Part shown: in pieces, positions 1 to 46,251 of the stretch | Layout of the letters: every line of letters starts with the position of its first letter | Position numbering within the stretch: the stretch's first letter is position 1 | IMG/VR virus record: IMGVR_UViG_3300014820_000002 | Span: 1-46,251 of that record | DNA length: 46,251 bases | Strand: one strand, 5' to 3' | DNA from: a virus | Notes under the pieces: generated by a model | The model's database searches: none | What the model was told of the DNA's origin: nothing | The model's input: only the letters and a program-made list of their open reading frames with translations | Position numbers and translations under genes: made by a program

Positions 1-49
1 GGCATAAACCCTCTATCTCCCTAAAGGGAGTAACACGGGAGATTGAAGT
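1..49. repeat. Terminal direct repeat closing the circle (second copy 46203-46251)
   Basis: The first 49 bases are identical to the last 49. The copy at 46203 begins inside the final codons of the last head gene and runs into the spacer before the first gene. Most of it is a REP-like palindrome (CCTCTATCTCCCTAAAGGGAG and flank). The most economical reading is a circular assembly whose ends overlap by one k-mer. A short genuine terminal redundancy would look the same. Confidence 0.9.
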
Positions 50-60
50 AGAAACAAAAT

Positions 61-83
61 ATTTTAAACCAACCAAAAAAAAA
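61..83 (+). promoter_or_regulatory. A-rich translation leader (AACCAAAAAAAA type)
   Basis: AAACCAACC followed by a run of A lies just before the start codon of the 144-aa gene. Similar leaders (CTAACC plus eight A) precede the 182-aa protein gene and the major capsid gene. There is no Shine-Dalgarno sequence here, as expected for Bacteroidota, where A-rich upstream sequence promotes initiation. Confidence 0.45.
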
Positions 84-86
84 GCA

Positions 87-521
87 ATGAAAAAATTTCT
101 TTTAATATTATTAATGGGCCTGATGTTTTTTGCATCCAACGCTCAAAAAATTCTTTCAGTAAATGGCAGCGAAAACAGCGGCCATACCATTAAAACAACC
201 GACAGCGCCTATCATTATGTTGACAGTGTTGTGATATCAGCCAATGAAGCCGGCATCATTGAAGTAAGCGTTATCGGATTTTCGTATGATACTGCGTACA
301 GCGTTACCGGTGTGCAAACGGTGCGGTACAATAAACACAGGGACACATTAACGATGGGCACTCCCACAGATGTATTAGCAAAAGAAACTGACACAGTTTT
401 AGGTTCAGCAACATTTGATTTGATATCATCCGGGAACAAGATCTATGTGCGAATAAAGGGCAAACTTAATTATACTATGCGATGGCTAAGCATTGTGAAA
501 CGAAAGAGTGTATTTGAATAA
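87..521 (+). CDS. Exported 144-aa protein of the head module, function unknown
   Basis: I do not recognise the family. Residues 1-19 form a clear Sec signal peptide (MKK, then a hydrophobic core LLILLMGLMFFA, ending SNAQ), cleaved before or at Gln as is typical in Bacteroidota. The rest is rich in Thr, Ser and Val and predicted beta, with repeated TDSAY/DTVLGS-like stretches. On the circle it follows the capsid genes and precedes a probable abundant structural protein. Like that gene and the capsid gene it has an A-rich leader. A virion or host-surface role is plausible. A signal peptide on a phage head-module gene is unusual. The function is inferred only from context. Confidence 0.8.
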   Translation: MKKFLLILLMGLMFFASNAQKILSVNGSENSGHTIKTTDSAYHYVDSVVISANEAGIIEVSVIGFSYDTAYSVTGVQTVRYNKHRDTLTMGTPTDVLAKETDTVLGSATFDLISSGNKIYVRIKGKLNYTMRWLSIVKRKSVFE

Positions 522-549
522 ATTTTTATTCCAAAATCTTATAAAAAAA

Positions 550-568
550 CTTTTCTAACCAAAAAAAA
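550..568 (+). promoter_or_regulatory. A-rich translation leader
   Basis: CTTTTCTAACC plus eight A ends 10 nt before the start codon of the 182-aa gene. It is nearly identical to the leader of the major capsid gene (44731-44751), which suggests that both proteins are made in large amounts. Confidence 0.5.
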
Positions 569-578
569 TAATTACCCG

Positions 579-1127
579 ATGAGCTACTCATTTAAAAATT
601 TAAGAACACCACAAAATTTAAGCGTTCGCGGTGTTGCAGAATATGCATTGCTTGCGCCGAAAAGCTATTTTGAAGTTAACGGAATAAAAGCGCCTGTTGG
701 GCCTTTTATTAACCAGGGCGACATGATCACCATCACCACGCCTCACGTATTTACAGCCGGCATGGGCTTCCTGTATTTTCAATTAGCGCCACAAAAAAAC
801 CAACTGGATAGTGAGACCACGGGAGACCGCGGCCTGCAATCTATCATCAGCGGCATTGATATATTTGTGCCCGGCAGTTATAAGGAAGTACATGAGCAAA
901 TGCAAAATCTTTTGAACGTTCCATGTATAGCGATGCAAAAGGATGCAAGCTGTCCGGATAATTTAATTTATCAGTTGGGCTGTGATTGCAATTTTGCGTG
1001 GCTTAACTGGAAGTTTACAACCGGTACTACAAAAGATGGCGTAAAGGGATTTGCAGTAAAAGTTGATTATGATGGCGCCATACAATTTTACAATGTAGCA
1101 GGCGGACCAGAACTAATGGCTGATTAG
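579..1127 (+). CDS. Probable abundant structural protein (decoration or tail-tube candidate)
   Basis: 182 aa, no signal peptide, no membrane segment, beta-rich. It contains a Cys cluster (CIAMQKDASC and LGCDCNFAW around residues 114-140) that could bind metal or form disulfides. I do not recognise a family. Two things point to a major virion component. It has the same CTAACC-A8 leader as the capsid gene, and it is the last gene of the head block, followed at once by a strong terminator. Head decoration and major tail-tube protein are both possible. Assignment is inference from context. Confidence 0.75.
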   Translation: MSYSFKNLRTPQNLSVRGVAEYALLAPKSYFEVNGIKAPVGPFINQGDMITITTPHVFTAGMGFLYFQLAPQKNQLDSETTGDRGLQSIISGIDIFVPGSYKEVHEQMQNLLNVPCIAMQKDASCPDNLIYQLGCDCNFAWLNWKFTTGTTKDGVKGFAVKVDYDGAIQFYNVAGGPELMAD

Positions 1128-1162
1128 AGATCCAATTCCCTATAAAACACACCTGTAACCAA

Positions 1163-1193
1163 GATCCCCTGCAATTCTGCGGGGGATTTTTTT
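1163..1193 (+). terminator. Rho-independent terminator ending the capsid transcript
   Basis: GATCCCC pairs with GGGGGATT, with an inner GCA/TGC extension, followed by seven T. It sits 36 nt after the stop of the 182-aa gene, which fits the end of a capsid operon that begins at the late promoter near 43522. Confidence 0.85.
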
Positions 1194-1201
1194 ATTTAAA
1201 A

Positions 1202-1240
1202 ACCTCACCCCTAACCCCTCTCCTTACGAAGAGGGGAAAA
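1202..1240 (-). repeat. REP-like palindrome, family A (minus orientation)
   Basis: AACCTCACCCCTAA, then CCCCTCTCC-TTACGA-AGAGGGG. This is the reverse-oriented version of the elements at 7533-7573 and 26503-26537, which read CCTCTCC-TTTGG-AGAGGG followed by GGGTGAGGTTA. Such GC-rich palindromes are common between genes in Bacteroidota chromosomes. Confidence 0.8.
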
Positions 1241-1256
1241 GCATTATCTTAGCGGC

Positions 1257-1341
1257 GCGAACAGTTTTACGAATAGCCCAACCACCTTATGGTGGCTGGC
1301 ACGGCATTGTAAGTATGCCATGGCTATTCGTAGCTGTTCGC
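1257..1341. other. Long structured palindromic element (three-stem RNA or DNA fold)
   Basis: GCGAACAG (1257-1264) pairs with CTGTTCGC (1334-1341), and ACGAATAGCC (1269-1278) pairs with GGCTATTCGT (1322-1331). Enclosed are two hairpins: CCACC-TTAT-GGTGG (1282-1295) and GGCAT-TGTAAGT-ATGCC (1303-1319). The fold ends 19 nt before the next start codon. Parts recur at 17196-17214 (GTAGCTGTTCGCCT plus ACC) and, in the opposite sense, at 19057-19104. It is therefore probably a dispersed mobile palindrome, although a regulatory leader RNA is possible. Confidence 0.65.
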
Positions 1342-1360
1342 CTGACCAGCCACTACTTTT

Positions 1361-1696
1361 ATGGGTAAAAAAATTAATGACCAGGGGGATCTTGAAGATG
1401 ATGAAGAGAACCTTGATGAGGATATAAGAAAAGCACAACAGAAAGAATTAGCGGAGCTGTTGCGGATGCTTAATAAAATAAAAAGTTTTCTGTTGGAATA
1501 TTATAAACCGGTTGAAGATCTTACGGACCCGGGTGCCATACATTTAAGCACTGCAGAAATACATCAGCAACTTTATTCTTTTTATCCCACACAGGAATTA
1601 ACAGCATCACTGGTGGCCAGTTGGCTTAATGCTGCAGGTTTTAAATTCTATGATTTTGGTATGATGAGATTTGAATGGATGCTGAAAAAAGCGTAA
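1361..1696 (+). CDS. Hypothetical 111-aa protein, acidic N-terminus
   Basis: Unrecognised. Residues 10-30 are strongly acidic (DLEDDEENLDEDIRKA). They are followed by a helical middle (LAELLRMLNKIKSFLLEYYK) and a compact C-terminal half with a possible winged-helix look (LSTAEIHQQLYSF...ELTASLVASWLNAAGFKF...MRFEWML). That C-terminal pattern, with a helix followed by a putative recognition helix, resembles small DNA-binding virus proteins, but this is inference. It lies at the start of the packaging block, preceded by the structured element. Confidence 0.65.
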   Translation: MGKKINDQGDLEDDEENLDEDIRKAQQKELAELLRMLNKIKSFLLEYYKPVEDLTDPGAIHLSTAEIHQQLYSFYPTQELTASLVASWLNAAGFKFYDFGMMRFEWMLKKA

Positions 1697-1752
1697 TTTT
1701 AGTATCTACATAAAGCAGGAGAATCACCTGGGTAAAAACTGATAACATTACA

Positions 1753-2007
1753 ATGGCAAAAGAGTTCCCACGTTTTTTATTTAGCAAGCGCACCCGTGTA
1801 AAACATCCGGGAGCATGGATCGTTCATACACTCCCGCCACAATTTATTGCAAAAGCTTATTTAGATTTTGATGAAGTACCGCAGTTAGATTTGTTGCAGG
1901 TTTTTAGTCCGTTGGTGCCTGCAACTGATCGCACTGTTACTGATGCTTTTGATGCGATGAAGAAATGGTTTAATGCGCAATTATTATCAGGAGATATTCA
2001 GATTTAA
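1753..2007 (+). CDS. Hypothetical 84-aa packaging-module protein
   Basis: A small soluble protein with a basic N-terminus (FPRFLFSKRTRVKHPGAW), no membrane segment and no recognised domain. The spacer before it (1697-1752) holds AAAGCAGG-N-CTGGGTAAA. This word also occurs before the gene at 24353 (24315-24339), so both may share a leader element. The last base of its stop codon lies just before a late-promoter module. Confidence 0.65.
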   Translation: MAKEFPRFLFSKRTRVKHPGAWIVHTLPPQFIAKAYLDFDEVPQLDLLQVFSPLVPATDRTVTDAFDAMKKWFNAQLLSGDIQI

Positions 2008-2045
2008 TTTGTCCTTTATCAGGCGCACGCCTGCACCTATTTTGC
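2008..2045 (+). promoter_or_regulatory. Late promoter module 1 (TTTGTCC / TATTTTGC)
   Basis: TTTGTCCTTT at 2008 and TATTTTGC at 2038-2045, in the 38-bp arrangement shared by all seven copies. The second box resembles the Bacteroidota -7 element TAnnTTTG. The start codon of the next gene is at 2050, only 4 nt downstream, which suggests a leaderless transcript. Confidence 0.75.
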
Positions 2046-2049
2046 ATGA

Positions 2050-2865
2050 ATGCTGGAAACATTACGTGCATGGCTTAATGGAAAAAGAGATTATAACACC
2101 GGTGTTGCGCTGTATGCACAATTAGGGGCCAATAAAGAACTGCTTGCACTTTTAAAAAAAGGTGCCAATGAATTTCGGGAGAAGCGCCTGCATGAAGAGT
2201 TATTAATAATTTGTAATGAATTAAAATCAAAAAAAAATGGCAAAACAATATTACCGGAAACCTGTATGGATAAAGGCGCTGCCGGAAATAATAAAAGCAC
2301 TGGAGAACCAAAGAGCGATAACAGAAATGGGGAAGTGGGGACCATTAGAGCAACCGAAACCGAGAAGACCATTGACAATAATGCCAGATCAATTATTTTG
2401 GATCGCTCCACCTCCAGTAGTAATCTTCCCGTAAACTTAGAACTCTACAACGCCTGCAAAGCAGCCGCTGATAAGAAGTACAAAGAAATAATGAATTTGC
2501 GTACCAGGCTTTTTATTCTTGCTGAGCCTGATGAATTTTCCAATCCAAATACTGCAGAAAAAATAAATGCAAGAAGTAAACTTGCATTAGATGTTGTGCT
2601 TGGCCAACATGAATACTCACGCCTTTATGATGTTGCTGACTTTGTAAAATTACATGGCCGCCTTCCTGATCAGGAAGAAGGTGATGAAAATATTGAGCCT
2701 GTTATCCCGGATCATCTTGTAAAAGAAAAATTAGATAATGCACGCAAAGCTTTTAATAAATTAAAACGCAGAGAACAAACACCGGCGAGAGTTGCATTGC
2801 TGCAGCAACATACAATAAACATTGAAAAACTTTTACCACGATGGCGTTCGTTACAACTAAAATAA
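2050..2865 (+). CDS. Hypothetical 271-aa packaging-module protein (may hide more than one gene)
   Basis: Residues 1-60 are helical (LRAWLNGKRDYNTGVALYAQ, then LGANKELLALLKKG). Residues 62-135 look unstructured and polar. Residues 136-271 are helical again and charged. No family recognised. The polar middle coincides with a well-formed gene in another frame (2237-2434), so this frame may be open there partly because of the overlap. It is transcribed from late promoter 1 and starts a tightly packed run leading to the terminase. DNA packaging or head completion is the likely context. Confidence 0.6.
   Translation: MLETLRAWLNGKRDYNTGVALYAQLGANKELLALLKKGANEFREKRLHEELLIICNELKSKKNGKTILPETCMDKGAAGNNKSTGEPKSDNRNGEVGTIRATETEKTIDNNARSIILDRSTSSSNLPVNLELYNACKAAADKKYKEIMNLRTRLFILAEPDEFSNPNTAEKINARSKLALDVVLGQHEYSRLYDVADFVKLHGRLPDQEEGDENIEPVIPDHLVKEKLDNARKAFNKLKRREQTPARVALLQQHTINIEKLLPRWRSLQLK
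2237..2434 (+). CDS. Nested out-of-frame 65-aa gene
   Basis: It lies wholly inside the 271-aa frame, shifted by one base. The translation looks like a real small protein: MAKQYYRKPVWIKALPEIIK, a helix with EMGKWGPLE, then PKPRRPLTIMPDQLFWI. Codon choice (AAA, GAA, CCG, ATA) matches neighbouring genes. The start follows a run of nine A, a typical leader here. The host frame over the same bases reads as low-complexity polar sequence, the reverse of what is expected if only that frame were coding. No family recognised. Confidence 0.5.
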   Translation: MAKQYYRKPVWIKALPEIIKALENQRAITEMGKWGPLEQPKPRRPLTIMPDQLFWIAPPPVVIFP

Positions 2866-2945
2866 ATGAGAGCGTGCAGGATGCTGCAGACTTTATTAAT
2901 GCATCCGGAGAGTGCGCTGATTTTGCTCACCGGCACAAACGATGA
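2841..2945 (+). CDS. Small 34-aa overlapping gene
   Basis: Begins 25 nt before the end of the 271-aa frame and reads MAFVTTKINESVQDAADFIN, ending in HRHKR. The amphipathic acidic stretch and basic tail look protein-like. Its TGA overlaps the ATG of the next tiny frame in an ATGA junction. Possible but unproven. Confidence 0.4.
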   Translation: MAFVTTKINESVQDAADFINASGECADFAHRHKR

Positions 2946-2992
2946 GCCTGGATCTGTTTAATAAATCAAAAATTAAAATGCTCGATCGATGA
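2942..2992 (+). CDS. Tiny 16-aa linker frame between coupled genes
   Basis: MSLDLFNKSKIKMLDR, joined by ATGA overlaps to the 34-aa frame upstream and to the small-terminase candidate downstream (start 2989). This chain of stop-start overlaps is what translational coupling looks like. It may serve only to carry ribosomes. Confidence 0.3.
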   Translation: MSLDLFNKSKIKMLDR

Positions 2993-3621
2993 AAAAAGAT
3001 GTGATAAAAGTATTGGAAGAAAAGCGTGATCAGATTGCAGCCGGAACAGAAATGATTGTTGCTAAAACCCGCGACTGGCAAGTGATTGTCGCGTACATGA
3101 ATAACAGGTTTAATGAGATAGACCTTACACCTGAGCAGCAGGAAAAATTAAAACGATATCAATACATCCACGCAGAATTAAGCAGCTTTAAATATACAGA
3201 GCAGGAAGTGATCATCCAGGTGATGAATATGTTTGATGTGAAAATTGTGCAGGCTTACGAAGATCTTAATTCCACCAAAGAAATATTTTCGAAAGTGCTC
3301 AGCATTAAAAAAAGATTTGAACAAAAGATGCAGTACGAAGCCGCAAAAAAAGTGTTGCACAAATGTGAAGAGCTTCAGGATTTTAAAGCGTATGCTGCGG
3401 TGCATAAAAATATTGTGTTGTTGCTTAGAGATATTCAGGAAGAGGAAGATAATGCCGGAGAATTATTTGATGGCCATACTTTTGAAGTGGTTGTTGATCC
3501 GCGTTTGATAGGGGCTCCAAAAGTTGATAGAAAAGCTGTGTTGGATGCTATTAATGCAAAGAGATCCAAAAAAATAAATGCATCAATTTTTGAAGACATC
3601 GATCATGAAGATGTGAAATAA
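2989..3621 (+). CDS. Putative terminase small subunit
   Basis: 210 aa, directly upstream of the large terminase (5-nt gap). It has a helical charged N-terminus, then a helix-turn-helix-like segment around residues 65-100 (KYTEQEVIIQVMNMFDVKIV followed by QAYEDLNSTKEIF). After that come a helical middle and an acidic C-terminus (EDIDHEDVK). Small terminases recognise the packaging site with an N-terminal HTH and form a ring that feeds the ATPase. The assignment rests on position and on this segment, not on a clear family match. Confidence 0.6.
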   Translation: MKKDVIKVLEEKRDQIAAGTEMIVAKTRDWQVIVAYMNNRFNEIDLTPEQQEKLKRYQYIHAELSSFKYTEQEVIIQVMNMFDVKIVQAYEDLNSTKEIFSKVLSIKKRFEQKMQYEAAKKVLHKCEELQDFKAYAAVHKNIVLLLRDIQEEEDNAGELFDGHTFEVVVDPRLIGAPKVDRKAVLDAINAKRSKKINASIFEDIDHEDVK

Positions 3622-3626
3622 TTTCT

Positions 3627-5264
3627 ATGAAAAAACAAATGCATTATAATGTTCCGCAAGTAAGGAGCATGATGATTGCGGCAGCGATTGAATACATTGT
3701 TCACGGTAGAGGCACCGGTAAAACTGTTGGGCCACTGGCATACAAAAGCGTAAACAAATATGTTAGGACAATGCCACGCGGCACTCACGTGATCCTGGGT
3801 GCAACTTACACACAGGTACTTACAAGAACTTTAAAAGAATTAATTCGCGGATGGCAAATGCATGGTTATGTTTATGATCATCATTTTATTGTTGGCAAAA
3901 GGCCAACTGATAAATGGAAGAAGATGTGGAAGTGGAAAGGACCTTATGCGCCTCCGGAAGATTATAAAAATTATATCTGTTGGTGGAATGGTGCCATCAG
4001 CCAAATCGTTAGCCAGGCTAATCCTGGATCCTCGAATGGTATGAGCATCGATTCAATTATTGGTGATGAATTAAAACTTATAAACAGAGAAAAATTTCAA
4101 ACAGAATTGTTGCCGGCAAATCGTGGGATCATTCCTGCGTTTGCAAATAATCCTTATCATCATGGAATGACTTTTACAACCGATATGCCTGTTGGCACTG
4201 CAGGCCGGTGGATATTGGACATGAGAGATAAAATGGATAATGAAAAAATTAATGAGGTGTGGAAAATGCTTGCAGTGCGGTATGATATCACAAATGATAT
4301 TAAAAAAGAAACGGATAAAAAAATACTGAAGGAATTAAATAATGATTTGTTCCTGGTTGATGATGAGCTTAACGAATTACGCAAAGGATTGCTTTATTAT
4401 CATGAAGCTTCAACATTGGCAAACATTGATGCGTTGGGCCTTGATTACATTAAAGAGCAATTGAGAACATCAACACAATTTCAATTTGATACACAAATTT
4501 TAAATATCCGTCCATTAAAAATGGAAGATGGATTTTACCCGGACTTTGACGAAGAGGTGCATGGTTATTTTGCAGAGAATGAAGATTATTTTACTAACCT
4601 TGAATATGATCCCTTCTCCACTGTATTGGATTGCAGGAAGGATAAGGACCTTAATACAAACGCTCCACTGCATATTGGCATGGATTATAACAGACGCATA
4701 CATTGTATCTCTGTTGGGCAGGAGACGGCTAATGAGGTACGTTCTCTCAAGGGCATACATTGTTTGTACCCGGAGAAGCTTAAGGATGTAGTAGAGAAGT
4801 TCTGTGTGTACTATAAGGCACATAAACGTAAGCTGGTGTACTATTGGTATGATCATACAGCAGTGGGTGATCAGCATGAGACACGGATATGCGATGATGT
4901 GATAGCAATACTACGTAAGCATGGATGGGTAGTTATTCAAATGTACATTGGCCACCAACCAGGGCATGAAGAGAGATACAGGATGTGGGGAGATTTGCTA
5001 ACGTTTAATGGTAAGTATAAGCAAGCGTATAAGATCAATAGAGAGAACTGCAATAAACTAATACTCTCAAAATGCCAGGCACAGGCAGAGCAGCGTAAGG
5101 ATGGCTTTGGCAAGGATAAGAAGAGTGAACATGATCGTAACTTTCCTGCCGAAGAATCTACTCACTACACTGATGCCGAGGATACATGGGTCTTTGGTAT
5201 ATTGGAATCTAAGATGAGCTTCAGCACTGGGTCTGGTAGTGGTGGTAGTATTATACTTGGGTAA
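3627..5264 (+). CDS. terL: Terminase large subunit (packaging ATPase-nuclease)
   Basis: 545 aa. Walker A is HGRGTGKT at residues 26-33 and Walker B is SIIGDE with D147-E148. These belong to the motor that pumps DNA into the prohead. The C-terminal RNase H-like nuclease shows GMDYNRR (D353) and a late acidic pair in THYTDAEDTW. Lys codons change sharply near residue 335. Before it AAA dominates, roughly 24 AAA to 5 AAG by my reading. After it AAG dominates, roughly 19 AAG to 3 AAA, with CGT becoming the common Arg codon. The nuclease half therefore appears to come from another source, and the unusual spacer that follows may have arrived with it. Confidence 0.9.
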   Translation: MKKQMHYNVPQVRSMMIAAAIEYIVHGRGTGKTVGPLAYKSVNKYVRTMPRGTHVILGATYTQVLTRTLKELIRGWQMHGYVYDHHFIVGKRPTDKWKKMWKWKGPYAPPEDYKNYICWWNGAISQIVSQANPGSSNGMSIDSIIGDELKLINREKFQTELLPANRGIIPAFANNPYHHGMTFTTDMPVGTAGRWILDMRDKMDNEKINEVWKMLAVRYDITNDIKKETDKKILKELNNDLFLVDDELNELRKGLLYYHEASTLANIDALGLDYIKEQLRTSTQFQFDTQILNIRPLKMEDGFYPDFDEEVHGYFAENEDYFTNLEYDPFSTVLDCRKDKDLNTNAPLHIGMDYNRRIHCISVGQETANEVRSLKGIHCLYPEKLKDVVEKFCVYYKAHKRKLVYYWYDHTAVGDQHETRICDDVIAILRKHGWVVIQMYIGHQPGHEERYRMWGDLLTFNGKYKQAYKINRENCNKLILSKCQAQAEQRKDGFGKDKKSEHDRNFPAEESTHYTDAEDTWVFGILESKMSFSTGSGSGGSIILG

Positions 5265-5681
5265 TGTTGGGTGTTGCTTCGCCCGGGCTTTCCATTACTA
5301 TCTCTCACTGCGTTCAAGGATATACATTACAATCCCTAACACAAACAACAATGCAACATGGTGGCTTCGCCTTACATAGGGGATACCTCGGGCTACGCCC
5401 AACGTAGGGAGGCGTTTCCGACATCCTGTCATTTTGTCTTAGCGAACGTAGGGAGGCGTTTCCGCCATCCTGTCATTTTGTCTTAGCGTTTGCGACAGCC
5501 TGTCATATTTGCCTGCCATTTTGTCTTGGCGTGCGCTCTTACCCCTTTGGGCGGGGGCTCGATTCCAGTTTACGAAAACGAAGTTTTGAAAAAAGAAAAA
5601 AATAATCGTTTGAGCATCAATGGAATGCGTAAAAATAGAGCGAAATAGGCAAAATAACTGTCCTAAAATTTGCATAATATA
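5265..5681. other. Non-coding, repeat-rich spacer after the terminase
   Basis: About 400 bases with no convincing gene. It starts with TTCGCCCGGGC-type sequence, contains a 44-bp tandem duplication (5401-5488) and a degenerate third copy (5489-5531), then turns A-rich (5575-5680). Its GC-rich, TCGCC/GGCG-rich character differs from the rest of the genome and resembles host intergenic sequence. It directly follows the compositionally odd half of the terminase gene. Confidence 0.7.
5401..5488 (+). repeat. 44-bp tandem duplication
   Basis: Two head-to-tail copies (5401-5444 and 5445-5488) of a unit starting AACGTAGGGAGGCGTTTCCG and ending TTTTGTCTTAGCG, differing at one base (A to C). A third copy at 5489-5531 retains CCTGTCAT and TTTTGTCTTGGCG. 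Confidence 0.9.
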
Positions 5682-5719
5682 TTTGTCCTTTTCACCTCCC
5701 CACAGCTAATTTACTTTAG
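5682..5719 (+). promoter_or_regulatory. Late promoter module 2 (TTTGTCC / TACTTTAG)
   Basis: TTTGTCCTTTT at 5682 and TACTTTAG at 5712-5719. The start codon of the next gene is at 5724, again 4 nt beyond the second box, as at modules 1 and 6. Confidence 0.75.
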
Positions 5720-5723
5720 CCGA

Positions 5724-6041
5724 ATGGCATTAACCTTAAAAGAAGCTATACAACTTTTAGAATCCGGAGACTGGTTAAAACACCTGCGCTTTATCACTGC
5801 AGATATAAACAAACGTGTCGGCGGCAAGGTTGTAGAATTTAATAAATGCAGAATTGCCAGGCATCAGGACACACCAAAATCAACCAGCAGTACTCCTGCA
5901 CCCGGCAGATATGCATCACGTATAACACGGGATCCTCAGCACAGTACCCATTTCACACGTAATATTGAATTAGCTAACCGCGAGATCCGCAAAGTGCATC
6001 CAATTATCATTACCCACATAAACCACCAGTCTATCCTATGA
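5724..6041 (+). CDS. Hypothetical 105-aa protein upstream of portal
   Basis: The start at 5724 (MALTLKEAIQLLESGDWLKH) is chosen because a promoter module ends at 5719. Any longer frame would begin inside it. The N-terminal half looks like a small folded domain (FITADINKRVGGKVVEFNKC). The C-terminal half is basic and His-rich (ARHQDTP...THFTRNIELANREIRKVHPI), suggesting nucleic-acid or protein binding. It overlaps the portal gene by 4 nt (ATGA), so the two are translationally coupled. Similar small basic proteins occur next to portals in Bacteroidota phages, but no function is established here. Confidence 0.7.
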   Translation: MALTLKEAIQLLESGDWLKHLRFITADINKRVGGKVVEFNKCRIARHQDTPKSTSSTPAPGRYASRITRDPQHSTHFTRNIELANREIRKVHPIIITHINHQSIL

Positions 6042-7522
6042 ACGAGTACTACGACGGCCCGGTAACCTATTTAGAACAAAGCGAAAGCGCAGTATATTTC
6101 TCCCGTGAAAGCGTTACTGCCGGTACATTTCAGGCAAACAGCCAAAAAAACGGAAGTGCAGATTCTACAGCGATCATCATTCGCAAACTGCAAAGCCAGA
6201 TAGATCTTGCTTATTGGGGAGAAGATAACCGGTTTCCTCAAAATATTGTACGCCAAATGGCTTACTGTGGCATTGGCCAGTACGGGCTTGATCGTAAGGC
6301 CCGCAAACTGTGGGGCAATGGCATTATTCCCGGAAAAATAACCGGCTACGATGCTAATGGCACAGAAATATTTGTTCCCTTAAAACCTCAAAAAAATTCA
6401 CCGGTATACAAATATTTCAACGACCGTAAAACACTTCGTTTTTGGCTGGAATATCTACAGGATTGGGCATGGTTCTCCAATTGCTTCCCCGAAGCAATTC
6501 TCAGCAAGGATTGTAAAACAATTACCCACTTCGCACACCAGGAAAGCTGCGATTCCCGGTTCAAGCAAATGAATGATGCAGGGAAAATTGAATACATGTT
6601 CCTCTCAAAAATTTGGGGCCTTTCACGTGATCAGTTTGCAACATTCGACCCAGATAAAGCCATGAAGGGCCTGTACACAAATCAGGAAAATTTTAGCGAA
6701 ATAGATAATAAATATATCAAGAAGCTTGACTGCATCGATATGTACGATCCGGTTAACAGCCTGAAGGAAATTGCAAAAAAATTAAAATCAAAATCGGGTT
6801 TAAAATCTGCAATTCTTCCCGTTAATTATCCTTCACCAAATAAAACATATTACCAGGTGCCGGTATGGGATGGAGCACGCCTGGGCGGTTGGGTTGAGAT
6901 TGCATGTAAAGTTCCGTCACTCATTAAAACGCTTTACAACAAAGCATTTAAAATAAAAAATCACATCGAGATCCCATCATCTTACTTTCCTGAAAGATTT
7001 GGCGAAGAAGCCTGGGCAGCAATGAAGGATGACGAAAAAATCAGGAAGAAAAAAGATGTGCTCAAAGAAATGGATGAATTCCTCTCCGGGGATAAAAATG
7101 CTTTCAAAACATTCGTAAGCATATTCCAGGTTGATAATATAACCAAAAACGAATACGCACGCATAAAAATCACGCCGATAGAAGATAAAGCAAACATCGA
7201 TAACGATATTATTACCGGCTCTGCAGCTGATACTCAAATATTAATTGCGATGGGCCAGAATCCCACTATTTCAGGCGCAGGTAAAGCAGGATCAGGACAG
7301 CAACGCAGTGGCGGATCAGATATCCGCGAAGGCGACCTGGTAGAAACTTCAGTGCTAAATCTTGAGAGAAATGTTTTTATGGAACCGCTTTACCTCATGC
7401 GTGATTTTAACCGCGAAGTAGGTGGTATTAGCGAATGGAGCGAAGATCTTGTCTTCCGTGTTCGTGATACCGTATTAACCACGCTGGACACCGGTGCCGG
7501 AACAAAAAAAGTAGTTAGTTAA
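6038..7522 (+). CDS. Portal protein
   Basis: 494 aa, a normal length for siphovirus portals. The N-terminal part is mixed alpha/beta with aromatic-rich helices (LRFWLEYLQDWAWFSNCFPE). The middle has the stem/wing pattern (GWVEIACKVPSLIKTLYNKA). Near the C-terminus are a Gly/Ser-rich loop (SGAGKAGSGQQRSGGSD, about residues 410-427) and a long helix (VETSVLNLERNVFMEPLYLM). It follows the terminase with one small gene between and precedes a connector-type gene. The portal is the ring at one capsid vertex through which DNA passes. The call rests on length, order and helical pattern. Confidence 0.7.
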   Translation: MNEYYDGPVTYLEQSESAVYFSRESVTAGTFQANSQKNGSADSTAIIIRKLQSQIDLAYWGEDNRFPQNIVRQMAYCGIGQYGLDRKARKLWGNGIIPGKITGYDANGTEIFVPLKPQKNSPVYKYFNDRKTLRFWLEYLQDWAWFSNCFPEAILSKDCKTITHFAHQESCDSRFKQMNDAGKIEYMFLSKIWGLSRDQFATFDPDKAMKGLYTNQENFSEIDNKYIKKLDCIDMYDPVNSLKEIAKKLKSKSGLKSAILPVNYPSPNKTYYQVPVWDGARLGGWVEIACKVPSLIKTLYNKAFKIKNHIEIPSSYFPERFGEEAWAAMKDDEKIRKKKDVLKEMDEFLSGDKNAFKTFVSIFQVDNITKNEYARIKITPIEDKANIDNDIITGSAADTQILIAMGQNPTISGAGKAGSGQQRSGGSDIREGDLVETSVLNLERNVFMEPLYLMRDFNREVGGISEWSEDLVFRVRDTVLTTLDTGAGTKKVVS

Positions 7523-7532
7523 ATATTCTTTG

Positions 7533-7573
7533 CCTTCTCCCCTCTCCTTTGGAGAGGGGCCGGGGGTGAGGTT
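7533..7573 (+). repeat. REP-like palindrome, family A
   Basis: CCCCTCTCC-TTT-GGAGAGGGG, then CCGGGGGTGAGGTTA. It fills the spacer between the portal gene and the next start codon and would add an artefactual N-terminus (PSPLSFGEGPGVRL) if the upstream ATG at 7530 were used. Confidence 0.9.
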
Positions 7574-7586
7574 AAATAAAGCACAC

Positions 7587-8591
7587 ATGTTATTCAAAGA
7601 CAAAAATAAACTCGCCGAATATGCAGCCATTGTTGGCACAACAAATTTTGCGGCCGTAAAACCTACAATCGAAACTGTTGAAGAGCAGGAGCTCGTTCCC
7701 TGGATCGGAGAAGAGCTGTATGATTACATAAATAGCCAATACACAGATGCAGCCAATGAAGATGCATTAGAAGCTCCTGAAAAAGATCTGCTGCATAAAT
7801 GCCGCCGCGTAATTGGCCCCTTTTTATGCTATTATTTCGCTCCTAAAAGCGATGTGCAGCTTGATGAATCAGGAATGCGCCGTAATGAGACCGGAACTGT
7901 AAAAACAGCCTTCCAGGAACAGCGGGAAAACTTTTTAGAACAAAATTTAAAAGAAGGCGAGCTCGCTGTTGAATCATTACTCCAGTTTCTCGAGAAAAAT
8001 AAAGCCAACTATCAAACATGGGTTGAAAGCGATTCATTTAAAAAATACCGCAAACTTTTTATAAAAACAGGCAAAGAATTTCAGAACCTGTTCCCATCGG
8101 CCAGTCCCTTCCGCAATTATGCTGCAATGCGGCCTAAAATGATGGAAGTAGAAGAAAATATCATCAGAAAAGCCCTCGGAAACGTGCTTTTTGATGCCCT
8201 AAAAACCAAAGATGCAACCCAGGAACAGGGCTTTTCTGACGGCGAAAAAGTGCTGCTGGAAAAAATAAAATTAGCCATCGCCCATTTAACAGTAGAGCAG
8301 TCAATTCCTTTCTTAAATATCCGCCTCGACGGCAGCGGATTTACCGTTGCAAGCACTTCCCGAACAACAAATAACCAATTAAGCAGCAGAAATGCTGCTC
8401 CCGATAATGCAGTAAGCCTTTTACAAAAAAGTTGCGAGAGATCCGGCGCTATTTGGATAGCAAATACAAAAAATTATTTAAATGATCCTGAAAATGCCGG
8501 CGTATTCACCGGGTGGCCGATAGCAGTAACAAAAACAAAGTGTACCGATGAAACGGATCGGAATGGTGCAGGCGCTTATGGTTTTTTATAA
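7587..8591 (+). CDS. Head-tail connector region protein (DUF6712-like)
   Basis: 334 aa from the start at 7587 (MLFKDKNKLAEYAAIVGTTN). The longer start at 7530 would translate the REP element and is rejected. Mostly helical, with a conserved-looking N-terminal motif VEEQELVPWIGEELYDYINS and a C-terminus rich in Asn/Gly (FTGWPIAV...NGAGAYGFL). It resembles the Bacteroidota phage family DUF6712 as I remember it. The family name is a recollection to be tested. Its position after the portal suggests an adaptor or head-completion role. Confidence 0.7.
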   Translation: MLFKDKNKLAEYAAIVGTTNFAAVKPTIETVEEQELVPWIGEELYDYINSQYTDAANEDALEAPEKDLLHKCRRVIGPFLCYYFAPKSDVQLDESGMRRNETGTVKTAFQEQRENFLEQNLKEGELAVESLLQFLEKNKANYQTWVESDSFKKYRKLFIKTGKEFQNLFPSASPFRNYAAMRPKMMEVEENIIRKALGNVLFDALKTKDATQEQGFSDGEKVLLEKIKLAIAHLTVEQSIPFLNIRLDGSGFTVASTSRTTNNQLSSRNAAPDNAVSLLQKSCERSGAIWIANTKNYLNDPENAGVFTGWPIAVTKTKCTDETDRNGAGAYGFL

Positions 8592-8600
8592 AAAATAATC

Positions 8601-8637
8601 TCCTCCGTTTCCCCCACCGGGGGATAGGGGGCTTCTT
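8601..8637 (+). repeat. REP-like palindrome, family B
   Basis: CTCCGTTT, then CCCCCACCGGGGG, ATAGGGGGC. Same design as the elements at 22366-22407 and 33931-33968: a TCTCCNTTTC-like arm, a C5/G5 hairpin, then a G-rich tail. It lies between the connector gene and late promoter module 3. Confidence 0.85.
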
Positions 8638-8642
8638 TTGCA

Positions 8643-8680
8643 TTTGTCCTTTTTAAAAAAGTAAAATAAAATCATTTTTG
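8643..8680 (+). promoter_or_regulatory. Late promoter module 3 (TTTGTCC / CATTTTTG)
   Basis: TTTGTCCTTTTT at 8643 and CATTTTTG at 8673-8680, start codon at 8688. It begins the tail-fibre operon. Confidence 0.75.
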
Positions 8681-8687
8681 AAAAACC

Positions 8688-9095
8688 ATGCCAACAGTAG
8701 TACTTCCTAAAAAAGTTAATGAGCTTGATCCGCTTCCGGATTTTGAAAATACAAAGTTGCTTGTTGTTGCAGATCCTGTTACCGGGAAAAGTTACAAAGC
8801 AACAATGGCGCAGCTTAAAGGTTTGTCCAGGGAAAAAATAATTTTTAATAACGATGGCTCATACACATTACCTGCCGGAACCTTACTAATAAAATTAATC
8901 GTAATCCTCACCGGAAATTTTCTTTTAAACATCGGCAATTCAGCCGGCACACATGAAATCTTAGAAGACTATAAAATAGTTGATCAGGATGTAATCGCCA
9001 TCGACATTTTCGCATTAACGCCCCGCAATATTTATTTCAGCGGCATCACCGGTAACGGCCCAGTAACAATAATTTTTATAAAAAGTATCGAATAA
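8688..9095 (+). CDS. Small tail-fibre-associated protein
   Basis: 135 aa. The N-terminal motif (VVLPKKVNELDPLPDFENTK) followed by LLVVADPVTGKSYKATMAQL is typical of short N-terminal anchor domains of phage fibre proteins. The rest is beta-rich (FNNDGSYTLPAGTLLIKLIV, then ISPSG-like turns). It ends 2 nt before the long fibre gene and is the first gene after late promoter 3. A fibre anchor or short fibre is likely. The C-terminal half is unrecognised. Confidence 0.65.
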   Translation: MPTVVLPKKVNELDPLPDFENTKLLVVADPVTGKSYKATMAQLKGLSREKIIFNNDGSYTLPAGTLLIKLIVILTGNFLLNIGNSAGTHEILEDYKIVDQDVIAIDIFALTPRNIYFSGITGNGPVTIIFIKSIE

Positions 9096-9097
9096 CC

Positions 9098-12000
9098 ATG
9101 AAAAACTGTTTCGCAAAAACATTCGCAAATATCTTCTCCATTTCCTTCCCCCTCAGGGGGAAGATAGAAGGGGGTTTCTTCCTTCGCACAACTTTCTTAT
9201 TTCTTATTTCTTATTTCTTATTTCTTATTTCCGCCACAGCCCAAAACGGCGGCCAGTTCAACAAGTTAATTGTAAAGGATAGCTTTAAGCTTGGCAACAC
9301 CTGGTACACCACATTTACATTTGGTGGCGGCATCACTGATACAATTCCCTTGCACGATGAAATTTTTGCCCGTGCGCTGGATAATGCAGTTGTGCATCTC
9401 TCCGGCACCGAAACCATCACCGGCATAAAAACATTTTCGCAATCACCAAAAACAATTGCACCGGCTGCAGGTGACAGCTCCACAAAAATCCCGACAACAG
9501 AATGGGTGATGAAACAAATTGCCAATGGCCCAACCATTGATGTTTCCGGAAAATTAAACAAGAGCGATAGCAACACTATTTATTATCCCGCAAGTAATCC
9601 ACAGCATTTTCTTACCACGGCAAACGAAACTGATCCTACAATACCTGCATGGGTAAAATCAATTGCTAATGGAACGGCAGTAAATCAATATCTTGGCTTT
9701 AACGGCAGCGCCTGGATAGCACGGCAGATACAATTTACAGACATTGCTTCGGTAATGAGCTTCCCTTATGTTGCCAATAGGTTCCTTAATGGCTATGGCG
9801 CATTTACGCCATTAAACACTGACAGTGTACCGGAAGGGCCTACAAACAAATATTTTACAAATGCCAGGGTAGCAACATACGGCGATGCACATTATTACCC
9901 ACTCTCATCAAATCCTGCAAATTATTTAACGGGCACACCATCGGCTCTTACAAAAACAGATGATACAAATGTTACTTTAACGTTAGGTGGCACACCATCA
10001 ACATCTTTATTACAGGCTACATCTTTAACGTTAGGCTGGACAGGGACGTTAGCAGATGGAAGGATTACCTCGGCATCAAATTGGAATACAGCATATAGCT
10101 GGGGAAATCATGCCGGACTTTACAAAGGAATTGCAGATAGTTCTAATACGGTAAGTGGTTTTACTTCTCTTTGGCAAAATAGTTTAAAACAAAATCAATT
10201 ATCAGGCACAGGCTATGCAAAATGGTCAGGAAGCACACCATCATACCTAACACCAACACAGGTAACTGCTGATCTAAATTTATTTTCTTCAACGCTTAAG
10301 GGATTAGCTCCTTTAAGCGGTGGCGGTACTTCCAATTTTTTACGTGCAGATGGTACATGGGCTGCGCCGGGTGGAGGAACTTATACCGGCATTTATTCAA
10401 TAACAGATTCAGCTAATAAATTAAAACTCAAAAACGATCTTCCAATAATACCAATAAGGAATGTATATGGGACTCTTAGCGATAATATTCCGCAATGGCT
10501 GAAGAATTCTGTAATAGATATGACAGGATTTTCAGATGGTGATTTACCAAAATTCAGAGCATTAGATTCTACCTTTATAAAGTTTACGCCTAATTATTTA
10601 ACTGGCACACCATCTGCACTTACAAAAACAGATGATACAAATGTTACTTTAACGTTAGGTGGCACACCATCAACATCTTTATTACAAGCAACATCTTTAA
10701 CGTTAGGCTGGACAGGGACGTTAGCAGATGGAAGGATTACCTCGGCATCAAATTGGAACACAGCATATAGCTGGGGTAATCATGCCGGACTTTACAAAGG
10801 AATTGCAGATAGTTCTAATGCAGTAAGTGGGTTTACTTCTCTTTGGCAAAATAGTTTAAAACAAAATCAATTATCAGGAACAGGCTATGCAAAATGGTCA
10901 GGAAGCACACCTTCATACCTAACGCCAACACAGGTAACCGCTGATCTTAATTTATTTTCTTCAACATTGAAAGGGTTAGCGCCATTATCAGGAGGTGGCA
11001 CTTCCAATTTTTTACGTGCAGATGGTACATGGGCGGCTCCGGGTGGTTCAATCCCAACTCTTTCTCAGGTGTTAAATGTCGGTAACTCTTCAAATACAAA
11101 TCCAATTGAGTTACAAGCTCCAAGTTATTTAAGACTATCAAACGGAAGTGGGGATGGGGTAAGGTTTACAGGCAATGGGCAAAATAATATTCAAGTGTCT
11201 GATGATGCAGATGCTCACTCTGCAATTTTAGATTTTTCTGTAGTATCGTCAACTAAAACAATAAAGTTCCCAAATGAAAATGATACTCTTGCAACAAGAG
11301 GCTTTGCAAGAAGTTTGGCAGGTGGCGGTGGTTCAGCTCCCACTATACCAGCAACACAAATCGCATTCGGAAACGGCGTAGCATCTTACACCTCTTCTCC
11401 TGGGTTTATTTACGATACAACAGCTAAGGTATTTGAAGTAGATTTTGACGGACAAATGAGAATGGAGATAGTAGATTCCAGTGTGACTTATAATGCTACG
11501 ACAGACTTTAGAATCCAGAACTATAGCGGTAATCCTGTCGCAGATTTTGTATCAGATGCCAATAATTTCGTAATATATCTTGGAGATGTAAATAGTACAG
11601 CCAATCAAACGCTATTACTAATAGACGATCAAAATAAAAAATTACAATACACGGGAGGAACTGGTAAATACTTAAATCTTGATCTTGCCAGCCATCGGTA
11701 CGATATAGGAGATATAGATTCATCATTAAATAATACAAATATTCTTATAAATGACAGCTTAAAAACAATTAAATTAAATGCTGTTAATGGTGTAACCGTT
11801 TCTAATAACATTCAATCTAATTCAACCACCAACACCTTTCAAACATTAACTGACGGAAGCACAATTACCATGAATGTAAACAACGGCATTACAGCACAGG
11901 TAACCATAGCAGCAACGGGAAGAACATTTGCCTTATCTAACCTCCCATCAGGAAAAGCCATGTTTATCACCACTAAGATCATTGAAGGTAGCGGCGGCTC

Positions 12001-12148
12001 ATTCACAATAACTACATGGCCCACAGGAGTTAAATGGAAGGGAGGCACAGCACCTACATTATCTGCGGCGGCTGGCTCAGTTGATATTATTGCTTACTTC
12101 TGGGACGGCACTAATTTGTACGGCACTTTTGGAAATGATTACAAATAA
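9098..12148 (+). CDS. Large tail fibre with signal peptide and internal duplication
   Basis: 1016 aa. Fibre-type motifs recur: ETITGIKTFSQSP, ADGRITSASNWNTAYSWGNH, LRADGTWAAPGG. The DNA for about 152 residues is duplicated nearly perfectly (9919-10374 and 10591-11046). The N-terminus is odd. A family B REP element (9137-9180) encodes FPLRGKIEGGF. A TTTCTTA heptamer array (9193-9231) then encodes a hydrophobic stretch of FLISYFL repeats, ending in SATAQ, a Bacteroidota-like signal-peptide cleavage site. The C-terminus (VTIAATGRTFALSNLPSG and on) resembles fibre C-terminal domains. It probably binds the host surface. Export before assembly would be unusual. ATG at 9098 is the only evident start upstream of the signal core. 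Confidence 0.8.
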   Translation: MKNCFAKTFANIFSISFPLRGKIEGGFFLRTTFLFLISYFLFLISATAQNGGQFNKLIVKDSFKLGNTWYTTFTFGGGITDTIPLHDEIFARALDNAVVHLSGTETITGIKTFSQSPKTIAPAAGDSSTKIPTTEWVMKQIANGPTIDVSGKLNKSDSNTIYYPASNPQHFLTTANETDPTIPAWVKSIANGTAVNQYLGFNGSAWIARQIQFTDIASVMSFPYVANRFLNGYGAFTPLNTDSVPEGPTNKYFTNARVATYGDAHYYPLSSNPANYLTGTPSALTKTDDTNVTLTLGGTPSTSLLQATSLTLGWTGTLADGRITSASNWNTAYSWGNHAGLYKGIADSSNTVSGFTSLWQNSLKQNQLSGTGYAKWSGSTPSYLTPTQVTADLNLFSSTLKGLAPLSGGGTSNFLRADGTWAAPGGGTYTGIYSITDSANKLKLKNDLPIIPIRNVYGTLSDNIPQWLKNSVIDMTGFSDGDLPKFRALDSTFIKFTPNYLTGTPSALTKTDDTNVTLTLGGTPSTSLLQATSLTLGWTGTLADGRITSASNWNTAYSWGNHAGLYKGIADSSNAVSGFTSLWQNSLKQNQLSGTGYAKWSGSTPSYLTPTQVTADLNLFSSTLKGLAPLSGGGTSNFLRADGTWAAPGGSIPTLSQVLNVGNSSNTNPIELQAPSYLRLSNGSGDGVRFTGNGQNNIQVSDDADAHSAILDFSVVSSTKTIKFPNENDTLATRGFARSLAGGGGSAPTIPATQIAFGNGVASYTSSPGFIYDTTAKVFEVDFDGQMRMEIVDSSVTYNATTDFRIQNYSGNPVADFVSDANNFVIYLGDVNSTANQTLLLIDDQNKKLQYTGGTGKYLNLDLASHRYDIGDIDSSLNNTNILINDSLKTIKLNAVNGVTVSNNIQSNSTTNTFQTLTDGSTITMNVNNGITAQVTIAATGRTFALSNLPSGKAMFITTKIIEGSGGSFTITTWPTGVKWKGGTAPTLSAAAGSVDIIAYFWDGTNLYGTFGNDYK
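9137..9180 (+). repeat. REP-like palindrome, family B, inside tail-fibre N-terminus
   Basis: CTCCATTTCCTT, CCCCCTCAGGGGG, AAGATAGAAGGGGG. It is in frame with the fibre gene and adds residues between the start and the hydrophobic signal core. Confidence 0.85.
9193..9231 (+). repeat. TTTCTTA heptamer array
   Basis: About five and a half head-to-tail copies of TTTCTTA. Because 7 is not a multiple of 3, three units encode a 7-residue hydrophobic repeat (FLISYFL), which forms the signal-peptide core of the tail fibre. Copy-number change would alter the frame unless three units move together. Confidence 0.95.
9919..10374 (+). repeat. Long direct repeat in tail fibre, copy 1
   Basis: About 456 bp, repeated 672 bp downstream (10591-11046) with a few scattered differences that are mostly silent. 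It encodes the GTPSALTKTDDTNVTLTLGG to RADGTWAAPGG module. Confidence 0.95.
10591..11046 (+). repeat. Long direct repeat in tail fibre, copy 2
   Basis: Second copy of the module at 9919-10374. The non-repeated sequence between the copies (about 10375-10590) encodes YTGIYSITDSANKLKLK onward. Confidence 0.95.
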
Positions 12149-12155
12149 AAAAACA

Positions 12156-13385
12156 ATGAAAAAATTACTTATCATCTTATTTATTACCCTTTCCTGCAAA
12201 AGTTATGGGCAGGTACAGTTTTTTATGCTGCAAAAAGAGAGTACGGTGGCAGCTATAGATATTACTTTCTCATCGGCTTCTACTTCATTAACAAATACAG
12301 CGAAAGTATTTACACCAAGCAGTTTTAACAGTTCATTTGGTCATGAAGGGCTTGATACTAAGAAACTTCCATCAGGCGTAACAGGAAGAATATGGTTTAA
12401 ATATGTAGCAACAGGTGATGCAGATGCTATATTAGGATTTTCAACTACTTATGCACTAAGAGATTATAATCTAATGTTAGCGGGTATATATGTAGGAGGT
12501 GCTGGAGGTAATCCTGTTGGTAAATCACAAGGAGGTGCAGGTTCAAATATAAGCCCCGGTGTAAATGGTATCGTAGGTAACTATTATGGTGTTTATAGAG
12601 ATGGAAGTTCAGGACAGATAAGATTTCAGACAAGCACAGATGGAACAACATGGACAGATTTAGAGATTTCGTCAGCTACATCAACAGCAGATTTATTTAT
12701 TGTGTGTGATTTATATGGTGCATCATCTACTAAGTTATCATTTCCAAAAGGTATAAATATTAAGGCAGATTCAGTTTATAGCTATGTATTTATTGGCAAT
12801 AGCATAAGTTATGGTGTTGGTGCAAGTGATACAGCTCATAGGTGGACAACATTATTTTCATCATCCAAAGGTAAGGTTGAAGTAAATATGGGTATAAGTG
12901 GACAGGTCCTTGAAAACGGAACAGTTTGTAGCCGCACAGTATTTGATGAAACAACAATACCTGCTTATATTTCGCAAACAGCATTAGTTATTGCGCTTGG
13001 TGTAAATGATGTAGGGCTTAACAATGGGACAATGACATCTTCTGTATACCAAACAACATTAGATTCTATTGTGGGTTATGCAATATCAGCTAAGGGGTGG
13101 AATTCAACAAAAATAATTCTTCTAACGCCATTTTATATAACAACAACGGGATATAGTTCTTTTGTTGGCAGCTGTTCAGTAACAACAGCCGCCGACACAA
13201 CAAGACATCAGGCTTATTCAACAGCAGTTATTTCCGTCGCAACCTCAAGAGGTACACAGTCTGTTGACATTTATACATATATGAAAAATACATCTGGCAT
13301 AGATACGATGATAAGCAGTGATGGCGTACACCCTAATAATACAGGTCATGCACTCATAGCAGATTATTTAATTAGCATTTTATAG
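12156..13385 (+). CDS. Exported SGNH/GDSL-type esterase of the tail module
   Basis: 409 aa from ATG 12156. The signal peptide (MKKLLIILFITLSCKSYGQ) fixes this start and would be internal if the upstream in-frame ATG at 12081 were used. Block I is FIGNSISYGVG (Ser about 216), block III ALGVND, and block V DGVHPNNTGHALI (Asp about 389, His about 392). This matches the SGNH hydrolase catalytic set. The N-terminal 190 residues are beta-rich (STSTDGTTWTDL-like) and may bind carbohydrate. Phage enzymes of this kind remove acyl groups from surface glycans. It follows the fibre gene by 7 nt. Confidence 0.85.
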   Translation: MKKLLIILFITLSCKSYGQVQFFMLQKESTVAAIDITFSSASTSLTNTAKVFTPSSFNSSFGHEGLDTKKLPSGVTGRIWFKYVATGDADAILGFSTTYALRDYNLMLAGIYVGGAGGNPVGKSQGGAGSNISPGVNGIVGNYYGVYRDGSSGQIRFQTSTDGTTWTDLEISSATSTADLFIVCDLYGASSTKLSFPKGINIKADSVYSYVFIGNSISYGVGASDTAHRWTTLFSSSKGKVEVNMGISGQVLENGTVCSRTVFDETTIPAYISQTALVIALGVNDVGLNNGTMTSSVYQTTLDSIVGYAISAKGWNSTKIILLTPFYITTTGYSSFVGSCSVTTAADTTRHQAYSTAVISVATSRGTQSVDIYTYMKNTSGIDTMISSDGVHPNNTGHALIADYLISIL

Positions 13386-13398
13386 AAAAATTCCGCCT

Positions 13399-13442
13399 TT
13401 GTTGGTGTTCAAACGGGTTTTGTGAGCGAGATGCACCAACAA
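13399..13442 (+). other. Stem-loop between esterase and lysis cassette
   Basis: TTGTTGGTG (13399-13407) pairs perfectly with CACCAACAA (13434-13442) across a 26-nt loop. There is no T tract, so it is not a simple terminator. It lies in the 91-nt spacer before the lysis genes. Confidence 0.55.
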
Positions 13443-13476
13443 CGGATAAAAATAAATACCGAAAAAAGATAACATT

Positions 13477-13842
13477 ATGGGAACAGTAATAGGCGCAATC
13501 ATCACAGTATTAGCCGGTATAATCGGGCTAAAATTGAAGCGCAAAAAAGATAATGCAGAGGTAGAAAAAACCATTGCCGAAACGGAACACATAGAAGTAG
13601 ATGCTGACCGGATATTGATCTCAAATATGCATAGTCTTGTCGAAATATATAAAACAATTTCTGATGATCTGAAAAAAGAAATGGGAAGCCTGCGGGGCGA
13701 ATTAAATGAAATGCGTATAGAAAATGCAGCGTTAAAATTACAGATGAAAACATTGCAGAAAGAACTTGAAGTAGTGAGGTTAGAGAACGAAGAATTAAAA
13801 GGGCAGATCATTAAATTGAGCATAACATTAAATAATCAATAA
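13477..13842 (+). CDS. Membrane-anchored coiled-coil protein of the lysis cassette
   Basis: 121 aa. An N-terminal membrane segment (GTVIGAIITVLAGIIGLKL) is followed by basic KRKKD. A long coiled coil covers residues 25-118 (repeats such as ENAALKLQMKTLQKELEVVR). This topology, with an N-terminal anchor and periplasmic or cytoplasmic coiled coil, is seen in inner-membrane spanins and in hemolysin XhlA-like lysis accessories. It overlaps the next gene by one base. The exact role is uncertain. Confidence 0.7.
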   Translation: MGTVIGAIITVLAGIIGLKLKRKKDNAEVEKTIAETEHIEVDADRILISNMHSLVEIYKTISDDLKKEMGSLRGELNEMRIENAALKLQMKTLQKELEVVRLENEELKGQIIKLSITLNNQ

Positions 13843-14117
13843 TGGCAGACGTAAAATTTGGAATACCGCAAATAAATAATCCTACCCCTTCAAAAATTAA
13901 TTTTTGGGTGAGGTTATTTACAGTTATTGCAGCTATTTTCCTGGCCTGGATGAGTAACACAAATTTAATAGGCCCGCATTCAAAAGATGCTATCAATCAA
14001 CTGTTGGGGCTTGCATTGTTGCTAACAAATGGACTTGCGCCTCTGTTTGGCATAGACATAAATTCTAACGCAAGAATTCCTGCCGATCAGGTAACTGCAA
14101 TGGATAAAAATAAATAA
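13842..14117 (+). CDS. Holin candidate
   Basis: 91 aa with two hydrophobic segments (WVRLFTVIAAIFLAWMS at about 22-38, and LLGLALLLTNGLAPLFG at about 52-68) and a polar C-terminus. Size, topology and position just upstream of spanin and endolysin candidates fit a small holin, which times lysis by perforating the inner membrane. Holins share little sequence, so this is inferred from topology and context. Confidence 0.65.
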   Translation: MADVKFGIPQINNPTPSKINFWVRLFTVIAAIFLAWMSNTNLIGPHSKDAINQLLGLALLLTNGLAPLFGIDINSNARIPADQVTAMDKNK

Positions 14118-14120
14118 GCC

Positions 14121-14678
14121 ATGAAATACTTACTAATACTACTCCTTTTTATTTCGTGTTCTGCTTCAAAAAAAGTTGTCACAGAAAATAAAAATGATAA
14201 GCATAATGATAGTGCAGTTGTCATTAAAGAATCGGCTACGCATATTGTTGACAGTGGTTTTAAAAAGAAAGAACACACACAGGAATCGCAGGCAATTAAT
14301 TTGGAATACGAGCCTGCGATGACTGATAAAAATGATTATGTAGAGATAAAACTGAATGGAAATATTGTAAAAGTGCCGACGAAAGGTTTGAAAAAATTAA
14401 ACACTTATCAAAAAAGTAAAGAAGAAAAAATTGACAGCGCAAGCATTGGAATATTAGATCATTCAGAAATAAAAGATTCTGTAATCACGCATACAAAAGA
14501 AGCCGTAAGCAATAAAAGTAATAAAGAAAATAAAGGATGGATTGCAGATTTATTTGGCGGCGCAGTAAGCAAAATAGTATATATCGTTTCTGGTGTAATT
14601 ATTTTATGTATCGTGATTTTTATAATTGTATTGATTGTAAAACACCGGAGAAAAGTTAAACTAAGATCAGTAAAATGA
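14121..14678 (+). CDS. Unimolecular spanin candidate (lipoprotein with C-terminal membrane anchor)
   Basis: 185 aa. The N-terminus is a lipoprotein signal (MKYLLILLLFISCSASKK), with Cys about residue 13 as the lipidation site. The middle is polar and Lys-rich. A C-terminal membrane helix (VSGVIILCIVIFIIVLIVKH) ends in a basic tail. A protein tethered in the outer membrane by lipid and in the inner membrane by a C-terminal helix is the u-spanin design (type: phage T1 gp11). Spanins fuse the two membranes at the end of lysis. The length exceeds gp11, and sequence homology is not claimed. Confidence 0.65.
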   Translation: MKYLLILLLFISCSASKKVVTENKNDKHNDSAVVIKESATHIVDSGFKKKEHTQESQAINLEYEPAMTDKNDYVEIKLNGNIVKVPTKGLKKLNTYQKSKEEKIDSASIGILDHSEIKDSVITHTKEAVSNKSNKENKGWIADLFGGAVSKIVYIVSGVIILCIVIFIIVLIVKHRRKVKLRSVK

Positions 14679-14770
14679 GCCAGGCAAAATTTATAGCAGC
14701 AATAATAATGATCGTCCTTATTGTATTTGTGTTAATCGGTCTGGTATGGGTTAACAATGTAAAACAGTAA
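14675..14770 (+). CDS. 31-aa single-membrane-segment peptide
   Basis: MSQAKFIAAIIMIVLIVFVL continues IGLVWVNNVKQ. It overlaps the spanin candidate's stop (ATGA). A tiny membrane peptide within the lysis cassette could be a holin partner or antiholin. Function unproven. Confidence 0.55.
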   Translation: MSQAKFIAAIIMIVLIVFVLIGLVWVNNVKQ

Positions 14771-14779
14771 AATAATTAC

Positions 14780-14869
14780 ATGAATCTCAAAAAAATTATA
14801 GCATGGTATGTATTACTGGCAGCATTTGCGGCAGTAACATTATATTTTTTATTAAACTCTAAAACTTAA
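14780..14869 (+). CDS. 29-aa membrane peptide
   Basis: MNLKKIIAWYVLLAAFAAVT then LYFLLNSKT: a basic N-terminus and one membrane segment, 9 nt after the preceding peptide and 5 nt before the next signal-peptide gene. It has the same character as its neighbour. Role unknown. Confidence 0.5.
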   Translation: MNLKKIIAWYVLLAAFAAVTLYFLLNSKT

Positions 14870-14874
14870 ATATT

Positions 14875-15324
14875 ATGAAACATTTATTTCTATTATTATC
14901 AATCGCATTCTCATTAAATGTGTCTGCGCAAAGTCCTTTTAAGCATATTCCTCCGCCAGCGAAAACATACAGGGTAACATTGGGAGCAAGCAATGAAATT
15001 ACAGCCTACAGGTTTACAGGTCCGATAGCTGGATACATGTATCCGCAAAATCAGGTAGTAACCGGTTTAGGATATGGATTTCAAAGACTGCATTATGTTG
15101 ACAGCACACAACGGTATTACACTGATTTTTCAATTAGCGCAATGGCTTATGCCGGAGGTAATGTATTGCCTTCATTAACGCCTAACAATATTATGTCCGT
15201 TGGTATTAGCCTCGGCTTTTTAAACCAGTTAGTAATGTTTGGACCTGCCTATAATCTTCCCACAGCAGATAAGCCGAAAGGAAGTTTTGGAGTTGTAATA
15301 AATATTTCTGTACCGCTAAATTAA
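14875..15324 (+). CDS. Exported beta-rich protein in the lysis cassette
   Basis: 149 aa. Residues 1-19 are a Sec signal peptide (MKHLFLLLSIAFSLNVSAQ). The mature part has alternating beta strands with Gly and aromatic residues (LGASNEITAYRF, VTGLGYGFQRLHYV, YYTDFSISAMAYAG, GSFGVVINISVPLN). It ends in a hydrophobic-aliphatic strand, which suggests a small outer-membrane barrel or a periplasmic beta protein. No family recognised. An outer-membrane role in lysis or in blocking superinfection is possible from its place in the cassette. Confidence 0.65.
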   Translation: MKHLFLLLSIAFSLNVSAQSPFKHIPPPAKTYRVTLGASNEITAYRFTGPIAGYMYPQNQVVTGLGYGFQRLHYVDSTQRYYTDFSISAMAYAGGNVLPSLTPNNIMSVGISLGFLNQLVMFGPAYNLPTADKPKGSFGVVINISVPLN

Positions 15325-15329
15325 TTAGC

Positions 15330-15512
15330 ATGAGATACCAAAATATTGACAACCCAAAAAAGATTATTAACCCTCGCCGCTACAATCGCCTGTCACCGGA
15401 AGAAAAGAAAAAATGGAAAGAATATGATGAAAGGAAAGTGGATCACGCCGACCTGCTTAATGTATTAGGCGGCGGGTTATTGGGAGAAGATGATGATGAT
15501 AAAACAAATTAA
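15330..15512 (+). CDS. Hypothetical 60-aa charged protein
   Basis: Basic N-terminal half (NPRRYNRLSPEEKKKWKEYD), Gly-rich middle (LGGGLLGE) and an acidic end (DDDDKTN). No membrane segment and no known domain. It sits between the exported protein and the cysteine protease with 4-5 nt gaps. The LSPEEKKKWKEYDERK stretch resembles the start of HMG-box-like helices, but it is too short to judge. Confidence 0.55.
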   Translation: MRYQNIDNPKKIINPRRYNRLSPEEKKKWKEYDERKVDHADLLNVLGGGLLGEDDDDKTN

Positions 15513-15516
15513 AAAT

Positions 15517-16278
15517 ATGTATCAAAGAAAAATAAAAAGGTTTGGTTGGGTGCGATCCCTGCCTCAATTAGAAGATATTTATTATAAAGTATCAGCGCCT
15601 GTTACTTTGCCGGAACTTGTTGATCTGCGGCAACACTGTCCTATTGTTTACGACCAGAAAAATTTAGGGAGCTGTACAGGCAACGCCATTGCCGCTGCTT
15701 ATGAATTTGATCTTATAAAGCAGAATAAAAAAGATTTTACCCCGAGCAGGCTTTTCATTTATTACAATGAAAGAGTGATGGAAGGAACAGTAGCACAGGA
15801 TGCTGGAGCAGAAATAAAAGATGGGTTTAAAACCTTAAACAAACAAGGCGTTTGTTCAGAAAAATCATGGGCATATATAATCAGCAAATTCTGCGAAAAA
15901 CCTACCAAAAAAGCATACGTAGAAGCCGAACAAAATAAAATTACGCTGTACTCAAAAATTGACAATACCAATTTATTTGCCTTACAACAAACCTTGGCAA
16001 AAGGTATTCCCTTTGTATTTGGATTTACAGTGTATGAAAGTTTTGAAAGTAATGAGGTTTCAAAAACAGGTATTGTAAATATGCCTGTACCAAATAAGGA
16101 AAAGGTTTTGGGCGGACATGCTGTGCTATGTGTAGGGTACGATAATAAAAGTAAGAGATTCATTATAAGAAATAGCTGGGGTAAAGGTTGGGGGCAGCAG
16201 GGATATTTTACAATGCCTTACGAATACTTAATCAATCCAAATCTCTGCGATGATTTTTGGTGCATAAATGCAGTTTAA
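15517..16278 (+). CDS. Papain-family (C1) cysteine protease
   Basis: 253 aa from ATG 15517 (5 nt after the upstream stop). An alternative ATG at 15490 adds 9 residues and overlaps that gene. The catalytic set is visible: Gln-loop and Cys in QKNLGSCTGNA (C53), His in GGHAVLCVGYD (H201), Asn in RNSWGKGWG (N219). The start DLRQHCPIVYDQ lies just upstream of the Cys, so there is no long propeptide and the enzyme could be active when made. There is no signal peptide. Papain-like enzymes occur in phages of several phyla. Beside an endolysin it may attack peptide cross-links, or act on host or virion proteins. Confidence 0.85.
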   Translation: MYQRKIKRFGWVRSLPQLEDIYYKVSAPVTLPELVDLRQHCPIVYDQKNLGSCTGNAIAAAYEFDLIKQNKKDFTPSRLFIYYNERVMEGTVAQDAGAEIKDGFKTLNKQGVCSEKSWAYIISKFCEKPTKKAYVEAEQNKITLYSKIDNTNLFALQQTLAKGIPFVFGFTVYESFESNEVSKTGIVNMPVPNKEKVLGGHAVLCVGYDNKSKRFIIRNSWGKGWGQQGYFTMPYEYLINPNLCDDFWCINAV

Positions 16279-16287
16279 TAAACAATC

Positions 16288-16470
16288 ATGACGCCTATTA
16301 TAACAATTAAAGAAGTAAATGACTGGATGAATAATCCAATGATTGCACCAGGCGCAGAAAGTGATTACTGGGCTACAATGTTGATAGATAATCCTACAGC
16401 TTTGCAAAACTTTGATTTAGTCGTAGCCTTTCTTTGGATAAGAAAATACATAATGTCACTAACAAATTAA
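16288..16470 (+). CDS. Hypothetical 60-aa protein before endolysin
   Basis: MTPIITIKEVNDWMNNPMIA and then LIDNPTALQNFDLVVAFLWI. It is mostly helical and ends one base before the endolysin start. No recognised domain. The tight spacing suggests coupling with the endolysin. Confidence 0.55.
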   Translation: MTPIITIKEVNDWMNNPMIAPGAESDYWATMLIDNPTALQNFDLVVAFLWIRKYIMSLTN

Positions 16471-16471
16471 A

Positions 16472-17011
16472 ATGACACCACAACAAATTCGCCAGCAGCT
16501 TTTTGACACCATGATAATTGAGCCAGAGGTTAATTCAATCATTGAAAAAAAGACTTCCTCAATGGTTGATAATAAAGATATTTATCAAGCGGTTGCGGAT
16601 GCAGTTAATAAAGATATGCCCTGGTATTGCGTGGCTGTGATACACGAATTAGAATGTTCTCAAAATTTTAATTGTTACCTTGGAAATGGACAGCCAACTA
16701 ATCAAGTAACAACGATAGTTCCAAAAGGTAGAGGCCCGTTTGCAGATTTTGAATCCGGTGCAATTGATGCCTTAGAATTTGAAGGCTTTGATAAAATAAT
16801 TGACTGGAGTATGGGAAACATCCTTTATATTTTAGAATCTTTTAATGGTCGTGGATATATTAAAAGGGGTATTAACTCACCTTATTTGTGGGCTGGATCA
16901 CAACATTATACTAAAGGAAAATATGTTAAGGATGGCATCTTTGATCCTAATGAGGTAAGTAGTCAAATAGGAGTTGCGTTATTATTAAAAAAATTAGCCA
17001 CTGGTTTATAA
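16472..17011 (+). CDS. Lysozyme-like endolysin
   Basis: 179 aa. The core WYCVAVIHELECSQNFNCYL, then GNGQP, PKGRGPFADFESGAIDALEF and SPYLWAGSQHY matches a lysozyme-superfamily protein seen in phages and bacteria (VIHxLExSxNFxxxLxNGxP). The Glu in IHELE (about residue 59) is the likely catalytic acid. It would cut the glycan backbone of peptidoglycan after the holin opens the membrane. No signal peptide. It is the last gene before a strong terminator. Confidence 0.8.
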   Translation: MTPQQIRQQLFDTMIIEPEVNSIIEKKTSSMVDNKDIYQAVADAVNKDMPWYCVAVIHELECSQNFNCYLGNGQPTNQVTTIVPKGRGPFADFESGAIDALEFEGFDKIIDWSMGNILYILESFNGRGYIKRGINSPYLWAGSQHYTKGKYVKDGIFDPNEVSSQIGVALLLKKLATGL

Positions 17012-17050
17012 ACTATGTGATTTATTTTTCATTTATGGATTTAGGACACA

Positions 17051-17077
17051 GCCCTGGGTTTCTACCCGGGGCCCTTT
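17051..17077 (+). terminator. Terminator after the lysis cassette
   Basis: GCCC-T-GGGT-TTCT-ACCC-G-GGGC followed by CCTTTT. A late promoter module begins 5 nt further on. The same terminator-promoter arrangement, with related sequence, is found at 24983-25050. Confidence 0.85.
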
Positions 17078-17081
17078 TGTG

Positions 17082-17119
17082 TTTGTCCTTTTTGCAACCA
17101 TAGCATATCAGCACTTTTG
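17082..17119 (+). promoter_or_regulatory. Late promoter module 4 (TTTGTCC / CACTTTTG), orphan
   Basis: TTTGTCCTTTTT at 17082 and CACTTTTG at 17112-17119. No plus-strand gene follows. A bidirectional terminator hairpin lies about 40 nt downstream, then the tail of a minus-strand gene. It could yield a very short RNA or read antisense into the antirepressor gene. Confidence 0.65.
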
Positions 17120-17157
17120 GTACTTTGTAGGTTCTCTTTTTTTTATGAGTAAATAAA

Positions 17158-17183
17158 AATGCCCGTGATTAGCGGGCATTTTG
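17158..17183. terminator. Bidirectional terminator hairpin
   Basis: AATGCCCG (17158-17165) pairs with CGGGCATT (17173-17180). The T-rich tail is better on the minus strand, so it probably ends the antirepressor transcript. The plus-strand side (CATTTTG) could end a short RNA from the promoter at 17082. Confidence 0.75.
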
Positions 17184-17209
17184 CATTGGTGAGAGTTGTA
17201 GCTGTTCGC

Positions 17210-17770
17210 CTAACCTACTTCTGATTGCCATAGCTCCAACTGGCTTGTAACAATATCTTCATCAGATTTGCGCAACGATTTATTTTCCTTTTTTATTTTA
17301 TCTTCCAACGCTTCAATCTCTACTTCAAGCTCTACAGCTAATGGAACTTTTGGTAAATTGGCCAACTCTGCTTTCTTCTTTTCCAATTCAACTTCTAACT
17401 GCGTTTTTACCTTAAGCATTTTTGTACGCTCTGTTAGTGCCCCATGAAAATAATTGTACAAAAGCTCGTAGCATTTCCATTTGTAAGCCTTTAGTTCTTT
17501 ACTTTCTGATTGGATTGACATAAGCCATCCATAAATAAAAAACTCAGGTAAACAGGCCCATCCTCTGGCCTGATCACCGGGTACCTGCATTTGCTGTGTA
17601 GCAAACGCAGGTCCCAAAATGTCATCTTCTTTTATGTTCTGAAATTGGCGATTATAGTTCACGCCTAAAGCTTCGCAAATTGGTTTTATGGCAATATACC
17701 AAGCGCCATTTGCGGTAATAAAATAAACTTTCTTTTCATTGAATTCGAGAAATTTTTTTAAGTTGTCCAT
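17210..17770 (-). CDS. Phage antirepressor (P22 AR N-terminal domain type)
   Basis: 186 aa. Residues 10-110 (ITANGAWYIAIKPICEALGV, NYNRQFQNIKEDD, then ARGWACLPEFFIYGWLMSIQ) match the P22_AR_N family. These proteins bind and neutralise phage repressors. The C-terminal part is a charged coiled coil (residues 115-170, VELEKKKAELANLPKVPLAV) in place of the usual second Ant domain, so specificity may differ. It is transcribed from the control region at 18091-18416, after the 97-aa gene (26 nt apart), and against the flanking late genes. This is consistent with a lysis-lysogeny role. Confidence 0.85.
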   Translation of the reverse strand: MDNLKKFLEFNEKKVYFITANGAWYIAIKPICEALGVNYNRQFQNIKEDDILGPAFATQQMQVPGDQARGWACLPEFFIYGWLMSIQSESKELKAYKWKCYELLYNYFHGALTERTKMLKVKTQLEVELEKKKAELANLPKVPLAVELEVEIEALEDKIKKENKSLRKSDEDIVTSQLELWQSEVG

Positions 17771-17796
17771 GATTGTTATTTTTTTAAGGTTAATAA

Positions 17797-18090
17797 TTAA
17801 TTTTCTTTTTCGGCTGTATAGTTAGGCAGGGTAAAGGGTTCCTCTACATTCATAAGCCTTATAATTTTTTGCAGGTGCTGGTAAATAATAAGCGCCTCCA
17901 TAAAATCGCCGCCTTGTAAGTTTATGCCAAGCTCCATTTCGGTTTCCGTAAATACTTCAAAAAACCTGTCCAGTATATCGTGTATGTGTTCCTTGTGGGT
18001 GTATTGCAGCAGGCTGTTAAGGGTGTACAGCATCTGTGTTCGCTGCTCATCGTGGGTAATAATTGGTAATTTTTTTTCGTGTTGTTGCAT
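17797..18090 (-). CDS. Hypothetical 97-aa partner of the antirepressor
   Basis: Helical and acidic (YTLNSLLQYTHKEHIHDILD, then RFFEVFTETEMELGINLQGG), with no known domain. It is the first gene downstream of the divergent control region and lies 26 nt before the antirepressor in the same direction, so the two form an operon. A regulatory or protein-binding role is inferred only from location. Confidence 0.7.
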   Translation of the reverse strand: MQQHEKKLPIITHDEQRTQMLYTLNSLLQYTHKEHIHDILDRFFEVFTETEMELGINLQGGDFMEALIIYQHLQKIIRLMNVEEPFTLPNYTAEKEN

Positions 18091-18416
18091 AACAAAAAAG
18101 TTTTGAGATTAAAAAAATGCCGGTCACTGCAACAACACGCTGTGCGAACACAGATATGTAAACGGAACTTTCATCCGCTTGCCGGCAAAGAGTTGAAATA
18201 ATATTTGTGATGTTGTTTCGCATGACTGCGTATTGTTGCATCACAAACGTAACAACTATTATTAAACCGGCAAATTATTTTTTGGGAAGAGTGTGCATTT
18301 AGAATGTTACAAGTTTTTATACAGGTTGTTCTCCTGTGTTAATTGTTACATAAACGTAGCAACAATTTTTTTATTATGCAACAATTACTTAGCTTGTAGT
18401 ACAAAATTTAACAATT
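18091..18416. promoter_or_regulatory. Divergent control region with several operator-like repeats
   Basis: 326 non-coding bases between a minus-strand and a plus-strand gene. Perfect inverted repeat TTTGTGATG (18204-18212) and CATCACAAA (18239-18247). A 25-bp palindrome runs from ATTGTT to AACAAT (18342-18366). The words AAACGTAAC (18245-18253) and AAACGTAGC (18352-18360) also occur in the repressor region (AAACGTAA at 30638, TTACGTTT at 30606). This suggests that one regulator acts at both sites. Confidence 0.65.
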
Positions 18417-19043
18417 ATGGGAAAGCTTTATTTGGCTGTATTAGTATTTTTTATAAGCTGTAGACCAACAGTAAAAGAAGTAGAAACAGTTACAATACCT
18501 GCGTATGATACACGAGATACAGGAAACGAAAAACAGAATAATCTTGAAATTATTTCAAAGAAACTATCAAATGAAGAAACGATAAGGTCGCTTAAAAAGA
18601 ACTTTAAAATTCAAGAGGATAAGTTTAATTCTACATCGTTTTATACACACAAAAACTGGCCAAGCAATTGGCCAAGTAGAAGTTGTTTATACTGCTACTT
18701 TAATACACGAGGCCAAATATTTTTGGTAAGTATGTACCATGCAGATGATTGGATATTTCATACAAGTGCTACCGTGCTAATAACTGGGCAAACAATGAAA
18801 ACATCTGAGGTAGAAACATATAGTGAGTGGAATAAAACTGATAATAACAGCAATGGTGTTTATGAAAATGTGTCGCATATTGATGAGATAGATAAAAAAG
18901 TTATTGAATGGGTCGCCGCAAATACTGATAAAAAAATAAGTGTACAATTAGAAGGAAGACAATATCGAAAAGATTTTACCATGACTGGTTCAGATAAAAA
19001 AGCCTTTAAGGATACCTGGAAACTTTATAGTGCGATGTTTTAA
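18417..19043 (+). CDS. Lipoprotein moron, function unknown
   Basis: 208 aa. The lipoprotein signal MGKLYLAVLVFFISCRPT puts Cys at about 15. The mature protein is mixed alpha/beta with Trp-rich stretches (KNWPSNWPSRSCLYCYF) and a C-terminal VQLEGRQYRKDFTMTGSDKK that resembles small binding domains. It stands alone, with its own upstream control sequence and its own terminator at 19083. That is the usual make-up of a moron gene expressed from the prophage, such as a surface-exclusion or host-fitness factor. The function is not identifiable from sequence. Confidence 0.7.
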   Translation: MGKLYLAVLVFFISCRPTVKEVETVTIPAYDTRDTGNEKQNNLEIISKKLSNEETIRSLKKNFKIQEDKFNSTSFYTHKNWPSNWPSRSCLYCYFNTRGQIFLVSMYHADDWIFHTSATVLITGQTMKTSEVETYSEWNKTDNNSNGVYENVSHIDEIDKKVIEWVAANTDKKISVQLEGRQYRKDFTMTGSDKKAFKDTWKLYSAMF

Positions 19044-19082
19044 TTACATTCGCACTGCGAACACTACGACATTGATAGAGCC

Positions 19083-19109
19083 AAGCCACCATAACAGGGT
19101 GGCTTTTTT
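19083..19109 (+). terminator. Terminator after the lipoprotein gene
   Basis: AGCCACC (19084-19090), loop ATAACAG, GGTGGCT (19098-19104), then a run of T. The preceding GCGAACACTACGA and this hairpin together resemble the inverted form of the structured element at 1257-1341. Confidence 0.85.
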
Positions 19110-19213
19110 AATAAATTATAAATTACATTTGGAGTAAATAAAAAAGAGTAGTGCTCAGCTACTCTAATAAATGCATTGTTACTGCGGTTTGTATAAAACC
19201 AAATATACAAACT

Positions 19214-19318
19214 ATGACTGAAAAAGAATCAAACCCTTTAAAGCTGCCTCTTACAATTTGGGCAGTAAGCCAAGTACTTCTGCTAATTTTAGAAGTAATA
19301 GAATTAATCCGGAAATAG
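19214..19318 (+). CDS. 34-aa membrane peptide
   Basis: MTEKESNPLKLPLTIWAVSQ then VLLLILEVIELIRK: a charged N-terminus and one membrane helix. Codon use is like that of its neighbours. It lies between a terminator and late promoter 5. A 7-bp perfect hairpin (AGAGTAG/CTACTCT, 19145-19165) stands upstream. Role unknown. Confidence 0.55.
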   Translation: MTEKESNPLKLPLTIWAVSQVLLLILEVIELIRK

Positions 19319-19342
19319 CTCCAAACCATGCGGCAAATTTCA

Positions 19343-19380
19343 TTTGTCCTTTTTACACACTTTATACTACTGCACTTTTG
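19343..19380 (+). promoter_or_regulatory. Late promoter module 5 (TTTGTCC / CACTTTTG)
   Basis: TTTGTCCTTTTT at 19343 and CACTTTTG at 19373-19380, start codon of the tape measure at 19399. The second box is identical to that of module 4. Confidence 0.8.
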
Positions 19381-19398
19381 GATTAAATAAATAATCCT

Positions 19399-22356
19399 AT
19401 GAGTGTACGGCAAGATGTAGTTAACCTAATAGTTAATATAAATGGCAACGAGGCACAAAACAATCTTAACAATCTTCGCAAAAAAGCTGCTGATGTTAAG
19501 TTTGAAATGGATGGCCTGAAAAAAGGTACTCAGGAATATATCGATAAAAGCAAAGAACTTAAGCAGGTTACATCCGAGATGGATGCACTAAAAAAACAGA
19601 TAGGCATTACAAGCTTTACACTCAAAGAATTAAATGCAGAACGGGCAAAGCTTACCGCCCAGCGCAACAACTCCATACCCTTATCAGCAGAATTTAAAGA
19701 ATATGATAAGCAACTGCAGGCGGTTAATGCCAGGCACAAAGAATTAACCGGCGGTATGCAGGGTGTACATTCCCAGGCAGACAAACTGGGTGAAGGTTTC
19801 AAAGATCTTGGCCGGCAGATGCTGAACTACATAGGCATTGTTGGTCTTATTGAATTTTTTAAGGGAACCTTTGATGCGGCATTGGAAGAAGATAAGGCAC
19901 TTCATCGTTTGCAAGGAACTTTAGATAATCTTGGTAGGGGTGATGCTTTTGATCGGATTATAAAAAAATCTCAAGCATTAGAAGATCGGTTTAAAGTATT
20001 TGGACACGAAGATTTTATAAGCGTTTATGAAAAGTTAATCACTTATGGAAAATTAACAGAAAACCAAATGGATAGCTTGATTCCTGTAATTACCAATTTC
20101 GCATCTAAGGCGGGAAAAGATTTACCAGAAGCTGCAAGTTTAATTTTAAAAGCTATTGGAGGAAATGCAAGGGCGCTTAAAGAATTTGGTATTAATTTAA
20201 AAGACGCTAAAGACGAATCAGAACGGTTTAATCTGGTAATGACAGCTTTAAAGGATAGGGTTGAAGGCGCAACAGATGCCTTTGGTGAAAGTGCGTTAGG
20301 AAAATTAGATGCTGCAAAGGTAAAATTTAAAGATTTAAGAGAAGAGATAGGAGATAAACTTATCCCAACACTTATTACACTACTTGGTTATTTTAATAAG
20401 ATATTAGATAATGCAGGACAATTATGGGACGTTTTTACATTTCAGGCAGGTTATGATCCGCAAGGGGCAACAAAAGAAATAGAACGTAGGCGGGTTAAAG
20501 GGTTAACTAAAGAACAGAAAGATGTAGAGGGTAATAAGTCTTTGACAGGTCTTATTAATATGGGACAAGATTTAATGGCTCCCACACCTAAAGGAAACGA
20601 GGTTTTAGGAAAGGGCTTAGGATTGGATGATGGTACAGCAGCAAAAAATAAAGCCGCACAAGACAAAGCAAAGTCGGAACGTGAGGCATCACTCAAGCGT
20701 GCAGAACAATATCATGCGGATGGATTAAAACTTTTAGCTGATGCCAACAAGGCTGAAGCCGAAGAATTGAAAGCAAAATATAAAGCTGAGGCAGATGATC
20801 AAACTAAAAGCCTGGAAGAAAGATTTGCTGCGCTGAAATTATATTATGAAGCAGGTAAAAAATTAATAGAGCAAAATAAACAGGACAAACAAAATGAAAT
20901 TAATGATACAGAAAAAAGAGAAGTGGCCGGAGCAAAAACTAAAACTGAAAAAGATCAGGCTATATGGAAAGCAGCACAGGCAACTGATGCATTAGTAAAA
21001 TCCAGTGCGCTTGATGCATCCAATTTTGAAATTGAGGTAAGCAACGAATTCACCAAAGCAGCCGATCAAAATTTTAAAAAACTTACAGCCGAAAGCCAGA
21101 AGAGTTACGAGGCAATGAAGAAACATGATGCTGATGCATACAAAAATCAGCAGGATATTATTTCTATCGATACAAATAATAAACTCCTTAAACTCGATCA
21201 GGATTTTCAAAACGGAAAAATAAAAAATGTAAAAGAGTACCAGGCGCAGCGGGAGCAGATAATTTATGACGGACAGCAAAAAGAATTGCAGTTTGAATTA
21301 AATTATGTTACCACCATCGAAAATATATTAAGATCCGCAGGCCTTATTAGTGTTGATATTGAACAAAAATTTGCAGACTTAAAAGTTAAAATAAACAAAG
21401 CCAAAAATGATAAGCAGATAAAAGATGATGAGGATGCAAAAACAAAAAGGGAGAAAATAATTAAGGAGATACAGGAGTATCTTAATGCCAGCCTTGATGC
21501 GGCTACAAACTTTGCACAAATATTAGCCAACCGTGAACAGGCCGCATTTAATAAAGAGAAAGCACTAAGTGATGCAAAACTTTCTATTTATAAAAAACAA
21601 TTAGATGGCAAATTATTAAGCCAGTCACAGTATGATAAAAAGGTTCAGGCTATTAACGAAGACCAAGCTAAAAAACAACACGCCCTTGACGTAAAAGAAT
21701 TTAAACGACAGAAGGCCCTTCAACTTGCTCACGCTATCATAGACACAGCAGCAGCGGTTGCAAAAGCCATTTCAAAAAGCCCTCTTACGTTTGGATTGCC
21801 ATGGAGCGCTATTGATGCAGCATTAGGCGCTATTGAGATTGCAGCCATTGCTTCTCAGTCTCCACCGCAAGCTGCAGAAGGTAATTGGTTTCGCAATGGC
21901 AACAAACATAAAGATGGCGGCATACCGGTAGTGATAGAACGGGATGAGGCAGTGATGAAAGCAGATGCAATGACAGACACCACTGTTGTTAGTGCCACCG
22001 GCACCACAGCACAAATAACATCAGCATTAAATAAACGCAAAGGCGGCGTAAACTGGGCAGGCGGTGCAACTGTGCACGATACGCCACAATGGAGAACTGC
22101 AAAGCCTGCATATATCAGCTCCAGCATTCCAAAAATAATGGCTCAGGGCGGATATAACGGTAACTCATCATCAACGGCCGCAGGCAATGCTAATTTAGAA
22201 AAGTTGTTGCAACGAAATAATGAATTGATGGAAATGCAAATTCAGGAAACTAAAAATAAAAATGCAAGCCTTCATGCAGTTGTCTCAATTAAAGAATACC
22301 GGAGAGAAGAAAAAAAATATGACGACTCAGTAAAAGCCGGAGGTATTAACCAATAA
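19399..22356 (+). CDS. Tail tape measure protein
   Basis: 985 aa. The N-terminus (VVNLIVNINGNEAQNNLNNL then coiled coil with EMDALKKQIG) and the region around 140-330 (LDNLGRGDAFDRIIKKSQAL, then FASKAGKDLPEAASLILKAI) match tape-measure proteins of siphoviruses. A long charged coiled coil covers about 430-730, and a hydrophobic segment follows near residues 770-825 (ALQLAHAIIDTAAAVAKAIS). The C-terminus carries a GNWFRNGNKHKDGGIPVVIE-type motif common at tape-measure ends. It sets tail length and helps DNA delivery. About 985 residues would fit a tail of roughly 150 nm by the usual 1.5 Å per residue rule. Confidence 0.9.
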   Translation: MSVRQDVVNLIVNINGNEAQNNLNNLRKKAADVKFEMDGLKKGTQEYIDKSKELKQVTSEMDALKKQIGITSFTLKELNAERAKLTAQRNNSIPLSAEFKEYDKQLQAVNARHKELTGGMQGVHSQADKLGEGFKDLGRQMLNYIGIVGLIEFFKGTFDAALEEDKALHRLQGTLDNLGRGDAFDRIIKKSQALEDRFKVFGHEDFISVYEKLITYGKLTENQMDSLIPVITNFASKAGKDLPEAASLILKAIGGNARALKEFGINLKDAKDESERFNLVMTALKDRVEGATDAFGESALGKLDAAKVKFKDLREEIGDKLIPTLITLLGYFNKILDNAGQLWDVFTFQAGYDPQGATKEIERRRVKGLTKEQKDVEGNKSLTGLINMGQDLMAPTPKGNEVLGKGLGLDDGTAAKNKAAQDKAKSEREASLKRAEQYHADGLKLLADANKAEAEELKAKYKAEADDQTKSLEERFAALKLYYEAGKKLIEQNKQDKQNEINDTEKREVAGAKTKTEKDQAIWKAAQATDALVKSSALDASNFEIEVSNEFTKAADQNFKKLTAESQKSYEAMKKHDADAYKNQQDIISIDTNNKLLKLDQDFQNGKIKNVKEYQAQREQIIYDGQQKELQFELNYVTTIENILRSAGLISVDIEQKFADLKVKINKAKNDKQIKDDEDAKTKREKIIKEIQEYLNASLDAATNFAQILANREQAAFNKEKALSDAKLSIYKKQLDGKLLSQSQYDKKVQAINEDQAKKQHALDVKEFKRQKALQLAHAIIDTAAAVAKAISKSPLTFGLPWSAIDAALGAIEIAAIASQSPPQAAEGNWFRNGNKHKDGGIPVVIERDEAVMKADAMTDTTVVSATGTTAQITSALNKRKGGVNWAGGATVHDTPQWRTAKPAYISSSIPKIMAQGGYNGNSSSTAAGNANLEKLLQRNNELMEMQIQETKNKNASLHAVVSIKEYRREEKKYDDSVKAGGINQ

Positions 22357-22365
22357 AATATAATC

Positions 22366-22407
22366 TTCTCCATTTCCTCCCCCACCGGGGGAGATAGAGG
22401 GGGCTAA
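22366..22407 (+). repeat. REP-like palindrome, family B
   Basis: TCTCCATTTCCT, then CCCCCACCGGGGG, AGATAGAGGGGGC. It occupies the whole spacer between the tape measure and the distal tail gene. Confidence 0.9.
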
Positions 22408-22415
22408 ATAACATT

Positions 22416-24230
22416 ATGCTAAAAGTTTTTGTTTACGGCGATAAATACCAGGGCTTTCTTGATCTGCCGGCAGATACATTTTTGGATATGGAAATATCAT
22501 CAGAAATGTTTGATGAAGAATTAAAACTCGGTGAAATAAGTTTACCGCTACCGGTACCCTGGACGGACCCGAATAAAAAAATATTTGGCTTTATTGAAAT
22601 GCTCAATACCGTACCGGCAAAAGAAAAAAACTTTTGGCGCTGTGATGTTTTTAATGATGATATCCCGGAGATCCTCGACGGCAAAATAACGCTCCTGCAG
22701 AGTGATGGTGATTTTAATTATCAAAGCGGTTTGTACAGCTTTACTATCAGTGGCAATAAAGGATTGTTCGGCTCAATGATCGGCAAAAAAACTTTAAGAG
22801 ATCTCACCCTTGGTAAAATTCTTTTTCCTGCGGTAGACAGCCGGAGCTTTGCAACACTCGTGATGAAAAATGATCCCTCAGTAAGCCAATATCCTTACCT
22901 GCGTTTTGCACCCGTGGCCATGCTAAACTTTTTTGATGTTGACCGGCGAGATTACAATAATGAATTTATTGCACAGGATATTATTAACAACGTTGTTGTT
23001 ACCGGCGGCGGTGCAGATGATTGGTTATTCGCAAGGCCATCAACCGCAAACACTGCAATAGCAGCCGTTTCAGGCACTGCCGAATATTTGGACTATCGTA
23101 CTATTCCTTTTTTTACATACAAATGGATACTGCAAAAATTATTTGAAGAGTTTGGTTACACCCTCACAGGTGAATGGATAAATGATGCTGCCTGGGATGA
23201 TGCAGTTATGTTTAATAACCGTTCGCTGGAGTTGTATGATATCGCTGCATTCACTGATACAAACCGGCAAATAAATATCGCTGAGCACATCCCAAAAAAA
23301 GCGATCGGAATTTTTCTTGCAGACTTTCAAAAACTTTTTAATGTTCGCCTTTCATTTTTAACCGGCAGAAATATCAGCATCGATTACCGCAAAACATCTT
23401 TGAAAAATAATGGCGCCATGAATGTTACGCGGATCATAAATAAAAAATTTCAAAGCTTTACTACAGATTATAAAGAGAAAGGATTTACACTGGCTTTTGC
23501 TGTTGATAATGCAGACAGTTATTTTGGTGACCGCGTAAAAGAAATTGATCAAAATAAAGTGGTGGCCACTGTTGATAAATTTACTGACCTGGCAACGCTT
23601 GTTATCGGCCGGCCATTTGAATACAATGATCTTGTGTATGTAAATGCCGAGAACCAATATTATGGTTATACAAACGGTGTGGGCCCAAAGGCATGGGATT
23701 ATTTTAGTGAGCGCCTGATGCCTTTTGTAATTGGTGCCGGCGATTATAAATTTGAAACTTCCATCGCTCCGATGGCCACGTATATTATATATGATCCTGC
23801 AAATGATAATCTCGTTAACCAGGACATGGTGGCCGCCGACATGAAAGGATCTTATTTTACAAAAACTTTTAAGCTGGTAGAAAATGATTTTGATACACGA
23901 ATATTTTTTGCAAAACGTGTAATTAAGAACGGCGTTAATGTTGCCTCATCATTTGTAAACAGCAGGGATAGGTACAATGTAACCCGCGTTCCGAAAAGCC
24001 TTGCGTGGTTTGGCGCTGATGGCCTGTATAATTATTGCTGGAAGGATTGGTTAGATTTCTTAACCCGGACACGCAACATAAAAACAACGCTCACACTTAA
24101 TCAAAAAACATACAACGAATTAAAAGCTGCCGGTAAGATCTCAATTGATGGTACAGTGTATTTGCCAACCGTTACACGGCCGCGGATACCAATTAAAGAA
24201 GAAGTAGAATTTGAAGCATTCCGGTTATAA
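22416..24230 (+). CDS. Distal tail / baseplate protein
   Basis: 604 aa, no signal peptide. The N-terminal 130 residues are a beta domain (LDLPADTFLDMEISSEMFDE, LGEISLPLPVPWTDPNK). The remainder is long and beta-rich with aromatic residues (RLSFLTGRNISIDYRK; VVATVDKFTDLATLVIGRPF). It directly follows the tape measure, where siphoviruses place distal-tail and tail-associated proteins. The family is not recognised with certainty, so the call rests on order and size. Confidence 0.7.
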   Translation: MLKVFVYGDKYQGFLDLPADTFLDMEISSEMFDEELKLGEISLPLPVPWTDPNKKIFGFIEMLNTVPAKEKNFWRCDVFNDDIPEILDGKITLLQSDGDFNYQSGLYSFTISGNKGLFGSMIGKKTLRDLTLGKILFPAVDSRSFATLVMKNDPSVSQYPYLRFAPVAMLNFFDVDRRDYNNEFIAQDIINNVVVTGGGADDWLFARPSTANTAIAAVSGTAEYLDYRTIPFFTYKWILQKLFEEFGYTLTGEWINDAAWDDAVMFNNRSLELYDIAAFTDTNRQINIAEHIPKKAIGIFLADFQKLFNVRLSFLTGRNISIDYRKTSLKNNGAMNVTRIINKKFQSFTTDYKEKGFTLAFAVDNADSYFGDRVKEIDQNKVVATVDKFTDLATLVIGRPFEYNDLVYVNAENQYYGYTNGVGPKAWDYFSERLMPFVIGAGDYKFETSIAPMATYIIYDPANDNLVNQDMVAADMKGSYFTKTFKLVENDFDTRIFFAKRVIKNGVNVASSFVNSRDRYNVTRVPKSLAWFGADGLYNYCWKDWLDFLTRTRNIKTTLTLNQKTYNELKAAGKISIDGTVYLPTVTRPRIPIKEEVEFEAFRL

Positions 24231-24272
24231 AAAAAGTTACTAAAAATAATTTTAAAAAAAGTTATAAAATAA

Positions 24273-24304
24273 TTTGTTAGTATCAAAAATGATACTATAT
24301 TTAC
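24273..24304 (+). promoter_or_regulatory. Host-type promoter overlapped by a palindromic operator
   Basis: TTTG at 24273-24276 and TATATTTA at 24296-24303, 19 nt apart, fit the Bacteroidota -33/-7 layout (last G replaced by A). Between them lies a perfect palindrome AGTATCA-AAAA-TGATACT (24279-24296). Repressor binding would block the promoter. The HTH gene two positions downstream is the natural candidate for autoregulation. Confidence 0.7.
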
Positions 24305-24352
24305 ATAACAATTAAAGCAGGCGGCAACTGGGTAAATACGGCGAAAAATAAA

Positions 24353-24622
24353 ATGACAACTTCAAACACACTTACTCAAGAAGAGTTAAGAAATTCAACA
24401 ACTTCAAATTTTGTTATTTTCTGGGATGGCATCGAAATGCCAACTACAAAAGGCGGTGCAATTAATTCTAAAGGTGGCATTATTTTAACAGCTTTTATCC
24501 CCGAATTAAATAAACATGTGGAGCATAGAAGCAATAATAATCATGGATGGAAAGGCTATTCATTTGGTGATGACAAGCCTCTTCCAAATGAAATTTCAAA
24601 AAGATTAAAATATAAATATTAA
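24353..24622 (+). CDS. Hypothetical 89-aa protein of a regulated cassette
   Basis: Small soluble protein: a polar N-terminus (TTSNTLTQEELRNSTTSNF), a beta-like core (VIFWDGIEMPTTKGGAINSK), and a basic C-terminus. No domain recognised. It is transcribed from the operator-controlled promoter at 24273, together with the HTH gene 6 nt downstream. The cassette interrupts the tail genes and has its own terminator, so it is probably a moron expressed in the prophage. It could be the toxin or effector of a regulated pair. Confidence 0.65.
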   Translation: MTTSNTLTQEELRNSTTSNFVIFWDGIEMPTTKGGAINSKGGIILTAFIPELNKHVEHRSNNNHGWKGYSFGDDKPLPNEISKRLKYKY

Positions 24623-24628
24623 TCGAAC

Positions 24629-24973
24629 ATGAACGAAAAAGTATTACTCGAAGCCCGAAAATTAATTTCGGGTTTTTTAAAAAACCGCCGTGAAGAATTG
24701 AAAATATCACAGGCCGCCCTTTCTGAAAAAACAGGACTTGGAATTGCGACAATAAAACGTATGGAAGATGCAAAATTCTGGCCTGGATTAAAACAATATT
24801 TAATCGTATGTGAAGCTCTGCACCTGTTCCCCGCAATTGCTGAAATGGAGGCGGATGAAGCCTTTGCAAATGAATTGCGTAAAAACTGGACAGCCAAACC
24901 AAAAGCAATGAGCATTGAAGATGCTTTAAAATTAAAACAGCAACGTTATAATAGAGACGGCCAACATAACTAA
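24629..24973 (+). CDS. HTH regulator (Cro/C1-type Xre)
   Basis: 114 aa. The HTH covers about residues 15-68: LKNRREELKISQAALSEKTG, then LGIATIKRMEDAKFWP, a standard Xre helix 2-turn-helix 3 pattern. The C-terminus is a short helical tail (FANELRKNWTAKPKAMSIED). No peptidase or RecA-cleavage motif, so it is not a LexA-type repressor. It likely binds AGTATCA-N4-TGATACT at 24279-24296 and regulates its own operon. Confidence 0.85.
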   Translation: MNEKVLLEARKLISGFLKNRREELKISQAALSEKTGLGIATIKRMEDAKFWPGLKQYLIVCEALHLFPAIAEMEADEAFANELRKNWTAKPKAMSIEDALKLKQQRYNRDGQHN

Positions 24974-24982
24974 TTTACGACA

Positions 24983-25010
24983 CCCCTGGGTTTTCTACCT
25001 CGGGGCTTTT
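24983..25010 (+). terminator. Terminator ending the HTH cassette
   Basis: CCCC-T-GGGT-TTTC-TACCT-CGGGG followed by CTTTT. Closely related in sequence to 17051-17077, and likewise followed within a few bases by a TTTGTCC module. Confidence 0.85.
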
Positions 25011-25012
25011 CG

Positions 25013-25050
25013 TTTGTCCTTTTCCCCCTACCCTGTTCCTTTTACTTTCG
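25013..25050 (+). promoter_or_regulatory. Late promoter module 6 (TTTGTCC / TACTTTCG)
   Basis: TTTGTCCTTTTC at 25013 and TACTTTCG at 25043-25050. Start codon at 25055, 4 nt downstream, as in modules 1 and 2. Confidence 0.8.
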
Positions 25051-25054
25051 GTAC

Positions 25055-25927
25055 ATGATCACAGTTAATCTTTATCAGCCTGGTAAAATAAATTGTACCA
25101 TTCAGTTCCCTGCAGCCTGGGACGATCTTTTTCCGGAAGAGGTAATGGAGATCAGCAGGCAGCAACTGCAGGATGGTAATGATCAGTACAAGGCCCGTGC
25201 AGCCATCTTAAAATTCATAATAAAATTCAGGGCAAAAATTACTAAGCAAAAATTTAATCCGGATTGGTTTAATTTAATTGATGCAGAGCAGGCCGTAGTA
25301 AATGGATATCCATTGCTCGATTTTATTTATGATGGTAACACACTCACAAAGCCCCCGGAGAATTGTATAACACATCGTACATCGTACTTCTTACATCGTA
25401 CTTCTTATTACGGTCCCGGAACAACATTTGAAAATTTAACCGTTGGTGAATTTGAAGATGCAGAACAATTGTACGGCGGATTTTTTAATGATCCTGATGG
25501 TAAACCACTGGCCCATCTTGCAGCTATTTTATGGCGGCCCAAAACAAAGCGCTTTGGCTCAAGCTTTGGCGGCACAAGGCTTCCATACATTTCATATAAT
25601 TATAAATCTGCATCCTACAAAACTTACAACGCAGAAAAAAGGATTCCTGATTTTTTAAAATTAGAACCCTGCAGGTTGTATGCAATTTATACCTGGTACA
25701 CCGGCTGCAGAAATCAATTGCCTTTACTATTTCCAAAAATACACGAACATCATGGCGATAAATCCGGCAAGCCTGATATCATGGCGTTCACAAATTGTAT
25801 TCATGCCGGCGCCGGTCCTAAAAATGGAACCCGTCAGCAGATCCGCCTGTTAAAATTATCTGAGTTTATGTACGACATGGAACAGGAAGCAAAAAAAATA
25901 ATAGAAAAACCTCAACCACATGAGTGA
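25055..25927 (+). CDS. Hypothetical 290-aa tail-module protein
   Basis: The start at 25055 is fixed by the promoter module ending at 25050. The N-terminal 110 residues form a folded domain (VNLYQPGKINCTIQFPAAWD, then KARAAILKFIIKFRAK). Around residues 105-118 a CATCGTACTTCTTA-type DNA repeat encodes THRTSYFLHRTSYY, an insertion that interrupts the fold. The C-terminal part has LYAIYTWYTGCRNQLPLLFP. No family recognised. It overlaps the next gene by 8 nt and belongs to the tail-assembly operon. A tail chaperone or adaptor role is possible by position. Confidence 0.65.
   Translation: MITVNLYQPGKINCTIQFPAAWDDLFPEEVMEISRQQLQDGNDQYKARAAILKFIIKFRAKITKQKFNPDWFNLIDAEQAVVNGYPLLDFIYDGNTLTKPPENCITHRTSYFLHRTSYYGPGTTFENLTVGEFEDAEQLYGGFFNDPDGKPLAHLAAILWRPKTKRFGSSFGGTRLPYISYNYKSASYKTYNAEKRIPDFLKLEPCRLYAIYTWYTGCRNQLPLLFPKIHEHHGDKSGKPDIMAFTNCIHAGAGPKNGTRQQIRLLKLSEFMYDMEQEAKKIIEKPQPHE
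25371..25408 (+). repeat. ACATCGTACTTCTT-type short repeat inside a gene
   Basis: CATCGTAC occurs three times in 38 bases, with CTTCTTA spacers, in frame with the 290-aa gene (encodes HRTSYFLHRTSY). Low-complexity repeats of this type occur between genes in Bacteroidota chromosomes. Here it has entered a coding frame without breaking it. Confidence 0.85.
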
Positions 25928-26471
25928 TAAAAATAATGTAAGCGGATACATTGATTACTTCCGCCAGCTCGCAGTGATGCATAAAGATATCCGTCATGAT
26001 CCGGCCAGTGAAGACGGTGACGGTGATGTGTTAGCAAAAAAATTTACAAAATTTTCTTCTGACGAAATTATAGACGGCCTCAGCAGATCCATTGGCTTCC
26101 CTGCATTGTGCATAGAGCTATATGAAAGCACAAGCGAATCACAAATTGTTTATGATGTTTGTCTGAAGCCAAGAGGATCCTTTATGGTAATTGATAAACC
26201 TGCAGATAAATCTTTTTCGGCAGAGCAGGCATGTTACGAAAAAACAGAAGAGATAATATTATCGTTGTTGCAGCGGATATGGCAGGATCATTATAAACCC
26301 GGTGTCGATCGCTGTGAAACTCCATTCAGAGAAATTGACCTGGCTAAATTAAATATCATTCCTGTTGGCCCTCTTTTTTCCGGAGTGTATGGATGGCGCT
26401 GTGAGTTTGATTTTGAATTTCAAAAAACAGTTGATATCGCAAAGGCCCCTGAGGAAGGAACATTTATATAA
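25920..26471 (+). CDS. Hypothetical 183-aa tail-assembly protein
   Basis: The N-terminal half is helical (NNVSGYIDYFRQLAVMHKDI), with a beta segment in the middle (KPRGSFMVIDKPADKSFSAE). The C-terminus (LNIIPVGPLFSGVYGWRCEF and DFEF) resembles the fold of small tail-terminator or completion proteins. No certain family. It overlaps the preceding gene by 8 nt and is followed by a REP element and the next tail gene. Confidence 0.6.
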   Translation: MSDKNNVSGYIDYFRQLAVMHKDIRHDPASEDGDGDVLAKKFTKFSSDEIIDGLSRSIGFPALCIELYESTSESQIVYDVCLKPRGSFMVIDKPADKSFSAEQACYEKTEEIILSLLQRIWQDHYKPGVDRCETPFREIDLAKLNIIPVGPLFSGVYGWRCEFDFEFQKTVDIAKAPEEGTFI

Positions 26472-26502
26472 GATGATTAACTAACAATTTTAAAAGAACA
26501 AG

Positions 26503-26537
26503 TTCCCTCTCCTTTGGAGAGGGCGGAGGGTGAGGTT
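26503..26537 (+). repeat. REP-like palindrome, family A
   Basis: CCCTCTCC-TTT-GGAGAGGG, then CGGAGGGTGAGGTT, almost identical to 7533-7573. It ends directly at the next start codon and would otherwise be read as MERAEGEV. It is the closest approach of a REP to a start codon in this genome. Confidence 0.9.
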
Positions 26538-26984
26538 ATGTACGGAGATTTAAAAATGACATTTCAACTGCAGTGCCTGCAGGAATACAATGCAAGCGTT
26601 ATTGCAACAATGAAAATTCTTGCAAAGCGGCTGGGGATAGGCGTTACAGATGATGCAATAAATTCTCTTGCATACCGTGCATATCAACGCGGTGCCGGAG
26701 CTTCATCACAATTATCATTTCTGCAGTATTTGCGAATGGTAGATATGGGTGTTGGCCGCGGCCATCCATTGGGAGGATTAAGATCAACAAGAATAAACCT
26801 GCAGGCTTCAAAAGGCGGAGGGCTTGCACAGGTAAAAGATAATATCCGCAAGCCAAAAAAAATATATTCAAAAGTGGCTTACGGAAAACTAACATATCTG
26901 CAAAACAAATTATTGCATGGCTACACAGAAGAAGCGATTGCAATGCTAAAACAACAAATGCAAAATGGAACTACTGCTAATTAA
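26538..26984 (+). CDS. Hypothetical 148-aa tail-module protein
   Basis: The start at 26538 (MYGDLKMTFQLQCLQEYNAS) is chosen over 26514, which lies inside the REP element. Helical N-terminus (VIATMKILAKRLGIGVTDDA), Gly-rich middle (GVGRGHPLGGLRSTRINLQA) and basic C-terminus with KKIYSKVAYGKLTYLQNKLL. No known domain. It overlaps the receptor-binding gene by 20 nt. Confidence 0.65.
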   Translation: MYGDLKMTFQLQCLQEYNASVIATMKILAKRLGIGVTDDAINSLAYRAYQRGAGASSQLSFLQYLRMVDMGVGRGHPLGGLRSTRINLQASKGGGLAQVKDNIRKPKKIYSKVAYGKLTYLQNKLLHGYTEEAIAMLKQQMQNGTTAN

Positions 26985-29136
26985 AACACCCTACGAAATA
27001 AGTTTTTCCGGTAACCCGGTTGCATTTTCATTTGCCATCACTCCGTACAGATCTGCGGAGCAACAATTAAATCTTACCATAATTGTGCGCACAGAAATTG
27101 AAGAAGTTTTTGGCAGTAATATTTTTACTGAAGCAAAAGAATCTGTGTACAGTCCATTAAAAGATGGATCAGTAACAACGCCGCTGCAAACGGTTTTGCG
27201 TAGTTACCTAACACAATATATTCCGCCACTTACGCAGGCGCTCGCCATAAATATAACAGGCCAGGTAAAACGTTTTCGCATTACATATCGTTTGCTAAAT
27301 GATAATGTACTCGTTACCGGATCAGTAAATACCAGCGATATCTTTTATATTATAAAAGGCGGCATGAGCTTTCAGGAGTGGCACCCTAATAAATATTTTA
27401 CCCAGGTGATAGTGAATGATAAACCATTCCTTCGATTCGCTGCAAAAAGAGAAAAAGTTTTTGCATCAGAAAATAAATACCTCTCCTGGTTGTATCCGTA
27501 CGATGATGATCTTGATCAAAATATTTATTACAACATCGGTTTTAATGATGGCACAGAATTAGGCGAAACATTATTTGCAACACTGCCATCAGTAAAATGG
27601 CAATTAAATACTACGCCTGCAGGCTTTGATCAACTTGCATTAGGCCCGCTTGTACCGGTTGATAAATACGCAGTGTGGTACAGCGTTTCAGTAAAAAATA
27701 CAAATGATGTTGTTATCTGCAACGCACAAAAATTTTATTTAGATTACCGTCAATTTTATAAAACAAGTGATCTTCTTTTTACATCCTCCATCGGCGGAAT
27801 TGAAACCGTAAGGCTTCGCGGGATCATTGATGCGCAAACAGAATACGATAGAATAAATGCAGATCGTGTAACAGCGCCTGAATATTTTTCGCATGGAATT
27901 ATTGATACTGCAAACGAAAATATTTTCAATGCTGAGCTGGAAAAATTTACCGGCGATACCGGTTTCCTTCCGCTCGATGCGCTCGACCGGTTGCGTGACC
28001 TGGTGAATAATAAAAATGTTTTCGAAATAAAAAACAACAGGCTTGTACCGGTAAATATTGTTAGTAAAAATGATAAATGGTACACCAACAAACAAAGTCT
28101 TTATTCGCACATTGTAGAGTGGCAGAATGCATTTAAAAACGAATACTACTCGCCTGCAGGAACGATCAACACAGGCGTGTGCCCGGCAGTAGAAAAATTG
28201 CAGGTACGGCAAACCGGCAGCGACAAACTTACCATCGCCTGGGCTTTGGAAACCGGTTACGATAAAATTGAAATTGTTATTGATAACGGCACCACCCGGG
28301 AAACTTTTATTGCCTTAGGCAATCATGGCCAGGTAGAAAGATTATTTGTAAACCCTGCACCTGCAGGCGGTACAGCAAATGTTTCTGTAGAAGCAAAAAC
28401 AATTTGTAATGATCTGGTAGATCCCGCAGACAAAGGGCCTAAAACAACGATTGTAATTTTAGTAAGCGCAAACGTTGCACCAATAGCTAATGATGATTAT
28501 TATTCATTAGTCCGTGGTTATACAACAGATGTAATTTTAAAAGGCAGTGTGTTGGCAAATGATTATGATGCCAATGGAGATCCCGTGGCCGTGATACCCA
28601 ATAGCGGTGCAACATTGAAGGGCGGAACATACAATATTGATGCTGCCGGCATTATTACCTACAGGCCGCCATCCGGTGCATTTACCGGCGTTGATAATTT
28701 TATTTACACAGTCACTGAAACATCCGGAGCAACGCCGTTAACAGCATTAGCAGTGGTTTATATAACAGTTGGTAGCGGCATCACCGGCCCTACCGGTATT
28801 GTGTATGTAAAACAAACTGTTCGCAATTCGCAAACAATTTTATTATCTTTATTTAGTCGACAAGACAATGGCGAGGTATGGCTTGAATATTACAGCGATG
28901 CCGCAGGCACACAGCCTTTAGATGTTACCGGCCTTGGCCTTACAGTTAATGTAGATAATGAAATACAGATAGAGCATGTAAGCGATGTTACAACACACCT
29001 TGTAATAAATGCAGTAGGTATAGATCAAAGAATTTATACAGGCTGGCTATTTAGAGACCTTAGAAGAGATGGTCAACACGTTCATGATTTTGTTTATTAT
29101 TTTTTAAAGCCCGGTGTAGGTTACCAGGTAATATAA
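26965..29136 (+). CDS. Large tail-tip / receptor-binding protein with Ig-like domains
   Basis: 723 aa. The N-terminal 370 residues are an assembly domain rich in beta strands. Residues about 405-500 form a fibronectin III-like domain (VEKLQVRQTGSDKLTIAWAL). Residues about 505-610 form a cadherin-like Ig domain with NDDYYSLVRGYTTDVILKGS, VLANDYDANGDPV and FIYTVTETSG, a pattern of the Big_9/VCBS-type adhesion domains. A C-terminal domain ends FLKPGVGYQVI. Such modules bind carbohydrate or protein on the cell surface. As the last gene of the tail operon it is the best candidate for the tip that contacts the host. Confidence 0.75.
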   Translation: MELLLIKTPYEISFSGNPVAFSFAITPYRSAEQQLNLTIIVRTEIEEVFGSNIFTEAKESVYSPLKDGSVTTPLQTVLRSYLTQYIPPLTQALAINITGQVKRFRITYRLLNDNVLVTGSVNTSDIFYIIKGGMSFQEWHPNKYFTQVIVNDKPFLRFAAKREKVFASENKYLSWLYPYDDDLDQNIYYNIGFNDGTELGETLFATLPSVKWQLNTTPAGFDQLALGPLVPVDKYAVWYSVSVKNTNDVVICNAQKFYLDYRQFYKTSDLLFTSSIGGIETVRLRGIIDAQTEYDRINADRVTAPEYFSHGIIDTANENIFNAELEKFTGDTGFLPLDALDRLRDLVNNKNVFEIKNNRLVPVNIVSKNDKWYTNKQSLYSHIVEWQNAFKNEYYSPAGTINTGVCPAVEKLQVRQTGSDKLTIAWALETGYDKIEIVIDNGTTRETFIALGNHGQVERLFVNPAPAGGTANVSVEAKTICNDLVDPADKGPKTTIVILVSANVAPIANDDYYSLVRGYTTDVILKGSVLANDYDANGDPVAVIPNSGATLKGGTYNIDAAGIITYRPPSGAFTGVDNFIYTVTETSGATPLTALAVVYITVGSGITGPTGIVYVKQTVRNSQTILLSLFSRQDNGEVWLEYYSDAAGTQPLDVTGLGLTVNVDNEIQIEHVSDVTTHLVINAVGIDQRIYTGWLFRDLRRDGQHVHDFVYYFLKPGVGYQVI

Positions 29137-29140
29137 GTTT

Positions 29141-29173
29141 CTTCGTCATTGCGAGGAGGCACGACGAAGCAAT
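29141..29173. repeat. CTTCGTC/GACGAAG dispersed palindrome
   Basis: CTTCGTC (29141) pairs with GACGAAG (29163-29169), and ATTGC with GCAAT in the same element (CATTGCGAGGAGGCACGACG). Palindromes built on CGTCATTGCGAGG recur between genes in many bacterial genomes. One copy here, after the tail-tip gene. Could form a weak terminator. Confidence 0.8.
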
Positions 29174-29218
29174 CTCATATCAGCAATAAAAATTGTATTT
29201 TGTATAAAATATAATTTT

Positions 29219-29758
29219 ATGATCAGGATCTTGACATTACTATTTTTTGTTCCTCTTTTTTGTTCTGCACAGGATGTACTTCCAAAAAATGTAGAGGGTA
29301 AATATGAATTTACAGAAGTGGTAAACGTTGACAGCGCAAACGCTGATAAACTTTACAGCCGTGCAAAAATATTTATTGTAGATGCATTTAAATCGGGCAA
29401 GGATGTTACGCAATTAAATGATGATGCAAGCAAAACCGTGATCGGAAAAGGAATAATTCAGATCTCTTTTAAAAGTTTAATAGGCTCTGCTGATAAGAAG
29501 CTTGTAAATTTTAAATTAACGATCCAATGTAAAGATGGTCGTTATAAATACACGCTAACAAATTTTGTTCTTGAAATGATTGGGCCTAATTATAATGACA
29601 GCGCCCCATTGGAAGATGAAGAGAGAATTAAAAAGCACATGCTCGGAAAAAAACAAACCGCAGAACTTTTCGATCAACTTAATGAAAAAATAAAAGCATT
29701 GATCACAAATCTAAAAAATACAATGGCTGGCAAAACTTCAAGCACTAAGGATTGGTGA
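29219..29758 (+). CDS. Exported DUF4468-like protein (moron)
   Basis: 179 aa. Residues 1-18 are a Sec signal peptide (MIRILTLLFFVPLFCSAQ). The mature part fits DUF4468, a Bacteroidota family of exported TBP-fold proteins (EFTEVVNVDSANADKLYSRA, VTQLNDDASKTVIGKGIIQI). The role of the family is unknown. It stands after the tail operon, and its 3' end overlaps the convergent BRCT gene by 14 nt. Such lone exported genes are typical host-fitness or exclusion additions to prophages. The DUF assignment is from memory of the pattern. Confidence 0.75.
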   Translation: MIRILTLLFFVPLFCSAQDVLPKNVEGKYEFTEVVNVDSANADKLYSRAKIFIVDAFKSGKDVTQLNDDASKTVIGKGIIQISFKSLIGSADKKLVNFKLTIQCKDGRYKYTLTNFVLEMIGPNYNDSAPLEDEERIKKHMLGKKQTAELFDQLNEKIKALITNLKNTMAGKTSSTKDW

Positions 29759-30119
29759 TTCCAATTAAATGCAGGTATGGTAAAGTTTCCAGATTAAAAA
29801 CTCTTTCATTCATCACAACTAATAATTTACCAGAGGCAAGTATATCAATTACTTTTTCCATCTTGGATGGTCCGGGCTTTTTACCGATTACTACAACATC
29901 TGTTTTACCACTCACCTGCTGATCTACATCACCGCCTAATGTTTGCACAAGGTATGCTGCAGTTTGCCTGTCCCATCCTTCGAGATCGCCGGTAAAAACT
30001 ACTTTCTGTTTATAAAATGGATTCCCTACCGGAGCGTTCTCTGGCTTACAAACCAAAAAAGAAGGACCCAATTGTTTGTATTCAAATTGTGTAAGCATGC
30101 ATTCATATTTAAAAATCAA
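29745..30119 (-). CDS. BRCT-domain protein
   Basis: 124 aa. A single BRCT domain from about residue 35: KVVFTGDLEGWDRQTAAYLV, QTLGGDVDQQVSGKTDVVVI and the usual continuation. The pattern of FTG, GG-V and TD-V is characteristic. BRCT domains of bacterial DNA ligases and exonuclease partners bind DNA ends and proteins. Lone small BRCT proteins are less common. It lies at the edge of the regulatory block on the minus strand, converging on the exported gene, so it is likely expressed with the lysogeny genes. Function inferred only at domain level. Confidence 0.8.
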   Translation of the reverse strand: MIFKYECMLTQFEYKQLGPSFLVCKPENAPVGNPFYKQKVVFTGDLEGWDRQTAAYLVQTLGGDVDQQVSGKTDVVVIGKKPGPSKMEKVIDILASGKLLVVMNERVFNLETLPYLHLIGITNP

Positions 30120-30164
30120 AACTTAATTGTTTGTGCGTAGTAACTTTGCGCCTCCATACAACTC

Positions 30165-30557
30165 TCAAGCAGTTTTTTTGTGCGCAGGTTTTACCAATGT
30201 AGAAATAGTTGCCTGCTGGCTTTCAATAGTTCGTTGCTGGCTCTGCAGCAATTCGACAAGCGTTTCTTTATTTATATAAATGCCCTGTTCTTCTGCAACA
30301 GTATTTTTTTTGAAAGTATTAACATGATCTTTTTTTGGTGATTGTTTCCATTTATAAAGATCGATACCGAGGCCTTTTAATTTTAATTTTAGATCATAAT
30401 CCAATACTCCGTTATTAGCCTCTGCCTTACGTTTCAGCCGGTTAAGATGTTGTCGACTCATGCCAATAAATGCAACAAATTCTTCTATGGTTTTATAGTC
30501 AAATTTGATTATGAGATTAAGTAAATCTAATTCCGTTTCTAAATTATTAACACCCAT
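30165..30557 (-). CDS. Repressor candidate (HTH, phage-type)
   Basis: 130 aa. The N-terminal HTH is LIIKFDYKTIEEFVAFIGMS then RQHLNRLKRKAE (about residues 15-50). The middle is basic, and the C-terminal part is helical with Gln-rich SQQRTIESQQATISTL (possible oligomer coil). It is transcribed divergently from the early genes across a 104-bp control region. This is the standard place for a phage repressor. It has no RecA-type cleavage domain, so induction could depend on the antirepressor at 17210. Confidence 0.75.
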   Translation of the reverse strand: MGVNNLETELDLLNLIIKFDYKTIEEFVAFIGMSRQHLNRLKRKAEANNGVLDYDLKLKLKGLGIDLYKWKQSPKKDHVNTFKKNTVAEEQGIYINKETLVELLQSQQRTIESQQATISTLVKPAHKKTA

Positions 30558-30661
30558 GTGGATAAATTAATTATGTTACAATGTGGAACATATCGGAATA
30601 TTATGTTACGTTTGTTTCCGTTATGATTTTGTAACGTAAACGTAATATAAAACTTTTAATA
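30558..30661. promoter_or_regulatory. Divergent early/repressor control region
   Basis: 104 bases between the repressor candidate (minus) and the first early gene (plus). A 21-bp imperfect palindrome TATGTT-N9-AACATA at 30572-30592, and an inverted pair TTACGTTT (30606-30613) / AAACGTAA (30638-30645). The AAACGTAAC word recurs at 18245 beside the antirepressor operon, so one regulator could act at both sites. Confidence 0.65.
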
Positions 30662-30874
30662 ATGCAAATAGCCGGAAGGATGGTAAACGTGGGAGAGGAA
30701 GAAATTAACAATTGGAAAACTTATTTCAACCTACAAGGCACCAAAACACATTTTGAACGCAATAAAAAAACACCACGTCAAACCTTGTTGCGGGTACTAA
30801 ATACTGGTACAGGAAAAGAAAGTGTAATAAAAAAAATAAGGGCTTACATGCTTAAACAATCCCAAACCGCTTAG
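30662..30874 (+). CDS. Hypothetical 70-aa early protein
   Basis: MQIAGRMVNVGEEEINNWKT, then FNLQGTKTHFERNKKTPRQT, basic and soluble; the middle could be a small HTH. It is the first gene to the right of the divergent control region and shares its last base with the next start codon (TAGTG). By position it could be a Cro-like or early regulator, though no strong motif supports this. Confidence 0.6.
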   Translation: MQIAGRMVNVGEEEINNWKTYFNLQGTKTHFERNKKTPRQTLLRVLNTGTGKESVIKKIRAYMLKQSQTA

Positions 30875-31260
30875 TGCTTACACTCCACTATACGGTAAAT
30901 GCAAACGGCAAACTCTTTAACGATTGCTTTAATGATATAAGGCCCAGCCAGGAGTTTTATCATCCCGGCGCTGAGGCACAAATAATTTACAAAAGCATGA
31001 ACATGGGCATAGGAAAAATAATTGCAGTGCGCACATTTCCTTTTAGCAAGATCAGTGATCTGCTGTCATATTTAAACATTGGCCATCATGCTGCCTACCA
31101 GGCAGAAATGTTAAAAAGATACAATCACGGATCTGTAACTCCCGATTTTAAACTTGATCAATTAGTAATTGCATACACGCAAAGAAATTATGAAGTACAG
31201 AGCGAACTATTAACCGAGTGGTGGAAATCTAAAACCCCTGCTGATCATGAAAATGCTTAA
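30874..31260 (+). CDS. Hypothetical 128-aa early protein
   Basis: Starts with GTG at 30874, overlapping the preceding stop. No other start is near. It has an ordered-looking N-terminal half (LTLHYTVNANGKLFNDCFND) and a helical C-terminus (FKLDQLVIAYTQRNYEVQSE). No recognised domain. Part of the early operon with short gaps. Confidence 0.6.
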   Translation: MLTLHYTVNANGKLFNDCFNDIRPSQEFYHPGAEAQIIYKSMNMGIGKIIAVRTFPFSKISDLLSYLNIGHHAAYQAEMLKRYNHGSVTPDFKLDQLVIAYTQRNYEVQSELLTEWWKSKTPADHENA

Positions 31261-31280
31261 ACTATTAAAACTTTTATTTT

Positions 31281-31733
31281 ATGCTATATAATTTTATCGA
31301 AACTCAAATTACCGATTGCTATGTATCGCCAAACCTTTGCCAACAGCTTGTTATAGCAGGCTTTGATATTGAAACGGCATACAGTTGGAAAATTTTTCCC
31401 ACTGTATGTTATATAGATGTAACACAAAGGTTTGATCCCGATGATTATTATACAGGTTTGCAGGAAATAGAAAAATTAAATCCTGCTGATTGCATATTGC
31501 CGGCATTTTCAATTAAGGATTGCGAAAAATTTTTACCCGAACTGCTGCTTACCACCCGGCAATTTGAATACACCGCATCACTCACAAATATTTATTCAGA
31601 AGTTGAAGAGGCCGTTGCTAACCGGTTGCCGGATGTGTTTGCGCAATTGCTGTTGAATGCATTAAAAAAGAGGGCCATTAGCATAGAAAAAATAATGCAG
31701 AATTACGGAAGGGAGTGCACAAAAAAGTCTTAA
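31281..31733 (+). CDS. Hypothetical 150-aa early protein
   Basis: Soluble, mixed alpha/beta (MLYNFIETQITDCYVSPNLC, SWKIFPTVCYIDVTQRFDPD). The second half (LPAFSIKDCEKFLPELLLTT) and C-terminal helices (EEAVANRLPDVFAQLLLNAL) look folded. It follows its neighbour by 20 nt. No family recognised. Confidence 0.65.
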   Translation: MLYNFIETQITDCYVSPNLCQQLVIAGFDIETAYSWKIFPTVCYIDVTQRFDPDDYYTGLQEIEKLNPADCILPAFSIKDCEKFLPELLLTTRQFEYTASLTNIYSEVEEAVANRLPDVFAQLLLNALKKRAISIEKIMQNYGRECTKKS

Positions 31734-31751
31734 TCATAAACCAAAATAAAA

Positions 31752-32111
31752 ATGAAAAAATTTAAAGTATTGTATGAACTGGATGGCCGAAAGTTTTTTT
31801 CTGAGGTTGCTGCTGAAACGGCAATGCAGGCACAGATGCGGGTACTAAACAAAATTAATTTTATTGAGATACAGGAAATGGAGCCACTACCAAAAAGAGA
31901 TCCGCAATTACAAAATTCATTCATGGGAGCCATTGCGCTTGGATTATTATGCAGCGAACGCACCAGAGCGCAAATGGAATTAGATAATTCCAATATTACA
32001 TTTGCGAAAGGGTTTGAATTGGAAGAAAAGATCAATAAGTTAACTGCCGAAATTGAAGAGCTGCAAAAAAATAATCCAGCTTTAAAAATGTTTAAAGCAA
32101 GCATGCAATAA
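31752..32111 (+). CDS. Hypothetical 119-aa early protein
   Basis: The N-terminal half is a folded beta-alpha unit (KKFKVLYELDGRKFFSEVAA, ETAMQAQMRVLNKINFIEIQ), the pattern of a small two-strand domain. The C-terminal half is a coiled coil (ELEEKINKLTAEIEELQKNN). It could be a small host-takeover or replication accessory protein. No known family. Confidence 0.65.
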   Translation: MKKFKVLYELDGRKFFSEVAAETAMQAQMRVLNKINFIEIQEMEPLPKRDPQLQNSFMGAIALGLLCSERTRAQMELDNSNITFAKGFELEEKINKLTAEIEELQKNNPALKMFKASMQ

Positions 32112-32121
32112 ATATTTTTTT

Positions 32122-32391
32122 ATGGATCCAAACATACAACATCAATCGTCTCCATTTCCCCCCTTTAGGGGGATAGGGGGTACAATTACTGATTTTAAAA
32201 ATAATGTTGGCCAAAGATTCAGAGTAGTGGATGGTGATGGAAAATATTTTCATCGCAATGGACTGATGGGAAAGCAGGATGTGATAAGAAAAGTTGATGA
32301 ACAAACACAAATGGTAGAAGGGGATATGTTCATCGCACATTATTCATTATGCAGGTTCATCCAGGATGTGCCGGCAGGATTTAAAAAATAA
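32122..32391 (+). CDS. Hypothetical 89-aa early protein with REP insertion near its start
   Basis: Residues 9-21 (SSPFPPFRGIGGT) are encoded by a family B REP element (32148-32183). The rest (FKNNVGQRFRVVDGDGKYFH, RNGLMGKQDVIRKVDEQTQM) looks like a small beta-rich domain with basic loops. The N-terminus may therefore be shorter in the ancestral protein. The stop codon is directly followed by the next start (32392). Confidence 0.6.
   Translation: MDPNIQHQSSPFPPFRGIGGTITDFKNNVGQRFRVVDGDGKYFHRNGLMGKQDVIRKVDEQTQMVEGDMFIAHYSLCRFIQDVPAGFKK
32148..32183 (+). repeat. REP-like palindrome, family B, inside a gene
   Basis: TCTCCATTTCCC, then CCCCCTTTAGGGGG, ATAGGGGGTA. In frame with the 89-aa gene. 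Confidence 0.85.
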
Positions 32392-32589
32392 ATGGCGGAA
32401 GAAATTTTAAATATTGAACATCACATAAAGCACCTGGTAGTAAAAGCAATGAACAAATTTAAAAACAACAGGGCAGCAGCTGCTGAGGCATTGCAGATTT
32501 CACTAAGGCAGTTACATATATACAAACGGCAATTCAATATTAAATACGATCCTTCGGACAACCAATATTTTTTAAAACAAAATAAGTGA
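32392..32589 (+). CDS. Fis-type helix-turn-helix protein
   Basis: 65 aa. Residues 13-55 (HLVVKAMNKFKNNRAAAAEA, then LQISLRQLHIYKRQFNI) fit the HTH_8/Fis DNA-binding motif found in Fis and at the C-terminus of NtrC-type activators. It has no sensor or AAA+ part, so it would act as a DNA-bending protein or a small activator. It is a candidate for the factor that switches on the TTTGTCC late promoters, by inference only. Confidence 0.75.
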   Translation: MAEEILNIEHHIKHLVVKAMNKFKNNRAAAAEALQISLRQLHIYKRQFNIKYDPSDNQYFLKQNK

Positions 32590-32591
32590 AG

Positions 32592-32699
32592 ATGAACATA
32601 CTAATTTTTTTTGTGGCGATACTTTTTTTAATGGGTTACGCTCTTGCATTTTTAGTAAACCTGGCAAAGGATTTTAATGAGTGGTGTACAAAAAAATAA
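32592..32699 (+). CDS. 35-aa membrane peptide
   Basis: MNILIFFVAILFLMGYALAF then LVNLAKDFNEWCTKK: one membrane helix and a charged tail. It starts 2 nt after the Fis-like gene and ends 4 nt before the tRNA. Function unknown. Confidence 0.55.
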   Translation: MNILIFFVAILFLMGYALAFLVNLAKDFNEWCTKK

Positions 32700-32703
32700 C
32701 AAC

Positions 32704-32775
32704 AGCGCCGTAGAGCAGCGGTAGCTCACTGGACTCATACTCCAGGGGTCGGCAGTTCGAATCTGCCCGGCGCAA
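32704..32775 (+). tRNA. tRNA with CAU anticodon (Met or lysidine-type Ile)
   Basis: Full cloverleaf: D stem GAGC/GCTC, anticodon stem CTGGA/TCCAG with loop CTCATAC (CAT at 32736-32738), variable GGGTC, T stem GGCAG/CTGCC with TTCGAAT loop, and acceptor GCGCCG/CGGCGC. Position 8 is T and 9 is A. CCA is not encoded. The first acceptor position would be A opposite A, an unpaired end. The GGG/CCC anticodon-stem pairs of initiator tRNA are absent, so it is elongator Met or Ile with modified C34. Confidence 0.9.
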
Positions 32776-32800
32776 CTAACAAACAATAAAATAAAAAAAT

Positions 32801-33100
32801 ATGGCAACTAACAATGCAGATAAAACAGGGCAGCTTGTTGTATCTAAAAAATCAGTATTTGTTCCTGCAGGTATAAAAGACCAGCACCAGGACACGCATA
32901 AATTTATTGCAGGTGATGGAGAGATAGTAGTGCAGCTTTCCAACTTCACCAGGCAAAGCAAATTTTTTAACGTACACATAGAAGAAGTAGATGCAAATGG
33001 AAAAAGTTTTTCCACACCTGCAAAAACCGAAGTAAAAAACAAGGTTGAAAAACCCGCTGCAAAACCCGCTGATGAAAAAATGGAAGAGATTATAAAATAA
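32801..33100 (+). CDS. Hypothetical 99-aa protein
   Basis: N-terminal beta-like half (TGQLVVSKKSVFVPAGIKDQ; DGEIVVQLSNFTRQSKFFNV). C-terminal Lys/Ala/Pro-rich linker (VKNKVEKPAAKPADEKMEEI). No family recognised. Follows the tRNA by 25 nt. Confidence 0.6.
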   Translation: MATNNADKTGQLVVSKKSVFVPAGIKDQHQDTHKFIAGDGEIVVQLSNFTRQSKFFNVHIEEVDANGKSFSTPAKTEVKNKVEKPAAKPADEKMEEIIK

Positions 33101-33159
33101 AGATCACGGCGAAGCATTTGCCAGTATCCATTATCGCTGTATGTGGTGGCACATACTAC

Positions 33160-33177
33160 TGCCGTGTAAGTGCGGCA
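33160..33177 (+). promoter_or_regulatory. Leader hairpin 1 (TGCCG / CGGCA)
   Basis: TGCCG, loop TGTAAGTG, CGGCA, followed by ATTTTTAAATCTAAATT and then the start codon at 33195. One of four short hairpins with 8-nt loops lying just upstream of start codons in the early region. Confidence 0.6.
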
Positions 33178-33194
33178 ATTTTTAAATCTAAATT

Positions 33195-33293
33195 ATGCAA
33201 GAAAATTTTTACGACAACGATGTGCTCAGCTTCCTGATGGGATTGTGTGTTGGTTTTTCACTTGGACTTATTATAGCGGCTATTATATTATGA
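33195..33293 (+). CDS. 32-aa membrane peptide coupled to primase
   Basis: MQENFYDNDVLSFLMGLCVG, then FSLGLIIAAIIL: a polar N-terminus and one membrane helix. Its TGA overlaps the primase ATG (ATGA at 33290), so the two are translationally coupled. Role unknown. Confidence 0.6.
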   Translation: MQENFYDNDVLSFLMGLCVGFSLGLIIAAIIL

Positions 33294-34393
33294 TAAAACA
33301 AAACTCCATAGAAGAGCTCCGCAACAAATGTGATATCACAGATGTTGTAAATAAATATACTGTTGTAAAACGTGATATGGCCTGCTGTCCCTTTCATGAT
33401 GAGAGAACGGCAAGCTTTAAAATATACCCGGCAAAACAAACCTATAAATGTTTTGGCTGTGGCGAAAGTGGCGATGTGTTTAAGCTCATCATGAAAAAAG
33501 AGAATTTAAATTTTGTGGAAGCTGCAGAATATTTAGCAGCCGCCGCCGGCATCGGGCTGGAGTATGATCAGCAGAGCCAGCAGGAAGCCCAGGAAATAAA
33601 AGATGAGCGCAAAGAAATGCTCGCCATTGCAGAATGGGCAAATAAAAAATACATCACATCATTGGTGCAACTACCGGATGATGATGCCGCCATAGAATAT
33701 TTAAATGTGAGGGGCTACAGTCGCGAAAGAGCAACAGCCTGGGATCTTGGCTTTGCCCCGGATGACTGGAAATTTATCACAACTCCGCTGATCAACATGG
33801 GTAAACTAATGGATGCAATAAAAACCGGGTTGGTTTATTCCCGTGATGGAAAGAACTGGGATTTTTATCGCACCAGGATAACCATACCAATCCATGATCA
33901 CAATGGTATTGTAGTCGGCTTAGCCGGGCGGCTTATCCCTCCCCCACCGGGGGAGACGGAGGGGGCAAAGCAGCCCAAATATTTAAACCCGGTAGAGAGC
34001 CTTATTTACAGCAAGAAGAAAATTTGGTACGGGCTATGGCAGGCACAAAAAGCGATAAAGGAAGAAAAGTTTTGTTACGTGGTAGAAGGATATTTTGATG
34101 TGCATGCCATGCAGGATAATGGAATGCTCAACACCATTGCCGCCTGCGGTACAGAGGTTGATGACAGCCAGATAAAGTTTTTAAAAAGATACACCGAGCG
34201 TGTAGTGATAGCATTTGATGGTGACGGGCCAGGGACAAAAAAACAAATGCTGCTGATCAATATTTTTTTACAAAACAATTTTAAAGTTGATGTGCTTGTA
34301 CTTCCCCAAGGGAAGGACCCGGATGAATATATAAATGAATTATTAAAGATCCCGCAGGCGGCGGTTGACGAAACATATATGGTCAGGAGTTAA
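33290..34393 (+). CDS. DnaG-type primase
   Basis: 367 aa from ATG 33290 (MIKQNSIEELRNKCDITDVV). The zinc finger is C33-P-F-H36 and C54-x-x-C57 (KCFGCGESGDVFKLI). The catalytic core has RGYSRERATAWDLGFAP and GLAGRLI. The TOPRIM domain shows YVVEGYFDVHAMQDNG and IAFDGDGPG. It makes RNA primers for replication. Residues about 216-226 (PPPPGETEGAK) are encoded by a family B REP element inserted between the GR-L and PKYLN blocks of the core. There is no C-terminal helicase-binding domain, so the partner at 38127 must interact differently. The longer frame starting with GTG at 33170 is rejected. Confidence 0.9.
   Translation: MIKQNSIEELRNKCDITDVVNKYTVVKRDMACCPFHDERTASFKIYPAKQTYKCFGCGESGDVFKLIMKKENLNFVEAAEYLAAAAGIGLEYDQQSQQEAQEIKDERKEMLAIAEWANKKYITSLVQLPDDDAAIEYLNVRGYSRERATAWDLGFAPDDWKFITTPLINMGKLMDAIKTGLVYSRDGKNWDFYRTRITIPIHDHNGIVVGLAGRLIPPPPGETEGAKQPKYLNPVESLIYSKKKIWYGLWQAQKAIKEEKFCYVVEGYFDVHAMQDNGMLNTIAACGTEVDDSQIKFLKRYTERVVIAFDGDGPGTKKQMLLINIFLQNNFKVDVLVLPQGKDPDEYINELLKIPQAAVDETYMVRS
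33931..33968 (+). repeat. REP-like palindrome, family B, inside primase
   Basis: CTCCCCCACCGGGGGAG followed by ACGGAGGGGGC, in frame with the primase. It fits a loop between conserved core motifs, so the enzyme could tolerate it. Confidence 0.9.
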
Positions 34394-34431
34394 ATTTTCT
34401 TACTGCAAAAATCACAAATAAAAAAATAATT

Positions 34432-34713
34432 ATGGACTACTTCAGCTACATCAGTTACACATTATCAATGTCAAATAAATTAGAGAAAGCAATCTACGAA
34501 TTTATAAAAACCAAAGAACGGAAGGTAGTTGATGGGATAGATATTTTTCAATTCCGTAGTGATATCATTGCTGGAATAAAAAAATTAAACCAAGAGCATC
34601 CAAGATGCAAACCACGCAATGTAGAGTGGTATCAGCCAGAGAAAAAAAAGGGTGATTGGTTTTTACATGGTGTTGGATTTTGTACACTTGTTTTATACGC
34701 AACAAAAATTTAA
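34432..34713 (+). CDS. Hypothetical 93-aa early protein
   Basis: MDYFSYISYTLSMSNKLEKA, then IYEFIKTKERKVVDGIDIFQ; a second in-frame ATG at 34468 is possible. A Trp- and Lys-rich central part (RNVEWYQPEKKKGDWFLHGV) precedes a short hydrophobic end. Soluble overall. No known family. Confidence 0.6.
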   Translation: MDYFSYISYTLSMSNKLEKAIYEFIKTKERKVVDGIDIFQFRSDIIAGIKKLNQEHPRCKPRNVEWYQPEKKKGDWFLHGVGFCTLVLYATKI

Positions 34714-34726
34714 ACTTTTAAGCCCG

Positions 34727-34744
34727 GCCACTGCTAAGTGTGGC
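34727..34744 (+). promoter_or_regulatory. Leader hairpin 2 (GCCAC / GTGGC)
   Basis: GCCAC, loop TGCTAAGT, GTGGC, then GAATATATAATT and the start codon at 34757. The loop resembles the TGTAAGT loops at 33165 and 1308. Confidence 0.6.
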
Positions 34745-34756
34745 GAATATATAATT

Positions 34757-35026
34757 ATGACAGACGCAAATCTGGCCACAGGTGAAGGCCTTAAAAAAAC
34801 AATTGACAAGATCACCGCCATACAGGCAAAAAATGCAGCGGCAGGAAGTAAAGGAGTTGTTCTTGTTACTGATGCAACTGACGAGGTATTGGCATCAGAA
34901 GCAAATTTAATAGAAGTGCTTGGCGATAGTGCTTACAATACGCTTGCCGCAAATGCACTAACAGCATTGAACACAGCGCTTGTTGATGCAAAAACAACAG
35001 CCAACACGGCTTACGCTGCATTGTAA
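34757..35026 (+). CDS. Hypothetical 89-aa Ala/Thr-rich protein
   Basis: The start at 34757 (MTDANLATGEGLKKTIDKIT) is chosen because a leader hairpin lies upstream and the longer frame runs through it. Highly enriched in Ala and Thr (NAAAGSKGVVLVTDATDEVL, TALNTALVDAKTTANTAYAA). Probably helical. No known family. Confidence 0.65.
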   Translation: MTDANLATGEGLKKTIDKITAIQAKNAAAGSKGVVLVTDATDEVLASEANLIEVLGDSAYNTLAANALTALNTALVDAKTTANTAYAAL

Positions 35027-35037
35027 ATTTTAACCGG

Positions 35038-35057
35038 GCCACCGGGTTACAGGTGGC
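35038..35057 (+). promoter_or_regulatory. Leader hairpin 3 (GCCACC / GGTGGC)
   Basis: GCCACC, loop GGGTTACA, GGTGGC, then AATTTTTATATT and the start codon at 35070. The T tract could also terminate some transcripts. Confidence 0.6.
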
Positions 35058-35069
35058 AATTTTTATATT

Positions 35070-35288
35070 ATGGATGCAAATAATAAATTAAAAGAAGAGG
35101 TAGAAACATTCCTGTTGCAAGCGATGTCGGGAATAGACAAAGCTGTGCATGTGATGGTTCAAAAATTAAGTAGTGAAGAGTATGAAAAGGAGGTTGACAC
35201 ACTCATTAAAAGTAATCGCGAAATTAAAAAGGTGTTGAATAAACACTTTGATTTTATTGCAAGAAAAAGAGGAACTATAAATGCCTGA
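35070..35288 (+). CDS. Hypothetical 72-aa early protein
   Basis: Helical and acidic (DANNKLKEEVETFLLQAMSG, IDKAVHVMVQKLSSEEYEKE) with a basic C-terminus ending RKRGTINA. No known family. Its stop overlaps a 15-codon frame (35281-35328, MPEKEIEAYPLRLLI), which may be a linker rather than a gene. Confidence 0.6.
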   Translation: MDANNKLKEEVETFLLQAMSGIDKAVHVMVQKLSSEEYEKEVDTLIKSNREIKKVLNKHFDFIARKRGTINA

Positions 35289-35338
35289 AAAAGAAATTGA
35301 AGCTTATCCATTAAGACTATTAATTTAAAAAAAAATGT

Positions 35339-35551
35339 ATGCCAGAATTAGTAAATGCACAAAAGATGAAAGAGGTAGCTCAAAAAATAAAAGAAGAGTT
35401 ACCGGATAAAGGATTCGCCCTGGTAGTATTTGATTTTGGTGAAGGCATGAGAGATTTTAATTACATCGGGAACAGCCGACGGGAAGACATGATAGAATGT
35501 TTTGAAGCGCTGTTATTAAAATGGAAAAATCAAAAGGTAACAGACAATTAA
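35339..35551 (+). CDS. Hypothetical 70-aa early protein
   Basis: MPELVNAQKMKEVAQKIKEE, then LPDKGFALVVFDFGEGMRDF, YIGNSRREDMIECFEALLLK: a compact alpha/beta pattern with a Gly-turn. Small proteins of this pattern recur in phage early regions as conserved hypotheticals. It overlaps the next start (TAATG). Confidence 0.65.
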   Translation: MPELVNAQKMKEVAQKIKEELPDKGFALVVFDFGEGMRDFNYIGNSRREDMIECFEALLLKWKNQKVTDN

Positions 35552-35703
35552 TGCCGCACCAAGCGATCATATTACCCATTAAACCGCAACTAAAAAAAGT
35601 ACCTTCTAAACAGGCACCGGTAAAATTATTATTGCCACCGGTGGATAAATCTTTCTTACATTCATTGGCTCAAATTTTTGTAACCAAAATTCTGCAGTCA
35701 TGA
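35551..35703 (+). CDS. Hypothetical 50-aa basic protein before recombinase
   Basis: MPHQAIILPIKPQLKKVPSK, then QAPVKLLLPPVDKSFLHSLA. Pro- and Lys-rich, with no known domain. Coupled by overlap at both ends: its ATG overlaps the upstream stop, and its TGA overlaps the recombinase start. A longer start at 35521 is possible. Confidence 0.5.
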   Translation: MPHQAIILPIKPQLKKVPSKQAPVKLLLPPVDKSFLHSLAQIFVTKILQS

Positions 35704-37283
35704 AAAAAGCGATAGCATACAAACGCATCTCTACAAAAGATCAAAGTAATTTTTCTTTACCCGGCCAGGAGAAACATATAAATGAATTTGCTGCCGCAGA
35801 AAATATAACAATAGTTGGCAGCTTTACTGATGATGGCAAAAGTGCAAAAAACTTTGACCGCCCTGACTGGAAGTTGCTGGAAGCCTTTGTACGTGAGCAT
35901 CACAGGGATGTTGATTATTTAATTGTAATTAAATACGATCGCTTTAGCCGCAATGCTGCACAAGGTTTACAAAAAATAGAATGGCTGGAACAGAAGTATC
36001 GCATCATGATCCTAAGTGTTTTTGAAAGAATGCTTATTGATTATGATTCTCCATTTTATTTTAAGCAACGTGCCGACATGCTTGTGTCTGCAGAGTTTGA
36101 ATTGCGTGTGATCCGCGACAGGACAAAGTTTGGAATTCACAATGCATTAAGCAGCGGAAGATTTATAAATATGGCGCCGTTTGGATATCGCAATGAACGT
36201 GAAGGGAAGAAAGTACCGGTGATAAAAATTGTTGAAGAAAAAGCTTTGATAATAAAGAAGATCTTCACGATGTTTTTAGCGGGCAGTAATAAAATTGAAA
36301 TATTTAGATCTGCAAAGCTCGCCGGTTTTACCAGGACATCACACAGCGCCATCCCGGACGTTTTAACCAACTGCGTTTATGCAGGATTGATCTATGTGCC
36401 GGCGTACAAAAAAGAAGCTGCTAAATATGTGAAGGGTGTACATGATGGAATTATTGATGAGCATACATATTGGCAAGTGCAGGAACGCCTTGGTAATACT
36501 TTGCAGAAAAGAAATGTGCTCAATCCGGAAGTGCATTTACGTGGTGTGTTAAAACACTCATGCGGAAAATTATTAACGGCAGGTAACAGCCGCAGCAAGA
36601 GCGGAAGATATTATTGGTATTACAAATGCAATGATCATCGGGAAACAAATTATTCAGCAAACAAAATTCATTTGCAGTTTGATGAAGTACTGCAACATCT
36701 TAGCCTCAGTGATCAGCACATAAATTATTTGACTGAGGCGGCGCATGAAGAAATGAAAATTCAATTGCAGGACAGGGATAAAAAAATAGTTCAATTAAGA
36801 AAAGAGTTACAGGCTGCAATGAAAAATATTGATAACCTGGAAGAGAAATTTATTACAGGGGATCTTGCACCGGCAACTTATAAAAAATGGTACAGCAAAT
36901 ATGCAGCGGCAGAAAGTTCCATCCGTCACCAGTTGGCCGAATTAGAAAAAAATTCTGAAGACAAATGGAATTTATTTTATACCGAATTACCGAAGCTTAC
37001 GGATATGCAGTACCTGTATCAGGCAGCAGATCTATCACAGAAAAGAACATTTGTGCGCCAGGTGTTCAACTCACAACTGTCGTATGTGGATGGTATCTAT
37101 AGAACACCATTTCTGTTACCATTGCTTAGTCACAACACATTGATTTTAAAACAAAAAGGGCTGCTCATAGTTGAACAGCCCCCGCAATTAGTTGCAGTAA
37201 ATGAAGGAAGTACCCCGAACCGGAGTATAATTGAACTCCACTCCTCTTTTCTACAATTAGTTGCGGAAATTAAAACCGCTTAG
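35700..37283 (+). CDS. Large serine recombinase (phage integrase)
   Basis: 527 aa. N-terminal resolvase domain: YKRISTKDQ with nucleophile Ser11, LPGQEKHINEFAAAENITIV, DDGKSAKNFDRP, IVIKYDRFSRNAAQG. Recombinase domain: APFGYRNEREGKK and following. A zinc-ribbon-like segment has reduced ligands (KHSCG, then YKCNDH). A coiled coil lies at about 350-420. Such enzymes integrate phage DNA at a single site, usually with a directionality factor. This makes the phage temperate by gene content. Its 3' end (37158-37264) has a strong hairpin (GGGCTG/CAGCCC) and an 11-bp direct repeat CAATTAGTTGC, a place worth testing for attP. Confidence 0.9.
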   Translation: MKKAIAYKRISTKDQSNFSLPGQEKHINEFAAAENITIVGSFTDDGKSAKNFDRPDWKLLEAFVREHHRDVDYLIVIKYDRFSRNAAQGLQKIEWLEQKYRIMILSVFERMLIDYDSPFYFKQRADMLVSAEFELRVIRDRTKFGIHNALSSGRFINMAPFGYRNEREGKKVPVIKIVEEKALIIKKIFTMFLAGSNKIEIFRSAKLAGFTRTSHSAIPDVLTNCVYAGLIYVPAYKKEAAKYVKGVHDGIIDEHTYWQVQERLGNTLQKRNVLNPEVHLRGVLKHSCGKLLTAGNSRSKSGRYYWYYKCNDHRETNYSANKIHLQFDEVLQHLSLSDQHINYLTEAAHEEMKIQLQDRDKKIVQLRKELQAAMKNIDNLEEKFITGDLAPATYKKWYSKYAAAESSIRHQLAELEKNSEDKWNLFYTELPKLTDMQYLYQAADLSQKRTFVRQVFNSQLSYVDGIYRTPFLLPLLSHNTLILKQKGLLIVEQPPQLVAVNEGSTPNRSIIELHSSFLQLVAEIKTA

Positions 37284-37284
37284 T

Positions 37285-37557
37285 ATGGCAGAATCATTAG
37301 TATTAAAAGGAAATGCAGAAACAATAATACAGGTGAAAGATCTTGTAAAAAAGTTAAATGGAAGTGGCAAATACAAGTTCCACTATGATTATTCCAACAA
37401 ATTAGGAAGGGCCAAAATAGTCATTGATGCCACTGATCCTATGCATTTTTATATGCTTGGCGTTTTTAGCCAGGATATCATGAAAAAACTATTTAATGAA
37501 AAACTTAGTAGGACAAACGGTTCGGATATCTCCCCAGGACAAATCCAGGGGCGGTAA
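37285..37557 (+). CDS. Hypothetical 90-aa protein after recombinase
   Basis: The start at 37285 (MAESLVLKGNAETIIQVKDL) comes 1 nt after the recombinase stop; a longer frame overlaps it. Basic N-terminal half, then a small beta unit (KFHYDYSNKLGRAKIVIDAT, DPMHFYMLGVFSQDIMKKLF). It could act with the recombinase, for example as a directionality factor, by position only. Confidence 0.6.
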   Translation: MAESLVLKGNAETIIQVKDLVKKLNGSGKYKFHYDYSNKLGRAKIVIDATDPMHFYMLGVFSQDIMKKLFNEKLSRTNGSDISPGQIQGR

Positions 37558-37759
37558 CAACACACGAACGGTAAAAATTATTTATGAATTCCATGATGAT
37601 GATAATGTGCGCTGGTATAATGTGCAGGAAGAAGATAAAAATTTTGCTGCAAATGCAGATATCTATGATCACCTTTTTTTGCGCACCCGGGATAAAATTT
37701 TACCTAAGAGAACAAAGGATGTGATTCACAACACGAGTAATGTTAATTATAAAAAATAA
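37496..37759 (+). CDS. Hypothetical 87-aa protein
   Basis: MKNLVGQTVRISPQDKSRGG, then NTRTVKIIYEFHDDDNVRWY, IYDHLFLRTRDKILPKRTKD. Basic ends, a beta-rich middle and no membrane segment. Overlaps the preceding gene by 62 nt in another frame. Both have reasonable codon use. No family recognised. Confidence 0.6.
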   Translation: MKNLVGQTVRISPQDKSRGGNNTRTVKIIYEFHDDDNVRWYNVQEEDKNFAANADIYDHLFLRTRDKILPKRTKDVIHNTSNVNYKK

Positions 37760-37764
37760 AATTT

Positions 37765-38037
37765 ATGTGTAAATGTATTGAGAATACTACCCAGCTTGCC
37801 TCTAAAAAACTTGTTACAGAAGTTGAAAAAGGCAGTACAGTTTCTGAATGGATTAATAAAGGAAGTTTTGAAAATAAAGGACTTAGTTTATCAGGTGGCC
37901 CTTCTAAAATTTCAATGCCATTCATCATTAAATACATTCGAAAAAAAGTAAACGGAGAACCTGAAAAAAGGGAAACTACAGCACATACTTATATCTATCT
38001 ATCATTCTGTCCATTCTGTGGAGAAAAATATAATTAA
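37765..38037 (+). CDS. Small zinc-binding-type protein
   Basis: 90 aa. CKC at residues 2-4 and SFCPFCGEKYN at the C-terminus provide four Cys (CxC and CxxC), a zinc-knuckle-like set. The middle is beta-rich (KGSTVSEWINKGSFENKGLS). No named family. It shares its last base with a 27-codon frame that follows. Confidence 0.65.
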   Translation: MCKCIENTTQLASKKLVTEVEKGSTVSEWINKGSFENKGLSLSGGPSKISMPFIIKYIRKKVNGEPEKRETTAHTYIYLSFCPFCGEKYN

Positions 38038-38120
38038 TGAAGCGGCCACACTTTCTTAACCAGGATAAAAGGATTTTTTTAATTCACAAGCATTATACTA
38101 ACCCTGATATTAAAATTTAA
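38037..38120 (+). CDS. 27-aa putative peptide
   Basis: MKRPHFLNQDKRIFLIHKHY, ending TNPDIKI. TAATG overlap with the zinc-type gene and a 6-nt gap to the helicase. It may be a coupling frame rather than a functional protein. Confidence 0.35.
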   Translation: MKRPHFLNQDKRIFLIHKHYTNPDIKI

Positions 38121-38126
38121 TTTCTG

Positions 38127-40310
38127 ATGACCCAACCTCCAAACCTAAATGCTCACTTCATCACGCTACAGAAAGATGCAGTGCTATGGAAGGCTGAAAA
38201 GCTTTGGCAAAAAGCAAACGACCCGGACGAGCAGGCCATGGCCATGGACGAGCTCGTAAAAATGATGTGCTGCATAAGCAATGATACAAAGCGCACCTAC
38301 TATATCACTGATGTACAAAAAGTAAATAAAATAAAAAACCGCCTCTTAGAAAAAAATGTAAAAGAGGAATTGCAACTGCAGAAAAAAAAGCTTGAAGAAA
38401 AAATAAACCGTGCCCGGCTGGAGCAGGAAAAAATATCTGCAGAAGATGTTGGGCTGGTAGAAGGTTTTAAAGGCGCTGTGTATGATGCAATAAAATATGG
38501 CATCTACGAGCATGAGGGAGTGTACTTCACCAGGGGAACAAAGGGAAGTGATTACCCGGTGTCAAATTTTACAATGAAAATATTGTATCACGTAGATACA
38601 AGTGATGATGCGGCTTTCAGGCTTATCGCTGTAAAAAATGTTTACGGGTTTGAAGTAACAATAAATTTAAACACTGATGATTTTGTAAGTCTTGGTGCAT
38701 TTAAAAAAGTATTGGCCCGGCGTGGTGATTATATTTTTAAAGGCGCTGACAGTGACCTTAGCCGGCTGCAGGAATATCTTCAAAAAGATGAAATAAAAAC
38801 CATCTATGTAAAGAGTTTAGGCTTTCATAAACGTGGCCAGTTCTGGGCCTGGGGAAATGGAATAATGCCGGTGATAGATACTCCCGATGTACCCACGCAA
38901 TTTTTAGAAGTAGATGAATATGGCATCGTTCCCTTTGGAGAAAAAAAATATTTCATTCCCGCCTGCAGTAAAATGTATGAGGACAAAGATGAAATGTTTG
39001 TGAATGAGAAAAAATTTATTTACATCGAGCCGGTGAAAGATTTTGGATTTAATGAGTGGAGCAAACTGGTTTATAAAACCTACGGAGAAAAAAGTATTGT
39101 GTCCATTCTTTTTTATGTTGGATCTCTTTACCGCGATATTGTGATGAAGCACCTGCAGCGCTTTCCGATTTTAAATTTATTTGGCCCTCCCGGAGCAGGT
39201 AAAGGACAGATGGCCGAAACAATTCTTAGCATGTATGGCACAAAGCAGGATCAGATAATGCTTGGCGGTGCCAGCACTGTTGTTGGCTTTATGCGAAAGT
39301 TTGCACAGCTCATCAATGGCATTGTGTGGCTTGATGAATACAAAAATAATTTGCCCGTAAAATTTATTGAGAGCTTCAAAAATATTTATGATGGCAAAGG
39401 GTATGAACGTGGAAAAATGACGAATGATTTTACAACAGAGAGCACGCCGATCAACAGCAGTTGCATTCTCTCCGGGCAGGATCTTCCAACAGTGGAACCA
39501 TCACTGTTTATGCGCTGTGTGATGCTGGCATTTGAAGAAGGAAAATTTACAACAGAGCAAAGAGAAAATTTTCAAAAATTGAAATCGGAATATGAAAGCG
39601 GCGGACTGAGCTTCATCACAGCAGATCTTATCCGGTACCGGAATATTGTGCAGGAAAAATTTAAAGAGCAGCAACAATTAATTTTTAAGCAAACAATAAA
39701 AGACGTTGCAAATGTAGAAGTGGATGACCGAATGATAATGAACATCAGTATTTTTTTAACGATGATGAATGTGTTGCAGGAGGTTGTTGAATTTCCTTTT
39801 ACATACGCAGCCGCAAAAGCTTTTTTAATTGCAAATATGTTGCAGCAGCACAGCATACTTGCCGGCAACAACGAGGTTGCAAAATTCTGGGACGTTGTAG
39901 AGCAGTTGCTGCACCAGGATATGATCTTAGAAGGAAAAGATTTTATTTTTGAAGATGGATATCTTTTCATCCGCATACAGCAGGTACACCCGCTTTATCA
40001 AAAAGAATTGATACAGCGCCGGGACATGACCGGCTTATCAAAAGCAACGCTCGATTATTATTTGCAGCTTGATAAATCTGCTTTTAAAGACCATGTAAAA
40101 AAACGATTCTCTGACGGAAGTAACACCTGGTGTTTTCAAATGAAATATGAAAAGCTGAACATTGATCTTATTAAAATGAAGAAAGGTGAAATGCAAACGA
40201 TTGAGCAATTTAATTCGGCTCTCAATGAAAAATATAAAAATGCCGGCATTGAAAATCCTGATTTTAAAGAGAGTGAAGAGTTACCATTTCCAATAGAAAA
40301 AACAGCATAA
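38127..40310 (+). CDS. Replicative primase-helicase ATPase
   Basis: 727 aa. Walker A GPPGAGKG at about residues 352-359 and Walker B GIVWLDEY at about 397-404. A conserved segment follows with GKGYERGKMTNDFTTESTPI, SSCILSGQDLPT and RCVMLAFEEG, the pattern of DUF927/DUF3987-like superfamily 3 helicases. An N-terminal region of about 340 residues (charged coiled coil at 50-110) and a C-terminal helical part flank the ATPase. It should unwind DNA with the DnaG-like primase at 33290. An iteron-like array (40690-40844) lies just downstream, near the next gene. Confidence 0.8.
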   Translation: MTQPPNLNAHFITLQKDAVLWKAEKLWQKANDPDEQAMAMDELVKMMCCISNDTKRTYYITDVQKVNKIKNRLLEKNVKEELQLQKKKLEEKINRARLEQEKISAEDVGLVEGFKGAVYDAIKYGIYEHEGVYFTRGTKGSDYPVSNFTMKILYHVDTSDDAAFRLIAVKNVYGFEVTINLNTDDFVSLGAFKKVLARRGDYIFKGADSDLSRLQEYLQKDEIKTIYVKSLGFHKRGQFWAWGNGIMPVIDTPDVPTQFLEVDEYGIVPFGEKKYFIPACSKMYEDKDEMFVNEKKFIYIEPVKDFGFNEWSKLVYKTYGEKSIVSILFYVGSLYRDIVMKHLQRFPILNLFGPPGAGKGQMAETILSMYGTKQDQIMLGGASTVVGFMRKFAQLINGIVWLDEYKNNLPVKFIESFKNIYDGKGYERGKMTNDFTTESTPINSSCILSGQDLPTVEPSLFMRCVMLAFEEGKFTTEQRENFQKLKSEYESGGLSFITADLIRYRNIVQEKFKEQQQLIFKQTIKDVANVEVDDRMIMNISIFLTMMNVLQEVVEFPFTYAAAKAFLIANMLQQHSILAGNNEVAKFWDVVEQLLHQDMILEGKDFIFEDGYLFIRIQQVHPLYQKELIQRRDMTGLSKATLDYYLQLDKSAFKDHVKKRFSDGSNTWCFQMKYEKLNIDLIKMKKGEMQTIEQFNSALNEKYKNAGIENPDFKESEELPFPIEKTA

Positions 40311-40312
40311 TT

Positions 40313-40723
40313 ATGGATCTATTTACAGAAACAATTCGTAAAGGATGGTGGCAGGTTTTAAATGATCTGCTGAAGTCTGAATTATTAAAGAGCGGCCAGC
40401 ATTTCCTGGTGGAAGATGACCGGCTGTATGTAAGCTTTGGCCCGGTGTTTACTTTGTTCGTAAACCACATAAGGCTTACCAACCAAAGGGCTGATCTGCT
40501 GGTGCCGTCGGTATATATTCGTAAGGCTTTGATTATTGAAGATGGTTTTTTATACCAGCAACGCAAGCGGATGAGCGATACAGTAAATGTAAATACGCTT
40601 GTCTTTGTATGGAACAACCAGCTACGGCCACCGGGAAAACTTATTTTTTTGGATCAATCGAAAATTTTGCAGAAAACAGAAAAAAAGCTTGGAACACATG
40701 GAACACGTGGAACAAATTTATAA
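40313..40723 (+). CDS. Hypothetical 136-aa replication-module protein
   Basis: MDLFTETIRKGWWQVLNDLL, then GQHFLVEDDRLYVSFGPVFT and VNTLVFVWNNQLRPPGKLIF: a folded alpha/beta domain, 2 nt after the helicase. Its last codons (LGTHGTRGTNL) are made by the inverted arm of the GGAACA iteron array, so that end is repeat-derived. No known family. Confidence 0.65.
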   Translation: MDLFTETIRKGWWQVLNDLLKSELLKSGQHFLVEDDRLYVSFGPVFTLFVNHIRLTNQRADLLVPSVYIRKALIIEDGFLYQQRKRMSDTVNVNTLVFVWNNQLRPPGKLIFLDQSKILQKTEKKLGTHGTRGTNL

Positions 40724-40844
40724 ATCTTTAAATATCAATGAACTATAGAACTGACTACGGGGGAAAATGTTCCATGATGTTCCACCATGTTCCACCATGT
40801 TCCACTGTTCCACTGTTCCATGAACAAAAAACAGGTTTGGAACA
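40690..40844 (+). repeat. Iteron-like TGTTCCA array (origin candidate)
   Basis: GGAACA at 40691, 40700 and 40709 (9-bp period), then TGTTCC at 40769, 40779, 40789, 40799, 40806 and 40814 (10, 10, 10, 7, 8 bp steps), and TGGAACA at 40838. The left and right clusters are inverted to each other around an A/T-rich core (40715-40745). The position next to helicase and primase genes fits a replication origin or replication-control site. Confidence 0.75.
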
Positions 40845-40861
40845 ACATTAAAAAAAAAATT

Positions 40862-41068
40862 ATGAGTAAAAAAGATCGGATTACCATCATCATCGCTATC
40901 CTCGGTTTTGCCGGAGGAATGTACTTTAAAACATTTTTGGGAGGCATGGTTTCAGGCTTTTGCCTGTGCCTGATTTTATTTTCCATCCTGGGAAAGATCC
41001 TTTATTCCAAAGCAGCCAGGAGAATGGATAAAAAAACGGAGGAGATTATAAATGGAGAAGATGGCTAA
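40862..41068 (+). CDS. Small two-helix membrane protein
   Basis: 68 aa from ATG 40862 (MSKKDRITIIIAILGFAGGM), after A9TT. An in-frame ATG at 40820 lies inside the iteron array. Two membrane helices (ITIIIAILGFAGGMYF and GMVSGFCLCLILFSILGKIL) and a basic C-terminal tail. It could be a second holin-like or host-membrane protein. A 20-codon frame (41052-41114, MEKMANGRSIGRLIYPELKR) overlaps its end. Confidence 0.6.
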   Translation: MSKKDRITIIIAILGFAGGMYFKTFLGGMVSGFCLCLILFSILGKILYSKAARRMDKKTEEIINGEDG

Positions 41069-41192
41069 CGGGCGGTCAATAGGAAGGTTGATTTATCCTG
41101 AATTAAAAAGGTAGTAGCCATTGCATTTAACGGTAGGTATTGCTGCTGTGTAGAACCGCAGCCGATTGAAAAACAAATTTAAACCAAACGAT

Positions 41193-41924
41193 ATGAAGCA
41201 AATAGAATTACGTCCAGCCGGGCATAGCAGCAATACCCTTTTTAGCAGAAGCCAATTTAAGCCTATCCTTTTCTCCACGCCTATGGTGCAAGCTATCCTT
41301 GCAGGAAGGAAAACACAAACCAGGCGAATAATTAAAGAAGCGAATGGTTGGGATATTAATTGGAAAGTGATGCCGATTAAAGAAGAACATTTGGACGGCG
41401 TACAGCGATACGAAATAAGGTGTGGCACTCAATATCATTTACCCTGGTTCAAAGCTAAATGCGAAGTTGGAAATATTTTTTGGGTACGAGAAACATTTAC
41501 AATTATTGACTGGTGGGAAGATTCAAAAGCAGTGCAAATAATGTATGAAGATGCAAAGACGGCTTTAAAAACATTAACTGATATTGAGTGGAAAAAGTTT
41601 GAAAATTGGGATAATAAATCTGAAAGAAAACCATCTTTATTTTTATTCAAATCTTTAAGCAGAATTTTTTTAGAAGTAACAGATATACGGGCAGAAAGGC
41701 TGCATGATATTACTGGTGACGATGCTCTTTCAGAAGGTGTAAAAAACCTTGAAGGAACAATTCTTTGGTATAATTACGTTCAGGATAGGTTCACTTGTGG
41801 AAGTTCTATTGAAAGCTATAAATCATTATGGCAAAAAATTAACGGTGTTGAAAGTTGGGAAGAAAATCCAATAGTTTGGGTCGTAACTTTTGCCACAGCA
41901 GAGTGTACGCAAGGTTTCTGCTAA
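41193..41924 (+). CDS. ASCH/PUA-like phage protein
   Basis: 243 aa. KPILFSTPMVQAILAGRKTQ then TRRIIKEAN matches the opening of the phage ASCH-related family. Later come EVGNIFWVRETF, RIFLEVTDIRAERLHDITGD and WEENPIVWVVTF. The ASCH fold is related to PUA domains and may bind RNA or modified nucleosides. A conserved phage gene of unknown role, often near replication genes. ATG 41193 is preferred over 41166. A hairpin (GCTGC/GCAGC, 41142-41162) lies upstream. Confidence 0.85.
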   Translation: MKQIELRPAGHSSNTLFSRSQFKPILFSTPMVQAILAGRKTQTRRIIKEANGWDINWKVMPIKEEHLDGVQRYEIRCGTQYHLPWFKAKCEVGNIFWVRETFTIIDWWEDSKAVQIMYEDAKTALKTLTDIEWKKFENWDNKSERKPSLFLFKSLSRIFLEVTDIRAERLHDITGDDALSEGVKNLEGTILWYNYVQDRFTCGSSIESYKSLWQKINGVESWEENPIVWVVTFATAECTQGFC

Positions 41925-41944
41925 CAATCGAATTGCTACGATTG
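41925..41944 (+). promoter_or_regulatory. Leader hairpin 4 (CAATCG / CGATTG)
   Basis: CAATCG, loop AATTGCTA (8 nt), CGATTG, then A- and T-rich sequence to the start codon at 41975. Fourth copy of the 8-nt-loop leader hairpin design. Confidence 0.6.
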
Positions 41945-41974
41945 CAAAAGAAACATTTAAATAATAATTTTTTT

Positions 41975-42292
41975 ATGGAAGCACAAAAATTAAAACTGCC
42001 GAATGAAAATAATTGCCTGGCATGCGATGCATTCATTGTAATAAATTTTGCACCAAAGGATTTTGTGAAAGAAGAGGACCTTAAAAGAATTTATTTTATA
42101 AATAATGAATTCAATGCGCAGATTGTTGATCTGCAAATATTGTCGTTTGATCAATTGAATGTTTGCAGTCACATCACCTTACCGGCAACCGGCTTAGAAG
42201 CGCATGAATGGCGGCTTCTGTGGAAACAAAAAAATCCTGCAATAAAACCTGAAACAAAAATGTGTGTGTACTATTATAAAAAATTGAAGTAA
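41975..42292 (+). CDS. Hypothetical 105-aa early protein
   Basis: The start at 41975 (MEAQKLKLPNENNCLACDAF) is chosen after the leader hairpin; the longer frame would run through the hairpin. N-terminal CLAC near residues 14-17, then a beta-alpha core (FAPKDFVKEEDLKRIYFINN) and a C-terminal basic strand (VCVYYYKKLK-like). No known family. Confidence 0.65.
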   Translation: MEAQKLKLPNENNCLACDAFIVINFAPKDFVKEEDLKRIYFINNEFNAQIVDLQILSFDQLNVCSHITLPATGLEAHEWRLLWKQKNPAIKPETKMCVYYYKKLK

Positions 42293-42330
42293 TTAATCTA
42301 TCTTAGGACAGCCCTCAACTAACCCGCTTA

Positions 42331-42840
42331 ATGAAAGGTTGTATTCCTATTGAAATACCCACAAAGAGTTACATACGTGCATACATCATTGCGCAGCTCG
42401 GCGAAAAGCCGTTGATGAATACAAGCCATAACATCGGTTTAAAAATGTATGACCTTCTGCATCACAAAACAAATGAGCAGGATAAAAAATTTACTGCTGA
42501 GAACACCCGGTATAATGCAAAAATAAAAATCTACATCAACTACAGTTTATTTAAGCAACGTGGTTTTATTCTTAACAGCACACACACAAAAAATTTTAAT
42601 TTGTTTGTAGAAGAAGAAGTGAAAACAAGATTTCATTTTTTGATGGATTTTTTTTGCGAGATACTTCCGAGCTTTGAAGCGAACCTTCCGGAGGTGCGTA
42701 GAAAATTAGGAATTGATTTGGAAGCGTGGCCGGATGACAGTATGAAAAAAGATTATTACCGTTACCGGTTGCGAACACGAAAAGAAATTTTTTATAAAAA
42801 TAATGATGCCAATGGGGACAGGTTCACAACTCCGTTTTAG
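42331..42840 (+). CDS. Hypothetical 169-aa protein, possible DNA-binding
   Basis: MKGCIPIEIPTKSYIRAYII, MNTSHNIGLKMYDLLHHKTN, then a helical run with basic residues (FLMDFFCEILPSFEANLPEV, RRKLGIDLEAWPDDSMKKDY). The C-terminal helix-turn-helix-like stretch and basic tail suggest DNA binding, but no known family is evident. It is the last gene before the repeat-containing spacer upstream of the head genes. Confidence 0.65.
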   Translation: MKGCIPIEIPTKSYIRAYIIAQLGEKPLMNTSHNIGLKMYDLLHHKTNEQDKKFTAENTRYNAKIKIYINYSLFKQRGFILNSTHTKNFNLFVEEEVKTRFHFLMDFFCEILPSFEANLPEVRRKLGIDLEAWPDDSMKKDYYRYRLRTRKEIFYKNNDANGDRFTTPF

Positions 42841-42843
42841 CGA

Positions 42844-42915
42844 AATCTGTACGCAGAATGTCCCCAGGTAAAAAATGCCATTTTTGCAAAACTTGTACGC
42901 AGAATGTCCCCAGGT
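42844..42915 (+). repeat. Pair of 22-bp direct repeats flanking a palindrome
   Basis: TGTACGCAGAATGTCCCCAG plus GT occurs at 42848-42869 and 42894-42915, 46 bp apart. Between them lies AAAAATG-C-CATTTTT. Immediately before copy 1, TGGGGACA (42815-42822) is the inverse of TGTCCCCA within the repeat. Possible operator pair for the promoter at 42938. Confidence 0.85.
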
Positions 42916-42937
42916 GCAATCTTCCAACTATCTAATC

Positions 42938-42945
42938 TAATTTTG
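42938..42945 (+). promoter_or_regulatory. Candidate -7 box for the 186-aa gene
   Basis: TAATTTTG matches the Bacteroidota -7 consensus TAnnTTTG exactly and ends 5 nt before the start codon at 42951. No TTTGTCC box stands at the late-module distance, so this would be a different promoter class, possibly governed by the direct repeats just upstream. Confidence 0.45.
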
Positions 42946-42950
42946 TAAAC

Positions 42951-43511
42951 ATGAAACCTGTATATGGCGATATTAATTTACAACCGGGTGCACACGTTGG
43001 CGGCCTGGTTCAGGTTTTGTTAGCGCCTATTGAATGGCTTAATGATGATGTACTGATTGATTTTGATACACGCAGTGTAGTTGCACCGGCAGCTTTAAAG
43101 GCAGGCCGCAACTGGCTTTTAATAGAATTTACTCCACAAAGCTATGATTATATTGAGACCGATAAAGACAGTGGCAGCGGATCGTATAGTGAGATAGCGC
43201 TCAGCGGCACCATTAATAAATATAATGAAGCGGTACAGCAGCAGCTGGAGACAATGCGGTATCACCAACAGGTTGCAATATTAACTGACCGCAACAAACG
43301 TAAAAAAATTGTTGGCAATACTGATGCAGGCCTGCGGCTTTTAAAAGTTCATGAAATAAAAAATAATCCTAACGGAAAACAAAGTGCAGACCTGATTTTC
43401 CGATTAGATAGTGAAGAAGCTGCACCCTATTATTTATCTGATATTTCTGCCTTCCTTGCAGACAGCCACCGCCTTATTGATGATGATGGCGCATTTATTC
43501 TCTACGAGTAA
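42951..43511 (+). CDS. Structural-module protein, 186 aa
   Basis: MKPVYGDINLQPGAHVGGLV, then VLIDFDTRSVVAPAALKAGR, a beta-rich first half. A coiled segment follows (NKYNEAVQQQLETMRYHQQV), then a C-terminal domain (LLKVHEIKNNPNGKQSADLI). No signal peptide. It precedes the capsid genes, so a minor virion role is likely. Gene order suggests a connector or tail-completion protein, but no family is recognised. Confidence 0.6.
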   Translation: MKPVYGDINLQPGAHVGGLVQVLLAPIEWLNDDVLIDFDTRSVVAPAALKAGRNWLLIEFTPQSYDYIETDKDSGSGSYSEIALSGTINKYNEAVQQQLETMRYHQQVAILTDRNKRKKIVGNTDAGLRLLKVHEIKNNPNGKQSADLIFRLDSEEAAPYYLSDISAFLADSHRLIDDDGAFILYE

Positions 43512-43521
43512 TCCCTTCTTT

Positions 43522-43559
43522 TTTGTCCTTTAATTGATTGTTGCTTCTATGCATTTTTG
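43522..43559 (+). promoter_or_regulatory. Late promoter module 7 (TTTGTCC / CATTTTTG)
   Basis: TTTGTCCTTTAA at 43522 and CATTTTTG at 43552-43559, start codon at 43573. It drives the capsid operon, whose transcript would cross the arbitrary ends of this sequence. Confidence 0.8.
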
Positions 43560-43572
43560 GTAGCATAAAAGC

Positions 43573-44706
43573 ATGGACAAGAAAAAAACATATTTAGGCA
43601 TTAAGGCATCTATTGATAATTCTATACTGGAATTATATTTTACTGACTATATATATGACGGCATTGATTGGTATACCTGGGAAGAAACAAACATGGTGCA
43701 GGATACTATTGATAAAATAAAAGCCGCCAATCCTACCACGATAAAAGTTACCATCAATTCTTTGGGCGGTGATGTGATGATAGGGCTTGCTCTATACAAT
43801 TATCTTAAAAATTATAAGGCCGATGTTGAAGTAGAAATAATAGGCTTTGCAGCATCTATCGCATCTATAATTGCTATGAGTGCCACTCCGGGAAAATTAA
43901 AGATGGCAAAGAACAGCTTCATGATTCTTCATGGGGCATCAATTTGTTGCGTTGGTAATGCAGAAGATATGAGGGAGACTGCAGATGTACTTGATAAGAT
44001 CTCCGGACAGATGGCAGAAATATATGCAGCCTACTCGGGTAAAACTGCTAAATATTATACTGACATGTGGAGTGATGGCGATGACCATTGGCTTACTGCT
44101 ACCGAATGTAAAGCTGAGGGACTTGCTGATGAATTAATAAATGCAACACTTGCTACAGCCCGCGTTAACCTTGCTTCTTCAGGCTTTAAAAATATTCCTA
44201 CCGGATTAATTACTAATAATAAAAAACCAAATATTACTATGGCATTCGAAAAAACTTTAAAGGCTGCAAAAGCGCAAAGCTTCGCGGTTGTTGATGGCGG
44301 TTTTCTTTTAAGCGAAAATGATCTTAATAACAATGATGCAGAAATTACCCGGCTGGATGCAGCAATAGATTCTGCCAACCTGCTTAACCAACAAGGGCAG
44401 TCAGAAGTTACAAAAATTACTGCAGAGTTGGCCACAGCCACCACTGCCAAAGATGCAGCAGAAAAAGCGGTAAAAGAAAATGCAGCAACTATTACTACCC
44501 AGGCTGCAAAGATTGTTAAGCTGGAAGCTGAAGTAGTAAAGCTTGGCGCAGGCGCCAGCGGCAACGGAACCCCTGTACCCGGTGCAAAAAAAGATGAAGT
44601 AATTACTGATACAAAGCCGGGAGCAAAAATAAGTTTGATGCATCCTGATCATCCTATTAACCAGGCAGTGACAGCAAGGCTTCCAAAGAAAGTTGAGCAA
44701 AAATAA
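43573..44706 (+). CDS. ClpP-like head maturation protease with scaffold-like C-terminus
   Basis: 377 aa. ClpP-type fold: KVTINSLGGDVMIGLALYNY, then GFAASIAS with nucleophile Ser95, and MILHG with His120, exactly 25 residues apart as in ClpP. A probable third residue is Asp186 in GLADEL. From about residue 220 the chain changes to a long coiled coil (AKAQSFAVVDGGF, then ITAELATATTAKDAAEKAVK), the look of a scaffold. An internal ATG at 44239 (MAFEKTLKAAKAQSF) could start a separate 155-aa scaffold, like the nested Nu3 in lambda C. Role: trims the capsid shell and scaffold during assembly. Confidence 0.85.
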   Translation: MDKKKTYLGIKASIDNSILELYFTDYIYDGIDWYTWEETNMVQDTIDKIKAANPTTIKVTINSLGGDVMIGLALYNYLKNYKADVEVEIIGFAASIASIIAMSATPGKLKMAKNSFMILHGASICCVGNAEDMRETADVLDKISGQMAEIYAAYSGKTAKYYTDMWSDGDDHWLTATECKAEGLADELINATLATARVNLASSGFKNIPTGLITNNKKPNITMAFEKTLKAAKAQSFAVVDGGFLLSENDLNNNDAEITRLDAAIDSANLLNQQGQSEVTKITAELATATTAKDAAEKAVKENAATITTQAAKIVKLEAEVVKLGAGASGNGTPVPGAKKDEVITDTKPGAKISLMHPDHPINQAVTARLPKKVEQK

Positions 44707-44730
44707 TATCCAATAATATTCTTTTAAAAA

Positions 44731-44751
44731 TCTTTTACTAACCAAAAAAAA
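44731..44751 (+). promoter_or_regulatory. A-rich translation leader of the capsid gene
   Basis: CTTTTACTAACC plus eight A, ending 8 nt before the capsid start. Almost the same as 550-568 before the 182-aa structural gene. Confidence 0.55.
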
Positions 44752-44759
44752 CTATCAAG

Positions 44760-45746
44760 ATGGACCTGAATAAAATTGAATTAACGATTGATGATGTAGT
44801 TGATGCCTGGGGCGAATACTACCTCAACAGCGGACAGAACATGACCAACCTGCACATGCTTCCATTTGAAGAATACGACAGCATGACGGCGGGAACGGTT
44901 ATAGAAACTGACCAAACAGTTTTGCGTGAGGCTAATGTTGACACTGACGAAGTGTTGCAACAATACCAGGATGATTTTACCAGCAAAGGAGGCGTAAGCT
45001 TTAAGCCGGTGGAGATCTTTCTGCAGAACATCAAGATTGATGTGGGTATTATTCCGCATAAATTAATTAAGGCCTGGACAGGCTTTTTAACCAACAGCAG
45101 CAACTTGCCGGAAACATATCCATTTATACAATGGCTTATTGAGCAGTATTTGCTTAAGCAGGGCAAGCAGGATTTTGAATTGAAAAGTATTTACGGCGGC
45201 GTGTATGAAGCGCCTGCAGAGGGTGTTGCAGGTGACCCAACAAAAGTTATTGACGGGATAAAGATAATACAGGACAGGCTTGTAGCTGCCGGTAAAATTG
45301 ATGTGCTTACTACAGGAGATCTTAGCGCAATGACTGCGAAAGATATGGTTACTGCTCTTGAAGATCTTTTTGTAAAAGAGATCCCTGAAAAATACCGTTA
45401 CAATTACCAGCTTGAGCTGAGCATGAGCAGAACGCTTAGGGATAAATTTAAGCAGGGTATGCGTGATAAATACAATGTGTATTATCAGCAGGTGGGTGCG
45501 CCATTGCTGCAGTTCATGGATTTTGAAAACATCACGATCGTAGGACGTGCATCTATGATCAATCAAAAACGTGTGTGGACAACACCTAAAACCAATTTAT
45601 TTTTCCCTGTTAAAGGCTTTAGTAACAGGAATGGTTTTGATGTTCAGAAAGTTGACCGTAAGGTTAAGTTCCTTACAGACTGGTGGCAGGGTGTTGGTAT
45701 AATACAACCGGCATTAGTGTTCATGAATGAAGGGGAAGCGGCGTAA
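44760..45746 (+). CDS. Major capsid protein
   Basis: 328 aa, directly downstream of the protease-scaffold gene and with a strong A-rich leader. N-terminal helical arm (MDLNKIELTIDDVVDAWGEY), middle (FKPVEIFLQNIKIDVGIIPH), C-terminal beta core (YYQQVGAPLLQFMDFENITI, NLFFPVKGFSNRNGFDVQKV). Length and order fit an HK97-fold shell protein of the Bacteroidota phage type. The shell is built as hexamers and pentamers around the scaffold and then cut or expanded. The call rests on order and fold pattern, not on a sure family match. Confidence 0.8.
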   Translation: MDLNKIELTIDDVVDAWGEYYLNSGQNMTNLHMLPFEEYDSMTAGTVIETDQTVLREANVDTDEVLQQYQDDFTSKGGVSFKPVEIFLQNIKIDVGIIPHKLIKAWTGFLTNSSNLPETYPFIQWLIEQYLLKQGKQDFELKSIYGGVYEAPAEGVAGDPTKVIDGIKIIQDRLVAAGKIDVLTTGDLSAMTAKDMVTALEDLFVKEIPEKYRYNYQLELSMSRTLRDKFKQGMRDKYNVYYQQVGAPLLQFMDFENITIVGRASMINQKRVWTTPKTNLFFPVKGFSNRNGFDVQKVDRKVKFLTDWWQGVGIIQPALVFMNEGEAA

Positions 45747-45750
45747 AGAA

Positions 45751-45790
45751 CACCCCTCTATCTCCCCTAAAAGGGAGGACATGGAGAAGA
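45751..45790 (+). repeat. REP-like palindrome, family B
   Basis: ACACCCCTCTATCTCCCCTA, then AAAGGGAGGACATGGAGA. Very similar to the element at 1-49, and likewise just after a head gene. Confidence 0.85.
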
Positions 45791-45820
45791 TCTTTTTATT
45801 AAAAATAAATTTTATAACAT

Positions 45821-45848
45821 CTTCCCCTGGGTAACACCGGGGGAAGAA
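45821..45848 (+). repeat. REP-like hairpin between head genes
   Basis: TCTTCCCC-TGGGTAACACC-GGGGGAAGA. A second GC-rich palindrome in the same 115-bp spacer, so the spacer after the capsid gene holds two elements. Confidence 0.8.
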
Positions 45849-45861
45849 TAAAAAAAACAAA

Positions 45862-46209
45862 ATGGCGAAAGCAATTTTAACTACCGAGCAGCAACTTACG
45901 GCCAGTAATGACCAGGTTGATCAACTGACAAAAGAAGTAGAAGAAAAGGATAATGAGATCGCTTCTTTAAAAGAAGAGATCGCATCGCTCGGCAATGTTG
46001 TTACAGAAAAAAAACAACCGAAGGCGGAAAAGAAAACGCCTGTAATACCTGATCCTGTTGATGTTGACGGCACAACGGTAAAATTTAATTTTCCTTGTTT
46101 CCGGTTTGGCGGCAACCGTTACGAAGCGGAAGATGCAGCAACTGACCAGGAACTGATGCGCAAAATTCTTGCAACGAAAGGGCAGGGAATTTTAAAAATA
46201 ATGGCATAA
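45862..46209 (+). CDS. Small coiled-coil head protein
   Basis: 115 aa. Residues 5-50 form a coiled coil (TEQQLTASNDQVDQLTKEVE, EKDNEIASLKEEIASLG). Then a Lys/Pro-rich linker, then a small folded domain (VKFNFPCFRFGGNRYEAEDA, RKILATKGQGILKIMA). Similar short proteins follow capsid genes in many phages and act at the capsid inner face or in head completion. The stop lies in the terminal repeat, so the gene is complete only because the repeat is retained. Confidence 0.7.
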   Translation: MAKAILTTEQQLTASNDQVDQLTKEVEEKDNEIASLKEEIASLGNVVTEKKQPKAEKKTPVIPDPVDVDGTTVKFNFPCFRFGGNRYEAEDAATDQELMRKILATKGQGILKIMA

Positions 46210-46251
46210 ACCCTCTATCTCCCTAAAGGGAGTAACACGGGAGATTGAAGT

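Follow-up and report, generated by a model that had tools for sequence, protein, structure and literature searches.

Short repeats lying in opposed clusters beside a phage helicase gene raise the question of whether they form the replication origin of the genome and, if so, which protein would recognize them. We examined this question in the window, meaning the whole stretch of DNA analysed, which is the full 46,251-bp record IMGVR_UViG_3300014820_000002. The comparative evidence described below suggests, with a probability of about 0.8, that this temperate Bacteroidota phage (nearest hosts Chitinophagaceae) starts its replication at the array, with the helicase encoded upstream as initiator.

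Anatomy of the array

An earlier note on this DNA had described ten copies of TGTTCC or its inverse, in two clusters of opposite orientation around an A/T-rich core. Indeed, exactly ten copies were present at 40,691-40,844, with GGAACA starting at 40691, 40700, 40709 and 40839 and TGTTCC starting at 40768, 40778, 40788, 40798, 40806 and 40814, and the opposed layout was borne out as well. The elements of the array are as follows.

40610..40616, - strand: lone outlying iteron TGGAACA (copy at 40611), outside the range first noted
40690..40714, - strand: left arm, three iterons (TGTTCCA on the - strand) at 9-bp spacing, a spacing kept in relatives
40715..40767, no strand: A/T-rich core between the arms, 53 bp, 26% GC, proposed melting region
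40733..40745, + strand: IHF-consensus-like site TATCAATGAACTA, one mismatch to WATCAANNNNTTR, perfect in nine other cores
40768..40820, + strand: right arm, six TGTTCCA iterons with spacings of 10, 10, 10, 8 and 8
40838..40844, - strand: trailing inverted iteron TGGAACA, 24-25 bp past the right arm

The whole window contained 42 TGTTCC/GGAACA copies against 20.9 expected from shuffles, from which the chance expectation is only ~0.07 copies per 155 bp. A geometry scan independent of the word, which looked for a 9-bp-spaced arm, a gap and an opposite 10-bp-spaced arm, returned the array as the sole site in the window and no site in 40 simulated 46-kb sequences. Moreover, among this phage genome and four related phage genomes, tandem pairs of the TGTTCC word were found in the array only. 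These data indicate that the array is far above chance and unique in the genome. Rfam gave no match at the array, and a literature text search for the word TGTTCCA gave nothing relevant among the results listed.

Gene neighbourhood

The genes that bear on the reading of the array are listed below.

3,627-5,264: likely terminase large subunit (Walker A read by eye), with a likely small subunit just before it
33170..34393, + strand: separate DnaG-like primase of the replication module (PF01807, PF08275, Toprim)
35,700-37,283: large serine recombinase (serine integrase), upstream of the helicase
38127..40310, + strand: SF3/D5-type (SaPI Rep-like) helicase, proposed initiator, with a predicted C-terminal winged helix at about residues 600-675
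40313..40723, + strand: 136-aa ORF whose last codons overlap the left arm; no family match, one relative found
40862..41068, + strand: small protein of membrane type, probably starting at 40862, with a similar gene past the array in the nearest relatives
42331..42840, + strand: 169-aa protein, the next widely conserved gene past the array in nearly all relatives

The array adjoins the 3' side of the helicase gene at ~0.4 kb, with one small ORF between and the helicase stop codon 380 bp upstream, in agreement with the earlier description of the array as lying beside the helicase gene. That one cluster also encodes the end of a protein was likewise found to be correct, the left arm forming the last codons of the ORF at 40313-40723 (...LGTHGTRGTNL*). 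The statement that the array ends at a small membrane-protein gene holds in essence, with the start of this gene more likely at 40862 than at the mechanical ORF start at 40787, which falls inside the array. The further idea that this protein tethers replication to the membrane, drawn from position alone, is unsupported: a membrane-type gene follows the array in the window and its closest relatives (L126, L127, L128, L146 and L130) but is not a general feature of the wider family, and no link of the protein to DNA was seen.

Past the array, the gene order is small membrane-type protein, 252-aa ORF, 169-aa protein and head maturation protease. The family of the 169-aa protein (170 aa in relatives), which opens the late region in nearly all relatives, had no Pfam or PHROGs match. 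Its model gave no confident match to a known DNA-binding fold in the PDB, and it was dropped as a recognisable DNA-binding protein; its nearest predicted structure was an uncharacterised protein of Polaribacter phage Leef_1.

Conservation of the array in helicase relatives

Relatives of the helicase were gathered from viral contigs and bacterial genomes, and those in bacterial genomes were all from Bacteroidota, the closest from Chitinophagaceae. About 20 phages and prophages with helicase relatives carried an array of the same shape, i.e., a 9-bp arm, an AT core and an opposite 10-bp arm. The iteron word switched in both arms jointly, being TGTTCCA, TGTTCGA, TGTCCA, TATCCA, TGTAGGA, TGTAGT or TAGACA; in L130, for instance, both arms have TGTTCGA in place of TGTTCCA. 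In the family at large, one arm kept a spacing of 9 bp (sometimes 8) and the opposite arm mostly 10 bp, and the layout fitted more poorly for TTACAT (L154) and for a Microcystis phage.

The array was located just 3' of the helicase gene in L126, L127, L128, L146, L130, L142, L145, L148 and L149, directly behind it in L128 and L130, and also just 3' of it in two cultured Flavobacterium phages, laban6-1 and 23T. L127, L128, L146 and L130 have the same arms with other surrounding sequence or no ORF between, and L126 keeps the ORF overlap; the overlap of the ORF with the left arm is therefore incidental. As the flanking coding sequence does not persist, the array is evidently a DNA element and not a by-product of coding. 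In many relatives whose helicase is fused to a primase, 1-5 kb separate the helicase gene from the array downstream, which lies beside the 170-aa gene that opens the late region. Several relatives (L161, L162, L166, L167 and L168) carry a second, mirror-oriented array ~0.5-1.3 kb from the first, and in L137 (L166) and L139 (L168) the mirrored pair flanks the conserved 170-180-aa gene.

An IHF-like element in the core

A second element, AATCAATA, recurs among the cores and agrees with the IHF consensus of E. coli. Counting 6-mers in 24 cores without a prior model, we found ATCAAT to be the most enriched, present in 15 of the 24 cores (2.05 expected), followed by TCAATA and AATCAA, which overlap it. 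Perfect sites for WATCAANNNNTTR, the E. coli IHF consensus, occurred in nine of the 24 cores against 0.29 expected in dinucleotide-preserving shuffles, and the consensus was found nine times in 1,525 bp of core versus six times in 43,862 bp of flank, odds that are not to be taken literally because the motif was first spotted by eye and tested later, and some of the cores come from related phages. Two or more mismatches to the consensus were present in six of the 24 cores. From this pattern we infer that a Bacteroidota IHF/HU-type protein may bind the core element.

Predicted fold of the helicase and its relation to the iteron word

The helicase matched phrog_22657 (E=3e-52) and phrog_1139, DNA primase (E=1e-22). 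Its AlphaFold model had a mean pLDDT of 84, and the top PDB fold match of this predicted model was SaPIbov1 Rep, 8tch (8tch_B, E=1.8e-13; TM 0.46 on the query and 0.65 on the target); SCCmec Cch (5dgk) was the other best match, and SaPI5 PriRep1 and poxvirus D5/E5 were lower in the list. Comparison of the helicase profile with PDB chain sequences gave no convincing match, so that the link to SaPI Rep is one of predicted fold only. In the model, the C-terminal part looks like a winged helix.

We compared the middle of the proposed recognition helix with the iteron word. TLENYL (also TLDSYL and TLRNYL) was found with TGTCCA, TLEHYL or TLDYYL with TGTTCCA, TMTHYL with TGTTCGA, TLYKYL with TATCCA and TLEKYL with TAGACA. 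As predicted, L138, L141, L151, L152 and L136, which have TLENYL/TLDSYL/TLRNYL helices, carry TGTCCA arrays; these five arrays were mostly outside the flank first scanned, and that of L136 was already in the geometry scan. The sisters L150 and L152 have identical recognition-helix residues, yet their words are TATCCA and TGTCCA, respectively. Because these two differ in word, the recognition helix alone does not set the word, and its residues were rejected as the sole determinant. Shared descent explains part of the agreement between helix and word.

TGTTCCA arrays in an independent sample

Viral contigs with three close TGTTCCA words were collected with no other criterion, giving at least 120 contigs. 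Among the matches listed, many were mixed-orientation arrays and some were probably protein-coding repeats, and the helicase family of the window was absent. Contigs with same-strand copies only, at multiples of 9 (e.g. L041 and L113), were excluded because their repeats are probably protein-coding rather than origins. When large ORFs abutting the arrays were inspected, eight of ten proved to be primase-helicases with the 3' end at the array, being of the D5/DUF5906 type, the DUF927 type with a Cch-type helix-turn-helix, or the AAA type. Another group of phages, including L006, L009, L023, L033, L059, L063, L095, L100 and L104, has TGTTCC arrays of ~300 bp close to terminase and MoxR-like genes, with the copies in a near-palindromic order that recurs; no helicase was recognised in the stretch examined around these arrays.

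Comparison with known origins

In phage-inducible chromosomal islands (PICIs), the origin consists of two iteron sets around an AT-rich region immediately 3' of rep, and in one element its deletion impaired replication (PMC6092414). Such an arrangement is known mainly from phage satellites of Staphylococcus and E. coli. Similar to the pri-rep-ori module of PICI/SaPI elements, the array in the window lies 3' of the putative initiator gene, its two iteron sets flank an AT-rich region, and the candidate initiator has the same predicted fold (8tch). In contrast, the window represents a full-size Bacteroidota phage that carries head and terminase genes of its own, its words differ, its DnaG-like primase is separate, and an IHF-like core element recurs. 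Unlike a helper-dependent satellite, the window has genes for tail proteins, for a head maturation protease of the ClpP type and for a TerL-like protein; being a full phage, it does not qualify as a PICI.

In P4, the alpha gene is followed directly on its 3' side by crr, and TGTTCACC/GGTGAACA words are placed 9-11 bp apart in both orientations with ~41-43-bp gaps (ori and crr), the words having TGTTC in common with those of the window. P4 differs in that its primase and helicase are fused and it uses two separate sites, whereas the window has a separate primase gene and one array (some relatives have two), and no ATCAAT core is visible in P4. Therefore, with primase and helicase separate and a single site, the window does not contain a P4 system. 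Streptococcus phage Sfi21 has an annotated non-coding origin of 302 bp that starts where a putative primase gene ends, with opposed word pairs 8 bp apart around an A/T stretch; unlike in the window, its word is AGTTAC, the copies are fewer and no IHF-like site was seen. Iteron plasmid origins of the RepE/pi type have iterons of ~17-22 bp, mostly in one orientation, and a Rep that is not a helicase. They share with the window repeated words by an AT-rich region near an initiator gene, and differ from its 7-bp words at an 8-10-bp period and its helicase as candidate initiator.

Alternative explanations

The array might instead be an operator for the late operon starting just downstream, bound by a regulator of the phage for which the 169-aa protein at 42331 is a possible candidate. 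Its position beside the late-region 170-aa gene would also suit a regulatory site: in most relatives the array lies at the border of replication and late genes with the 170-aa gene almost always next, and that gene has mirrored arrays on both sides in some relatives. However, an operator would not usually comprise nine to ten words spread over 130 bp in opposed arms around an IHF-like site, the layout agrees with that of known initiator origins, unrelated phages have such arrays directly behind D5-type helicases, and the model of the 169-aa protein has no confident match to a DNA-binding fold. We therefore regard an operator as unlikely. A pac or cos site for the small terminase can hold repeated words and may adjoin late genes, but the likely terminase large subunit lies ~9 kb away round the circle and it is the helicase to which the array is linked, making a packaging site extremely improbable.

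Sites of the parC type typically consist of short direct and inverted repeats about one helical turn apart. The array resembles this pattern and, with a 49-bp direct terminal repeat, the contig may be circular, as would suit a site at which a ParB/ParR-type protein partitions or segregates a plasmid-like prophage. Nevertheless, the genes beside the array include none recognised as ParA/ParM or centromere-binding, the serine integrase at 35700 suggests chromosomal lysogeny, and the gene that stays linked is the helicase and not a partition gene; partition is thus a very improbable function for the array. There is similarly little probability that the complementary arms act as hairpins of RNA or single-stranded DNA. 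Folding scores under shuffles reached z -3.6 (DNA) and -4.0 (RNA), but any inverted repeat yields such scores. Since the arm spacings differ (9 vs 10 or 8), a long hairpin helix would need a bulge at every repeat; the letters between the words also vary, and Rfam has no match here.

Proposed mechanism and implications

Given its anatomy, its conservation, the co-variation of word and helix, the fold similarity and the core element, we infer that the array most probably acts as an origin of the PICI/P4/Sfi21 kind. The origin reading of the earlier note is thus strongly supported on comparative grounds, namely a geometry kept while the word changes, a SaPI-Rep-like helicase to which the array is linked and the resemblance to PICI, P4 and Sfi21 origins that were defined by experiment. 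At such an origin, the C-terminal winged helix of the helicase would read the TGTTCCA words and, as these lie about one helical turn apart, helicase copies could align along each arm. The opposed arms would then load helicase rings across the A/T-rich core, where an IHF/HU-type protein may bend the DNA, bringing the arms together and allowing the core to melt. Priming of both strands would then fall to the separate DnaG-like primase.

A more tentative proposal, which we put forward as possible and somewhat doubtful, is a widespread Bacteroidota phage replicon of fixed geometry and swappable word, in which the helical spacing and an IHF-bent core stay the same as the word and the recognition surface of the initiator change together, with two mirrored origins around one conserved gene in part of the family. 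If so, coexisting phages would not fire each other's origins, and the word would serve as a replication-compatibility code. Taken as an origin, the array would extend an architecture described as peculiar to satellites to full phages of another bacterial phylum, and the altered iteron words with their matching helicases would offer a natural series for probing how self-loading helicases recognize origins. The word-independent layout could also aid origin finding in uncultured phages with D5-type helicases, with laban6-1 and 23T as cultured cases.

Other features of the window

Cumulative GC skew had been proposed as a check on the origin, a minimum elsewhere counting against it. The detrended minimum fell at 31.6 kb and not at the array, a weak test given the near one-strand gene layout, and the raw curve climbs almost monotonically because most genes are on one strand. 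Gene orientation dominates the signal, so skew was set aside as an origin marker, neither supporting nor excluding an origin.

The 49-bp direct terminal repeat occupies window positions 1-49 and 46203-46251 and contains the palindrome CTCCCTAAAGGGAG. A near-identical copy lies inside L126 (about 7405-7450), behind its helicase; the repeat may therefore be interspersed, which leaves some doubt that the contig is circular. A 44-bp unit occurs twice (5401-5488, 97% identical) in the gap that separates the terminase-like gene from the portal-like gene. A perfect TTTCTTA heptamer is repeated 5.6 times at 9193-9231, early in a tail-fibre-like gene (9098-12148, 1016 aa); with a 7-bp unit in a reading frame, slippage could shift the frame, and phase variation is possible.
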